Shown: one piece after another, positions 1-44,869 of the stretch | How the letters are laid out: each line of letters starts with the position of its first letter | Position numbering within the stretch: the stretch's first letter is position 1 | Assembly: GCA_021129775.1 (NCBI GenBank) | Contig: JAJOKP010000009.1 | Location: 1-44,869 of the forward strand | DNA: 44,869 bases | Direction: 5' to 3' | From: Clostridiales bacterium | GTDB taxonomy: Bacteria; Bacillota; Clostridia; Peptostreptococcales; NVVX01 | Position numbers and translations under genes: made by a program | The notes under the pieces: model-generated | Databases searched by the model: none | What the model saw: the letters and a program-made list of their open reading frames with translations, nothing else | What the model was told of the DNA's origin: nothing

Positions 1-401
1 CTTTTTTTTGCTAAGTCTATTCTGTTAAGCGCTTTTTGCAGTGAAGTCTCTGCTCTTACAATATCCACTTCAAGTCTTCTTTTTTCTAGCCTTTCTTCCG
101 CGCGTTTTTTTGCTTTCACAGCGCGATCAAGATCAATTTCTTCTTGCCATTCAGCTGCTTCCGTTATTACTACCGTTTTATCCAAATCCACGTGAATAAA
201 GCCTCCAGCTATTGTCGCAAATCTTTTGTTATTACCATTTATCACTGTAAATTGTCCAATTTGCAGGGGTGATACTAATGCTATATGGTCATGCAAAACA
301 GCAATGTCACCTTGATTTGTTCTTATAACTGCTTTTTCGACTTCTTCATCTAAAAAAGTATTATTAGGAGTTATAACTTGAAGATGAAATTTTGTAGCCA
401 T
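1..401 (-). CDS. atpC: ATP synthase F1 epsilon subunit, truncated by the window edge
   Basis: Last gene of the atp operon, read leftwards and cut by the left edge after about 133 codons. The family is usually 130-140 residues, so little is missing. The product begins MATKFHLQVITPNN and shows the N-terminal beta-sandwich features of epsilon (LDEEVEKAVIRTNQGDIAVLHDH), followed by a Lys/Arg/Glu-rich helical C-terminal part from about residue 90. Epsilon is part of the F1 central stalk and can inhibit hydrolysis. The start ATG at 399-401 lies 8 bases after the atpD stop codon, with an AGGTGA-type ribosome site overlapping the atpD end, which suggests translational coupling. Family and position are certain; the C-terminus cannot be judged here. 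Confidence 0.96.
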   Translation of the reverse strand, partial: MATKFHLQVITPNNTFLDEEVEKAVIRTNQGDIAVLHDHIALVSPLQIGQFTVINGNNKRFATIAGGFIHVDLDKTVVITEAAEWQEEIDLDRAVKAKKRAEERLEKRRLEVDIVRAETSLQKALNRIDLAKK

Positions 402-409
402 AAAATCAC

Positions 410-1822
<1,413 letters not shown>

Positions 1823-1825
1823 TTA

Positions 1826-2680
1826 CTATTTAAGCGCCTCTGCACCTCCAACTATTTCCGCAATTTCTTGCGTAATAGATGCTTGTCTCGCTCTATTATA
1901 CTTCAGTTTTAATTTGTCTATCATTTCTTCAGCGTTGTCTGTTGCACTTTCCATCGCAACTCTTCTTGCACCTTGCTCGCTAGTTGACGATTCAATTAAT
2001 GCAGCATATATCATACTATCTATATACTTAGGCACTAAATAATCAAATACTTCTTCAGAAGAAGGTTCATATTCCATTCGCTCTTCTCTTTCCTTAGGTA
2101 GAAAGTTTTCTGTATCAATGCTCAAAGGTAACAGTTTCAACGTTCTAGGCTTATGATTAATTGTACTAATAAATTTAGTATACACTAGTGTAACTTCATC
2201 AACCAAATTTTGCATAAATAATTCTCTGCTAAGTTCTCCAATGCTCTTTGCATTCTCATAAACTGGTCGCTCAGAAATTCCTATATACTCACCATCAAAA
2301 TCTGCATCTAGTTTTCTAAAGAAATCTCTAGCTTTAGACCCAACGGTAATGACTGATGTGTTTTTCTTAGTGCTCATTTCATTTGCTGCTTTCCTTAGTA
2401 CATTTGCATTATATCCACCACAAAGACCTCTATCGGCTGCAATCACGATATACAGTACCTTCTTAGCTTCTCTTTCTTTCAAAAACACATTTCTTATATC
2501 ATCAGAAGCTTCAAGCGCTTCATTAATCGCTTCTTGCATTGCCGTAAAATACGGCTTAGTATCTTGTAAGTGTTTTTTTGATTTTCTAAGTTTAGCTGAT
2601 GAAACTAATTCCATCGCTTTTGTAATTTGTTTTGTACTTGTTACACTCTTAATTCTTCTTTTTATATCGCGTCCTGTCAA
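1826..2680 (-). CDS. atpG: ATP synthase F1 gamma subunit
   Basis: A 284-residue central-stalk subunit that couples c-ring rotation to catalysis. The N-terminus has the family segment DIKRRIKSVTSTKQITKAME, and the C-terminus has the matching RARQASITQEIAEIVGGAEAL helix; together they form the coiled coil inside F1. I place the start at the TTG at 2678-2680 because GGGAGGTG ends 5 bases before it. The GTG immediately upstream is too close to that site, and an earlier TTG lies upstream of it. The gene lies between atpA and atpD in normal order. Confidence 0.97.
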   Translation of the reverse strand: MTGRDIKRRIKSVTSTKQITKAMELVSSAKLRKSKKHLQDTKPYFTAMQEAINEALEASDDIRNVFLKEREAKKVLYIVIAADRGLCGGYNANVLRKAANEMSTKKNTSVITVGSKARDFFRKLDADFDGEYIGISERPVYENAKSIGELSRELFMQNLVDEVTLVYTKFISTINHKPRTLKLLPLSIDTENFLPKEREERMEYEPSSEEVFDYLVPKYIDSMIYAALIESSTSEQGARRVAMESATDNAEEMIDKLKLKYNRARQASITQEIAEIVGGAEALK

Positions 2681-2747
2681 CACTTCACCTCCCGGCAAAT
2701 ACTTCTTAGAAGCTGTTCTTTATTGAGATTAACAACTTCTCGTCTTT

Positions 2748-4268
<1,521 letters not shown>

Positions 4269-4278
4269 TCACCTCATT

Positions 4279-4821
4279 CTATACAATAATTTTAGTTAAT
4301 TGTTCTTTTAGCTCTCCTAGGCGTCTTTTTACTGTGCCATCAATTTCTTTGTCGCCCATTTTAATCAAAATTCCGCCTAATACCTCTGTATCTACTTTAT
4401 TGATTAGGCTAACATTTTTCTTAGTCGCTTTTGAAAGTTTTTCTTTCAATAAAACTAAATCCTCATCTCTCATCGGCTCAGCAGTTACCGCTGTTGCTTC
4501 TGCAACGTTATTTGCTTTATCGACTAAAATTTTGAATTGGTTAGCAATGCGGCGAATATAATTCTGCCTTCTTTTATCAACAAGTACAAATAGGAAATTA
4601 AGAACTTTGCTCTCTATACTACTTACGAAGCATTCTTGCATAATTTGTTTTATCTCTTTGTCTTTTATAAGCGGAGACCTAAATAATTCTTCTAATTTAG
4701 GGTTTTCATCTAAGCTGTCAACAATAAATCTTAAATCTTTTTGAACAGACTCTATAGTATTGTTTTCTGACGCAACTTCAAATAACGCCATTGCATATCT
4801 GTTCGCTACTAATTCTGCCAT
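4279..4821 (-). CDS. atpH: ATP synthase delta subunit
   Basis: A 180-residue delta (OSCP-type) subunit that links the top of F1 to the b-subunit stalk. It begins MAELVANRYAMALFEVA, the family N-terminus, and ends with the conserved pattern around VDTEVLGGILIKMGDKEIDGT, where bacterial delta subunits have a similar GG-hydrophobic-hydrophobic motif. The first 13 bases overlap the end of atpF, indicating coupled translation of the two peripheral-stalk subunits. Confidence 0.97.
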   Translation of the reverse strand: MAELVANRYAMALFEVASENNTIESVQKDLRFIVDSLDENPKLEELFRSPLIKDKEIKQIMQECFVSSIESKVLNFLFVLVDKRRQNYIRRIANQFKILVDKANNVAEATAVTAEPMRDEDLVLLKEKLSKATKKNVSLINKVDTEVLGGILIKMGDKEIDGTVKRRLGELKEQLTKIIV

Positions 4822-5315
4822 GACGCTTCCCCTACCTCGCTAATAATTTGACGTATCATTTTTTGATGTGCATCCTTATCAAGTTCTTTCTCTATAACTT
4901 TTGCAGCTATTCCAATAGCTAACACAGACATTTGGTCTTTAATCATATTCGTAGTTTTAATCTTTTCTCTTTCAATATCTGCTTGCGCTTTAATGACTAT
5001 TTTTTTAGCATCATCTTCAGCTGCTTTGATTATCTCTTTTGATCTTTCTTCTGCACGTTTAGTCGCATCTTTAATCATTGCGTTTCTTTCGCTTTTAATG
5101 TCTTCTATCTTCGACTCATATTTAGCAATTAGTTCTTCTGCATCTTTCTTTTTAGATGCAGCCGTGTCGAAAGAGTCTGCTATTTCTTGAGTACGTTTTT
5201 CCATATGATCTGTTACACGCTCAAACAGATATTTCTTCATAAGCAAGTAAAATATCGCAAAATTAACCAAAACAAAGAAAAACGTCCAACCAAATTCTAC
5301 TAAACCTTGTCGCAT
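4809..5315 (-). CDS. atpF: ATP synthase Fo b subunit
   Basis: A 168-residue peripheral-stalk subunit. One N-terminal membrane helix (about residues 8-28, WTFFFVLVNFAIFYLLM) is followed by a long charged helix rich in Lys, Glu and Ala that forms the dimeric right-handed coiled coil. The C-terminus carries the VIEKELDKDAHQKMI segment that binds delta. Length is standard. The AAGGAGG site before the ATG is strong. It overlaps atpH by 13 bases. Confidence 0.97.
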   Translation of the reverse strand: MRQGLVEFGWTFFFVLVNFAIFYLLMKKYLFERVTDHMEKRTQEIADSFDTAASKKKDAEELIAKYESKIEDIKSERNAMIKDATKRAEERSKEIIKAAEDDAKKIVIKAQADIEREKIKTTNMIKDQMSVLAIGIAAKVIEKELDKDAHQKMIRQIISEVGEASWQN

Positions 5316-5373
5316 TTTTGTGCCTCCTTCCAGTATTATTAGTCAAATACTGTTTAAATCTACTGATGCAGAC

Positions 5374-5706
<333 letters not shown>

Positions 5707-5727
5707 CTATACTTTCGTTCTTTTATG

Positions 5728-6294
<567 letters not shown>

Positions 6295-6314
6295 TCAAGT
6301 GCTTTAAATTGAAC

Positions 6315-6479
6315 TAAGGGCTTGTTCCTAAATAACTTGTACAATCTTACTTGTCTTTTTGTCCATACCCTGCGTTGTGGAAACAGTTACATAACGCTGC
6401 TATGCGCCTATTTCCACGCCTTGGTTATGAACGAAAATCCTTCGCAACATTGCACAGCTTATTTCATCACAAACCCTAA
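6315..6479. repeat. 165-bp hairpin (MITE-like) element, copy A
   Basis: Non-coding element between atpB and the c1 gene. Its ends are TAAGGGCTTGT and ACAAACCCTAA, and the whole element is an imperfect palindrome: the two halves share TTGT, AAATAA, GCAAT/ACAAT, GTCCATACC and GTGGAAAnAG in inverted order around a centre near 6395. A nearly identical copy in reverse orientation lies at 20846-21010. The right end includes the CTA (6476-6478) that is the atpB stop codon on the minus strand. It encodes no protein, so it is probably a non-autonomous element spread by an outside transposase. Within the operon its transcript could fold into a long hairpin between atpB and the c genes. Confidence 0.85.
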
Positions 6480-7180
6480 TCCATAGCGATGGAAACGAAT
6501 ACCATCGATAGCATAACAAAAATAAACGTTTGCAAAACTCCAGCGAAGAGATCAAAATACATGTGAAATACAAAAGGAACGCCTGCTTGAAATATCGGAA
6601 AAAATCCTAATCCAATAGCAGTACTTATTCCCCCTAGCCCTGCGTATAGCAAAGACATTATTATTAGTCCACCAACCATGTTCCCAAACAAACGAAAGCC
6701 TAAAGAAATTGGTGTAGATAACTCACCCATAACATTTAGTGGAAACATAAGGATAAACGGTTGGAAAAAGCCTTTTAGATACCCCACTATCCCTTTTCTT
6801 TTTGCACCAAAAAAATGAATCATGAAAAAAGTCATCATTGCAAACGCAATAGTGGTATTCAAGTCAGCAGTAGGTGGTCTAAGACCTATTAGTCCCCAAA
6901 GGTTTGCTACCAATAAAAATATGAATAAGGATCCCATATATGGAGCAAAACTCTTTTTGTCCTCACCCATAGTCTGGATCGTTAGCTTGTTCATAGCATC
7001 TACAATAACTTCTACATAATTTTGTATGCCTTTTGGCAATTTTTCTAGCTTTTTTGTCGAAATAATTGCAAGTCCAACTAGAATAGCCATAATGATCCAC
7101 ATGTTAACTACTGTTTCAGTTATAGGAATTCCACCTAAAATGGGAATTTCAAAAATAATTCTTGGCCCAAACCCTTCCAT
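6476..7180 (-). CDS. atpB: ATP synthase Fo a subunit
   Basis: A 234-residue membrane subunit that forms the ion half-channels against the c ring. It has five to six hydrophobic helices; the essential stator Arg is Arg163 in ISLGFRLFGNM, and the C-terminal helices contain the usual FAGVLQTFIFVMLSMVFVSIA. The ATG follows GGGAGGAG. The reading frame ends MD-stop exactly at the border of the 165-bp hairpin element, whose terminal bases supply the TAG, so the natural C-terminus may have been changed by one or a few residues. The rest looks intact. Confidence 0.98.
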   Translation of the reverse strand: MEGFGPRIIFEIPILGGIPITETVVNMWIIMAILVGLAIISTKKLEKLPKGIQNYVEVIVDAMNKLTIQTMGEDKKSFAPYMGSLFIFLLVANLWGLIGLRPPTADLNTTIAFAMMTFFMIHFFGAKRKGIVGYLKGFFQPFILMFPLNVMGELSTPISLGFRLFGNMVGGLIIMSLLYAGLGGISTAIGLGFFPIFQAGVPFVFHMYFDLFAGVLQTFIFVMLSMVFVSIAMD

Positions 7181-7182
7181 TA

Positions 7183-7587
7183 TTACTCCTCCCTTCTTTT
7201 AAATATATTCATAAAAAACTGTTTGCTGTTTAATAGCTCAGTTTTTAGTATGACAAATTTAATTGACAATAAACCAAATATTGTTCCTAGTACATTTATA
7301 TGCTCAGCTCTTATTGATACGAATAACACTATCCCTGTGACAAGATAACGCATAAAGTATTTTGAACTAGCATAAACTTGAGCTTTATGGGGCGGTAGAT
7401 TAACCGCTTTATTTAAAGCCAAATATAATAGTCTAAAGTTCAAAATCGCCATTATTGCGCCAAACAACAAACCCACAATAATCGGCATAGGAGCTTTTAG
7501 AAAAAAAATACTAAAAATTGCAGCCACACTATTTATCAAAAGCACACCTTTTATTACATTAATCTGCGTTCTCTTCATTGATTCCAT
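7183..7587 (-). CDS. atpI: ATP synthase subunit I family membrane protein
   Basis: A 134-residue protein with four predicted membrane helices (about 12-32, 35-56, 73-95, 99-118) and a basic C-terminus. Size, topology and position immediately before atpB fit the AtpI/ATP-synt_I family, which helps c-ring assembly and was shown in Na+-ATP synthases to be needed for a stable ring. It begins three bases after the stop of the AtpZ-like gene and ends three bases before atpB, so all are co-translated. Family assignment rests on position and helix pattern, since these proteins are poorly conserved. Confidence 0.85.
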   Translation of the reverse strand: MESMKRTQINVIKGVLLINSVAAIFSIFFLKAPMPIIVGLLFGAIMAILNFRLLYLALNKAVNLPPHKAQVYASSKYFMRYLVTGIVLFVSIRAEHINVLGTIFGLLSIKFVILKTELLNSKQFFMNIFKRREE

Positions 7588-7590
7588 CGC

Positions 7591-7818
7591 TTATTTCCCT
7601 TTCTTAGGGGGCATATCTTTTGTCGCTACTTTAAAAAGATTCATAAACGCTACAACTACACCCATTATAATAAAAACAAATAAAAAAATGGGTGTAGTGT
7701 TCAATTTTTTGTCTATCCATTGCCCAGCGAATAATCCCACAATTATTGGAACTGTCATATACACTCCAATATATGTAATGAGTGAAAGATTCGCTAGCGA
7801 ATTACTCTTCTTTTTCAT
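7591..7818 (-). CDS. AtpZ/AtpQ-like small membrane protein, first gene of the atp operon
   Basis: A 75-residue protein with two membrane helices (about residues 14-34 and 43-64) separated by GQWIDKKLNTTP, the typical AtpZ/F0F1-ATPase-associated motif (G-x-W-[IL]-D). AtpZ-type proteins are encoded at the head of many atp operons and are proposed to work with AtpI in Mg2+ supply or assembly; the exact role is unsettled. The start used is the ATG at 7816-7818 behind GCGAGGG; a TTG 15 bases upstream would include the ribosome site itself. Confidence 0.8.
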   Translation of the reverse strand: MKKKSNSLANLSLITYIGVYMTVPIIVGLFAGQWIDKKLNTTPIFLFVFIIMGVVVAFMNLFKVATKDMPPKKGK

Positions 7819-7883
7819 TTGTAGCCCTCGCAATTAGTTGAATCGTGCAATATTTAACTCTGACTTACACACATCGCGAACTT

Positions 7884-7889
7884 ATTATA
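7884..7889 (-). promoter_or_regulatory. Possible -10 element of the atp operon
   Basis: On the minus strand TATAAT occurs about 65 bases before the first atp start codon, in an AT-rich stretch. No good -35 box is found at 16-18 bases, so the assignment is weak. A palindrome ACACTAGTGT lies further upstream near 7937-7946. This is the only good -10 match in the gap before the operon. Confidence 0.35.
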
Positions 7890-7993
7890 TCATAATAAAA
7901 CAAAAATGTGTTTATAAAAAAAAACCTTTTTATAACACTAGTGTAAGATTCATGGTCTTATCAAATATAAAGCCAAATATATTCTAGTCTCCA

Positions 7994-8034
7994 GTGACAA
8001 GGGGATGGGGTTGTCACCCCCATCCCCTTGTCAC
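7994..8034. repeat. Long G/C hairpin GTGACAAGGGGATGGGG...
   Basis: The arms GTGACAAGGGGATGGGG and CCCCATCCCCTTGTCAC pair perfectly over 17 bases around a short loop. It lies in the 304-base gap (7819-8122) between the epimerase gene and the atp operon. There is no T-run on either side, so it is not a textbook intrinsic terminator, although it could still stop or pause transcription. The GTGACA...TGTCAC ends recur in the hairpin after cooC at 12612-12679. Confidence 0.7.
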
Positions 8035-8038
8035 CCCT

Positions 8039-8132
8039 CTCCGCCCAAGTCGTTATATCAAAGCCGTCATTATAGTTTAAGGGTGGGCTTTGATGAAACT
8101 TTGTCAGGCTCCGCCCAAGTCGTTATAACAAA
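8039..8132. repeat. 24-bp direct repeat, two copies 70 bp apart
   Basis: CTCCGCCCAAGTCGTTATA followed by T/A-CAAA occurs at 8039-8062 and again at 8109-8132. The second copy runs into the 3' end of the epimerase gene and supplies its TAA stop (8123-8125). Between the copies is an AAAGCCC/GGGCTTT inverted pair. Origin unknown; it may be a small insertion or a duplicated transcription-termination region. The rest of the 7819-8122 gap holds the G/C hairpin and the possible atp promoter. Confidence 0.6.
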
Positions 8133-9250
8133 ATCCTATGGTAGATAAGTATTTCTTCTAGTATTTTCTCACTGGCTGTACCGTCACCGTAAGGGTTAAT
8201 GGCTCTTGACATTTGCTTATAGCTATTTTCATCGTTAATCAATAATTGCATTTCATTAACTATATCTAGCTTTTTTATTCCAATAACTTTCACCGTACCT
8301 GCTTCTACCGCCTCTGGTCTTTCGGTCTCGTCTCTAACTACAAGGATTGGTTTTTTTAGAGCTGGTGCTTCTTCTTGTATCCCCCCAGAATCAGTTAAAA
8401 TCAAATATGCTTTATTTAACAAATTGGCAAATGGTTTATAGTCAAGTGGGTCGATAAGATGAATCTGTTTATTGTTACCCAAAAACTTGTTTGCTAATTC
8501 TTTAATTTTAGGGTTTAAATGTACTGGGTAAACAATCTCTACATCTCTATTCTGCGCAACTATTTCATTGACTGCGCTAAAGATATCTTCCATTGGCTGT
8601 CCCCAATTTTCGCGGCGATGAACTGTCATAACAATAATCTTTTTATTAATAAAGTCTATTTCATTAAGACACAAATTTTTAAAAACATATTCTTCCTCAA
8701 TCGTTTGTAGTAGCGCATCTATAACAGTATTTCCAGTGATAAATATTTTTTCCTTAGAAATCCCTTCTTTCACAAGGTTATTAAAATTTTCTACCGTAGG
8801 GGCAAAATGCATATTGGCAAGTGAAGATGTCAGTTTTCTATTCATCTCCTCAGGATAAGGCGAAGACATGTTACCACTTCTTAGTCCAGCCTCAACATGT
8901 CCAATAGGAATTTTCTGATAGAATCCTGCTAATGCCGCCACGAATGTTGTGGTCGTATCTCCATGAACAAGAACCATATCTGGTTTCGACTCTTTTAAAA
9001 CAGATTCGATTCCTTGAAGCACTCTTGTCGTTATGTCTGTAATCGTCTGCCCATGTTTCATAATATCTAAATCATAATCAGGCTCAATTTTAAACTGCTT
9101 CAAAACAGAATCAAGCATCTCTCTATGTTGCGCTGTAATGCAAACAATTGATTCAATTTCATCTCTCTCCTGCATTTTGTTGATAAGAGGTGCCATTTTA
9201 ATGGCTTCTGGTCGCGTTCCGAAAATCGTCATCATTTTTAGTCGTTTCAT
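8123..9250 (-). CDS. wecB: UDP-N-acetylglucosamine 2-epimerase (non-hydrolysing)
   Basis: A 375-residue WecB/MnaA-type enzyme interconverting UDP-GlcNAc and UDP-ManNAc for cell-wall polymers such as teichoic-acid linkage units. It has the N-terminal MMTIFGTRPEAIKMAPLI motif, VLVHGDTTTTFVAALAGF, HVEAGLRSG, MTVHRRENWG and the C-terminal LTDSGGIQEEAPAL with the UDP-binding RDETERPEAVEAGT, all hallmarks of the family. The start chosen is the ATG at 9248-9250 (AGAGGATG upstream); an upstream ATG at 9307 would add 19 residues without homology. In many Clostridia this gene sits between tagO and the atp operon. Here a coo segment separates it from tagO. Its stop codon lies in a 24-bp direct repeat. 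Confidence 0.95.
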   Translation of the reverse strand: MKRLKMMTIFGTRPEAIKMAPLINKMQERDEIESIVCITAQHREMLDSVLKQFKIEPDYDLDIMKHGQTITDITTRVLQGIESVLKESKPDMVLVHGDTTTTFVAALAGFYQKIPIGHVEAGLRSGNMSSPYPEEMNRKLTSSLANMHFAPTVENFNNLVKEGISKEKIFITGNTVIDALLQTIEEEYVFKNLCLNEIDFINKKIIVMTVHRRENWGQPMEDIFSAVNEIVAQNRDVEIVYPVHLNPKIKELANKFLGNNKQIHLIDPLDYKPFANLLNKAYLILTDSGGIQEEAPALKKPILVVRDETERPEAVEAGTVKVIGIKKLDIVNEMQLLINDENSYKQMSRAINPYGDGTASEKILEEILIYHRILL

Positions 9251-9367
9251 TATTTTCACATCCTCTGGCGTTAAATGTAAATATCTTTTCAATCCTATTC
9301 CTATCATAACATACTAATTGTTTCTGCCCAAGTCTATATTTTTGCAGCAGAGGGGGTCAGGGATCAG

Positions 9368-9456
9368 AGGGGGGGGGTCAAGCTTAACTTTTGCAACTTA
9401 CTGCTGAAAGAGATTTCAACTAAGCAGTAAGTTGCAAAAGTTAAGCCTGACCCCCT
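9368..9456. repeat. 89-bp G-tailed hairpin repeat, copy 1
   Basis: The left arm G9-TCAAGCTTAACTTTTGC continues through AACTTACTGCT; the right arm is its complement ending GCCTGACCCCCT, with loop GAAAGAGATTTCAACT. A copy about 95 percent identical by eye, in the same orientation, is at 25704-25790. No protein is encoded. The G-run, GTCAGGCTTAA end and long perfect stem resemble REP/MITE-type hairpins mobilised in trans, but no transposase is present in the window, so that is inference. Confidence 0.85.
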
Positions 9457-9476
9457 GATTTTTTTGTCAACAACTA

Positions 9477-9505
9477 TTGAAAAATATTATTTAAAATGCT
9501 ATAAT
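9477..9505 (+). promoter_or_regulatory. Probable sigma-A promoter of cooS-cooC
   Basis: TTGAAA at 9477-9482 and TATAAT at 9500-9505 are separated by 17 bases, very close to the vegetative consensus. Transcription would start near 9512 and give a leader of about 320 bases before cooS. It is the best promoter match between the epimerase gene and cooS (gap 9251-9832). Confidence 0.7.
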
Positions 9506-9547
9506 TCTACTAATGGTCATATATGATTGAATATTGTGTTTTTAATT

Positions 9548-9561
9548 TGAAAACGTTTTCG
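9548..9561 (+). promoter_or_regulatory. cre-like palindrome in the cooS leader
   Basis: TGAAAACGTTTTCG matches 13 of 14 positions of the CcpA catabolite-repression operator consensus TGWAARCGYTWWCW. It lies about 40 bases downstream of the predicted transcription start, where cre sites act as roadblocks. If real, cooS would be repressed when a good carbon source is present. A weaker relative, TTAAAACGTTTTCT, occurs near 25829-25842 beside the second copy of the G-tailed hairpin. Confidence 0.45.
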
Positions 9562-9770
9562 CGATAAGAAGGGAGGTCTGTTCACGCGATTTTATATGTT
9601 TTATTGAAATACTTTCATTGCAAAAACAAATAAAAAATTAAAAGAAAAGGTGGTGTTATACCTAGTTATAGGTGGAATCCAGAAACTATACTTATTAATA
9701 AACCAATTCTACATAATATGATTTACTATATTAATATAAACTTCTGGCACCCCACTTCGATAAGAAGCAT

Positions 9771-9814
9771 AAAATCATATTTTTTTCTTATAATCTTTCC
9801 CATAATATGATTTT
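9771..9814 (+). promoter_or_regulatory. A/T-rich stem-loop just before cooS
   Basis: AAAATCATATT (9771-9781) pairs with AATATGATTTT (9804-9814), the second arm followed by a short T-run, and ends 18 bases before the cooS ATG. The same AATATGATTT word also appears at 9715-9724, so alternative pairings are possible. It could be an attenuator or could mask translation. The rest of the leader (9512-9770) shows nothing else I recognise. Confidence 0.35.
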
Positions 9815-9832
9815 TATAACTAGGCGCGTAAA

Positions 9833-11725
9833 ATGATTGATGCAAAAAATGTCTCCATTGATAAAACGCTTGATACATTAATTGAGAAAGCGGCAGACGA
9901 GAAGATCGAAACAATTTGGGATAGAAAAAAAATCATGAAAACTCCCTGTACGTTTGGAGAGAAAGGTGTATGTTGCCAAATCTGTTCAATGGGTCCCTGT
10001 AGGGTAAGTTTCACTCCAGACAAAGGAGTACAAAGAGGTATATGTGGAGCTACAGCTGCTACAATTGTAGCAAGAAACCAGGCACGTAAAGTTGCCGCAG
10101 GAACAGCTTCACACTCGGATCACGCAAGAGATATTGCTTATGTTATGCATATGGCATCCGAAAATGGTGATTATACTATTAAAGACAGACAAAAACTATT
10201 TAAACTAGCTACTGAGTGGAATGTTGAAACCAAAGACAAGGATGTGTACACTGTAGCTCATGAAGTGGCAGAAATTGCTTTAAATGAATTTGGTAAACCA
10301 TTTGGATATCTTAGATTTTTGGACAGAGCGCCAGAGCCAAGAAAAGAACTGTGGGAAAAGTTAGAATTATTACCTAGAGCAATTGATAGAGAAGTTACAA
10401 CTATCATGCATTCTACACATATTGGATGTATGAGCGATGCGCTGAGTCTAATCCATATGTCTATGAGAGCATCCCTAGCTGATGGTTGGGGCGGTTCAAT
10501 GATTGCGACAGTACTTAGTGACATCTTATTCGGTACGCCTACTCCGATAAAAACCGAAACAAATTTAGGTGTTTTAGACGAAAAGAAAGTTAATATCGTA
10601 CTACATGGTCATGAGCCTAGTCTTTCGGAAATGATAGTTCTAGCAGTATGCGACGAAGGATTAATTGAACTAGCTAAACAGGTTGGTGCAGATGGAATTA
10701 ATTTAGTCGGCATGTGTTGTACAGCTAATGAAGTAACTATGCGACATGGCATTAAGATAGCTGGTAATTTTCATCAGCAGGAGATGATAATAGTAACAGG
10801 TGTAGTAGAAGCCATGATTGTTGATGTTCAGTGTATACTACCTTCTTTATCACAAATTTCAAAATGTTATCATACAAAATTTATTACCACTTCTCCAAAA
10901 GCTAAAATAACTGGCTCTACTTATATAGATTTCGACAAGAAAAATGCATTAGCTATTGCCAAAAAACTTGTAAGAGAAGCGGTTGAAAACTTTAAAAACC
11001 GAAAACCAGAAAAAGTATTCGTTCCTAAAGAACGCTCAGACGCTATCGTTGGTTTTACCGTAGAAGGAATTAAAACTCATTTAGCTAAAGTTGCTGGAAT
11101 CGATGCTGTAGATGGAAGCCTTAAACCTTTGGTTGACAGTATTGCAAACGGGTCAATAAGAGGAATAGCTGCAATTGTTGGATGCAACAATACTAAAAAC
11201 AAACATGACTCTGGTCATAACGAGGTAATTAGGAATTTAACCGCAAATAATGTGCTAGTTGTTGCAACAGGATGTGCAGCTCAAGCTGCTGCTAAAGGCA
11301 GATTAATGACTGCTGAAGCAAAGGATATTGCAGGCGATGGTTTAAAGGCTGTCTGTGACTTCGTCGGAATTCCTCCTGTCTTACATTTAGGATCTTGTGT
11401 AGATATTAGTCGTATCTTAGTATTTGTCAGTGAAGTTGCAAAGTACTTAGGCGTTGATAATAGTGCTCTTCCTGTAGTTGGTGTTGCGCCTGAATGGATG
11501 TCAGAGAAAGCACTCGCTATTGGAACATATGTCGTAACAAGTGGGGTTGATGTTTTCCTAGGTTTGATGCCGCCAATCGGTGGTTCACCAGAAGTTGTTG
11601 ACATATTGACAAATGCCGCAGAAGATTTAGTAGGAGCTAAATTCTATGTATACGAAGATTTCTCTGAGATGACAGAAGCAATTCTTGACAGAATGGATGA
11701 AAAACGACGAAAACTTGGGATATAG
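9833..11725 (+). CDS. cooS: Ni-containing anaerobic carbon monoxide dehydrogenase, catalytic subunit
   Basis: A 630-residue CooS homodimer subunit that oxidises CO to CO2 (or the reverse) at a Ni-Fe-S C-cluster. N-terminal cysteines Cys39 and Cys47 (D-cluster), then Cys48, Cys51, Cys56 and Cys71 (B-cluster) have the family spacing. C-cluster ligands are visible: His260 in LHGHEP, Cys295/296 in VGMCCTA, Cys334 in DVQCILPS, Cys451 in VGCNN, Cys481 in ATGCAAQ and Cys522 in LGSCVDIS. Length is normal. No acetyl-CoA synthase, corrinoid protein or hydrogenase gene is in the window, so it appears as a monofunctional CODH with its maturase cooC downstream. The ribosome site before ATG 9833 is poor (TAGGCG). 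Confidence 0.97.
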   Translation: MIDAKNVSIDKTLDTLIEKAADEKIETIWDRKKIMKTPCTFGEKGVCCQICSMGPCRVSFTPDKGVQRGICGATAATIVARNQARKVAAGTASHSDHARDIAYVMHMASENGDYTIKDRQKLFKLATEWNVETKDKDVYTVAHEVAEIALNEFGKPFGYLRFLDRAPEPRKELWEKLELLPRAIDREVTTIMHSTHIGCMSDALSLIHMSMRASLADGWGGSMIATVLSDILFGTPTPIKTETNLGVLDEKKVNIVLHGHEPSLSEMIVLAVCDEGLIELAKQVGADGINLVGMCCTANEVTMRHGIKIAGNFHQQEMIIVTGVVEAMIVDVQCILPSLSQISKCYHTKFITTSPKAKITGSTYIDFDKKNALAIAKKLVREAVENFKNRKPEKVFVPKERSDAIVGFTVEGIKTHLAKVAGIDAVDGSLKPLVDSIANGSIRGIAAIVGCNNTKNKHDSGHNEVIRNLTANNVLVVATGCAAQAAAKGRLMTAEAKDIAGDGLKAVCDFVGIPPVLHLGSCVDISRILVFVSEVAKYLGVDNSALPVVGVAPEWMSEKALAIGTYVVTSGVDVFLGLMPPIGGSPEVVDILTNAAEDLVGAKFYVYEDFSEMTEAILDRMDEKRRKLGI

Positions 11726-11819
11726 AGTGCTAGTAACAATGTATTTGAACAAAATATGTTCAGTAGTTTTAAAAATCAATTTTGATAATGCGTTACTTTT
11801 AGTGAAAGAAGGTGTAGAG

Positions 11820-12599
11820 ATGAAAATAGCAATAACTGGGAAAGGCGGAGTAGGGAAAACATTGACTTCAGCTATGCTAATCAGTATCTTCCAAAAAGAA
11901 GGGCATAGTGTTTTAGCAGTAGACGCTGACCCTGACTCTAGTTTAGCTAGTAGCTTAGGTTTTCACAATCCTAACGACATATTGCCTATTGTTAATATGA
12001 AAGGATTAATTGGAGAACGCACTGGTACAAAACCTGGCGATGCTAGAGCATTTTTTAAGCTAAACCCATACGTGTCGGATATACCGGATGAGTTTTCTGT
12101 GCAGCACAACGGCATAAAGTTGATAGCTATGGGCGGGTTCAAAGAAGAAGCTGGCGGCTGTTTCTGTTCTGAAAACGCTTTTTTAAAGACATTATTAAGA
12201 CATTTACTTACAAAGCGAGATGAAGTCGTTGTTCTCGACATGGAACCGGGAATTGAACACCTTAGCAGAGGAACAGCTGACGCTGTTAATGTCTTGCTTA
12301 TTGTAGTCGATGCAGGTAAAAGTAGTTTAGAAACGGCACGCAAAATCCAAAAATTCGCTACAGATATTGGGTTAAAATGCATAAAGGTTATTGGTAACCG
12401 TGTACGTAATGAAGAAGACAAAAACTTAATAACAGAAGCTGTATCACCCATTGAAGTTCTAGGTTTTATACCAGATAGCGAGGAAGTTCGCGCTGCAGAT
12501 ATAAAAGGAGAATCTGTTATGGGTGTTGATAAAAAAGTGGAAGAAGAATTCTTAAAAATTAAAGAAAGCATTTTACGACAAATTGACAGATGCAACTAA
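11820..12599 (+). CDS. cooC: CODH nickel-insertion ATPase CooC
   Basis: A 259-residue MinD/ParA-type ATPase that helps load nickel into CooS. The deviant Walker A GKGGVGKT is at residues 7-14 and DADPDSSL follows at 36-43. The CxC motif Cys114-Phe-Cys116, which in CooC binds metal at the dimer interface, is present in GGCFCSENAF. The ATG at 11820 has GAAGGTG upstream; longer in-frame starts overlapping cooS lack homology. It lies 94 bases after cooS on the same strand, consistent with one operon. Confidence 0.93.
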   Translation: MKIAITGKGGVGKTLTSAMLISIFQKEGHSVLAVDADPDSSLASSLGFHNPNDILPIVNMKGLIGERTGTKPGDARAFFKLNPYVSDIPDEFSVQHNGIKLIAMGGFKEEAGGCFCSENAFLKTLLRHLLTKRDEVVVLDMEPGIEHLSRGTADAVNVLLIVVDAGKSSLETARKIQKFATDIGLKCIKVIGNRVRNEEDKNLITEAVSPIEVLGFIPDSEEVRAADIKGESVMGVDKKVEEEFLKIKESILRQIDRCN

Positions 12600-12611
12600 T
12601 AGCTAAATAGA

Positions 12612-12679
12612 GTGACATGAAGGCGAGGTTGTTGCTAACTTTTCGAGGGAAGTTGACAACAACCTCGTTCCTTTGTCAC
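12612..12679. terminator. Hairpin between convergent cooC and activase genes
   Basis: GTGACATGAAGGCGAGGTTGTTG pairs with CAACAACCTCG-TTC-TTTGTCAC around a loop of about 20 bases. It fills the 96-base gap between two convergent genes, so a bidirectional transcription stop is likely even though no long T-run follows. The GTGACA ends match the hairpin at 7994-8034. Confidence 0.6.
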
Positions 12680-12695
12680 CCCTTGATGTTTTTGT

Positions 12696-15600
12696 TTACA
12701 ACTCACTGCTATTAATCGTGCTTTGAACCCTCTTCGCTTGCAAAATGAATGTTTCTATTCTCGATTCTATTAATTGTGGAAATGGACTCCCGTCTGTTTC
12801 GATTGACAAAAAAGGCAGATGAGGATGTTTTTTTAGTACTTCTTTCACTAACTTATCATTAGGTGATAATTCTTCTTTTTTCTCATCTATTTTCTCACTG
12901 AGAATAGCTTCTGCAATTCTATTTGGCATACATCCAAAAGGACCAATAGAGATAACCCCTGCAACATCATCTACAATATCCGTAATCGCTGTTCCTACGG
13001 TAAGTATAGCCTCACCCGTTAATCTTGGCGAAATCAAATCAGAAGCAGATTCTATAATCTTTGGTATGTTTAACATATGCGTTTCATAAAATTCTGTTTT
13101 AGCAAAAATTTCTTTTATCTCTTTTTCTAAATATCTCTTAATTTTTCCTTGAACTTGCGCTTTTACTTTAGTGCTAATGCTAGTTCCCGGCAAAAGGTTT
13201 TTAATTAACAAATAATCTATATAATGTATCCACTCTGATACTGGAGCAGTTTTTGTAATTATATTTTCATTAGCTAATTTTTCAATAATATTTTGCCTCG
13301 ACAGGTCATCTCTACGTACGTAAATTTCTCCTATTAACGCTACTTTCGTGCTGTCTTTTAATTTTCCTAATGTCTTTATTGAATTCAATTTTTCAGCCGA
13401 TTTTAGTAACACAGCCTTTACTTCTTTCCACTTTGAACTTTGAACGCTATATTCAATTTCACTGCAAACTTCATTATACACTTTAATTGCTTCTTCTCTA
13501 TTATCTGCCAGTACTAAAATAGCACTGTAAACTTCTTCAAGTATATCAGCAATTATAGTCGATTTCCAAGCCCTAAGTAAAAACTCTATGCCTAATCCCG
13601 CATACCCATTGTCCGCTGTCAAAGAAAGTACAGCCACATTTTTAATTTTATTTTGCTTAATATAGTTTTTAATAAAAATATTATACTGCCCAAATCTACA
13701 TGGACCAGAAGCTTGCGGCATGAAATATACTAACATTTCATCGCTGTTTTTTCTTTTCTTTAAATAATTCAAAAGAGTTCCTGCAGTTAAAATCAATGGT
13801 AGACATTCTTTGCATGAAGATACTCCCTGCCCTAGTTTCAATTCTACCTCAGTTGGCACATCTGCAGCAATCGCATTTACCCCTACATATTTCAAAGCTG
13901 AAACTATTAACCTAGATGACATATCACCCATAGATGGCATTAATATACGAATTCTATTGTCAGTAATCTTATACTTTTTCCCACTCTCGTCTATTATAAA
14001 TAATTCTTTGTTCTCATATACTGACCTTGACATTTCAAACAAATTTTTAGCTTTATTTTCATTTCCAGCACTTTCAATGTAATATTTCACTACATCAATA
14101 AAAGCCTCTATTCTAGTATCGATACCCGCATCTGATGTATGACTGTCAATTTCAAGAGTAAGAGAAGGCTTTTTACCCATTACATCTCTGAAATACCCTA
14201 AAATAAATGAATCGGGACCACAACTGAAATTGGTAATAAATACGCCAAATAATCTAGGATGATTTTTTACAAATGTTGCTGTTTTAAGAATTGCTTGCCC
14301 TGTCACCCAATACATGTTTTCAACTATTTCTTCCCTTTCTGCGGGCAAAAAGTCATGTGGTATTATTTCATATCCTCTTGAGGCAAACTTATTAGGGATT
14401 CCCATGTTTACCTGCTTTACAAAAGCATTATACGATCTTCCAAATAATACTACACCTATTCTATCAGGATCATTGCTTAGCTCTTGCAAAAATCTCTCCC
14501 CAACCACCTTACATTCATTGTGAAAATCTTCTTGTGCTTCTACAGCATTTTTGTAAGCTTCTTCCGAAACATTTTTGTTAGCGCCAAGTTGTTTCCCAAT
14601 CTCAACAAAAGTAGTTTTGGCTGAACTATAATCTCCTCTAAACTCTAAAATAGGACTAAGAATTGTTTTGTTAATTGCTTTAGCAAATGCTGTTTTCAAA
14701 TAATATGGCTCTGCTTGTACTAGTGGACAAATCGTAATTTTTTCACCATCAACCCCTGTTGGCATAGATTTTATTTGTGGCAAGAAAAGAAGATCATAGT
14801 CTTTCTTTAGTAAATTTGAAAGTGCCCCATGAGAAACCTCAACCGGGTAGCAAAAAGCCGCACCTTTTTTCTCAATCCCTTGTTTATCTATTTCATCTGG
14901 TATTATTACATCATGACCTAGCGCAGTAAAAAAATTATAATAAAGTGGATATAACGTGTTCGTCATTAATGAAATGTTTATTGCTATCTTTTTTTTCACA
15001 AAAGTTTTTTTGCTTTTTACTACATTCTGTTGCGGAACACTCCCTATTTTCTCCGCTCGGTCTTTACTATATTTCCCATATATTAATCGTTCTCTAAGTG
15101 CAACTAAGTTCAAGTTTTTAGCGCTAACTATAGATGTACTATTTCTTAAGTTATAGTACTTATTACATGCTCCACCAAATGGGTAGGTCTTGCCTTCGAT
15201 AATAATCCTGTTAATACTACATTTGCTATCGCAATTTTCTTTTGTTCCCATACAAATAAATTTTTCTCCAAATACCGCTTCTCTGTTTGCTAGTTCACCT
15301 AATTTAAACTCCTTTTTTTCAATTAATCCAGATTCCAGTCTTTCCTTTACAACCAAAGCAACACCAAAGGCCCCCATAAGCCCAGGCTCTGGAGGGACAA
15401 TTATTTCTTTTTCTGTTAGCGCAGCCATTGCCATTGGCACAGCTTTATTGTAGCAAACGCCCCCTTGCATAAAAATCTTATTCCCTACTATTCTATTACC
15501 TTTCACTCTATTAACATAATTCATGCAAATAGAGTATACTAAACCTGCTGCAATCCCCTCAATGCTAATCTCTTCTTGAATTGCACTTTTTATATCGCTG

Positions 15601-17030
15601 CCAATAAATGCAGCACATTGATCATTAAAGTTTGGAGCTTGACCACTTGAAAGCGCATAACCTGCAATTTCTTTAGTATCCATGTTTAGTGACTCTTTCG
15701 CTGCTTCCTCTAAAAACGAGCCAGTGCCGGCAGAACACGCTTCATTCATAGCATAGTCTGAGGGAACTCCGTTCGTTATATATGTGTATTTTGCATCCTG
15801 CCCACCAATTTCAAAAATTGTATCCACATCAGAATCATAGTAAACTGCAGCCTTTGCATGAGCGGTAATCTCATTTATTATACTGTTTGTAAGAGCGTGT
15901 AGTCCCGCAATTTGTCTGCCTGACCCTGTTATTCCTAATTCGTGGATTGAAATATCAACGTCTACTTGCTCGTTAAGTTCCTCATAACATTTTCTCGAAG
16001 CTCCGATTGGGTCGCCATTGGTTCTCAAATAGCTACTGGCAAGCACTGCATTGTCTTTAGTTCTAATTAGCACAGCTTTTGTCGTTGTCGAGCCAACATC
16101 TAGACCAATTATGCATTCATCGCCATTACTTGCTGTTTCTCTATTTGATTTGTTAAACTTAACTTTACCCTCGTATTCTTTTAGTGGTGGCAAGAATCCA
16201 AACCTGCTTTTTTCCTCACTAAACAGATTGTCAACATCAGTAATCTCTTTTGTGTTATTTTCTAATGCCCACAATCCTGCTCCCAAAGCTTCAAAAACCG
16301 CTGCATTTTCTGGAACCAAAATGTCTGGGATTTTTTTCTTTAAAAAATCAATCATCACGGTATTTTTTGACACTCCACCTATTAAAAGTAGTTTTTTCGG
16401 CTTAGTACTCTTCGTTAGTTCTAATATTTTTACAGCCATCATTTCGCAAAGCCCCGCGACTACTTTTTCTTTTGGCGTTCCTTTATTTAAAGCATGTGTA
16501 CAATCGCTTTTACAAAAGACCGAACACCTTCCTGATACACTATAGTAATCATCAACATCTGCTATTTCAACAGCATCTTTAAGATTTAAGTCCATTCTTT
16601 TAATTTGTTGCAAAAAAAACTCTCCGGTACCTGAAGCGCATTTATTTCCTGAATATATGTTAATAATTTTGCCTGTATCGTCTAGTTTATAGGCAAGAAA
16701 AGTTTCACCACCAGCACTGATAATTACATCTACGTGTTCATTTTTATTTTTGTAAAAGTCGTATGCATATTCCAATGCCTCAAGTTCAGATATCGCTGAA
16801 GCATTCATAATATTTCTAAGTTTTTTTCCTGTAACGGAAATTCTATCCACAGACTCTATTAATTCCCTAGTAATCAATTCTTCTATAACAGCTCTTGGAT
16901 TACCTTCATGCGCAACAGATTTTGACACAAGAACTTTAGTATTATTATCCTTTTCAATCAAACAGAATCCGATGCTAGAAGCACCTATACATAGCCCGAT
17001 TGATTTAACCGTTTTTCTCAATCCATCCAC
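12696..17030 (-). CDS. Large 2-hydroxyacyl-CoA dehydratase activase / dehydratase-like fusion protein
   Basis: A 1444-residue protein of the CoA-substrate-specific enzyme activase group. The domains seen are: a first BadF/HgdC-type ASKHA ATPase (about 8-260: IGLCIGASSIGF, SAGGETFLAYK, NKCASGTGEF with Cys131, Cys169-Cys177 cluster); a second ATPase (307-570: IGLDVGSTTTKAV, EIGGQDAKY, NEACSAGTGSFLEEAA); a DUF2229-like part (about 685-1000: AINISLMTNTLYPLYYNFFTALGHDVIIPDE); and a C-terminal HgdB/dehydratase-like part (about 1040-1430: IRILMPSMGDMS, SSCKECLPLILTAGTLL, FMPQASGPCRFGQY, GPFGCMPNRIAEAI). The conserved cysteines suggest Fe-S clusters and ATP-driven electron transfer. The substrate is unknown; such long fusions are common in anaerobes and are not linked to a single pathway. 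It converges on cooC and has no dehydratase subunits beside it. Confidence 0.85.
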   Translation of the reverse strand: MDGLRKTVKSIGLCIGASSIGFCLIEKDNNTKVLVSKSVAHEGNPRAVIEELITRELIESVDRISVTGKKLRNIMNASAISELEALEYAYDFYKNKNEHVDVIISAGGETFLAYKLDDTGKIINIYSGNKCASGTGEFFLQQIKRMDLNLKDAVEIADVDDYYSVSGRCSVFCKSDCTHALNKGTPKEKVVAGLCEMMAVKILELTKSTKPKKLLLIGGVSKNTVMIDFLKKKIPDILVPENAAVFEALGAGLWALENNTKEITDVDNLFSEEKSRFGFLPPLKEYEGKVKFNKSNRETASNGDECIIGLDVGSTTTKAVLIRTKDNAVLASSYLRTNGDPIGASRKCYEELNEQVDVDISIHELGITGSGRQIAGLHALTNSIINEITAHAKAAVYYDSDVDTIFEIGGQDAKYTYITNGVPSDYAMNEACSAGTGSFLEEAAKESLNMDTKEIAGYALSSGQAPNFNDQCAAFIGSDIKSAIQEEISIEGIAAGLVYSICMNYVNRVKGNRIVGNKIFMQGGVCYNKAVPMAMAALTEKEIIVPPEPGLMGAFGVALVVKERLESGLIEKKEFKLGELANREAVFGEKFICMGTKENCDSKCSINRIIIEGKTYPFGGACNKYYNLRNSTSIVSAKNLNLVALRERLIYGKYSKDRAEKIGSVPQQNVVKSKKTFVKKKIAINISLMTNTLYPLYYNFFTALGHDVIIPDEIDKQGIEKKGAAFCYPVEVSHGALSNLLKKDYDLLFLPQIKSMPTGVDGEKITICPLVQAEPYYLKTAFAKAINKTILSPILEFRGDYSSAKTTFVEIGKQLGANKNVSEEAYKNAVEAQEDFHNECKVVGERFLQELSNDPDRIGVVLFGRSYNAFVKQVNMGIPNKFASRGYEIIPHDFLPAEREEIVENMYWVTGQAILKTATFVKNHPRLFGVFITNFSCGPDSFILGYFRDVMGKKPSLTLEIDSHTSDAGIDTRIEAFIDVVKYYIESAGNENKAKNLFEMSRSVYENKELFIIDESGKKYKITDNRIRILMPSMGDMSSRLIVSALKYVGVNAIAADVPTEVELKLGQGVSSCKECLPLILTAGTLLNYLKKRKNSDEMLVYFMPQASGPCRFGQYNIFIKNYIKQNKIKNVAVLSLTADNGYAGLGIEFLLRAWKSTIIADILEEVYSAILVLADNREEAIKVYNEVCSEIEYSVQSSKWKEVKAVLLKSAEKLNSIKTLGKLKDSTKVALIGEIYVRRDDLSRQNIIEKLANENIITKTAPVSEWIHYIDYLLIKNLLPGTSISTKVKAQVQGKIKRYLEKEIKEIFAKTEFYETHMLNIPKIIESASDLISPRLTGEAILTVGTAITDIVDDVAGVISIGPFGCMPNRIAEAILSEKIDEKKEELSPNDKLVKEVLKKHPHLPFLSIETDGSPFPQLIESRIETFILQAKRVQSTINSSEL

Positions 17031-17300
17031 CCCTAGTAAAATATTTTTCTCTCCTCTGTACGCAGTTTAACAATTTCCTAAGACCTAGCAATTCTAAAAA
17101 ATCCTCCTTCTCCAAAGTTGCGAACTTAGTTAAGTCACTCTGCCAATAAAATCAAGCTAAAAAAACAAGGTCCTTTTGGCTCATGGCGAATGCATGCATT
17201 TGTAAAGTGCAACTTCTTGCACAGTACCCACAAGTAGTTGCAGCTTCTAATTTGCCAAGTCTTGTCCCTTGCCCATATAATCGAAACCTAATACTAAGAA
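17031..17300. other. Gap between the activase and tagO; possible decayed Cys-rich coding remnant
   Basis: On the minus strand one frame is open from inside tagO down to a TGA at 17152-17154 and would read ...GKLEAATTCGYCARSCTLQM..., a C-x2-C-x3-C cluster at about 17209-17232. There is no start codon or ribosome site upstream of the cluster, so it is not called as a gene. It may be a remnant or chance. No T-box or riboswitch consensus was recognised here. Confidence 0.25.
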
Positions 17301-18344
17301 TTATTTGGGAACCTGTTTTACTCTTTTTCTATTAATCGCAAACAAAACTACAAACGTCCCAAACGACATCGCTAACAGTATAATTACCAACGTAACGAAC
17401 GAAATCATTTGAGTCACACCAGAAATTAGTATCGCAACTCCGCCTAGCAAAACACCAATACAATATAAAACTGTTACCGTCTGCTTTTGGCTAAATCCTA
17501 AATCTAATAGCTTATGATGCAAATGCCCTTTATCTGCTACATGTATAGGCTTTCCGTTAATTGATCTTCTAACTATTGCAAATGCTGTATCAAATACAGG
17601 CACCCCTAACACTAGCACAGGAATAATGATGGCTACAGTAGCCGCACTTTTAATAACACCTTCAATAGATATGGTAGCCAAAATAAATCCAATAAACAAG
17701 GAACCTGTGTCACCCATAAATATTTTAGCTGGATTAAAATTATATGGAAGAAATCCAAGAGTTGCTCCTGCTAACGACATCAAAAGAAGTGCTACCGCAG
17801 TTTGCCCGTTTAAGAAGGCAATAATTGACAGCGAAATTGATGCAACCGCCGCTAGCCCAGCTGCTAATCCGTCAAGCCCATCCATTAAATTAACTGCGTT
17901 TGTAATTCCTACAATCCAAAACAATGTTACTGGAATGCTGATCATTCCCAAGTACACCATTCCACTTGAACTAAACGGAAAAGAGAAAAACTCAATTCTA
18001 ACACCGCTGTATATTACTATAGCTGCTGCTATAACTTGCACTATCAACTTGTATTTAGCAGAAATTCGTTTGAAATCATCAACCACTCCAAATACTAAAA
18101 TAAATGTTCCTGCAGTAAATATTCCAATAAACTCAGTTGTTAATGGTGTCCAAATTAGAGCATTAATCATAAATGCAAAAAATATTGCTAAACCACCAAG
18201 CCTTGGCATTGGGGTGCTATGCACACGCCTTTCATCCGTAGGCACATCTATAGCACCAATTTTATACGCTATTTGTCTAGCCAAAGGGGTTAGTGTGTAT
18301 GCAATTGCAAATGCTATAAAAAAACTAAATAGTATTTTCTCCAT
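17301..18344 (-). CDS. tagO: Undecaprenyl-phosphate GlcNAc-1-phosphate transferase (TagO/WecA type)
   Basis: A 347-residue polytopic membrane enzyme with about ten or eleven helices that moves GlcNAc-1-P (or a related sugar) from UDP-sugar to undecaprenyl phosphate, starting wall-teichoic-acid or other polymer synthesis. Family motifs: RRVHSTPMPRLGGLAI near residue 39, NLMDGLDGLAAG (DDxxD-like Mg site), KIFMGDTGSLFIGF, and the C-terminal cytoplasmic HVADKGHLHHKLLDLG (HIHH-type motif). It pairs functionally with the UDP-GlcNAc 2-epimerase at 8.1-9.3 kb; both are normally adjacent but are separated here by the coo/activase segment. Confidence 0.93.
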   Translation of the reverse strand: MEKILFSFFIAFAIAYTLTPLARQIAYKIGAIDVPTDERRVHSTPMPRLGGLAIFFAFMINALIWTPLTTEFIGIFTAGTFILVFGVVDDFKRISAKYKLIVQVIAAAIVIYSGVRIEFFSFPFSSSGMVYLGMISIPVTLFWIVGITNAVNLMDGLDGLAAGLAAVASISLSIIAFLNGQTAVALLLMSLAGATLGFLPYNFNPAKIFMGDTGSLFIGFILATISIEGVIKSAATVAIIIPVLVLGVPVFDTAFAIVRRSINGKPIHVADKGHLHHKLLDLGFSQKQTVTVLYCIGVLLGGVAILISGVTQMISFVTLVIILLAMSFGTFVVLFAINRKRVKQVPK

Positions 18345-18428
18345 TTTGTTTGCTCCTACCTATTTTTTCGTCATTAGTCATTCTTTAAGTCTTTTTGCTT
18401 TTCACTTCTTTTTCTCAAACTTTCCAAC

Positions 18429-18478
18429 TTCTTGTGAGACCCATTCGACTTCACTGCGTTTCGCTCAGGGTAACAGGT
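18429..18478. repeat. REP-like intergenic repeat containing TTTCGCTCAGGGTAACA
   Basis: The segment ATTCGACTTCACTGCG-TTTCGCTCAGGGTAACA-GGTCGAGACC resembles the short dispersed repeat found between genes in many bacterial genomes, with a CTTCGCTCAGG core. Only one copy is present in this window. It includes the small palindrome GGTCGAGACC. Confidence 0.45.
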
Positions 18479-18479
18479 C

Positions 18480-18600
18480 GAGACCTATCGCTTTCCATCT
18501 TTTCTCTTTACCTTTTTCTTTTCTCTTTATCTTTTTCTTCTATCTTTAATCTTTAATCTTTAATCTTTAATCTTTAATCTTTTCCTAACCAACCAACTTT
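18480..18600. repeat. Polypyrimidine tract with CTTTAAT heptamer repeats
   Basis: About 120 bases almost devoid of G on the plus strand, hence A/G-rich in the minus-strand transcript that leads from comEB into tagO. It contains five perfect tandem units of CTTTAAT at 18544-18578 and ends in TCCTAACCAACCAAC. A similar run, including CCTAACCAACTAAC, recurs at about 42260-42340, and related pyrimidine runs lie at 22230-22300. It holds no gene. Confidence 0.65.
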
Positions 18601-18604
18601 TCAT

Positions 18605-19045
18605 TTATCCAACTTTCTCCAATTCAATCCCCGCTTCTTCTAGTAACTGTCTGGATAATTTGTCAGGATAGTCTCCTTTAAAAACAATTTTCTCTATCCC
18701 TGCGTTTATTATCATCTTTGCACATAAGATACAAGGTTGGACTGTAACATATATAGTAGCTTTTTTTATCTCTATACCATGGCATGCAGCTTGAATAATT
18801 GCATTTTGTTCTGCATGTGTTCCTCTGCAAAGTTCATGCCTTTGTCCTGAGGGAATACCTAGTTCTTCGCGCAAGCAACCAACTTCATCACAATGTTTCA
18901 ATCCACTTGGCGCTCCATTATATCCAGTTGTCAAAAGCCTTTTATCCTTCACTATCACTGCTCCTACTTGCCTTCTCAAACAAGTAGATCTTGATTTTAC
19001 TACTTCTGCCACTTGCATATAATACTCGTTCCATGAAGGTCTCAA
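18605..19045 (-). CDS. comEB: dCMP deaminase (ComEB type)
   Basis: A 146-residue zinc deaminase converting dCMP to dUMP, which supplies dTMP synthesis. The zinc/catalytic motif is HAEQNAII (His and Glu), with the second ligand pair PCILCAK. The N-terminal [21 protein letters not shown] and [12 protein letters not shown] match this family. The start is a TTG at 19043-19045 with GGAGGA six to seven bases upstream; no better ATG is in frame. It is next to upp, a usual neighbour in Clostridia. Confidence 0.94.
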
Positions 19046-19199
19046 GTAAAGTCCTCCTTCATCTAAATCACGCGCAAAATACTAGCGCTCTTAAATCATT
19101 GTACCACAAACAAATTACAATTTCATTATGAAATCAAAACTTAATGTTGTTGGTAATCATTGGGAGTTACTACTCATAGGATACCCCCAACGACTCATT

Positions 19200-19832
<633 letters not shown>

Positions 19833-20288
19833 TTACCTCCCGTTTTTATACGTATTTTCAATACTAGAAATCAAATCCACTCTTCTTTGATGTCTCCCTC
19901 CTTCGAATTCAGTTCGTAACCAAATATCAATAATTTCAAGAGCTAGTCCTTTTCCAATAACTCTACCACCTAAAGCTAAAACATTAGAATCGTTATGCAA
20001 TCTAGTGGCCTTCGCCGTGAAACAATCTGATACCAAAGCACAACGAACTCCCTTTATTTTGTTAGCAGCTATTGAGATACCAACACCAGTTCCACATATC
20101 AGAATTCCTCTGTCATGTGCGTTTTCTGCTACAGATTTGCCTACCTCCAAAGCGAATACTGGGTAGTCAACAGATTTAAGTGAATCAGTACCAAAATCAT
20201 CAATATTATGACCCTGTGCAACTAAGGTCTCTATTAAGTATTTTTTCAGCTCAAATCCACCATGATCACTTCCAATTGCAATTTTCAC
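19833..20288 (-). CDS. rpiB: Ribose-5-phosphate isomerase B
   Basis: A 151-residue RpiB/LacAB-family isomerase (ribose-5-P to ribulose-5-P). It begins KIAIGSDHGGFELKK, has the active-site GILICGTGVGISIAANK with the catalytic Cys, and RCALVSDCFTAKATRLHNDSNVLALG. The start is a GTG at 20286-20288 behind AGGGGTG, overlapping the TGA of the upstream phosphatase gene (GTGA), so translation is coupled. Its C-terminal part EFEGGRHQRRV is typical. Confidence 0.95.
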   Translation of the reverse strand: MKIAIGSDHGGFELKKYLIETLVAQGHNIDDFGTDSLKSVDYPVFALEVGKSVAENAHDRGILICGTGVGISIAANKIKGVRCALVSDCFTAKATRLHNDSNVLALGGRVIGKGLALEIIDIWLRTEFEGGRHQRRVDLISSIENTYKNGR

Positions 20289-20758
20289 CTTATCACCCCT
20301 ATTTTTTTTTTTCGAGTCATCCCTACTAAACACTCTTCAATTTCGTTTGCAGTCTTCCTATACATTTCAATTGTTTGACCAAAAGGGTCTAAAACGTCAG
20401 TTGTTACATTTTTTTTCTCGTTTTCTTGTACATATTCCTTTAAGGTGTATATCTTTCTTTCGGCTTCAGGTACAATGCTTACTACGTGCTCTTTATGTAG
20501 CAAGGTCATAGTTAGTACCAAATCAGATTCTACTATCAATTTCTCTGTCAACAAAGTAGCAGTATGATCTAGCAAATTTATCCCTTTTTCTTTCATCACT
20601 TCAATTGCTTTAGAATTTGCACCACTACCATTAACCGCTGAAATACCCGCCGAAATAATTCTTAGTTCGTCAGCAGGATTGCACATTCTTTTCAATATGG
20701 CTTCTGCCATACTGCTTCTACAAGTATTCCCTGTACATACAAATAATATTGTTTTCAT
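20285..20758 (-). CDS. ywlE: Low-molecular-weight phosphatase, probably protein-arginine phosphatase
   Basis: A 157-residue LMW-PTP-fold phosphatase. The P-loop is VCTGNTCRSSMAEAI (C-x5-R-S); the general-acid motif DPFG follows near residue 122. The Thr after Asn in CTGNTCRS is the residue reported to favour phospho-arginine in YwlE, and the gene sits in the same order as Bacillus ywlC-ywlE-rpiB. The ATG at 20756-20758 has AGAGGAATG upstream. Near the 3' end the mRNA has a run of eleven A (Arg-Lys-Lys-Lys-Ile), a site prone to slippage. Substrate specificity is inferred. Confidence 0.88.
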   Translation of the reverse strand: MKTILFVCTGNTCRSSMAEAILKRMCNPADELRIISAGISAVNGSGANSKAIEVMKEKGINLLDHTATLLTEKLIVESDLVLTMTLLHKEHVVSIVPEAERKIYTLKEYVQENEKKNVTTDVLDPFGQTIEMYRKTANEIEECLVGMTRKKKIGVIR

Positions 20759-20845
20759 TTTATCATTCCTCTGTCCTATCAGCAAAAGCATTTGTGGAAA
20801 CTTTTTTCATTATATGCTTTTAATATATTCTGTAAACAAAATATC

Positions 20846-21010
20846 TAAGGGTCTGTGATGAAATAAGCCGTGCAATGTTGCGAAGGATTTTCGTTCATAA
20901 CCAAGGCGTGGAAATAGGCGCATAGCAGCGTTATGTAACTGTTTCCACAACGCAGGGTATGGACGAAAAGACAAGTAAGATTGTACAGCTTATTTAGGAA
21001 CAAGCCCTAA
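20846..21010. repeat. 165-bp hairpin (MITE-like) element, copy B
   Basis: Reverse-oriented copy of the element at 6315-6479, with only a few differences by eye. It starts TAAGGGTCTGTGATG and ends AACAAGCCCTAA, and lies in the 281-base gap between ywlC and ywlE, again inside a row of co-oriented genes. Finding both copies intact with matching ends defines the unit. No coding capacity. Confidence 0.85.
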
Positions 21011-21039
21011 GTATACATAATGCCAAGTTCGATACACTC

Positions 21040-22170
21040 CTAAACCTCAGCTACATTATACCCCGACGCCTTAATCAATCTGTTCATTATCGCTTTGCCG
21101 ATCCCTATTTCATCTACTGCTTCAACTAATATTATGTCTACTTCCTCTACGTCAAACTCTCTTAAAATACGAAAAACATTTGTTGCGATAAATTTAAGCT
21201 CTCCTCTGTCGCCTAATGACTTTACATTGGCACCTGCATATTTTTTAGCGCAATCTAACAAACCAGATACCACCTCTGTGTTTCTTGTCATCACACGAGA
21301 CACAGAACCGTCTCCTGTCTCGTCTAAAACCTCTGTACAAATAATCCCAACTTTCTTGCCTTGCTTAATAAATTCCGCTAAATCTAATTCAATTCTTCTT
21401 GTTATTTTATCCTTTTCCCCTCGGTATACAATAACATCTGCATTAGGAGAGTAATGCACATATTTCATACCTGGCGCTTTAGGCAGTATGCTACTGAAAT
21501 TTTCTTCGCTAGAATCATAAAAATCTACTCTTTCACCTAAAACCTCTTCAATCATCTCTTTGGTAACTCCTCCAGGTCTTAAAATCACAGATGGGTTTAT
21601 AGTCATATCTAAGACTGTTGATTCTAGCCCTACTTCACAATCTCCTCCGTTAATAATAATATCAACTCTTCCAAACAAATCATCAACAACATGATTTCCT
21701 CTAGTTGGACTTGGTTTCCCAGAAATGTTCGCGCTTGGAGCAGCAATAGGAACTCCTGATTCTTTTATCACACAAAGAGCAATGGGGTGATTTGGCATTC
21801 TAACTGCCACTGTGTCTAGACCTGCAGTGACAATAGCAGGTACTTGTTTACTCTTCCTAAATATTATTGTCAAAGGTCCCGGCCAAAATTTCGTCATTAA
21901 TTTTCTTGCTTTTTTTGAAACTTTCTCTACAAGAGGATAAACATTCTCAATCTCTGCTATATGAACTATTAATGGGTTATCAGCTGGCCTTCTCTTAGCT
22001 TCAAATATTTTTCTTGCGGCTTCAGAATTTAGAGCGTTTGCACCAATACCGTATACCGTTTCAGTAGGAAAAGCTACGGTTCCACCGTTAGCCAATACTT
22101 CACTGCACACTTTCATCTTACGCATGTCAATATCATTAGGCTCTATATCGTATATAGTAGTATTTTTCAA
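21040..22170 (-). CDS. ywlC: Threonylcarbamoyl-AMP synthase (Sua5/YwlC)
   Basis: A 376-residue long-form Sua5 enzyme that makes threonylcarbamoyl-AMP for the tRNA t6A37 modification. The N-terminal YrdC domain (about 1-205) shows GGTVAFPTETVYGIGANA, KRRPADNPLIVHI, FWPGPLTIIF, VAVRMPNHPIA and APSANISGKPSPT. The linker carries APGMKYVHYSPNA and the C-terminal Sua5 domain extends to residue 376. The start chosen is the TTG at 22168-22170, six bases after AGAGGTG; a GTG three codons earlier overlaps that site. Confidence 0.95.
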   Translation of the reverse strand: MKNTTIYDIEPNDIDMRKMKVCSEVLANGGTVAFPTETVYGIGANALNSEAARKIFEAKRRPADNPLIVHIAEIENVYPLVEKVSKKARKLMTKFWPGPLTIIFRKSKQVPAIVTAGLDTVAVRMPNHPIALCVIKESGVPIAAPSANISGKPSPTRGNHVVDDLFGRVDIIINGGDCEVGLESTVLDMTINPSVILRPGGVTKEMIEEVLGERVDFYDSSEENFSSILPKAPGMKYVHYSPNADVIVYRGEKDKITRRIELDLAEFIKQGKKVGIICTEVLDETGDGSVSRVMTRNTEVVSGLLDCAKKYAGANVKSLGDRGELKFIATNVFRILREFDVEEVDIILVEAVDEIGIGKAIMNRLIKASGYNVAEV

Positions 22171-22200
22171 GCTATTCACCTCTATCAGCTTTTCATTTTA

Positions 22201-22345
22201 AAAGTCTCACGTACCCACAAGAGGCACCCCCTGCTTTCTTTTATCTTTTCCATTCTTAATTATTTTTTCTCTTTTCTTTTTTCTCTTTTCCTTCATTACG
22301 GGCACCCACAAGGAGAGCCCCTACAAGTTTTTGCCTCTTTTTTCT
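22201..22345. repeat. Two partial GGGCACCCAC repeats with pyrimidine tract
   Basis: The gap between prfA and ywlC holds CGTACCCACAAGAGGCACCCC (22211 region), a pyrimidine-rich run (about 22225-22300) and GGGCACCCACAAGGAGAGCC (22302 region) followed by CCTACAAG. The same word, GGGCACCCACGAGGGGAGCC, occurs at 42231-42250 and a diverged one at 44614-44637. A dispersed small repeat is likely; its function is unknown. Confidence 0.6.
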
Positions 22346-22359
22346 TTCTCAATTGCCCT

Positions 22360-23430
22360 TTAGTTGACTTGCTTCAATTTATTAGCTTGATCCGAAGTTA
22401 TAAGAGCATCTATCATATCGTTAATGTCACCTTCTAAAAATGCATCAAGTTTATATACTGTCAAATTAATTCTGTGATCAGTAATTCGCCCTTGCGCATA
22501 GTTATATGTTCGAATTCTTTCACTTCTATCCCCTGTACCCACTTGACTTCTTCTGTCTTCCGCAATTTCGTCTTTTTGCTGCTGTACAACCGTATCCATT
22601 ATTCTAGCTTTCAATATTTTAAGTGCTTTTTCTTTATTTTTAAGTTGAGACTTCTCATCTTGGCAAGTGGCTATTACTCCAGTTGGTAAATGCGTTATTC
22701 TTACGGCTGAGTCAGTAGTATTAACACTTTGCCCTCCACATCCGGATGCACGAAAAACATCAATCCTTAAATCATTTTGATGTATTTCAAGTTCTACATC
22801 ATCTGCCTCTGGTAGCACGGCTACCGTAGCTGTAGATGTGTGTATTCTCCCACCTGAATCAGTCACTGGCACTCGCTGAACTCTATGCGTGCCACTTTCG
22901 TATTTTAATTTCGAATACGCACCTTTTCCTATAATCATGAATATAACTTCTTTATATCCACCAACTCCTGTTTCTCCTAGGCTCATCAATTCAGTTTTCC
23001 ATTTGTTTTCTTCTGCATATCTTGTATACATTCTAAATAGAACCGCTGCAAACAAACCGGCTTCATCTCCACCTGCACCAGCACGTATTTCCACAATTAC
23101 ATTTTTATCATCATTCGGATCTTTAGGTAATAAAAGCACTTTCAAATCTTCTTCATATGCCATTATACTTTCTTGTAATTCTTCCATTTCCATTTTTGCC
23201 ATCTCTTTTAATTCATCATCTGCAGTCCTATCATACATTATGTCTTTTACTTCTACTAAGGATTCACTCGCCTTTTTGTGCGCTCTATATTTTAAAACAA
23301 TTGGCTCTAGAGAAGAATGTTCCTTCACTAATTTTTTCCATTCGTTTTGATTCCTTATTACCTCGGGGTCTCCAATTTTATTGCTCAAGTCTAAATATTT
23401 TTCTTCCAAAAACTCTAATTTGCTTAACAT
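22360..23430 (-). CDS. prfA: Peptide chain release factor 1
   Basis: A 356-residue RF1 that terminates at UAG and UAA. The codon-recognition tripeptide is PVT at residues 188-190 (RF1-type PxT) and the hydrolysis motif GGQ is at 232-234 in [10 protein letters not shown]. It has the usual coiled N-terminal domain. The ATG at 23428-23430 follows GGAGAGA; the in-frame ATG 18 bases upstream lacks a ribosome site. The preceding gene encodes the methylase PrmC that modifies this Gln. Confidence 0.98.
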
Positions 23431-23450
23431 GTTAATCTCTCCAAACATAA

Positions 23451-24368
23451 TTATCTATTTTCATTTAAAGCATCTACTATATTATCACATTTCACGTCAT
23501 TTTGCCATTCACCAACCACTAATCGGTTAAGTCCAGCCAAATCTTTTTTAACTGTTATATTTTTAAATCCTCTTTCATTCATTAAACGACTAACTTGCTC
23601 CCCTTGATTATAGCCTATTTCTAATAGCAATCTACCTTCGTATTCAAGAAATTCCGGCGCTTGGTTGATGATGGTTCTATAAAAATCCAACCCATCTTCT
23701 CCGCCTCTCAATGCTATTAAAGGCTCGTATCCTTTCACCTGCATGATTAAATTCTCTACATCATCGTTAGATATATATGGCGGATTCGAAACTATCATAT
23801 GAAATTTTTTTCCCGCTTTTTTATTTTTAATAGGCGTAAAAATATCGCCCTGTAAAAACTCAATTTTGTCCTGTACTTTATGCGTTATCGCATTTTTTTT
23901 TGCTATTTTTAGAGCTTCTTCTGAAATATCCACAGCTTTAATTTCTAGCTCATCAAAATATTTTGCTAAACTAACAGAAATCGCACCACTACCCGTTCCT
24001 ATTTCTAGCACTTTGACAGGGACTTCAAAAAAAATTTCTTTACAAATATTTATTGACTCCTCAACTAATAGTTCTGTATCAGCTCGCGGTATTAAAACTC
24101 CTTCTTCTACAAAAAAATCTAATCCCATAAATTCTTGTCGCTTTATAATATATTGCACTGGCATACAATTCACTCTTTTTTTTACATCAAGCCAAAATTT
24201 ACGACAATTTTCCCGGGAAATACTCAAATTCGGGTAAATATGCAGTTTAATTCTATCAACACCCAAAATATTGCATAAAATCACCTCAGCGTCTAACTGA
24301 GGCATTTCAAGGTTAAGTGTCTGAAATTTCTTTGCTGCCCTCTGTATTATTCGCTCTACTGTTGGCAT
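23451..24368 (-). CDS. prmC: Release factor glutamine methyltransferase PrmC
   Basis: A 305-residue SAM-dependent methylase for the GGQ glutamine of release factors. The N-terminal helical domain is followed by [17 protein letters not shown] (SAM motif I) and the catalytic [12 protein letters not shown] (NPPY). The start is the ATG at 24366-24368 behind AAGGATGAT. The first 56 bases overlap the end of the yqhQ homologue, and prfA follows after 20 bases, which fits the functional pairing. Confidence 0.95.
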
Positions 24369-25569
24369 TTTTATCATCCTTAAGTACATTTTTAAGAGCT
24401 TCAAGCGCTACTTCTAATTGACTGTCGTCAGGTTCTTTTGTCGTGAGCTTTTGCAACATCATCCCAGGATAATTAACTAATCCTACTAGCTTCGATTGAC
24501 TTTTTGAAGCTATCCTAATAATCTCGTATGATATTCCTGCTACCACAGGCAACAACGCTAATCTTGCAAGAACTCTTGCAAATGGGTTTGGCCATCCAAC
24601 CAAGGAAAACAAAAGCATACTCACAACCATTACAATAAACAAGAAACTTGTGCCGCAACGAGGGTGTAATGTTGAGAATTTTCTCGCGTTTTCTACAGTT
24701 AACTCTTTTTTATGCTCATAACAATATATAGCTTTATGCTCTGCCCCATGGTATTGAAAAACTCTTCGTATGTCTTCCATTCTAGCAATCAGCACAATAT
24801 ATCCTACAAAGAGAAAAATTCTTACTATTCCTTCTATTATGTTGATGAGAATATTCGACTCAGTAAATCTTCTTACATAACTTGCAAGGAGGGTCGGTGC
24901 TAACATAAAAATCCCTATGGATATTAACAATGCAAAAAATACTGATATATATATCATTGCGTCGTAAGCTTTGTCTTTGAACAGTTTTTTTAACACTCTA
25001 TCAAATATATCCTCTTTATTCTCTGCATGATTATTACTTGTATATTTCTCCTTTGTAATCATCTTGCTTGGCAATTCATTATCATTTGTTGCATTACAAC
25101 TCACTTCTGTTTCTTCGTTTGAGTTTCTTTCGTTTTTCTCTTTATCTCCCTCTTCTCCAGCGTTATTATTTTTGGCTCTCTCAGCAATTTCAACCTCTTC
25201 TATGTCACCCTCAGGTTCTTCTGCATTTCCAAGCGCTTCTTCTGCATTTTTCCCAGTGCTTTCTCTTGCAATCTCAATTTCTTTCTCTCCGTTTTTTTCG
25301 CCTTCCTCAGCAATTTCGGCAGCGTATAATAATGAGCGAACTCCTACTATCATCGCATCAATTAGAATAAAACCGCCTCTTAAAACGGGTATACTCATCA
25401 ATTTCTTCTTTTTGCGAGATTTGTATATTTTGGTTTTATTTATTGTAATATCACCCTTTGGTGTTCTTACTGCAATAGCAGTATAGTCTTCGCCTTTCAT
25501 CATAACCCCTTCAATCAGCGCCTGCCCCCCTATATTACAATCCTTTTGTTGTTCTGATGTATTCTTCAA
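24313..25569 (-). CDS. yqhQ: YqhQ-like DUF1385 membrane protein with an acidic insertion
   Basis: A 418-residue DUF1385 protein. Recognisable family parts are the N-terminal IGGQALIEGVMMKG, the MSIPVLRGGFILIDAM segment, then four or so membrane helices between about residues 205 and 350, with FQYHGAEHKAIYCYE and FSTLHPRCGTSFLFIV in between. The usual homologues are about 300-320 residues. The extra length is a Glu/Asn/Lys-rich, low-complexity block at about residues 88-190 without hydrophobic segments. The function of the family is unknown; it is commonly next to prmC-prfA in Clostridia. Confidence 0.88.
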   Translation of the reverse strand: MKNTSEQQKDCNIGGQALIEGVMMKGEDYTAIAVRTPKGDITINKTKIYKSRKKKKLMSIPVLRGGFILIDAMIVGVRSLLYAAEIAEEGEKNGEKEIEIARESTGKNAEEALGNAEEPEGDIEEVEIAERAKNNNAGEEGDKEKNERNSNEETEVSCNATNDNELPSKMITKEKYTSNNHAENKEDIFDRVLKKLFKDKAYDAMIYISVFFALLISIGIFMLAPTLLASYVRRFTESNILINIIEGIVRIFLFVGYIVLIARMEDIRRVFQYHGAEHKAIYCYEHKKELTVENARKFSTLHPRCGTSFLFIVMVVSMLLFSLVGWPNPFARVLARLALLPVVAGISYEIIRIASKSQSKLVGLVNYPGMMLQKLTTKEPDDSQLEVALEALKNVLKDDKNANSRANNTEGSKEISDT

Positions 25570-25703
25570 TTTTAATTTCTCCTATTCTTCGCGAATTATT
25601 TCATTAAATTTTTCTTGTTGCATAAAAGTTCATATGCTATAGACTACTATATATTCTAATTGTAATTGTAGCATTTAATAAGTGAATATTCAACTAGAAA
25701 ATC

Positions 25704-25790
25704 AGGGGGGTCAGGCTTAATTTTTGCAACTTACTGCTGAAAGAGATTTCGACTAAGCAATAAGTTGCAAAAGTTAAGCCTGACCCCCCT
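25704..25790. repeat. 87-bp G-tailed hairpin repeat, copy 2
   Basis: Same orientation and nearly the same sequence as the element at 9368-9456, with the arms AGGGGGGTCAGGCTTAA... and ...TTAAGCCTGACCCCCCT and loop GAAAGAGATTTCGACT. It lies about 135 bases upstream of the yqhQ start, between yqhQ and the possible plus-strand transcription unit. In a minus-strand transcript it would also form a long stem. Confidence 0.85.
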
Positions 25791-25854
25791 CATTTGACAG
25801 AAAGAAGATATTTCCTCAAAAAAAATGTTTAAAACGTTTTCTATGTGGTAAATA

Positions 25855-26375
25855 TATAATACAATAGAATTCGGCAACTCACTGTCAATCATGTTCAACC
25901 TTATTAGTCTTGATGACTTGAAAAACGAGAGGCTACTATTTAAAACAAGTTAAGTAACTTGTAAAAAAGGAATATCTTACGAGATATATCCAGAGGGTTT
26001 GAATTGAAAAATGCATCAAAATAGTTGGTGCTATGAAGTAAGTAATGGCTTTACGAATAAAGATTTCGGTTCAGATTTTGAATAGCTTTCAAACAAAGAT
26101 TTTGATTGTGAATAACTTTTCGAAGAAAGATTTTGAATTAGAACTAGAACTAGCTTTTCGAACAACGATTTTGATTTGAAACACCAGATCCAATAGCCCA
26201 ACTAAACTGAAAAGCAAGGTTGCAAATGTTTCACGAAAGGATGTAGATATATACAATATGCTAGAAACCAATCCACCAAAGTCAATAGCCGATTGTCATA
26301 GTTGCTTCCGATTCTATTATAAATAGAACGGATGGTTTCATAAATATTATGAAATCATTCGTTCTAATGTTTTTT
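25855..26375 (+). other. Possible plus-strand transcription unit without a clear gene (ncRNA or decayed gene)
   Basis: This 970-base gap (25570-26540) has no convincing protein. On the plus strand a TATAAT at 25855-25860 is followed by two small hairpins (ACAAGTT-AAGT-AACTTGT at 25945-25962; GGAATATCT-TACG-AGATATATCC at 25969-25991). Next come an ORF of 24 codons at 26011-26085 (MHQNSWCYEV...), four imperfect direct repeats of AACAAAGATTTTGA at about 26055, 26091, 26122 and 26160 spaced 31-38 bases, and a strong intrinsic terminator at 26325-26375. No good -35 is present, only TTAAAACGTTTTCT close to that place. It may be a structured RNA or a pseudogene with frame damage; I cannot tell which. 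Confidence 0.35.
26325..26375 (+). terminator. Intrinsic terminator, plus strand
   Basis: AGAACGGATGGTTTCATAA and TTATGAAATCATTCGTTCT form a 19-base stem with two G-U pairs and a three-base loop, followed by AATGTTTTTT. No T-run exists in the other direction. No protein-coding gene lies upstream of it on this strand, which supports an unannotated transcript. Confidence 0.75.
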
Positions 26376-26473
26376 GAGAAGTTATACTTCATCAGAATAC
26401 CTACTCAATATTGAAATGCATATTGTCCCAAATTGTAAACTAAATTTTGTGTTCAAAACAAATAATTATTCGC

Positions 26474-26511
26474 ATAAAAAAACACGAGCACTTTATCAGC
26501 ACTCATGTTTC
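26474..26511 (-). terminator. Intrinsic terminator after the tdk operon
   Basis: Read on the minus strand, ACATGAGTGCT-GATA-AAGTGCTCGTGT forms a stem followed by TTTTTTTATG. It lies 30 bases after the stop of the 54-residue membrane protein gene, the last gene of the tdk transcript. Confidence 0.75.
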
Positions 26512-26540
26512 ATCTAGTGAAATGTGTTATTTCTTCTTTG

Positions 26541-26705
26541 CTAAAGCCCTTTAAGAACTCCAATAATAAACAATAATAGCGAAACAAACACCAGAATAAC
26601 TACTCCTTTGGAATACTTCGTTTTTCTTTTATAAATACGAAAAACAGGAGTAAGAACTCCTACTAGCATTCCAATTAATCCAATTCCCATCAAAAAACTT
26701 GACAT
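26541..26705 (-). CDS. Small two-helix membrane protein, 54 residues
   Basis: A short but convincing gene: ATG at 26703-26705 with AGGAGGG four bases upstream, 54 codons, TAG, then a terminator. The product begins MSSFLMGIGLIGMLVGVLTP, has a basic hairpin (FRIYKRKTKYSKG, residues 22-34) and a second hydrophobic helix (VVILVFVSLLLFIIGVL). The positive loop predicts both ends outside. It begins 10 bases after the tdk stop, so it is co-transcribed with thymidine kinase. Function unknown. Confidence 0.8.
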   Translation of the reverse strand: MSSFLMGIGLIGMLVGVLTPVFRIYKRKTKYSKGVVILVFVSLLLFIIGVLKGL

Positions 26706-26714
26706 AATACCCTC

Positions 26715-27302
26715 CTATTTAGGCACTTTATGGCATCTTCTGCATCGTGCTTCATACGACTCAGTAGCTCCTACTAATATTATTGGTTCAGTGTATTTTG
26801 CTGGTTTGCCATTTACAATTCTTTGCGTTCTCGTAGCAGGCATTTTACATACCATGCAAACAGCCGTTAGTTTTGTAACATGTTCAGCTATCGCCATCAA
26901 ATTTGGTACAGTGCTAAAAGGTTCTCCTCTAAAATCCATATCTAAACCCGAACAAATAACTCTCTTACCACTATCAGCTACTTTTATACAAATGTCGATT
27001 AGTGATTTATCCATAAATTGCACTTCATCTATTGCTAAAATATCGAATTCTTCATTTTCAACGATACTCTCAATTTCCACTACTTTTTTTACAGGATTAC
27101 ATTCTGTTCTTTTCCCATTATGCGAAATAATATTTGAGACAGAATATCTTTTATCAATCTCTGGTTTAACAGCTATTACTTTTAACCCAGCTATTTTCGC
27201 CCTATTAATTCTTCTAATTAGCTCTTCGCTCTTCCCTGCATACATGGGCCCAACAATAATCTCAATGCTTCCATTTTTAGTATATTCCATCAAATCAGTC
27301 AT
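26715..27302 (-). CDS. tdk: Thymidine kinase
   Basis: A 195-residue type II thymidine kinase for nucleoside salvage. It has the P-loop VGPMYAGKSEEL, the DEVQF motif in ILAIDEVQFMD, the lasso/zinc site CMVCK...CRRCH and the substrate-binding VGATESYEARC. The ATG at 27300-27302 follows GGGGAGA; the upstream in-frame ATG at 27341 has no ribosome site. A TATAAT on the minus strand at 27386-27391 is a possible promoter without a clear -35. In Bacillus, tdk also lies beside rpmE and prfA. Confidence 0.96.
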   Translation of the reverse strand: MTDLMEYTKNGSIEIIVGPMYAGKSEELIRRINRAKIAGLKVIAVKPEIDKRYSVSNIISHNGKRTECNPVKKVVEIESIVENEEFDILAIDEVQFMDKSLIDICIKVADSGKRVICSGLDMDFRGEPFSTVPNLMAIAEHVTKLTAVCMVCKMPATRTQRIVNGKPAKYTEPIILVGATESYEARCRRCHKVPK

Positions 27303-27484
27303 AATAATCTCCCCATTTTGTTTATATTTAGAAAAATGCAAACGAAAACGCTATTACTTGTCTCGCTAATAGTTTAACTCATATCATTATATATTAGGAG
27401 ACATTAAAAATAAAGCAAAACTTATCCATAGGTTTTTTTCCCGACACTCCAGAGACATAAACCACTACCTCTTGAAAATTGAAC

Positions 27485-27516
27485 ACAAAAAACGAGGCTA
27501 GTTCTCAACCTCGTTT
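27485..27516 (-). terminator. Intrinsic terminator of rpmE
   Basis: On the minus strand AACGAGG and CCTCGTT form a stem around a loop of about 11 bases, followed by TTTTTTGTG, about 35 bases after the rpmE stop codon. Confidence 0.75.
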
Positions 27517-27548
27517 CTGCTTTAAAAAATCATTATTCTGCTTCAAAA

Positions 27549-27746
27549 TTACATTCCAAATTTTTTATTGAACTTTTCTACACGTCCACCTTTTTCAGCT
27601 GACTTTTGTTTACCAGTGAAAAACGGGTGGCATTTCGAGCAAACATCAAGTCGTAATTCTTTTTTAGTTGATGCAGTTTCGAAAGTATTGCCACATACGC
27701 AAGTAGCTTCAACTTCATAGTATTTTGGCTGAATATCTTTTCTCAT
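27549..27746 (-). CDS. rpmE: 50S ribosomal protein L31 (zinc-binding type)
   Basis: A 65-residue ribosomal protein. It starts [11 protein letters not shown] and contains the zinc-binding cysteines in TCVCGN and [13 protein letters not shown], the C+ form found when zinc is available. Two adjacent ATG codons exist; the second (27744-27746) has better spacing to GAGGTG and gives the standard N-terminus. It lies downstream of rho on the same strand, as usual in Firmicutes. Confidence 0.96.
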
Positions 27747-27889
27747 CATTGTCACCTCTTTCTTCAAAACACGCTATTTAAACATTAAGTATATTGGTAG
27801 TTCTCCACCGACTAAGCGGCGGAAATTCCTTTATCATTTGTTTTATAGTGCCTATTATCTTAATAAATCAACTAAGATATTATACCATG

Positions 27890-29185
27890 TTACCTCTCTG
27901 TTATCAATGTTTTTTTAAGCATTTCAACAAAATCACTGTTTTTCTTAGTTTCCATAAGAGATTTAACCACTCTTTCAGTTACTTCTTGAACATGGCTACT
28001 CCCTAGTGCTTTCCTTATGGCCCAGATTGCTCCCAATTCCTCTTGGTTAAGCAGTAATTCTTCTCTCCTCGTCCCTGATTTGTGTATATCCATGGCAGGA
28101 AAAATCCTTTTTTCGGAGAGTTTGCGATCTAAGTGTATTTCCATATTCCCTGTTCCTTTGAACTCTTCAAAAATAACATCATCCATCTTGCTTCCAGTGT
28201 CAATAAGCGCTGTCGCAATTATAGTCAGGCTCCCGCCTTCTTCAACGTTCCTAGCAGCTCCAAAAAACCTTTTGGGCTTATGTAGCGCTCCTGGGTCTAA
28301 CCCACCTGACAATGTTCTCCCAGTTGATGGTATCACTAAATTATACGCTCTCGCAAGTCTGGTAATACTATCTAACAATATTACCACATCTTTACCATGC
28401 TCAACCAATCGTTGCGCTCTATTTATTACCATTTCCGCTATCCTTATATGATGGCTTGGTAGTTCATCGAATGTCGAGTATACCACTTCACCTTTAATTG
28501 AGCGTTGCATATCTGTGACTTCTTCTGGCCTCTCATCTATCAAGAGCACAATCACTTCTAGATCTGGATAGTTTTTTTCAATGCTGTTTGCAACTTTTTT
28601 AAGTAAAATAGTTTTTCCTGCTTTAGGTGGAGATACAATCATACCTCTTTGCCCTTTTCCAATCGGGGCAATCAAATCTATTAACCTTGTAGCTAGCTCA
28701 CTCGTGCTTACTTCTAAATTTATTCTCTCTGTAGGGTAAATCGGGGTAAGTTCAGCAAACTTCGGTCGCCTTAACGCCATATTAGGATCTAAATCATTTA
28801 TTTTTTTAACGTATAGAAGGGCTTTGAATTTTTCTCCAGTCTTTGGAGTTCTTGTAATCCCTTCAATTTTATCACCAGTACGCATTTTAAACCTTCTAAT
28901 CTGTGAAGGTGAAATATAAACATCTAGATCACTAGATAAATAATTGTTTCGTCTTAAAAATCCATATCCATCCATATGAATATCTAATATTCCTGTTGCT
29001 ATATCGACTTCTTTTCCTTTAGGGATTTCGCTCGAAAGGTGCGCTGGTAGGCTAGTTTTGTCCTTCTCATTTATTAATTCGATTAGTTCCTTCTTCTTGT
29101 ACTTGGCTAAGTTTTTAATGCCCATTCCTTTTGCTATTTCTTTTATCTCTTGTAGCTTTTTCCCTCCAATTTCCGGGACGCTCAA
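27890..29185 (-). CDS. rho: Transcription termination factor Rho
   Basis: A 431-residue hexameric RNA helicase ending transcription. The N-terminal helical Rho-N domain (KLQEIKEIAKGMGIKNLAKY) is followed by the RNA-binding cold-shock-like domain (GYGFLRRNNYLSSDLDVYIS), the P-loop SPPKAGKTIL, Walker B VVILLDSITRLARAYN and the Q/R-loop GGLDPGALHKPKRFFGAARN. I take the TTG at 29183-29185 as start because GGAGGTG lies five bases upstream. Upstream ATG codons add about 23 residues without homology and no ribosome site. Confidence 0.96.
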   Translation of the reverse strand: MSVPEIGGKKLQEIKEIAKGMGIKNLAKYKKKELIELINEKDKTSLPAHLSSEIPKGKEVDIATGILDIHMDGYGFLRRNNYLSSDLDVYISPSQIRRFKMRTGDKIEGITRTPKTGEKFKALLYVKKINDLDPNMALRRPKFAELTPIYPTERINLEVSTSELATRLIDLIAPIGKGQRGMIVSPPKAGKTILLKKVANSIEKNYPDLEVIVLLIDERPEEVTDMQRSIKGEVVYSTFDELPSHHIRIAEMVINRAQRLVEHGKDVVILLDSITRLARAYNLVIPSTGRTLSGGLDPGALHKPKRFFGAARNVEEGGSLTIIATALIDTGSKMDDVIFEEFKGTGNMEIHLDRKLSEKRIFPAMDIHKSGTRREELLLNQEELGAIWAIRKALGSSHVQEVTERVVKSLMETKKNSDFVEMLKKTLITER

Positions 29186-29303
29186 AATAACACCTCCAAA
29201 TTTTACAATAATAATGCAGTTCATTAATGGAGACATCTTACCACTATTAATCATTCATGTCAACATGCGCAAACTCATTTTTCTTAAATAATTACGATAT
29301 AAA

Positions 29304-29332
29304 GCCAGACAGGGGACGGTTCTCTGTCTGAC
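29304..29332. repeat. Short hairpin repeat GGGGACGGTTCTC, between kce and rho
   Basis: GCCAGACAGGGGAC-GG-TTCTCTGTCTGAC is a near-perfect palindrome, and 28 of 29 bases recur in inverted orientation at 30210-30238, so the pair flanks kce. Related hairpins with other stem sequences occur at 30768, 30830, 32411 and 37902. It is also placed where a terminator for kce would be. Confidence 0.75.
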
Positions 29333-29363
29333 TTCCCCTGTCTATCTAAATTTTTTAGGGAAA

Positions 29364-30173
29364 TTATATACTCAATATTTTCCTAGCTTCTTCTGGTGTC
29401 GCAACTTTTCTTCCTATTTCTTTAGCTATCCTAACAATTCTCTCTACAAGTTGGGCATTTGATTTTGCAAGCTCACCTCTTTTGTAAAAAATGTTATCCT
29501 CAAATCCTACCCTGACATGCCCCCCCATTATTATTGCCATAACAGCTAAAGGTAGTTCGTGTCTGCCTATCCCTGCAACTGTCCATGTAGAATCAGCTGG
29601 TATTGCGTTAACCATAAACAAGAGATCATCTACAGAGGCAGGGCATGCCCCAGGAACTCCTAAAACGAAATCAAAATGTAGTGGTGGTTCTATCAGCCCT
29701 TTTTTTACTAGTCTTTTGGCGTTTTCTATCATACCTCTCTCAAATACTTCTATCTCAGGCTTAACACCTAACTCTTGCATTCGTTTTGCAAATTTCTCTA
29801 TAACGCCTTCTTTATTTACAAAAATATCATTCCCAAAATTACACGTACCGCAACTAAGAGTTGCCATTTCTGGTTTTAATTCAACAGGTTGTAGTCTTTC
29901 CTCTGACGTATGCCATACTGCCCCACCTGTTGATGGTTGTATAATAACGTTACATTTTTCCTCTATTTTTTCTTTTATTTCTTTGTACACCTCATACGAT
30001 TGAGTAGGCTTTCCTTCTTCATCTCTTGCGTGAATATGTACTATAGATGCTCCAGCACAATAACATTCATGCGCCGCATTTGCTATTTCATCAGGTGTAA
30101 CTGGTAAATTAGGTTGTATCTCTTTAGTTATCTCAGCTCCAGTTAAAGCCGCTGTTATTATTAACTTTTCCAT
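29364..30173 (-). CDS. kce: 3-keto-5-aminohexanoate cleavage enzyme
   Basis: A 269-residue BKACE-fold enzyme that, in lysine fermentation, cleaves 3-keto-5-aminohexanoate with acetyl-CoA to give acetoacetate and 3-aminobutyryl-CoA. The metal site His46-x-His48 is in SIVHIHARD; IIQPSTGG, FVLGVPGACPAS, WTVAGIGRHELPLA and HVRVGFEDN with the conserved Glu are also present. The partner Kal, which uses its product, is encoded directly upstream, making this specific member of the broad BKACE family likely. The ATG at 30171-30173 has AAAGGAG. The other lysine-pathway genes are not in the window. Confidence 0.9.
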   Translation of the reverse strand: MEKLIITAALTGAEITKEIQPNLPVTPDEIANAAHECYCAGASIVHIHARDEEGKPTQSYEVYKEIKEKIEEKCNVIIQPSTGGAVWHTSEERLQPVELKPEMATLSCGTCNFGNDIFVNKEGVIEKFAKRMQELGVKPEIEVFERGMIENAKRLVKKGLIEPPLHFDFVLGVPGACPASVDDLLFMVNAIPADSTWTVAGIGRHELPLAVMAIIMGGHVRVGFEDNIFYKRGELAKSNAQLVERIVRIAKEIGRKVATPEEARKILSI

Positions 30174-30209
30174 GTAATTTGCTCCTTTCAAAAATATTTA
30201 GTGATCCAA

Positions 30210-30238
30210 GCCAGACAGAGAACCGTCCCCTGTCTGGC
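30210..30238. repeat. Short hairpin repeat in the kal-kce gap (inverted copy)
   Basis: GCCAGACAGAGAAC-CG-TCCCCTGTCTGGC is the reverse complement of the hairpin at 29304-29332 apart from one base. It occupies most of the 78-base space between kal and kce, so the bicistronic mRNA would contain this stem. Confidence 0.75.
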
Positions 30239-30251
30239 TATGTCTGGCTGG

Positions 30252-30632
30252 CTACTTTCTCTGTTTGTCTTTTGGTACTACACATGTTCCTAAAGCTTTA
30301 CACACGATTATAGGCTTTTCTAAAAAATCACACGCAGATTCGTTAATATCTGGTCTTGGTGCAATCACTTTTCTTGCCTCAAACTTCATTTTCCTAGAGC
30401 TATCCCCTACTTTAATAATCTCTCCCTCAGCTTCAATATAGTCACCCGCATATACAGGCGCAGCAAATTCTACACTTTCATAAGCAACAAACAATCCTTC
30501 ATCACCGTCATGGCGGATTAATAGCTCTGTAGCTATATCACCAAATAATTGCATCATTTTAGCTCCATCAACTAAGTTGCCTCCATAGTGTGCATCGTGC
30601 ATACCCATTCTCATTCTAATAATTGCTTTCAT
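30252..30632 (-). CDS. kal: 3-aminobutyryl-CoA ammonia lyase
   Basis: A 126-residue hotdog-fold enzyme that removes ammonia from L-3-aminobutyryl-CoA to give crotonyl-CoA in lysine fermentation. It begins [20 protein letters not shown], with the family motif [21 protein letters not shown], and continues with [17 protein letters not shown]. The ATG follows GGAGGTAG. A minus-strand TATAAT at 30704-30709 is a possible -10 for the kal-kce operon. Pairing with kce strongly supports the name. Confidence 0.92.
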
Positions 30633-30703
30633 TTTTCTACCTCCAATAAACTTCCGAAAACTAAAATTCCAACGCCTATTCTTTTCCTATCACTACTCAC
30701 TTT

Positions 30704-30709
30704 ATTATA
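30704..30709 (-). promoter_or_regulatory. Possible -10 element of kal-kce
   Basis: TATAAT on the minus strand, about 70 bases before the kal start, preceded by GGGG. The -35 region (TTTAAT at 17 bases) is poor. Confidence 0.35.
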
Positions 30710-30767
30710 CCCCGAATTTCCCAAAAATTAAACCTCAAATTGTTGTTAGTCACAGGCAAATAAGAAT

Positions 30768-30854
30768 GGTACAACAGACGGTTCTCCGTACCATCCATCG
30801 CTATGGATATAAAAGGAAAAACCGGGAAACTACCCGCGGGGACTGTCCCCGTAG
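30768..30854. repeat. Two adjacent short hairpins of the GGGGAC-GTYCYC family
   Basis: GGTACAACAGACGGTTCTCCGTACC (30768-30792) and CTACCCGCGGGGACTGTCC-CCGTAG (30830-30854) lie in the 380-base gap between the divergent kal and transporter genes. Both keep the ACGGTTCTC or GGGGACTGTCC core of the family while the stem ends differ. The rest of the gap holds the two promoters. Confidence 0.6.
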
Positions 30855-30928
30855 CTCCCCGAATATTTATTCACTAAAAACAACTTTCACGTGTTTTTAT
30901 CATCTACACATCGTTAATAAATTAACGC

Positions 30929-30956
30929 TTGCATTATTTCTCAATATGTGTATAAT
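30929..30956 (+). promoter_or_regulatory. Probable sigma-A promoter of the NSS transporter
   Basis: TTGCAT at 30929-30934 and TATAAT at 30951-30956, 16 bases apart, place the transcription start near 30963 and leave a leader of about 50 bases before the strong AGGAGG site at 31001-31006. Confidence 0.65.
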
Positions 30957-31013
30957 TATAAAATGTAGAATATTTAAAATGTTCTATGCAATAAAAATAT
31001 AGGAGGTAGAATT

Positions 31014-32387
31014 ATGGCTAATCTTCAAGAAAAGAAACAAAGAGAGCAATGGGGCTCTCGACTTGGTTTCGTTTTAGCTGCATCAGGGTCTGCTATAGGC
31101 CTGGGAAATTTATGGAAATTCCCATATATGGCTGGTGAAAACGGTGGTGGTGCTTTCGTACTTATTTATCTAGTTCTTTTAGTAATTGTTGGTTTTACTC
31201 TCATGCTCGCAGAATTAACTCTTGGTCGTTATACTCAATTAAACGCAATTGGTGCGTACAAGAAAGTTCGTGAAAAATGGGCATGGGTTGGTGCGCTCGG
31301 CGTTTTAGCAGGTTTCATGATTTTAGCTTTTTACAGCGTAGTTGGTGGTTGGGTTATTAATTACGTATTCAAGGCTGTCACAGGTGCTTTTAATACTACT
31401 GACATGGGAGTGTTAGGTGGAATGTTCGGGAGCATGATTACAAATCCTATCGAACCGCTTATTTTCCATGCTATCTTTATGGCATTAACTCTCGGAATAG
31501 TAATAGGTGGGGTTAAGAATGGTATAGAAAAATATGCAAAGATTCTAATGCCAGCTCTATTTATAATGCTTCTAATAATAATGGTGCGTTCTCTTACTCT
31601 TCCTGGTGCAATGGAGGGAGTTAGATTCTTCTTGGCTCCTGATTTTTCTAAAATCACTGGCGCTGTTGTATTAGCAGCACTCGGGCAAGTATTCTTCTCA
31701 CTTAGTTTAGGAATGGGATGTATGATTACTTACGGAAGTTATATCAGCAAAGATGAGGATTTACTACAAAGCTCACTTGCAGTTCCTCTGCTAGATACTG
31801 GCGCTGCCTTAATTGCTGGTCTTGCGATTTTACCTGCAGTATTTGCTTTTGGTTTCGACCCAGCAGGTGGACCAGGACTTGTGTTTATAACTTTACCAGC
31901 TGTTTTCTCACAACTACCACTCGGTGGTTTGTTTGGTGTAGCATTTTTTATATTAGTATTATTCGCTGCTCTTACTTCTGCTATCTCATTACTAGAAGTT
32001 GTAGTTGCTTATGTAGTTGACGAGTGGAAATGGACTCGTAAAAAAGCTACTTTCATTATTGCAGGAATCATATTCGCACTAGGAGTGCCAGCGTCATTAA
32101 GTATTGGTCCATGGTCAGAATTTCACATCTTACCTGGCAAAGGGGTTTTCGATACACTCGATTTCGTTGCAAGCCAAATTTTACTCCCTGTTGGTGGTAT
32201 ACTATTATCTATATTCCTAGGTTGGGTTTTGGGAATGGATAATGCAATTAAAGAAGCTACTAACGACGGAAAACTCCGTTTTCCACTTGCTGGCACGTGG
32301 TCAATCCTAATTAAATACGTTGCTCCTATAGCAATCACTGTTGTCTTTGTTAAAGGATTACTGGATGCATTTGGTATAACATTTTAG
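31014..32387 (+). CDS. Sodium-dependent neurotransmitter-symporter-family transporter
   Basis: A 457-residue NSS/SNF (LeuT-fold) transporter that uses the Na+ gradient to import an amino acid or related compound. The first membrane helix contains GSAIGLGNLWKFPYMAGENGGGAFVLIYL, the Na+ and substrate-binding helix of the family. The length and the 11 or so hydrophobic segments fit the short bacterial branch (Tyt1-like) rather than the 12-helix LeuT. The start has AGGAGG. It is a single-gene unit with its own promoter and terminator. The substrate cannot be read from sequence; coupling to Na+ fits the apparent Na+ ATP synthase. Confidence 0.92.
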   Translation: MANLQEKKQREQWGSRLGFVLAASGSAIGLGNLWKFPYMAGENGGGAFVLIYLVLLVIVGFTLMLAELTLGRYTQLNAIGAYKKVREKWAWVGALGVLAGFMILAFYSVVGGWVINYVFKAVTGAFNTTDMGVLGGMFGSMITNPIEPLIFHAIFMALTLGIVIGGVKNGIEKYAKILMPALFIMLLIIMVRSLTLPGAMEGVRFFLAPDFSKITGAVVLAALGQVFFSLSLGMGCMITYGSYISKDEDLLQSSLAVPLLDTGAALIAGLAILPAVFAFGFDPAGGPGLVFITLPAVFSQLPLGGLFGVAFFILVLFAALTSAISLLEVVVAYVVDEWKWTRKKATFIIAGIIFALGVPASLSIGPWSEFHILPGKGVFDTLDFVASQILLPVGGILLSIFLGWVLGMDNAIKEATNDGKLRFPLAGTWSILIKYVAPIAITVVFVKGLLDAFGITF

Positions 32388-32406
32388 CATAAGATATACT
32401 TATTCA

Positions 32407-32444
32407 AAAAGTACCGCGGGGACAGTCCTCGCGGTACTTTTTTT
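32407..32444. terminator. Bidirectional terminator between transporter and SLH gene
   Basis: GTACCGCGGGGACAGTCCTC-GCGGTAC (32411-32437) forms a strong stem flanked by A-run on the left and TTTTTTT on the right, so it can stop the plus-strand transporter and the opposing SLH gene. It belongs to the same GGGGAC-GTCCTC hairpin family as the repeats at 29304 and 37902. Confidence 0.85.
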
Positions 32445-34305
32445 AATTTGCTTTATCTATAACAATTCTGTCTGCAATAAATACACCTCTGCTACTAGTA
32501 CCTCTTATTGAGATTTCATCACCTACACTTAAACTTCTAAATGTCAGCCTTTCACCAGCTTCTCCAATGTAAATAGTTTTACTTGTTACACTAATCTGCA
32601 TTATAGTACCATCGCTTTTCGATATTTCTATTTTGCCAATGTCATCGTGAATAAATGTAATTTCTCCTCTTATAATTTCAGGGTCTATTTCTGCAGAAGT
32701 TATCACGCGCATCACTTCATTACTTTCAATCTTCAACTCAACATTAAAACTTAATCTTAGATCATATATCTCTGATGTTCTATCATCAATTTCAATAAAT
32801 GTGTTCTCGGTTATCTCAAATTCTTCTCTAACTCCATCTTTAGTTTCAACCATTAGAAATGATTGTTCCCCAATAACAATTCTTCTGACCAAACCTTTTA
32901 CATCTCTTTTTACAGTAGACGCGTTTAGCCTTATTAGTTTTTCGTATACCAATTCCGCCTTTATTTCATCTGAAATTCTAATTTCAGCAAAAGTAGTTAT
33001 TCTTCCATCTCTAGTTAGGCGCGAATTCTCTTCTACAACAATCACTTCACTTCCATTATCTTCAGTCATTATTTCAATATATGGATTAGACAATGTTCCC
33101 TTCGCTGTAATAGTACCTTCTATAAATTTCACTTTGCTTCTACCTTCCACTTCCAAAACAAATTCAGCATTAGCAATTATTTTCACTACGTCGCCTTCTT
33201 CAAAATTCGCAAGAGCGTCTTCTCTATCGTTTAACCTCACAATTGTACCATCTGGAATAATAAACGTTTCGTTTGTTCCATCCTCTCTAGTAATACTTAA
33301 AACATTTCTTGTTGTTGCTCTAATAAATCTTCTAAAATATCCATTTATCACTTCATTATTTTCTTCAGCACTTATTTCTTTGATTTGTCCATTAATTATT
33401 GTTAGATTAACAATTTGCCCCTTGACTAAATCCTTAAGTATTGCTTCTTCTCCATCAATTTCAACTACTACATCTTCGTGTATATCAAATAGCAATTGCT
33501 TATTCATATCATCAAAAACTGTTAATATACTTCGATTCGCAATTACAACTCCAGATAACACAGCTTCAATTGTTTCTGTTTTGTCTTCTCCCTGTTGTTC
33601 ATCTTGTTCGTTTTGCTTAGTTTGTCCGTTATCTTCTTCAACTGATACATCTAGGAGCTCTGACGCAATAGCTACTAGTTTCGCAACTTCCGCTCTTGTG
33701 ATCTCGTCATTTGGCAAAAACCTGCCTTCATTGCTTTCACTATTTAGGAGTCCCTCAACTAGCATTAAATCTACATAAGGTCTTGAAGTAGACGGTATAA
33801 ACATTTCGTCTTTATAAGGAAGTGAAAAAATTGTTCTAGTAGATTTATCTGCATGATTCACCAAAACACGACCGATAAGATTTGCGACTTCATATCTCTT
33901 TGCTCTCTGACTTGTTTTATTTACAATTAGTCCCTCTAATTCGTCTTCTTTAATAATTTCCTCCACCATCAGGTAAGCTAGCCTGCTTTTTGCCCACTCG
34001 GGTATACCATGTTCGCTAAATAACTCAACATAATCATTCTCATAATTATGTAAGCCTTCATCGAAACCTATTAAGTTACTCGCCATCGCTACAGTTTCAA
34101 GTCCTGTAATTGAATTGTTTGGTCTAAATGTTGCGTCCGCATAACCCGAAGTGATGTTCAAATTATAGATTTTTTCAATATATTCCCTCGCCCAATGTCC
34201 TTCAATATCTGTAAAAACCAAACCTTGCGAATATACCGCAAAACTATTTGCTATAAGCAGTATAATAAGCATTGTTATGATTACAATTCGTCTCTTATGC
34301 CCCAT
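32443..34305 (-). CDS. Secreted SLH-domain surface protein
   Basis: A 620-residue exported protein. The signal peptide spans residues 1-27 (basic start MGHKRR, hydrophobic core, SFAVYSQG). SLH-type modules follow at about 30-80 (FTDIEGHWAREYIEKIY, GYADATFRPNNSIT), a degenerate one at 100-150 and a third at about 165-225 (YVDLMLVEGLL, FLPNDEITRAEVAKLV); these bind pyruvylated wall polymer. A Gln/Glu/Asp linker (about 228-246) leads to a long beta-rich region (about 250-620) with recurring modules around I-x-G-x-I and D-G-T. It lies about 100 bases after the last Tad-locus gene on the same strand. A link to the pilus-like system is plausible but unproven. Confidence 0.85.
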   Translation of the reverse strand: MGHKRRIVIITMLIILLIANSFAVYSQGLVFTDIEGHWAREYIEKIYNLNITSGYADATFRPNNSITGLETVAMASNLIGFDEGLHNYENDYVELFSEHGIPEWAKSRLAYLMVEEIIKEDELEGLIVNKTSQRAKRYEVANLIGRVLVNHADKSTRTIFSLPYKDEMFIPSTSRPYVDLMLVEGLLNSESNEGRFLPNDEITRAEVAKLVAIASELLDVSVEEDNGQTKQNEQDEQQGEDKTETIEAVLSGVVIANRSILTVFDDMNKQLLFDIHEDVVVEIDGEEAILKDLVKGQIVNLTIINGQIKEISAEENNEVINGYFRRFIRATTRNVLSITREDGTNETFIIPDGTIVRLNDREDALANFEEGDVVKIIANAEFVLEVEGRSKVKFIEGTITAKGTLSNPYIEIMTEDNGSEVIVVEENSRLTRDGRITTFAEIRISDEIKAELVYEKLIRLNASTVKRDVKGLVRRIVIGEQSFLMVETKDGVREEFEITENTFIEIDDRTSEIYDLRLSFNVELKIESNEVMRVITSAEIDPEIIRGEITFIHDDIGKIEISKSDGTIMQISVTSKTIYIGEAGERLTFRSLSVGDEISIRGTSSRGVFIADRIVIDKAN

Positions 34306-34408
34306 ACAAATTCCTCCTTTGATTTTTTCAACATTACTTATACTATTCTACGAGCAACAAAATAATCCTTCTTTTTTTAACTATATTATTAGCCGCTGAG
34401 CACGCGAT

Positions 34409-35191
34409 TTAGTCGCGAAAGCTTTGTTCAATCGTGGTCCCAACTACATTATAATTCTTGAATATAAATTCTTCATTATTTATTTTTTTTACCACTTCAT
34501 CACTATACACAATAAAAAATGTTATACCTTCTAAGACATTAAAATTTGCTTCAATCATCTTTTTATAAATATCCTCTGTATGTTTATTCCTAATGTTGAT
34601 GCTCAATATACTGCACATCCCTTCTTGAAAAGTGTGCTTTGCAACTACTTCATTAATTTTATCAATAATTATTTGCTCTTTGTCTTCATTTGAAATCCCA
34701 AATTTCCTAGTTTCTTTATACACTCTTGTGTTATCATTATTGTATATGTAAGCTAAGCTGTTCTTGATACTCAAATACACTATTTCATCTGAATAATTAT
34801 GCATAAAAAAAGTTGGCAATCCCCATATATCTTCATCACTAGCATAGTACAGACGATTATGCTCCACAAGAATCTTTGCCTTAATATTTGATAGTACTTT
34901 CTCTCTCTTGTTTTTATTCGGAAAGTTTTTATGCACCATGTCATAAAACGAGCTTAATAGCTTGTCCCTATCTACAATTATTTCAGTTCCAAATCTATCG
35001 CTGTTTTCAAGCATTAGCTTAGATTGATTTATATCTTCCTTTTGTATTGAGTTTATTAAAACTTTAGATGATAAAACCAACCTTTGTTTAACATCTGTCA
35101 CTTCATAATGATTCTCGACTAAATTAAACATCGGCAAAAATAAAAACAACGCCATAATTAGGATTACTATCAAAGCAACAATTTGTCCCAT
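34409..35191 (-). CDS. Membrane-anchored protein of the Tad-like locus (hypothetical 1)
   Basis: A 260-residue protein with one N-terminal hydrophobic helix (about 4-24, IVALIVILIMALFLFLPMF) and a soluble mostly alpha/beta remainder outside the membrane. I do not recognise a named family. It is the last of four small anchored proteins downstream of tadC, a position held by pseudopilin/TadE-like genes in Tad loci. No prepilin cleavage motif is clear. Start: ATG with AGAGGG. Confidence 0.75.
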   Translation of the reverse strand: MGQIVALIVILIMALFLFLPMFNLVENHYEVTDVKQRLVLSSKVLINSIQKEDINQSKLMLENSDRFGTEIIVDRDKLLSSFYDMVHKNFPNKNKREKVLSNIKAKILVEHNRLYYASDEDIWGLPTFFMHNYSDEIVYLSIKNSLAYIYNNDNTRVYKETRKFGISNEDKEQIIIDKINEVVAKHTFQEGMCSILSINIRNKHTEDIYKKMIEANFNVLEGITFFIVYSDEVVKKINNEEFIFKNYNVVGTTIEQSFRD

Positions 35192-35204
35192 AGCAACACG
35201 CCCT

Positions 35205-35936
35205 CTACTGTTGGTTGTAGCTTATTTGCTTTATGCTTCCATCTTCATAGTATTTAAAACTTCTAACAAAATCGCCGTTGTCAAAAATGTAGTTTAGACC
35301 AGTGTTCGCCCTTTCGTCATCGCTGTCCCCATAATGAAGATTTGAGATGCTAATATTTTGATGTGAGTCCGAGCCATAAAACTTTCCATTTGGATTCATT
35401 TTTGTCACAACAAATACCGCAATTTTTTTTTCATGTTCTTTTTTATGAATGTTTGAAGTAACATCATACCCCTTCACTAAATCGCTATATGCTTTTGTTA
35501 TTATACCAGTCATAATCGAATTAACTCTCATATCTATTTTTTCAGTAGGTAGCGGGCTGTAAAGACTACTATTTAACAGTCTTCCAAACAAAGTTAGTTC
35601 TCTATCTTCAACATATATAGTTACCCTATCACCTCGTCTTAATCTTTGTCCTACTATTAAATCTTTGTCAAAATACACATCATACAATCCATCTTTAACG
35701 AGCTTTTCTAATTTCATTTTGATTTTATAGTCCCCAAATCTGCTGAGTCTCTCATTCAAGTAGTTGAATGCCCTTTCACTAAATATTCCATTCGTACTTA
35801 CTGACTCTAAAGTGTGAAAGTTAATCATATTAACCGATTCTCTAACACTTAAATGCATGAAATAGGTAGAGATAATTAATATCGTAAGCGTTATAAACAT
35901 AATTGAAACTACTCCAGCTATTGTCTTTCCTATCAT
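35205..35936 (-). CDS. Membrane-anchored protein of the Tad-like locus (hypothetical 2)
   Basis: A 243-residue protein with an N-terminal helix (about 5-28, TIAGVVSIMFITLTILIIS) then an extracytoplasmic domain with a central basic segment (QRLRRGDRVTIYVED). Begins MIGKTIAG. AGGAGTG precedes the ATG by five bases. It lies 13 bases upstream of the 260-residue protein and 24 after the 115-residue one, so all are one transcript. Family not recognised; position suggests a minor pilin or assembly factor. Confidence 0.75.
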   Translation of the reverse strand: MIGKTIAGVVSIMFITLTILIISTYFMHLSVRESVNMINFHTLESVSTNGIFSERAFNYLNERLSRFGDYKIKMKLEKLVKDGLYDVYFDKDLIVGQRLRRGDRVTIYVEDRELTLFGRLLNSSLYSPLPTEKIDMRVNSIMTGIITKAYSDLVKGYDVTSNIHKKEHEKKIAVFVVTKMNPNGKFYGSDSHQNISISNLHYGDSDDERANTGLNYIFDNGDFVRSFKYYEDGSIKQISYNQQ

Positions 35937-35960
35937 ATGTCACTCCTTGTATCCTCCTAA

Positions 35961-36308
35961 TTACCTGCTCAAATCAACCTGAGTAAACCTAATATTAGAC
36001 AGGTCCCCATTAGCATTGTAAGTCTTAACCATTGAAAACAAAGCGCCGTCTTTTACATTTTTGATTTGGATAGCTGTAGTATTATTAGCTTGAAAAATAC
36101 TAATGGTTATTCCCTCCATCTTGTTGTAGCCCTTCAACGTATTTCCAGTTACTATATCTGGATTCTGCAACATCAATTTCACTTTATGCTGTTCAATTGC
36201 CGCTTGATCACCTACATCTTTTGCACCTGCAACCTGTCCTAAAATTGCATAACCAATTAACCCTAACACTAATACTATCCCCACTATTGTCGCTATTGCC
36301 TTGTCCAT
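35961..36308 (-). CDS. Small pilin-like protein, 115 residues
   Basis: Starts at the ATG 36306-36308 behind GAGGAG; a TTG 15 bases upstream would cover that site. The product is MDKAIATIVGIVLVLGLIGYAILGQ... with one helix at about 6-26 and a short exported domain with many Asn, Thr and Gln. Size and layout resemble a Flp- or pseudopilin-type subunit, and GLIGYAILG recalls the Flp helix, but the Flp processing site (G/XXXXEY) is absent. It is the best candidate for the main fibre subunit in this window, with moderate certainty. Confidence 0.7.
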   Translation of the reverse strand: MDKAIATIVGIVLVLGLIGYAILGQVAGAKDVGDQAAIEQHKVKLMLQNPDIVTGNTLKGYNKMEGITISIFQANNTTAIQIKNVKDGALFSMVKTYNANGDLSNIRFTQVDLSR

Positions 36309-36319
36309 TTTTTCACTCC

Positions 36320-36700
36320 TCAATTTTTAATAATATTCACCTTTACAATTTTGCTGTTCTCATAAACTACCTCGCTATCAAATTTCATTTCAAGCGGAAT
36401 ACTAAATACCAATGAATCATAAGTCTCTAGCGTATAATTCTTCTGCTCTCCTAATATTGAGACACTTACTTCTACACCCGCATTCTTGCTATAATATCTA
36501 ATAATTGATATAACTTCACTTCCTGTTAAATATTCATTTAACACTGGGACGAAATCTATCTCTCCGATCTTCTCCATAGCATGTGTTTGCTCTGCAGTCA
36601 TTCTAATAATTTCAATATTTCCTCTCCATAAACTAATTCCCACTAAAAGTAACCCCAAGATAATTACTGAAATTATGATTGTCGCTATTACCTCTTTCAT
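36320..36700 (-). CDS. Small membrane-anchored protein of the Tad-like locus (hypothetical 3)
   Basis: A 126-residue protein: MKEVIATIIISVIILGLLLVGISLW anchor followed by an exported domain of about 95 residues. GGGGTG lies five bases before the ATG. The N-terminal Lys-Glu-Val followed at once by a hydrophobic helix recalls pseudopilins after processing, though no clear leader is present. It begins 28 bases after tadC. Confidence 0.72.
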   Translation of the reverse strand: MKEVIATIIISVIILGLLLVGISLWRGNIEIIRMTAEQTHAMEKIGEIDFVPVLNEYLTGSEVISIIRYYSKNAGVEVSVSILGEQKNYTLETYDSLVFSIPLEMKFDSEVVYENSKIVKVNIIKN

Positions 36701-36728
36701 TCCGTCACCCCTTCCACACTACATTTCT

Positions 36729-37835
36729 TTAAATTAGACGACTCATCTCATATGCGAGTAACCATGGTATTAGCATATACATCGTAAGCATTGCTATTAA
36801 TATAAAACACCCTATTATTCCCCAAGCATTAATAACTTCCATTTGTTTTTTTACTGCTCTTATTTCCCTTCTTTTTTCAATGTAAAATTCATTTTTAATA
36901 TTTTCAACTGCTAACGTAAAATTATAGTTGTTAGCCTGATCTAGTTTTTCGTAAAATAGTTTTAAATCAATGTCTTTGCTATTAGCGACAAACTCTGTAT
37001 ATATCGTCTTACTATCAATTGAATTTTTGTTGTTCATTTTCTTGATTTCTTTGAGTGTGTTAGCATAGTACTTAGACTTAGAGATCAGTATTGACAATGT
37101 CTCCATAAAGCTTGCTGGAGCTATTGAACCATTCAATATTATTAGTCTTTTCAAAAAACGCAGTTCTTTTTTTGCATTTTTCCGCGAGAAAAAATTGAGT
37201 ATTATTAACACAAGTTCTGGTATGCTGCAGCAAAAAATGATTATAAAAAGCATACTTGCGACATCTATTTCTTTTGTAAGAAGGTAATCTGTAATCCTAT
37301 AAAAAACCTTGTTTACAGCGGTCACTTCTGGCAATTCAAATTCTATTCCCAACTTTTTAGTCAAAACGAAAAGTTCTGTCTGTATTTCTTCTCTAGTCAT
37401 AGATTGAAGTTCTTTAATCGTTACCTTCTCAAGTAGCGCATTAAATAATCTTATTTCGTCCTCTAATGCTTTCTCTGTGTTAATTTCATGCCTACTAATT
37501 TGATAAATTGCATCGTAATTATATTCAAAAGTTCCAATTATCTTTTCAGTAATCATATTTATGTTAGTTGCTCTTACCGAGAATATTAGCACCATTACAA
37601 AAAATAGTATCATAACCTTGGCTATTATTATGTCTGCTACTGTCAAATTTGAGTGCCTTAGCAGTCTTTTATAGAATACATCAACGGTAATCAATGCTTT
37701 TCTTTTAAGTAGTTTTGTAATAGCAGCGCAGATTTTTTCATAAATGCTCTTGTTGATTTCGTCAATTTGCTTAACCCTAAATCCTCTTGTTTTACTAAGC
37801 AAATAAGTGACTAAAAATAAGAAAGCAAGAAACAT
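36729..37835 (-). CDS. tadC: TadC-like inner-membrane platform protein
   Basis: A 368-residue integral membrane protein with helices near the N-terminus, at about 65-85, 190-215 and 345-365, and a T2SSF-like soluble segment between. It is the second of two adjacent platform proteins, as in Tad systems, where TadB and TadC form the inner-membrane base driven by the CpaF/TadA ATPase. The ATG used (37833-37835) has no ribosome site. An AGGAAGG lies about 40 bases upstream and the frame is open there, so a non-ATG start adding about 10 residues is possible. Sequence conservation to TadC is weak; the call rests on topology and order. Confidence 0.75.
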   Translation of the reverse strand: MFLAFLFLVTYLLSKTRGFRVKQIDEINKSIYEKICAAITKLLKRKALITVDVFYKRLLRHSNLTVADIIIAKVMILFFVMVLIFSVRATNINMITEKIIGTFEYNYDAIYQISRHEINTEKALEDEIRLFNALLEKVTIKELQSMTREEIQTELFVLTKKLGIEFELPEVTAVNKVFYRITDYLLTKEIDVASMLFIIIFCCSIPELVLIILNFFSRKNAKKELRFLKRLIILNGSIAPASFMETLSILISKSKYYANTLKEIKKMNNKNSIDSKTIYTEFVANSKDIDLKLFYEKLDQANNYNFTLAVENIKNEFYIEKRREIRAVKKQMEVINAWGIIGCFILIAMLTMYMLIPWLLAYEMSRLI

Positions 37836-37901
37836 GGGGAATAAGTAATAATATCTATAAATTGTATTTCACGTCCTTCCTACTTATAATCCAAGCTAGT
37901 C

Positions 37902-37932
37902 GGGACACAAGGGAGCGATTCTCCTGTGTCCC
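37902..37932. repeat. Hairpin repeat between tadB and tadC
   Basis: GGGACACAAGGGAG-CGATT-CTCCTGTGTCCC is a nearly perfect stem-loop in the 103-base gap inside the operon. It belongs to the GGGGAC-GTYCYC family by position of the loop core, with a different stem. It could lower expression of the genes from tadC onwards. Confidence 0.65.
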
Positions 37933-37938
37933 CTACTG

Positions 37939-38934
37939 TTACGCGGTCCTTTCCAATAATAACAAAATACCTATATACATTAATAGTGCAACCATAATAA
38001 TAATTTTCAGCCCCATGCCAGCTGGACTAGTATAAAACTCCACAGATTTTTCTTCTAATGCTTGATTATTAAATCTCTCTAGCCAAGTGATTGCAAACGG
38101 AGTAAACAGAGAAATCACAATGTACATTCTGCTAGTAAAAGCCAAGTCTCTTTGGTTTTCAATGTCAATTTGGATTTCTTCAGTTACCATTTCAAACTGC
38201 TGCTGAATGCTTTCTTTTCCACCCTTATAGTAAGCCTGTCTAATTAAACTAAGTAATATTGTTAAATATTCATCTCTATAAACTTTCTCCATGCTAGAAA
38301 AAGTTTCTTCGATTTTTTTAGGGTTGTTTTTTCTTAAAACGTTCCTAATTCTAGTCATTTCTCTTCGCATTGCATTGGGTAAATCAACTATTGACACATC
38401 AATAACCTTTACAATGTTGGATTCAGTAGTAAATCTGCTGTTTAAAATTTTAAACGTCTTTGGAAGTTGTGATGTAAAACGTATTCTGACCATAAGGTTA
38501 AACGTGTACAATGCAAATAGAATTAGTAATAATGCCAAAAACTGATAAAACAGAAATAAGTACCATACTACTTTAGCCTGCGGCACTACAAACATTAATG
38601 TAATCCCTATGAAGATACTAGCAAGCAGTAACACTCCTGCGTTTTCCTCGTTCTTCTCGCTTGAGCTACTATTGAATATACTTAGCCTCAAAGCTAAAAA
38701 TTCAATCACTTTTTTCAAAATGCCCAAATTAGATAGAGTGATTAATATTTTTCGGGGCAGAGCTGTAGAATTACTTCTTATTAAATATTTTCTCCTTCTA
38801 CGTTCTCTTAGCAGTGCTTTAGTAAAAATATGAAATAATAAGATAACCCCTGCAAAAAACAATGTCAATAATAGAACGTCAGAATAAGTTAATGATTCAA
38901 AAATATTTATGATAGCTACACATATTTTCATCAT
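37939..38934 (-). CDS. tadB: TadB-like inner-membrane platform protein
   Basis: A 331-residue protein with helices at about 15-40, 95-120, 125-150, 270-290 and 310-330 and a T2SSF-type cytoplasmic domain between (MEKVYRDEYLTILLSLIRQAYYKGGKESIQQQF region). I start it at the ATG 38932-38934, four bases after the CpaF stop, rather than at an ATG 147 bases upstream inside the ATPase gene. It sits directly after the motor ATPase, as in Tad loci. Confidence 0.8.
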   Translation of the reverse strand: MMKICVAIINIFESLTYSDVLLLTLFFAGVILLFHIFTKALLRERRRRKYLIRSNSTALPRKILITLSNLGILKKVIEFLALRLSIFNSSSSEKNEENAGVLLLASIFIGITLMFVVPQAKVVWYLFLFYQFLALLLILFALYTFNLMVRIRFTSQLPKTFKILNSRFTTESNIVKVIDVSIVDLPNAMRREMTRIRNVLRKNNPKKIEETFSSMEKVYRDEYLTILLSLIRQAYYKGGKESIQQQFEMVTEEIQIDIENQRDLAFTSRMYIVISLFTPFAITWLERFNNQALEEKSVEFYTSPAGMGLKIIIMVALLMYIGILLLLERTA

Positions 38935-38938
38935 GTTT

Positions 38939-40576
38939 TCACCGCTTCGCCGATTCAATACGTCTATTGAACATTTTCTTAAACTCGTCGATTTTTTCAC
39001 TCGACACATATTGTGAAATTTTCTTGAAATATGCTTCCGTAGGACAGTTGACAGGAATCCATTTACGCTTTTCTTCATCATATTTTATTATTTCGTTATA
39101 TCTATAGCATTTTTTGTCAATCGCTCTTACAAAATAAATTTGTGCAATATCTATTAAATTATGTATTTTTTCTTCTAATGTTACATCAAATTTCGGTTCA
39201 ACATTTAATTCATTGCCTGTAAAAACAATTTCCACAATTTCGTCTACAATAATTCTTCCGCATTTAAGTTTCTTTAGGTGAATAACCAAATCAACACCTC
39301 TTGCTATATCTTCTTCTGCTTTTTCACTGTCATTATAAGTTGCCGTTCTCATCATTAAATTTCTACAATTAGTGACAGCATCAAAAGGCGAAAGCAAGTG
39401 AATTGTCGCTCCTACGCCTGCATTTAGCCTTAAACATGCATTAATTAACTCACTAATTTCGTCAGGCTTAGTTATTTCGCCAATGTATAGAACATCTCTC
39501 GACATTTTTAATATTATTTGAAACTGCTCAGCAATTGTTCTTTTAGGGTTTTCTATCAAAGTGATTATGTTTTTCAATGGATATTTTTGCCTTGCCTGTA
39601 GTTCGTCTTGCGTATCCAATATTCCAATTCCCCAATAGTTAGGTACTTTCTCTAACATAGACAGTAAAAAAGTTGATTTCCCAACCCCCATGTCACTCCC
39701 CGAAATAAGATGCGAACCTCGTCCTTCTTGATTGATTAGCAACAAACTATATATTAGATCATCAATTGTTCTATATTTGTTTTTCATTTCTTCTAATGTG
39801 ATTTTCCTTATAACGAAAATTCTTTCATTAATTATTAAATCCTCGTCTGTAGCTGTCGCTGAAAAACCTGCTACGGTAATACGATTTGAGTTCATTTTCG
39901 ACGCGGTGACAGTCGGATTTTGTTCGTCATATTGAATCTTAGCGTTTGACGTAATTTTTTTTTGAATATTAATTATAATTTCTTTGTTTTGAAATTTTAG
40001 AAACTCTAAGTGAATCTTCAATCCTTTATATATGATATAGACATAGTCTTTATCCACTACCCCAATTTCATTTATCATATGATGCTGAAGTGTGTCTACG
40101 ATATTTTGTCCGTCATCTAAGTTATATACTAGGGTTGCAAGTAATCTAATCTTCTCCCTAAAGTCGTTAAATCTATTGTTAATAGTTTCTTGTTCATTCT
40201 CAACCACTTTTTTTAGCATTGATGCACTAAAGCATATTTCAAGTTTGTATTTGTCAATTACTTCAGACATGTCGAAACAATGCAGTAGTATTTCAAACAA
40301 TATATTGTCGCTATTCTTTAAAATATTCTCAAATGAAATAATAGCATTAATGTTTTTCTCACAAAAACCTAAACCATCTGCCAAAACTTTTGAGTATTGA
40401 TTTATCACATAACTCCGCGCATTTTTATCTCCTAATACCGCTCTACTCTTTATTACAGTGAAATCCTTTATTTCTTCATAAGCTTGATCTATGCTTATTT
40501 TATATATTTCACTGTATTTATCTGCATCTTCAAATATTGATTCAATTTCTAGGACAACGTCCTCTAATCTATTCAT
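38939..40576 (-). CDS. cpaF: CpaF/TadA-type secretion ATPase
   Basis: A 545-residue type II/IV secretion ATPase that would power pilus assembly. The N-terminal 230 residues are helical and unlike standard CpaF. The motor part has Walker A GSDMGVGKST (293-302), the Asp box region GILDTQDEL, Walker B DVLYIGEI (361-368) and the His box GATIHLLSPFDA (389-400), each with the family spacing. AGGGAG precedes the ATG. It is between the CpaE-like gene and tadB. The N-terminus is more diverged than usual, so the partner interface may be different. Confidence 0.88.
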   Translation of the reverse strand: MNRLEDVVLEIESIFEDADKYSEIYKISIDQAYEEIKDFTVIKSRAVLGDKNARSYVINQYSKVLADGLGFCEKNINAIISFENILKNSDNILFEILLHCFDMSEVIDKYKLEICFSASMLKKVVENEQETINNRFNDFREKIRLLATLVYNLDDGQNIVDTLQHHMINEIGVVDKDYVYIIYKGLKIHLEFLKFQNKEIIINIQKKITSNAKIQYDEQNPTVTASKMNSNRITVAGFSATATDEDLIINERIFVIRKITLEEMKNKYRTIDDLIYSLLLINQEGRGSHLISGSDMGVGKSTFLLSMLEKVPNYWGIGILDTQDELQARQKYPLKNIITLIENPKRTIAEQFQIILKMSRDVLYIGEITKPDEISELINACLRLNAGVGATIHLLSPFDAVTNCRNLMMRTATYNDSEKAEEDIARGVDLVIHLKKLKCGRIIVDEIVEIVFTGNELNVEPKFDVTLEEKIHNLIDIAQIYFVRAIDKKCYRYNEIIKYDEEKRKWIPVNCPTEAYFKKISQYVSSEKIDEFKKMFNRRIESAKR

Positions 40577-40588
40577 CCATATCGCTCC

Positions 40589-41440
40589 CTACTCTACTCC
40601 CCACGAGGCGCGAAGTATTTTTTTAATATCCCACTTGGCTTTGTATTTTTGCTTGCTTTCATTAACAAACGAATGATTAGCGTATTTACCTAGTATATGC
40701 TCAACAATTTTTCTGTTTTCTCCGCAATTTATTGTAGTATCCTCACAACTGTTAAAAATGTAGTTTAGCAATGTCTTGTTATTGCATTCGTTTATTAAGT
40801 CCCCATCAAAATCTAATTTAAAAACACTTTCATTCATAATCCCCTTTTGCTGTAAAAGCATCTTTATTTTCTTAAAGTCCAGACTAATTTTGCTCCCGTT
40901 TATTTCTTCAACATATTTATTGACAATAAAAATGTTCTTGCTGTTATATCTGCACATTTCATTGCCATTAGTTGCTAATTCTAAAACATTTGTGTCCTGC
41001 GACAGAACTGTTATAACAACCTCTGCTTTTGCTAATATATTTTTTGTTATTTCACCATCACTTGCAATTGTATCTGCAATAACAAAAGAATACTCTTTAC
41101 TTGAATGCTCTACGATATTTTTAACATCTCTTTCGTCAATTTGCATACATATATTTGACGTCATTATATCAATTTTCTCGCTTACCTGTTTTGTGCATTT
41201 TTTAAATATATCACTTTCGTTTTCTACTCCAATGCTATACATATTTTTAAAATCGTCAATTCCTTTATTCACCTTAGATTCACTTAAATATTTTGCGACA
41301 TCTCTAAATTTTTGATTAAAATCAATTAACAAGCATTTTTTCCCAGTTAATTTTGCAAACATCATAGCTAGGTTAATCGCCATTACAGTCTGACCTAGTC
41401 CCTTTTTAGGGGAAGTAACCGCCATAAACAATAAACTCAC
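40589..41440 (-). CDS. cpaE: CpaE/MinD-like protein with altered P-loop
   Basis: A 283-residue ParA/MinD-fold protein. At residues 11-18 the loop reads PKKGLGQT: the signature Lys of deviant Walker A is kept (Lys12), but the P-loop Lys is Gln17 (codon CAG). The following INLAMMFAKLTGKKCLLIDFN and FVIADTIAS segments are normal. CpaE-type proteins localise or control Tad assembly. Loss of the P-loop Lys predicts weak or absent ATP hydrolysis. GTG 41438-41440 is used as start, directly after the TAG of the upstream gene; the ATG at 41423-41425 is an alternative. Confidence 0.8.
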   Translation of the reverse strand: MSLLFMAVTSPKKGLGQTVMAINLAMMFAKLTGKKCLLIDFNQKFRDVAKYLSESKVNKGIDDFKNMYSIGVENESDIFKKCTKQVSEKIDIMTSNICMQIDERDVKNIVEHSSKEYSFVIADTIASDGEITKNILAKAEVVITVLSQDTNVLELATNGNEMCRYNSKNIFIVNKYVEEINGSKISLDFKKIKMLLQQKGIMNESVFKLDFDGDLINECNNKTLLNYIFNSCEDTTINCGENRKIVEHILGKYANHSFVNESKQKYKAKWDIKKILRASWGVE

Positions 41441-42199
41441 CTACTCCCCTTCATCCTGCGAAATCTTACTTTCAACATCTATTAGTAGTTCTTCCATTGC
41501 TAGTTCATGATTAAAAGTAACATTAGACGATTTCTGCTCATTGTCGATGTATAATCTAGTCGTAAGCTCTCCTAATTTGCTTGCTAAGGCTAAATCTCTA
41601 AACTGAATCTCATCTACCGCTAAAACTATTACGTACTCTTTACTTTTTTGATCTGCCTTTTCTTTATCTGAAATGCTTACTATTTTTATGTTTGAAACTA
41701 CAATATCGTAATCTCCATTTCCATAGTCCACAATAATATCCACATAGTTACCCGCTTTTACTTTGCCATCTACTAAATTTACTACTGAATACTCTTTTAA
41801 CCTTTGAAAGTCACCTCGTTTGTTTTCTAGGGTCACAAAAAAATCTGCAATAATTTGTTGCCCACTTGTTAGGTTTTGTTTACTTAGTTTCCCAATTATA
41901 TCTTCAATATTACCAGTCGCGTGCCTAGCAACAAACTTAGTTGGTACTTCTACTATTTCAAAATGTTCTTCTATAATTTCAGAACTCATTTTTGTATTTT
42001 TATCAATCCCTTTTTCTGATTTAACTACAAATATTCGTTCTGTAGGCATTGCCATTATATCAATTTCTCTACGTATTTCATTTTCAACTACTTCTTTAAT
42101 TTGGGGAATTTTAATATTGTTGTAATAATAAATAATTGCGGCAACTACTATACAAACAACGCCTCCGATTAACAGCATTCTCTCTTTTCTATTTCTCAC
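41441..42199 (-). CDS. cpaB: CpaB/RcpC-like SAF-domain protein
   Basis: A 252-residue protein with one membrane helix (about 8-28) and an extracytoplasmic SAF domain (about 58-130, with VPTKFVARHATG and LTSGQQIIADFF), as in CpaB/RcpC pilus-assembly proteins. The GTG at 42197-42199 is the start because AGAGGTGG lies four bases upstream. A longer frame from an ATG at 42265 merely reads through the GGGCACCCAC repeat (42231-42258), so it should be rejected. The C-terminal 100 residues are acidic and diverged. Confidence 0.82.
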   Translation of the reverse strand: MRNRKERMLLIGGVVCIVVAAIIYYYNNIKIPQIKEVVENEIRREIDIMAMPTERIFVVKSEKGIDKNTKMSSEIIEEHFEIVEVPTKFVARHATGNIEDIIGKLSKQNLTSGQQIIADFFVTLENKRGDFQRLKEYSVVNLVDGKVKAGNYVDIIVDYGNGDYDIVVSNIKIVSISDKEKADQKSKEYVIVLAVDEIQFRDLALASKLGELTTRLYIDNEQKSSNVTFNHELAMEELLIDVESKISQDEGE

Positions 42200-42227
42200 A
42201 ATTCCACCTCTTTTTCTTTTCGCTTTC

Positions 42228-42345
42228 TTTCGGGCACCCACGAGGGGAGCCCCTACATGTAACATCTTTTTCTTCTCTTTTCCCTATCCTTTCCTAACCA
42301 ACTAACTAACCAACTATCCAATTTTCTTTTTTCCACGTCCTTCCC
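42228..42345. repeat. GGGCACCCAC repeat followed by a polypyrimidine tract
   Basis: CGGGCACCCACGAGGGGAGC-CCCTACATG at 42230-42258 matches the repeat in the prfA-ywlC gap and, less well, 44614-44637. It continues into TTTTTCTTCTCTTTTCCC and CCTAACCAACTAACTAACC, almost the same as 18590-18600. It fills the 184-base space (42200-42383) between the kinase and cpaB genes, so the transcript has a long A/G-rich leader there. Confidence 0.65.
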
Positions 42346-42383
42346 TCCTTGGTATGACGTGCCTGTGGGAAAGCCTCCAGAGA

Positions 42384-44306
42384 TCACTTTATTGACCCAA
42401 AAAACTTCATTAATTTCTTCTTAACGCTATGATCACTTATGACCATGCTTGGAAAGTAATAATCACCTAATAACCTAAAATCATCACGAAACTTACTACC
42501 TTCTACGCTTATAGCTGCTCTTCTTTCTGCTAAACCTTTTAAAATAGCACCATAGTCGTTCTTCACTGTGAAAACACTACCTATTTTGAGCTTCAAACCT
42601 TCGTTATCTGAATTAATTTGCTTGAGCAAAGATATTATTGCATCTTTGTCTAAAAAACTAATATCTGTGTATTTATTTATCAATAAATCGACTGTTTCCA
42701 CTCCGCTAAAATATTTATTCACGTTCTTTGAAATTCTATTTATATGGTTAACCCTTTGGTCCGTAACAAAAAGTATATGATCTGCTAATAAGAAAACACT
42801 ATCTTTTATTTTTTCACTTGCCATATTGGACAAATCTACAATAACCGCTTCAGATTTTTTCTTAGAATCACTTATTAACTTCATGATTGCATTATTTGCA
42901 ATATTGCATTCGATATCTCTATGTTCTGAATAAACATCTAAATATTTGTTTATTTTCTGAGCTAGTTTTTGATTTTTTTCTTGGTCAATGCGACTCAAAC
43001 AATTAGTGTAATCATTTTCGAAATGATAGTACACATCTTTCTTATTGGTATCTGTGTCAATTAATGTAGTATGAATTCTTCTAGCGCTAAGTTCATAAGA
43101 TAAGTTTACTGCAATAGTAGTTTTGCCTACACTTTCTAAACTTGCAACCACAATCACTTTTTTGCTTTTAAAGCTGTTTCTGCTACCTCTATCCTCACAT
43201 TTTATATGCTTCCATCGCCTATTTTCGATTATTATATTTGCCTCTTCAATTAATTCCCCCATATTTTGGTGTCTACATTCACTGTTTTTATCAATTGCTT
43301 TTAATATAATCTTCTTTAATTCGTCTGATATATTTATGTATTTTAATTCAGAACGTTCATCATCAGGAAATGCATTTGTTAATAAATAGTGGAGCATCAT
43401 GCCCAAGTTATATACATCGGTTCTCTTATCGAAAAGTCCCTTTTTCTGTTCAGGCGCTGCAAATTCAATTGTCATGCCTGATAATTTATCACACATTTCA
43501 TGCGGGATTTCACTTGCAGTCCCAAAGTCTATTAATATAGCATCCCCTTCAGGAGAAATAATTACATTTGATGGCTTCATATCCCTATATATGATTGGAG
43601 AAGGATTAAAATTGTGCAAATAACTAAGTACTTTTGCTAATTGCAGCCCCCATTTCAACACATCACCTTCAGAAAACGGACCTTCTTTTTCCATTTTCAT
43701 TTGTAGCGAAGTGCCCTCTATATAAGTTTGAACAATATAAGCACCATTTTCGTCACTAAACACATCAATAATTCTAGGCAAGTTAATATGATTTAATTTT
43801 ATTAAAACCTCTTTTTCTGCCTGAATTAGTCTCTGTTTGAAATTTCCATTATAAAAATGTTTGATCGCCAAATAATTGCCTAGTTCTATATTCGTACACA
43901 GGTAAACCCTGCCCATTCCGCCTTGCCCTAAAACTTTCACAATCCTAAATTTTTTATTAATGACAGTTCCAGTTTTAAAGGTGTTTTTATAATTGCTTGA
44001 GTTGTTATACCTACTGAAATTGTCTAATTCTATTTTAATGTCTTCGCTATTATCTCCAGCTAGCAGTTCTGTTTCTAGATTGTTGGTTTCTAGATTACTC
44101 GTTTCTAAATTGTTTGTTTCCAGAAACTCTGACATTTCAGCCTCATCATGTCTATCTCTTGTAATTATGTCTTCACTTCTATAAACATCGAATTCTCTCG
44201 TTTTTTCTAGTTTGATAATTTTTTTGCTGTCGCTATCTGAGTGAATGATAAATAGTACCGCACAAATTGTTAAAAAAGCTATAATTATAAGTATCATAGT
44301 GGTCAA
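42384..44306 (-). CDS. Membrane Ser/Thr protein kinase fused to a MinD/ParA-type ATPase
   Basis: A 640-residue fusion. A membrane helix (about 4-22) is followed by a linker with four LETNN-type pentapeptides (62-81) and a Hanks-type kinase (about 115-360): glycine loop GQGGMG (127-132), Lys149, catalytic YRDMKPSN (Asp242), DFG (260-262), AAPEQ. From about 383 a MinD/CpaE-type domain begins: ASLESVGKTT (388-397) keeps the P-loop Lys395 but has Leu390 where the signature Lys belongs; LIDTDTN follows. The likely start is the TTG 44304-44306 behind AGAGGGTG; a GTG three codons earlier overlaps this site. It heads the Tad-like operon and probably controls its assembly; the target is unknown. Confidence 0.88.
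   Translation of the reverse strand: MTTMILIIIAFLTICAVLFIIHSDSDSKKIIKLEKTREFDVYRSEDIITRDRHDEAEMSEFLETNNLETSNLETNNLETELLAGDNSEDIKIELDNFSRYNNSSNYKNTFKTGTVINKKFRIVKVLGQGGMGRVYLCTNIELGNYLAIKHFYNGNFKQRLIQAEKEVLIKLNHINLPRIIDVFSDENGAYIVQTYIEGTSLQMKMEKEGPFSEGDVLKWGLQLAKVLSYLHNFNPSPIIYRDMKPSNVIISPEGDAILIDFGTASEIPHEMCDKLSGMTIEFAAPEQKKGLFDKRTDVYNLGMMLHYLLTNAFPDDERSELKYINISDELKKIILKAIDKNSECRHQNMGELIEEANIIIENRRWKHIKCEDRGSRNSFKSKKVIVVASLESVGKTTIAVNLSYELSARRIHTTLIDTDTNKKDVYYHFENDYTNCLSRIDQEKNQKLAQKINKYLDVYSEHRDIECNIANNAIMKLISDSKKKSEAVIVDLSNMASEKIKDSVFLLADHILFVTDQRVNHINRISKNVNKYFSGVETVDLLINKYTDISFLDKDAIISLLKQINSDNEGLKLKIGSVFTVKNDYGAILKGLAERRAAISVEGSKFRDDFRLLGDYYFPSMVISDHSVKKKLMKFFGSIK
44064..44123 (-). repeat. 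Four tandem 15-bp units coding LETNN pentapeptides
   Basis: Residues 62-81 of the kinase read LETNN, LETSN, LETNN, LETEL from a 15-base tandem repeat. It lies in the linker between the membrane helix and the kinase domain. Copy number may vary among strains. Confidence 0.8.
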
Positions 44307-44467
44307 ATCAAACACCCTCTTAATTCATATTCACTTTTAATATAAATATTTGTTTCTATTTTCTAGCCGTAGTCTCCTCAATTTTCGAAGAAACAATATC
44401 ATGCAATCACGCATGCGCCGTCGATTTCAGAATCCCTCCCCCTAACATAGTCGTGTATATCAAAATT

Positions 44468-44496
44468 ATTATAGCACACCATAGAATCAATTGCAA
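44468..44496 (-). promoter_or_regulatory. Promoter of the Tad-like operon
   Basis: On the minus strand TTGCAA (44491-44496) and TATAAT (44468-44473) are 17 bases apart with a TGC extended -10. Transcription would begin near 44460, leaving a leader of about 150 bases before the kinase start. It is the only strong promoter in the 350-base gap 44307-44656. Confidence 0.7.
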
Positions 44497-44502
44497 TATA
44501 TT

Positions 44503-44529
44503 TTGACAAATAATTTTTCTTTTTGTCAA
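44503..44529. promoter_or_regulatory. Inverted repeat just upstream of the promoter (possible operator)
   Basis: TTGACAAA-N11-TTTGTCAA ends seven bases before the -35 box of the Tad-like promoter. The spacing suits a regulator dimer, acting as activator given its place. The regulator is unknown. Confidence 0.45.
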
Positions 44530-44556
44530 ATTTCTATCCTTTCTCAATTCGCGCGC

Positions 44557-44594
44557 AAAAAGAGTATGATATATGTTGAATATCATACTCTTTT
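44557..44594. terminator. Terminator between the right-edge gene and the Tad-like operon
   Basis: AAAAGAGTATGATAT and ATATCATACTCTTTT form a perfect 15-base stem with a seven-base loop; A-run and T-run flanks make it functional in both directions. It lies about 60 bases after the stop of the acidic protein. Confidence 0.8.
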
Positions 44595-44613
44595 CTATTT
44601 TCTCCTCTTGCTT

Positions 44614-44637
44614 GGGCACACACGTGGGCAGACCTAC
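44614..44637. repeat. Diverged GGGCACACACGTGGGCAGAC repeat
   Basis: GGGCACACACGTGGGCAGAC-CTAC resembles the repeats at 22302 and 42231. It contains a CACGTG palindrome. Confidence 0.4.
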
Positions 44638-44656
44638 TTGCTGTCATTAACTGTTG

Positions 44657-44869
44657 TCAAGCTTCTTCGTCTTGCTCATCATCGTCATCATCTTCTTCTT
44701 GTTCTTCATTCTCGTCTTGATCATCTCCACCCTCTTCTTGTTCTTCATTATCGTCTTGTTCATCGTCATCATCATCGTCTTGTTCTTCATCCTCATCTTG
44801 CTCATAGCCATCTTTATCTTGTTCTTCGTTCTCATCTTGTTCTTCATTATCACCTTGATCATCATCATC
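44657..44869 (-). CDS. Acidic low-complexity C-terminus of a protein beginning outside the window
   Basis: In the frame ending at TGA 44657-44659 the minus strand codes 70 residues composed almost only of Asp, Glu, Gln and Asn (units such as DDDDQGDNEEQDENEEQ and ending DDDDDEQDEEA). The DNA is a degenerate repeat of GAAGAACAAGAT-like words. The frame is open to the right edge. Another frame rich in Met and Lys overlaps but has no ribosome site and is rejected. A charged tail of a secreted or wall protein is possible; the main part lies beyond the window. Confidence 0.7.
   Translation of the reverse strand, partial: DDDDQGDNEEQDENEEQDKDGYEQDEDEEQDDDDDDEQDDNEEQEEGGDDQDENEEQEEDDDDDEQDEEA

Follow-up and report, generated by a model that had tools for sequence, protein, structure and literature searches.

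Two MinD-type proteins, here called A1 and A2, are encoded by a divergent Tad/Flp-like operon in the window (the whole analysed stretch of 44,869 nucleotides), and the chances seem about even that they constitute a kinase-bearing variant of the CpaE/TadZ module of Tad pili, divided between a sensor subunit that binds ATP and a scaffold subunit that probably does not hydrolyse it. Tad pili are widespread, and the active site of their CpaE/TadZ ATPase is often degenerate. The operons compared here provide a series of natural variants, in which nearly every state of both Walker A lysines occurs and the CpaE/TadZ job appears split in two, and which allow one to ask whether CpaE/TadZ-type proteins need ATP hydrolysis at all.

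A Tad/Flp-like operon with two MinD-type proteins

The genes follow the order A1–CpaB–A2–TadA–TadB–TadC in the window and in relatives, with A1 as the first and A2 as the third gene; in both, the surroundings are those of CpaE/TadZ-type genes, namely a tad locus with tadA and cpaB adjacent. The operon comprises:

42384..44315, minus strand: A1, with an N-terminal membrane helix, a Ser/Thr protein kinase and a MinD-type domain
41441..42265, minus strand: CpaB/RcpC-like protein of pilus assembly, encoded between the genes of A1 and A2 (Pfam RcpC, 1.1e-06)
40589..41440, minus strand: A2, a stand-alone MinD/CpaE-type protein of 283 residues (Pfam AAA_31, 3.7e-10)
38939..40576, minus strand: divergent TadA/CpaF-like motor ATPase (alignment with canonical TadA; TIGR03819)
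37939..39081, minus strand: TadB-like platform protein (position and orthology; 63% identical in the relative G001)
36729..37835, minus strand: TadC-like platform protein (position and orthology; 59% identical in G001)
34409..36700, minus strand: four small proteins with membrane helices, resembling pilins or pseudopilins in anatomy and conserved in G001

The CpaB-like protein matches the CpaB model TIGR03177 at 1.4e-09, and the TadA-like protein matches the TadA family model TIGR03819 at 1.5e-11, each under the cut-off of the model. Alignment with canonical TadA showed that the Walker A motif (GVGKST) and a Walker-B-like GEI are kept in the TadA-like protein, for which a Pfam scan gave no match. 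Profile scans with Pfam and curated models gave no match for the TadB-like protein and no convincing match for the TadC-like protein, and profile scans of the four small membrane-helix proteins gave none; A2 and the TadA-, TadB- and TadC-like proteins of the window all fall under the curated cut-offs of known families. The product of the operon would be a divergent pilus-type machine of the Tad/Flp (type IVc) kind.

Folds and Walker regions of A1 and A2

The open reading frame of A1 has 643 residues counted from the GTG at 44315, the numbering used here; the TTG at 44306 appears to be the more likely start, because of its better-spaced Shine-Dalgarno-like sequence (AGAGGGTG). Pfam recognizes Pkinase (3.4e-38) and CbiA (4.4e-05) in A1. 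The kinase motifs GQGGMG, AIK, YRDMKPSN, DFG, and APEQ are all present, and YxDxKPxN, DFG, and APEQ occur in all 11 kinase-fused A1 proteins checked. The AlphaFold2 model of the MinD-type domain (pLDDT, 86; pTM, 0.86) has a MinD/ParA fold, with the CpaE/ParA-like PDB entry 3EA0 as the top Foldseek match and FlhG and MinD also matching; the model of A2 (pLDDT, 75) has the same fold, again with 3EA0 at the top and MinD among the matches. The domains and residues concerned are:

43290..43946, minus strand: A1 protein kinase domain, residues 124–342, catalytic motifs intact
42387..43163, minus strand: A1 MinD-type domain, residues 385–643
43137..43139, minus strand: Leu393 of A1, at the signature-Lys position (sequence, A1 alignment)
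43122..43124, minus strand: Lys398 of A1, the P-loop Lys, kept (sequence, A1 alignment)
41405..41407, minus strand: Lys12 of A2, the signature Lys, kept (Lys in 22 and Arg in 4 of 26 A2)
41390..41392, minus strand: Gln17 of A2, in place of the P-loop Lys (Gln in 18/18 type-I A2)
41315..41317, minus strand: Asn42 of A2, in place of the catalytic Asp, the second Asp of the DxD switch motif

The Walker region of A1 reads KKVIVVASLESVGKTTIAVNLS. The initial annotation, which numbered A1 from the TTG (Leu390 and Lys395), had described its MinD domain as possessing the P-loop Lys and lacking the signature Lys, and both the sequence and the alignment bear this out: counted from the P-loop GKT, the MinD signature position is Leu393, or Glu394 in a MAFFT alignment, and in either case not a Lys, while Lys398 is invariant within one A1 alignment (A3). 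Its description of A2, with the signature Lys12 kept and Gln17 replacing the P-loop Lys, is likewise borne out by the sequence (MAVTSPKKGLGQTVMAINLA). Neither A1 (signature Lys in 0/31) nor the A2 of the window, then, carries both lysines of a deviant Walker A motif in one loop.

A further substitution in A2, absent from the initial annotation, is Asn42; the catalytic switch Asp is replaced by Asn in 24 of the 26 A2 proteins. Thr18, Asp40, Asp123, and Asn174 are invariant in five type-I A2 despite the replacement of Lys17 by Gln and of Asp42 by Asn, which fits nucleotide binding without efficient hydrolysis. A2 probably binds a nucleotide and hydrolyses it slowly or not at all.

Residue states among relatives and the nature of the pair

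The sample consisted of 31 A1 and 26 A2 proteins from Clostridia, and the partner survey drew on 395 genomes from the order and 391 from the class, together with named genome contigs; a first scan of genome contigs with A1 as the query found no relative. Both genomes of the same genus have SLES[TS]GKTT in A1 and SPKKGLGQTV in A2, so that the complementary pattern is neither a sequence error nor chance. The signature Lys is found in none of the 31 A1 and the P-loop Lys in 25, whereas in A2 the signature position holds Lys or Arg in all 26 and the P-loop Lys has been lost from 21. The signature Lys was found in every one of 41 further ParA/MinD/CpaE-type proteins from this order or class, and 39 of them also have the P-loop Lys. 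The fusion partner of A1 varies across operons: some A1 carry a kinase, others a receiver-like domain in its stead (weak Response_reg matches), and still others nothing recognizable. Many A1 and A2 have MinD-like amphipathic segments at the C-terminus.

The preferred reading of a split CpaE/TadZ module is supported by the operon order, the MinD/ParA folds, the receiver-like relatives of A1, and the kinase motifs, together with the invariant A2 residues, the amphipathic segments, and the finding that CpaE-type proteins can lose the P-loop Lys where there is no A1. It supposes that the CpaE/TadZ job is divided between the two MinD-fold proteins. A1 would be a membrane-anchored signalling subunit whose signalling domain, a Ser/Thr kinase in the window and receiver-like in relatives, is attached to an ATP-binding domain of the classical Walker A type. 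A2 would be a CpaE-type scaffold that stands alone, with the signature Lys present and with Gln and Asn occupying two of the positions for hydrolysis. Both are probably bound to the membrane via C-terminal amphipathic helices beside the TadA motor, comparable to the Caulobacter CpaE dimers, for which a model places a ring of dimers about the CpaF motor (PMC13170226), and A1 may relay the kinase signal to motor assembly or position. The two proteins may pair, and the pair would in this genus own one complete ATP site, although such a site would not be what holds the A1/A2 family together. Counted against the split module are the scores of A2 and of the TadA-, TadB- and TadC-like proteins under the family cut-offs, and the residue asymmetry (0/31 against 26/26), which exceeds the expectation from unlinked decay and would accommodate a genuine division of a single active site.

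Such a division had been proposed in the initial annotation: an obligate face-to-face A1:A2 heterodimer, in which one site would be built from the P-loop Lys of A1 and the signature Lys of A2 in trans, with each homodimer dead; the catalytic Asp of such a site would likewise come from A1. The asymmetry described above is indeed systematic and has the form expected of a heterodimer with one site. On the A2 tree, three or more separate losses of the P-loop Lys are probable (type-I stem; G029 with G056a; G029b), each standing opposite a signature-less A1. The losses are not mutually dependent, however. The predicted co-occurrence holds in only 14 of 24 operons; four keep the P-loop Lys of A2, six have it in neither protein, and the split locus G004 combines a signature-less A1 with an A2 carrying both lysines (this A1 is not an orphan, because the A2 lies with its own tad operon on another contig). 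Each loss thus occurs without the other, in both directions. In the six operons, no site could be restored, and yet the A2 motif [KR]xG[LM]GQ is still kept; the signature Arg of A2 occurs in two of these six against two of the other 18 (Fisher P = 0.25, the loci not being independent). The operon of G491 has A1 and no A2, and the P-loop Lys is also lost in CpaE-type proteins without any A1, as in Liberibacter CpaE (KGGVGSS; PMC8513845) and in two genomes of our survey (KGGVGAT and KGGVGNT). The premise that each homodimer is inactive is not generally valid: E. rectale TadZ lacks both lysines and still hydrolyses ATP (PMC10482377), and the ATPase activity of McdA is strong although its signature Lys is missing (PMC9178275). 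Gln17, invariant in 18 type-I A2, also speaks against the heterodimer, and does not behave like a decaying position. With the two losses uncoupled in the wider relatives, a shared-active-site switch is not a general rule, and the partner survey across the order, the class, and the named contigs rules out the strict heterodimer as such a rule; in the operon of the window, the switch is possible from the residues present, whereas A1 and A2 as an obligate composite ATPase appear unlikely. A striking two-residue complementarity of one genome can dissolve once relatives are compared.

A restricted form may be put forward only tentatively, as rather improbable: the window genus, like several lineages related to it, would have a heterodimeric MinD-type ATPase of A1 and A2, whose one composite site would combine Lys398 and the switch Asp of the kinase-fused A1 with Lys12 of A2 in trans, and lineages with the P-loop of A1 lost would keep the pair as a pure scaffold. 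If true, this would couple a Ser/Thr kinase to a positioning ATPase that has one site and acts on the motor of a Tad-type pilus; the pair is in any event a testable case of a MinD-type heterodimer.

It is also doubtful that A1 acts alone under its kinase, as a BY-kinase-like or classical-Walker-A SIMIBI protein, an ATP-binding switch or oligomer that would need no signature Lys, with A2 as a separate homodimeric CpaE. The loop of A1 has the classical Walker A form (GPESTGKT in G468); by sequence, the A1 profile best matches PDB entries of the BY-kinase CapB, whose DGDMRKPTQHYIF resembles DxDxxKKDxYYHF of A1; the BY-kinase model TIGR01007 is matched weakly by 13 of 14 A1; and G491 has A1 without A2. 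The whole P-loop is missing from the kinase-fused A1 of L134, L138, and L150, so that the role of A1 can be structural. The nearest folds are nevertheless ParA, MinD, and FlhG, with no BY-kinase among the best 50 fold matches, the A1 of the window scores 18.5 bits with TIGR01007 (cut-off, 108), and the flexible C-terminal Tyr tail is absent, the Tyr residues of A1 lying within its last folded helix. A1 as a BY-kinase was accordingly rejected on fold and cut-off, the similarity being one of sequence only. Degeneration of both proteins into pseudo-ATPases without a catalytic role in the lineage is very unlikely: the six operons without a P-loop Lys and the nearly universal Asn of A2 would suit it, but the A1 of the window genus retains G, K, and T of the P-loop and both switch Asp, and A2 keeps Lys12, Gln17, Thr18, Asp40, and Asp123 at only ~30% overall identity.

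Comparison with known systems

A search of openly available papers found none on kinase-linked Tad loci or swapped lysine losses. Nbp35–Cfd1 and other deviant-Walker-A hetero-complexes are a precedent for two paralogues acting as one complex; Nbp35–Cfd1 differs in serving Fe-S assembly, and we know of no swapped lysine losses in complexes of this type. BY-kinases (CapB and Wzc) belong to the MinD superfamily, lack the signature Lys, and have weak sequence similarity to A1, but are Tyr autokinases with a C-terminal Tyr tail, whereas A1 has a separate fused Ser/Thr kinase domain. BcsRQ is among the top fold matches of both proteins, and BcsQ, a MinD-type protein, resembles A2 in its RGGVGTT motif, which has a basic signature residue and lacks the P-loop Lys (PMC9178275); it functions in cellulose secretion, however, and BcsR, its partner, does not belong to the MinD type. 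McdA type 1, a ParA-family ATPase that positions carboxysomes, shares with A1 the absence of the signature Lys and the presence of the P-loop Lys (SGGQGKT), but works alone with McdB, without a paired partner ATPase (PMC9178275, PMC8262871).

The likeness to CpaE/TadZ lies in the ParA/MinD fold, the gene beside tadA, the atypical Walker A, the receiver-like N-terminal domain of A1 relatives, the C-terminal amphipathic segment, and the loss of the P-loop Lys, known there too. Against the CpaE-type model TIGR03815, A1 of the window scores 17.2 bits (cut-off, 154) and A2 gives no match. The Walker A of A1 is classical, the receiver is replaced in A1 of the window by a membrane helix plus a Ser/Thr kinase, an N-terminal domain is missing from A2, and, whereas CpaE/TadZ operons have one MinD-type protein each, the present operon has two.

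Two MinD-type proteins in a Tad-like operon

The proteins under study, A1 and A2, belong to a Tad/Flp-pilus-like operon, which on the minus strand reads A1, CpaB-like, A2, TadA-like, TadB-like and TadC-like proteins, four small membrane-helix proteins, and an SLH-domain protein, possibly a surface-anchored component.

42384-44315, minus strand: A1, kinase-fused MinD-type protein
40589-41440, minus strand: A2, stand-alone CpaE-like MinD-type protein
32443-34305, minus strand: SLH-domain protein at the operon end, 75% identical in G001
44650-44869, continuing in L153 651-2926: RsgI-like anti-sigma factor gene upstream of the operon (RsgI_M, 4.9e-25)

A SigI-like sigma factor lies behind the RsgI-like gene, and a plus-strand ORF from 44491, overlapping that gene, is probably spurious. 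The gene set and order are identical in the congeneric G001 (locus L131; Alkaliphilus sp. MAG; 59–77% identity to the window), and the first four genes are present in the congeneric G002. A2, TadB, and TadC are assigned by position and fold, because their profile scores are under the cut-off. The divergent TadA has no Pfam match and matches TIGR03819 under its cut-off (1.5e-11); it aligns full-length with ordinary TadA and keeps GVGKST and a Walker-B-like GE.

Both reading frames and both Walker A motifs (A1, VIVVASLESVGKTT; A2, AVTSPKKGLGQTV) match their description in the initial annotation, whose A1 numbering agrees with a TTG start at 44306; a Shine-Dalgarno-like sequence is better spaced for this codon than for GTG at 44315. 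AlphaFold2 models of both domains have the MinD/ParA fold, with ParA/CpaE-like 3EA0 as the best structure match for each. The serine-to-GKT loop of A1 has the spacing of a classical Walker A, and the preceding strand is one residue shorter than in MinD, so that the signature position is ambiguous, being Leu when counted from GKT and Glu by MAFFT alignment; under either placement the signature Lys is absent. The kinase motifs YRDMKPSN, DFG, and APEQ are all intact, and the glycine loop and AIK are also present by inspection of the sequence. No second A2 copy was found in the genome of the window.

Operon types and residue states among relatives

Among 395 genomes from the order, profile searches with A1 identified it in 12; the 391 class genomes, screened at the same threshold, yielded G000 and G004 plus a pair of weak hits to ordinary proteins. 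Window-type A2, searched against named genome contigs, gave 15 loci, including Sporosalibacterium faouarense (L133) and Pseudobacteroides cellulosolvens (L138), and the class genomes added two distinct loci (G073, L150; G309, L151). G165 and L134 are one locus. The resulting sample of ~24 operons is partly related; several MAG contigs end within the operon, and the A1 and A2 of G047, on two contigs, are presumably linked. There are two operon types: type I has A2 with [KR]xG[LM]GQ[TS] and a divergent TadA; in type II, an A2 beginning A[IVL]WSPKxGxG[KT] is accompanied by a TadA of the ordinary kind. Neither type includes G056b or G029b.

A1 carries a kinase in the window genus, G004, G468, G493, G444, G456, L134, L138, L144, and L150; its N-terminal region is receiver-like or unidentified in G047, G029, G056, G491, L133, L135, and the first A1 of doubled loci. 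Such tandem A1 pairs precede CpaB and A2 in five loci (L136, L140, L141, L142, and L143), the second A1 having a membrane helix plus a long linker. This linker is of low complexity, and in L141 is a long run of EELRQ-like repeats.

The signature Lys is absent from all 31 A1 proteins. Their P-loop position is Lys in 25, Ala in one (L135), and Thr in one (L144), and four have no recognisable P-loop (L134, L138, L150, and L151). Three of these head the same tad-type operon with a kinase and a MinD-type domain lacking the whole P-loop:

L134 6706-8529
L138 7303-8997 (Pseudobacteroides cellulosolvens)
L150 10808-12508

These three are Ser/Thr kinase-pseudoATPase fusions. The second Asp of the DxD switch motif is catalytic in the MinD/ParA family (MinD Asp40, Soj Asp41/44); A1 keeps it in 28 of 29 aligned proteins. 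In 26 A2 proteins the signature position is Lys (22) or Arg (4; G029b, L136, L150, and L151), the P-loop Lys position Gln (18), Lys (5), or Thr (3), and the second DxD position Asn (24) or Asp (2; G056b and L150); the L136 protein was over-trimmed and gapped in the alignment, and its motif is APRKGLGQT. Among 41 other ParA/MinD/CpaE-type proteins from the same searches, the signature Lys is present in all, the P-loop Lys in 39, and the Asp in all except one. The two exceptions at the P-loop Lys, KGGVGAT (G006) and KGGVGNT (G052), are CpaE-type, and no A1 was found in either genome. Gln17 is identical in 18/18 type-I A2 at an overall identity of only ~30%, and by this conservation looks like a selected residue rather than decay.

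Uncoupled lysine losses

The initial annotation had proposed an obligate heterodimer in which complementary Lys losses co-occur. The complementary pattern is present in 14 of the 24 operons with both proteins readable, and the coupling did not hold: the P-loop Lys occurs in both proteins in four others, in neither in six, and in A2 only in none, counts that are not independent as the loci share ancestry. If Lys is ancestral, the A2 tree (moderate support; midpoint root for drawing) implies a minimum of three losses of the A2 P-loop Lys: one at the type-I stem, one shared by G029 and G056a, and one in G029b. The absence of the A1 signature Lys probably came first, because it is common to all A1. 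In the six operons without a P-loop Lys in either protein, no ATP site is completable, and A2 retains Lys/Arg at 12 and Gln at 17; at least there, the motif is therefore maintained for A2's own sake. G491 has A1 in an operon without A2. In G004, A1 (L033 10445-12244) stands alone adjoining a TmcAL-like gene, where the congener G468 has a whole type-I operon, and another contig (L127 8275-13351) bears a type-II tad operon with A2 and no A1. In the window genus, a composite site of A1 Lys398, the A1 switch Asp, and A2 Lys12 is conceivable, though unlikely.

Proposed working and comparison with known ATPases

The gene order, folds, and residue distributions were observed directly; the location, partners, and nucleotide state of A1 and A2, like the targets of the kinase, are our inferences. 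It is most likely that CpaE function in a Tad-type machine is shared between the two: A1 would supply an ATP-binding domain and, by way of its kinase or its receiver-like region, a signal, and A2 would be a membrane-associated scaffold with bound, poorly hydrolysed nucleotide. Two stand-alone kinases much resemble that of A1:

L043 8225-11649, whose neighbours are a PP2C-type phosphatase and a DUF6382-containing FHA-domain protein
L042 7484-11048

The L043 kinase, phosphatase, and FHA/DUF6382 protein sit behind another tad locus, an arrangement suggesting an association of kinase signalling with Tad-type machines in this group.

The further proposal that homodimers of either protein are inactive does not generally hold in view of published activities, by which a missing Lys does not predict an inactive homodimer in this family. 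Eubacterium rectale TadZ is an active ATPase lacking both lysines, a Lys of a neighbouring helix compensating, and mutation of either lysine leaves the ATPase of MSMEG_3743 unchanged (PMC10482377); McdA without the signature Lys has strong ATPase activity (PMC9178275). One might speculate that the conserved A1 lysines after DxD (KKD) compensate likewise. Deviant motifs also occur in BcsQ (RGGVGTT; PMC9178275) and Liberibacter CpaE (KGGVGSS; PMC8513845). Around the Caulobacter CpaF motor six CpaE dimers were fitted, and TadZ dimerisation is noted there as ATP-dependent (PMC13170226).
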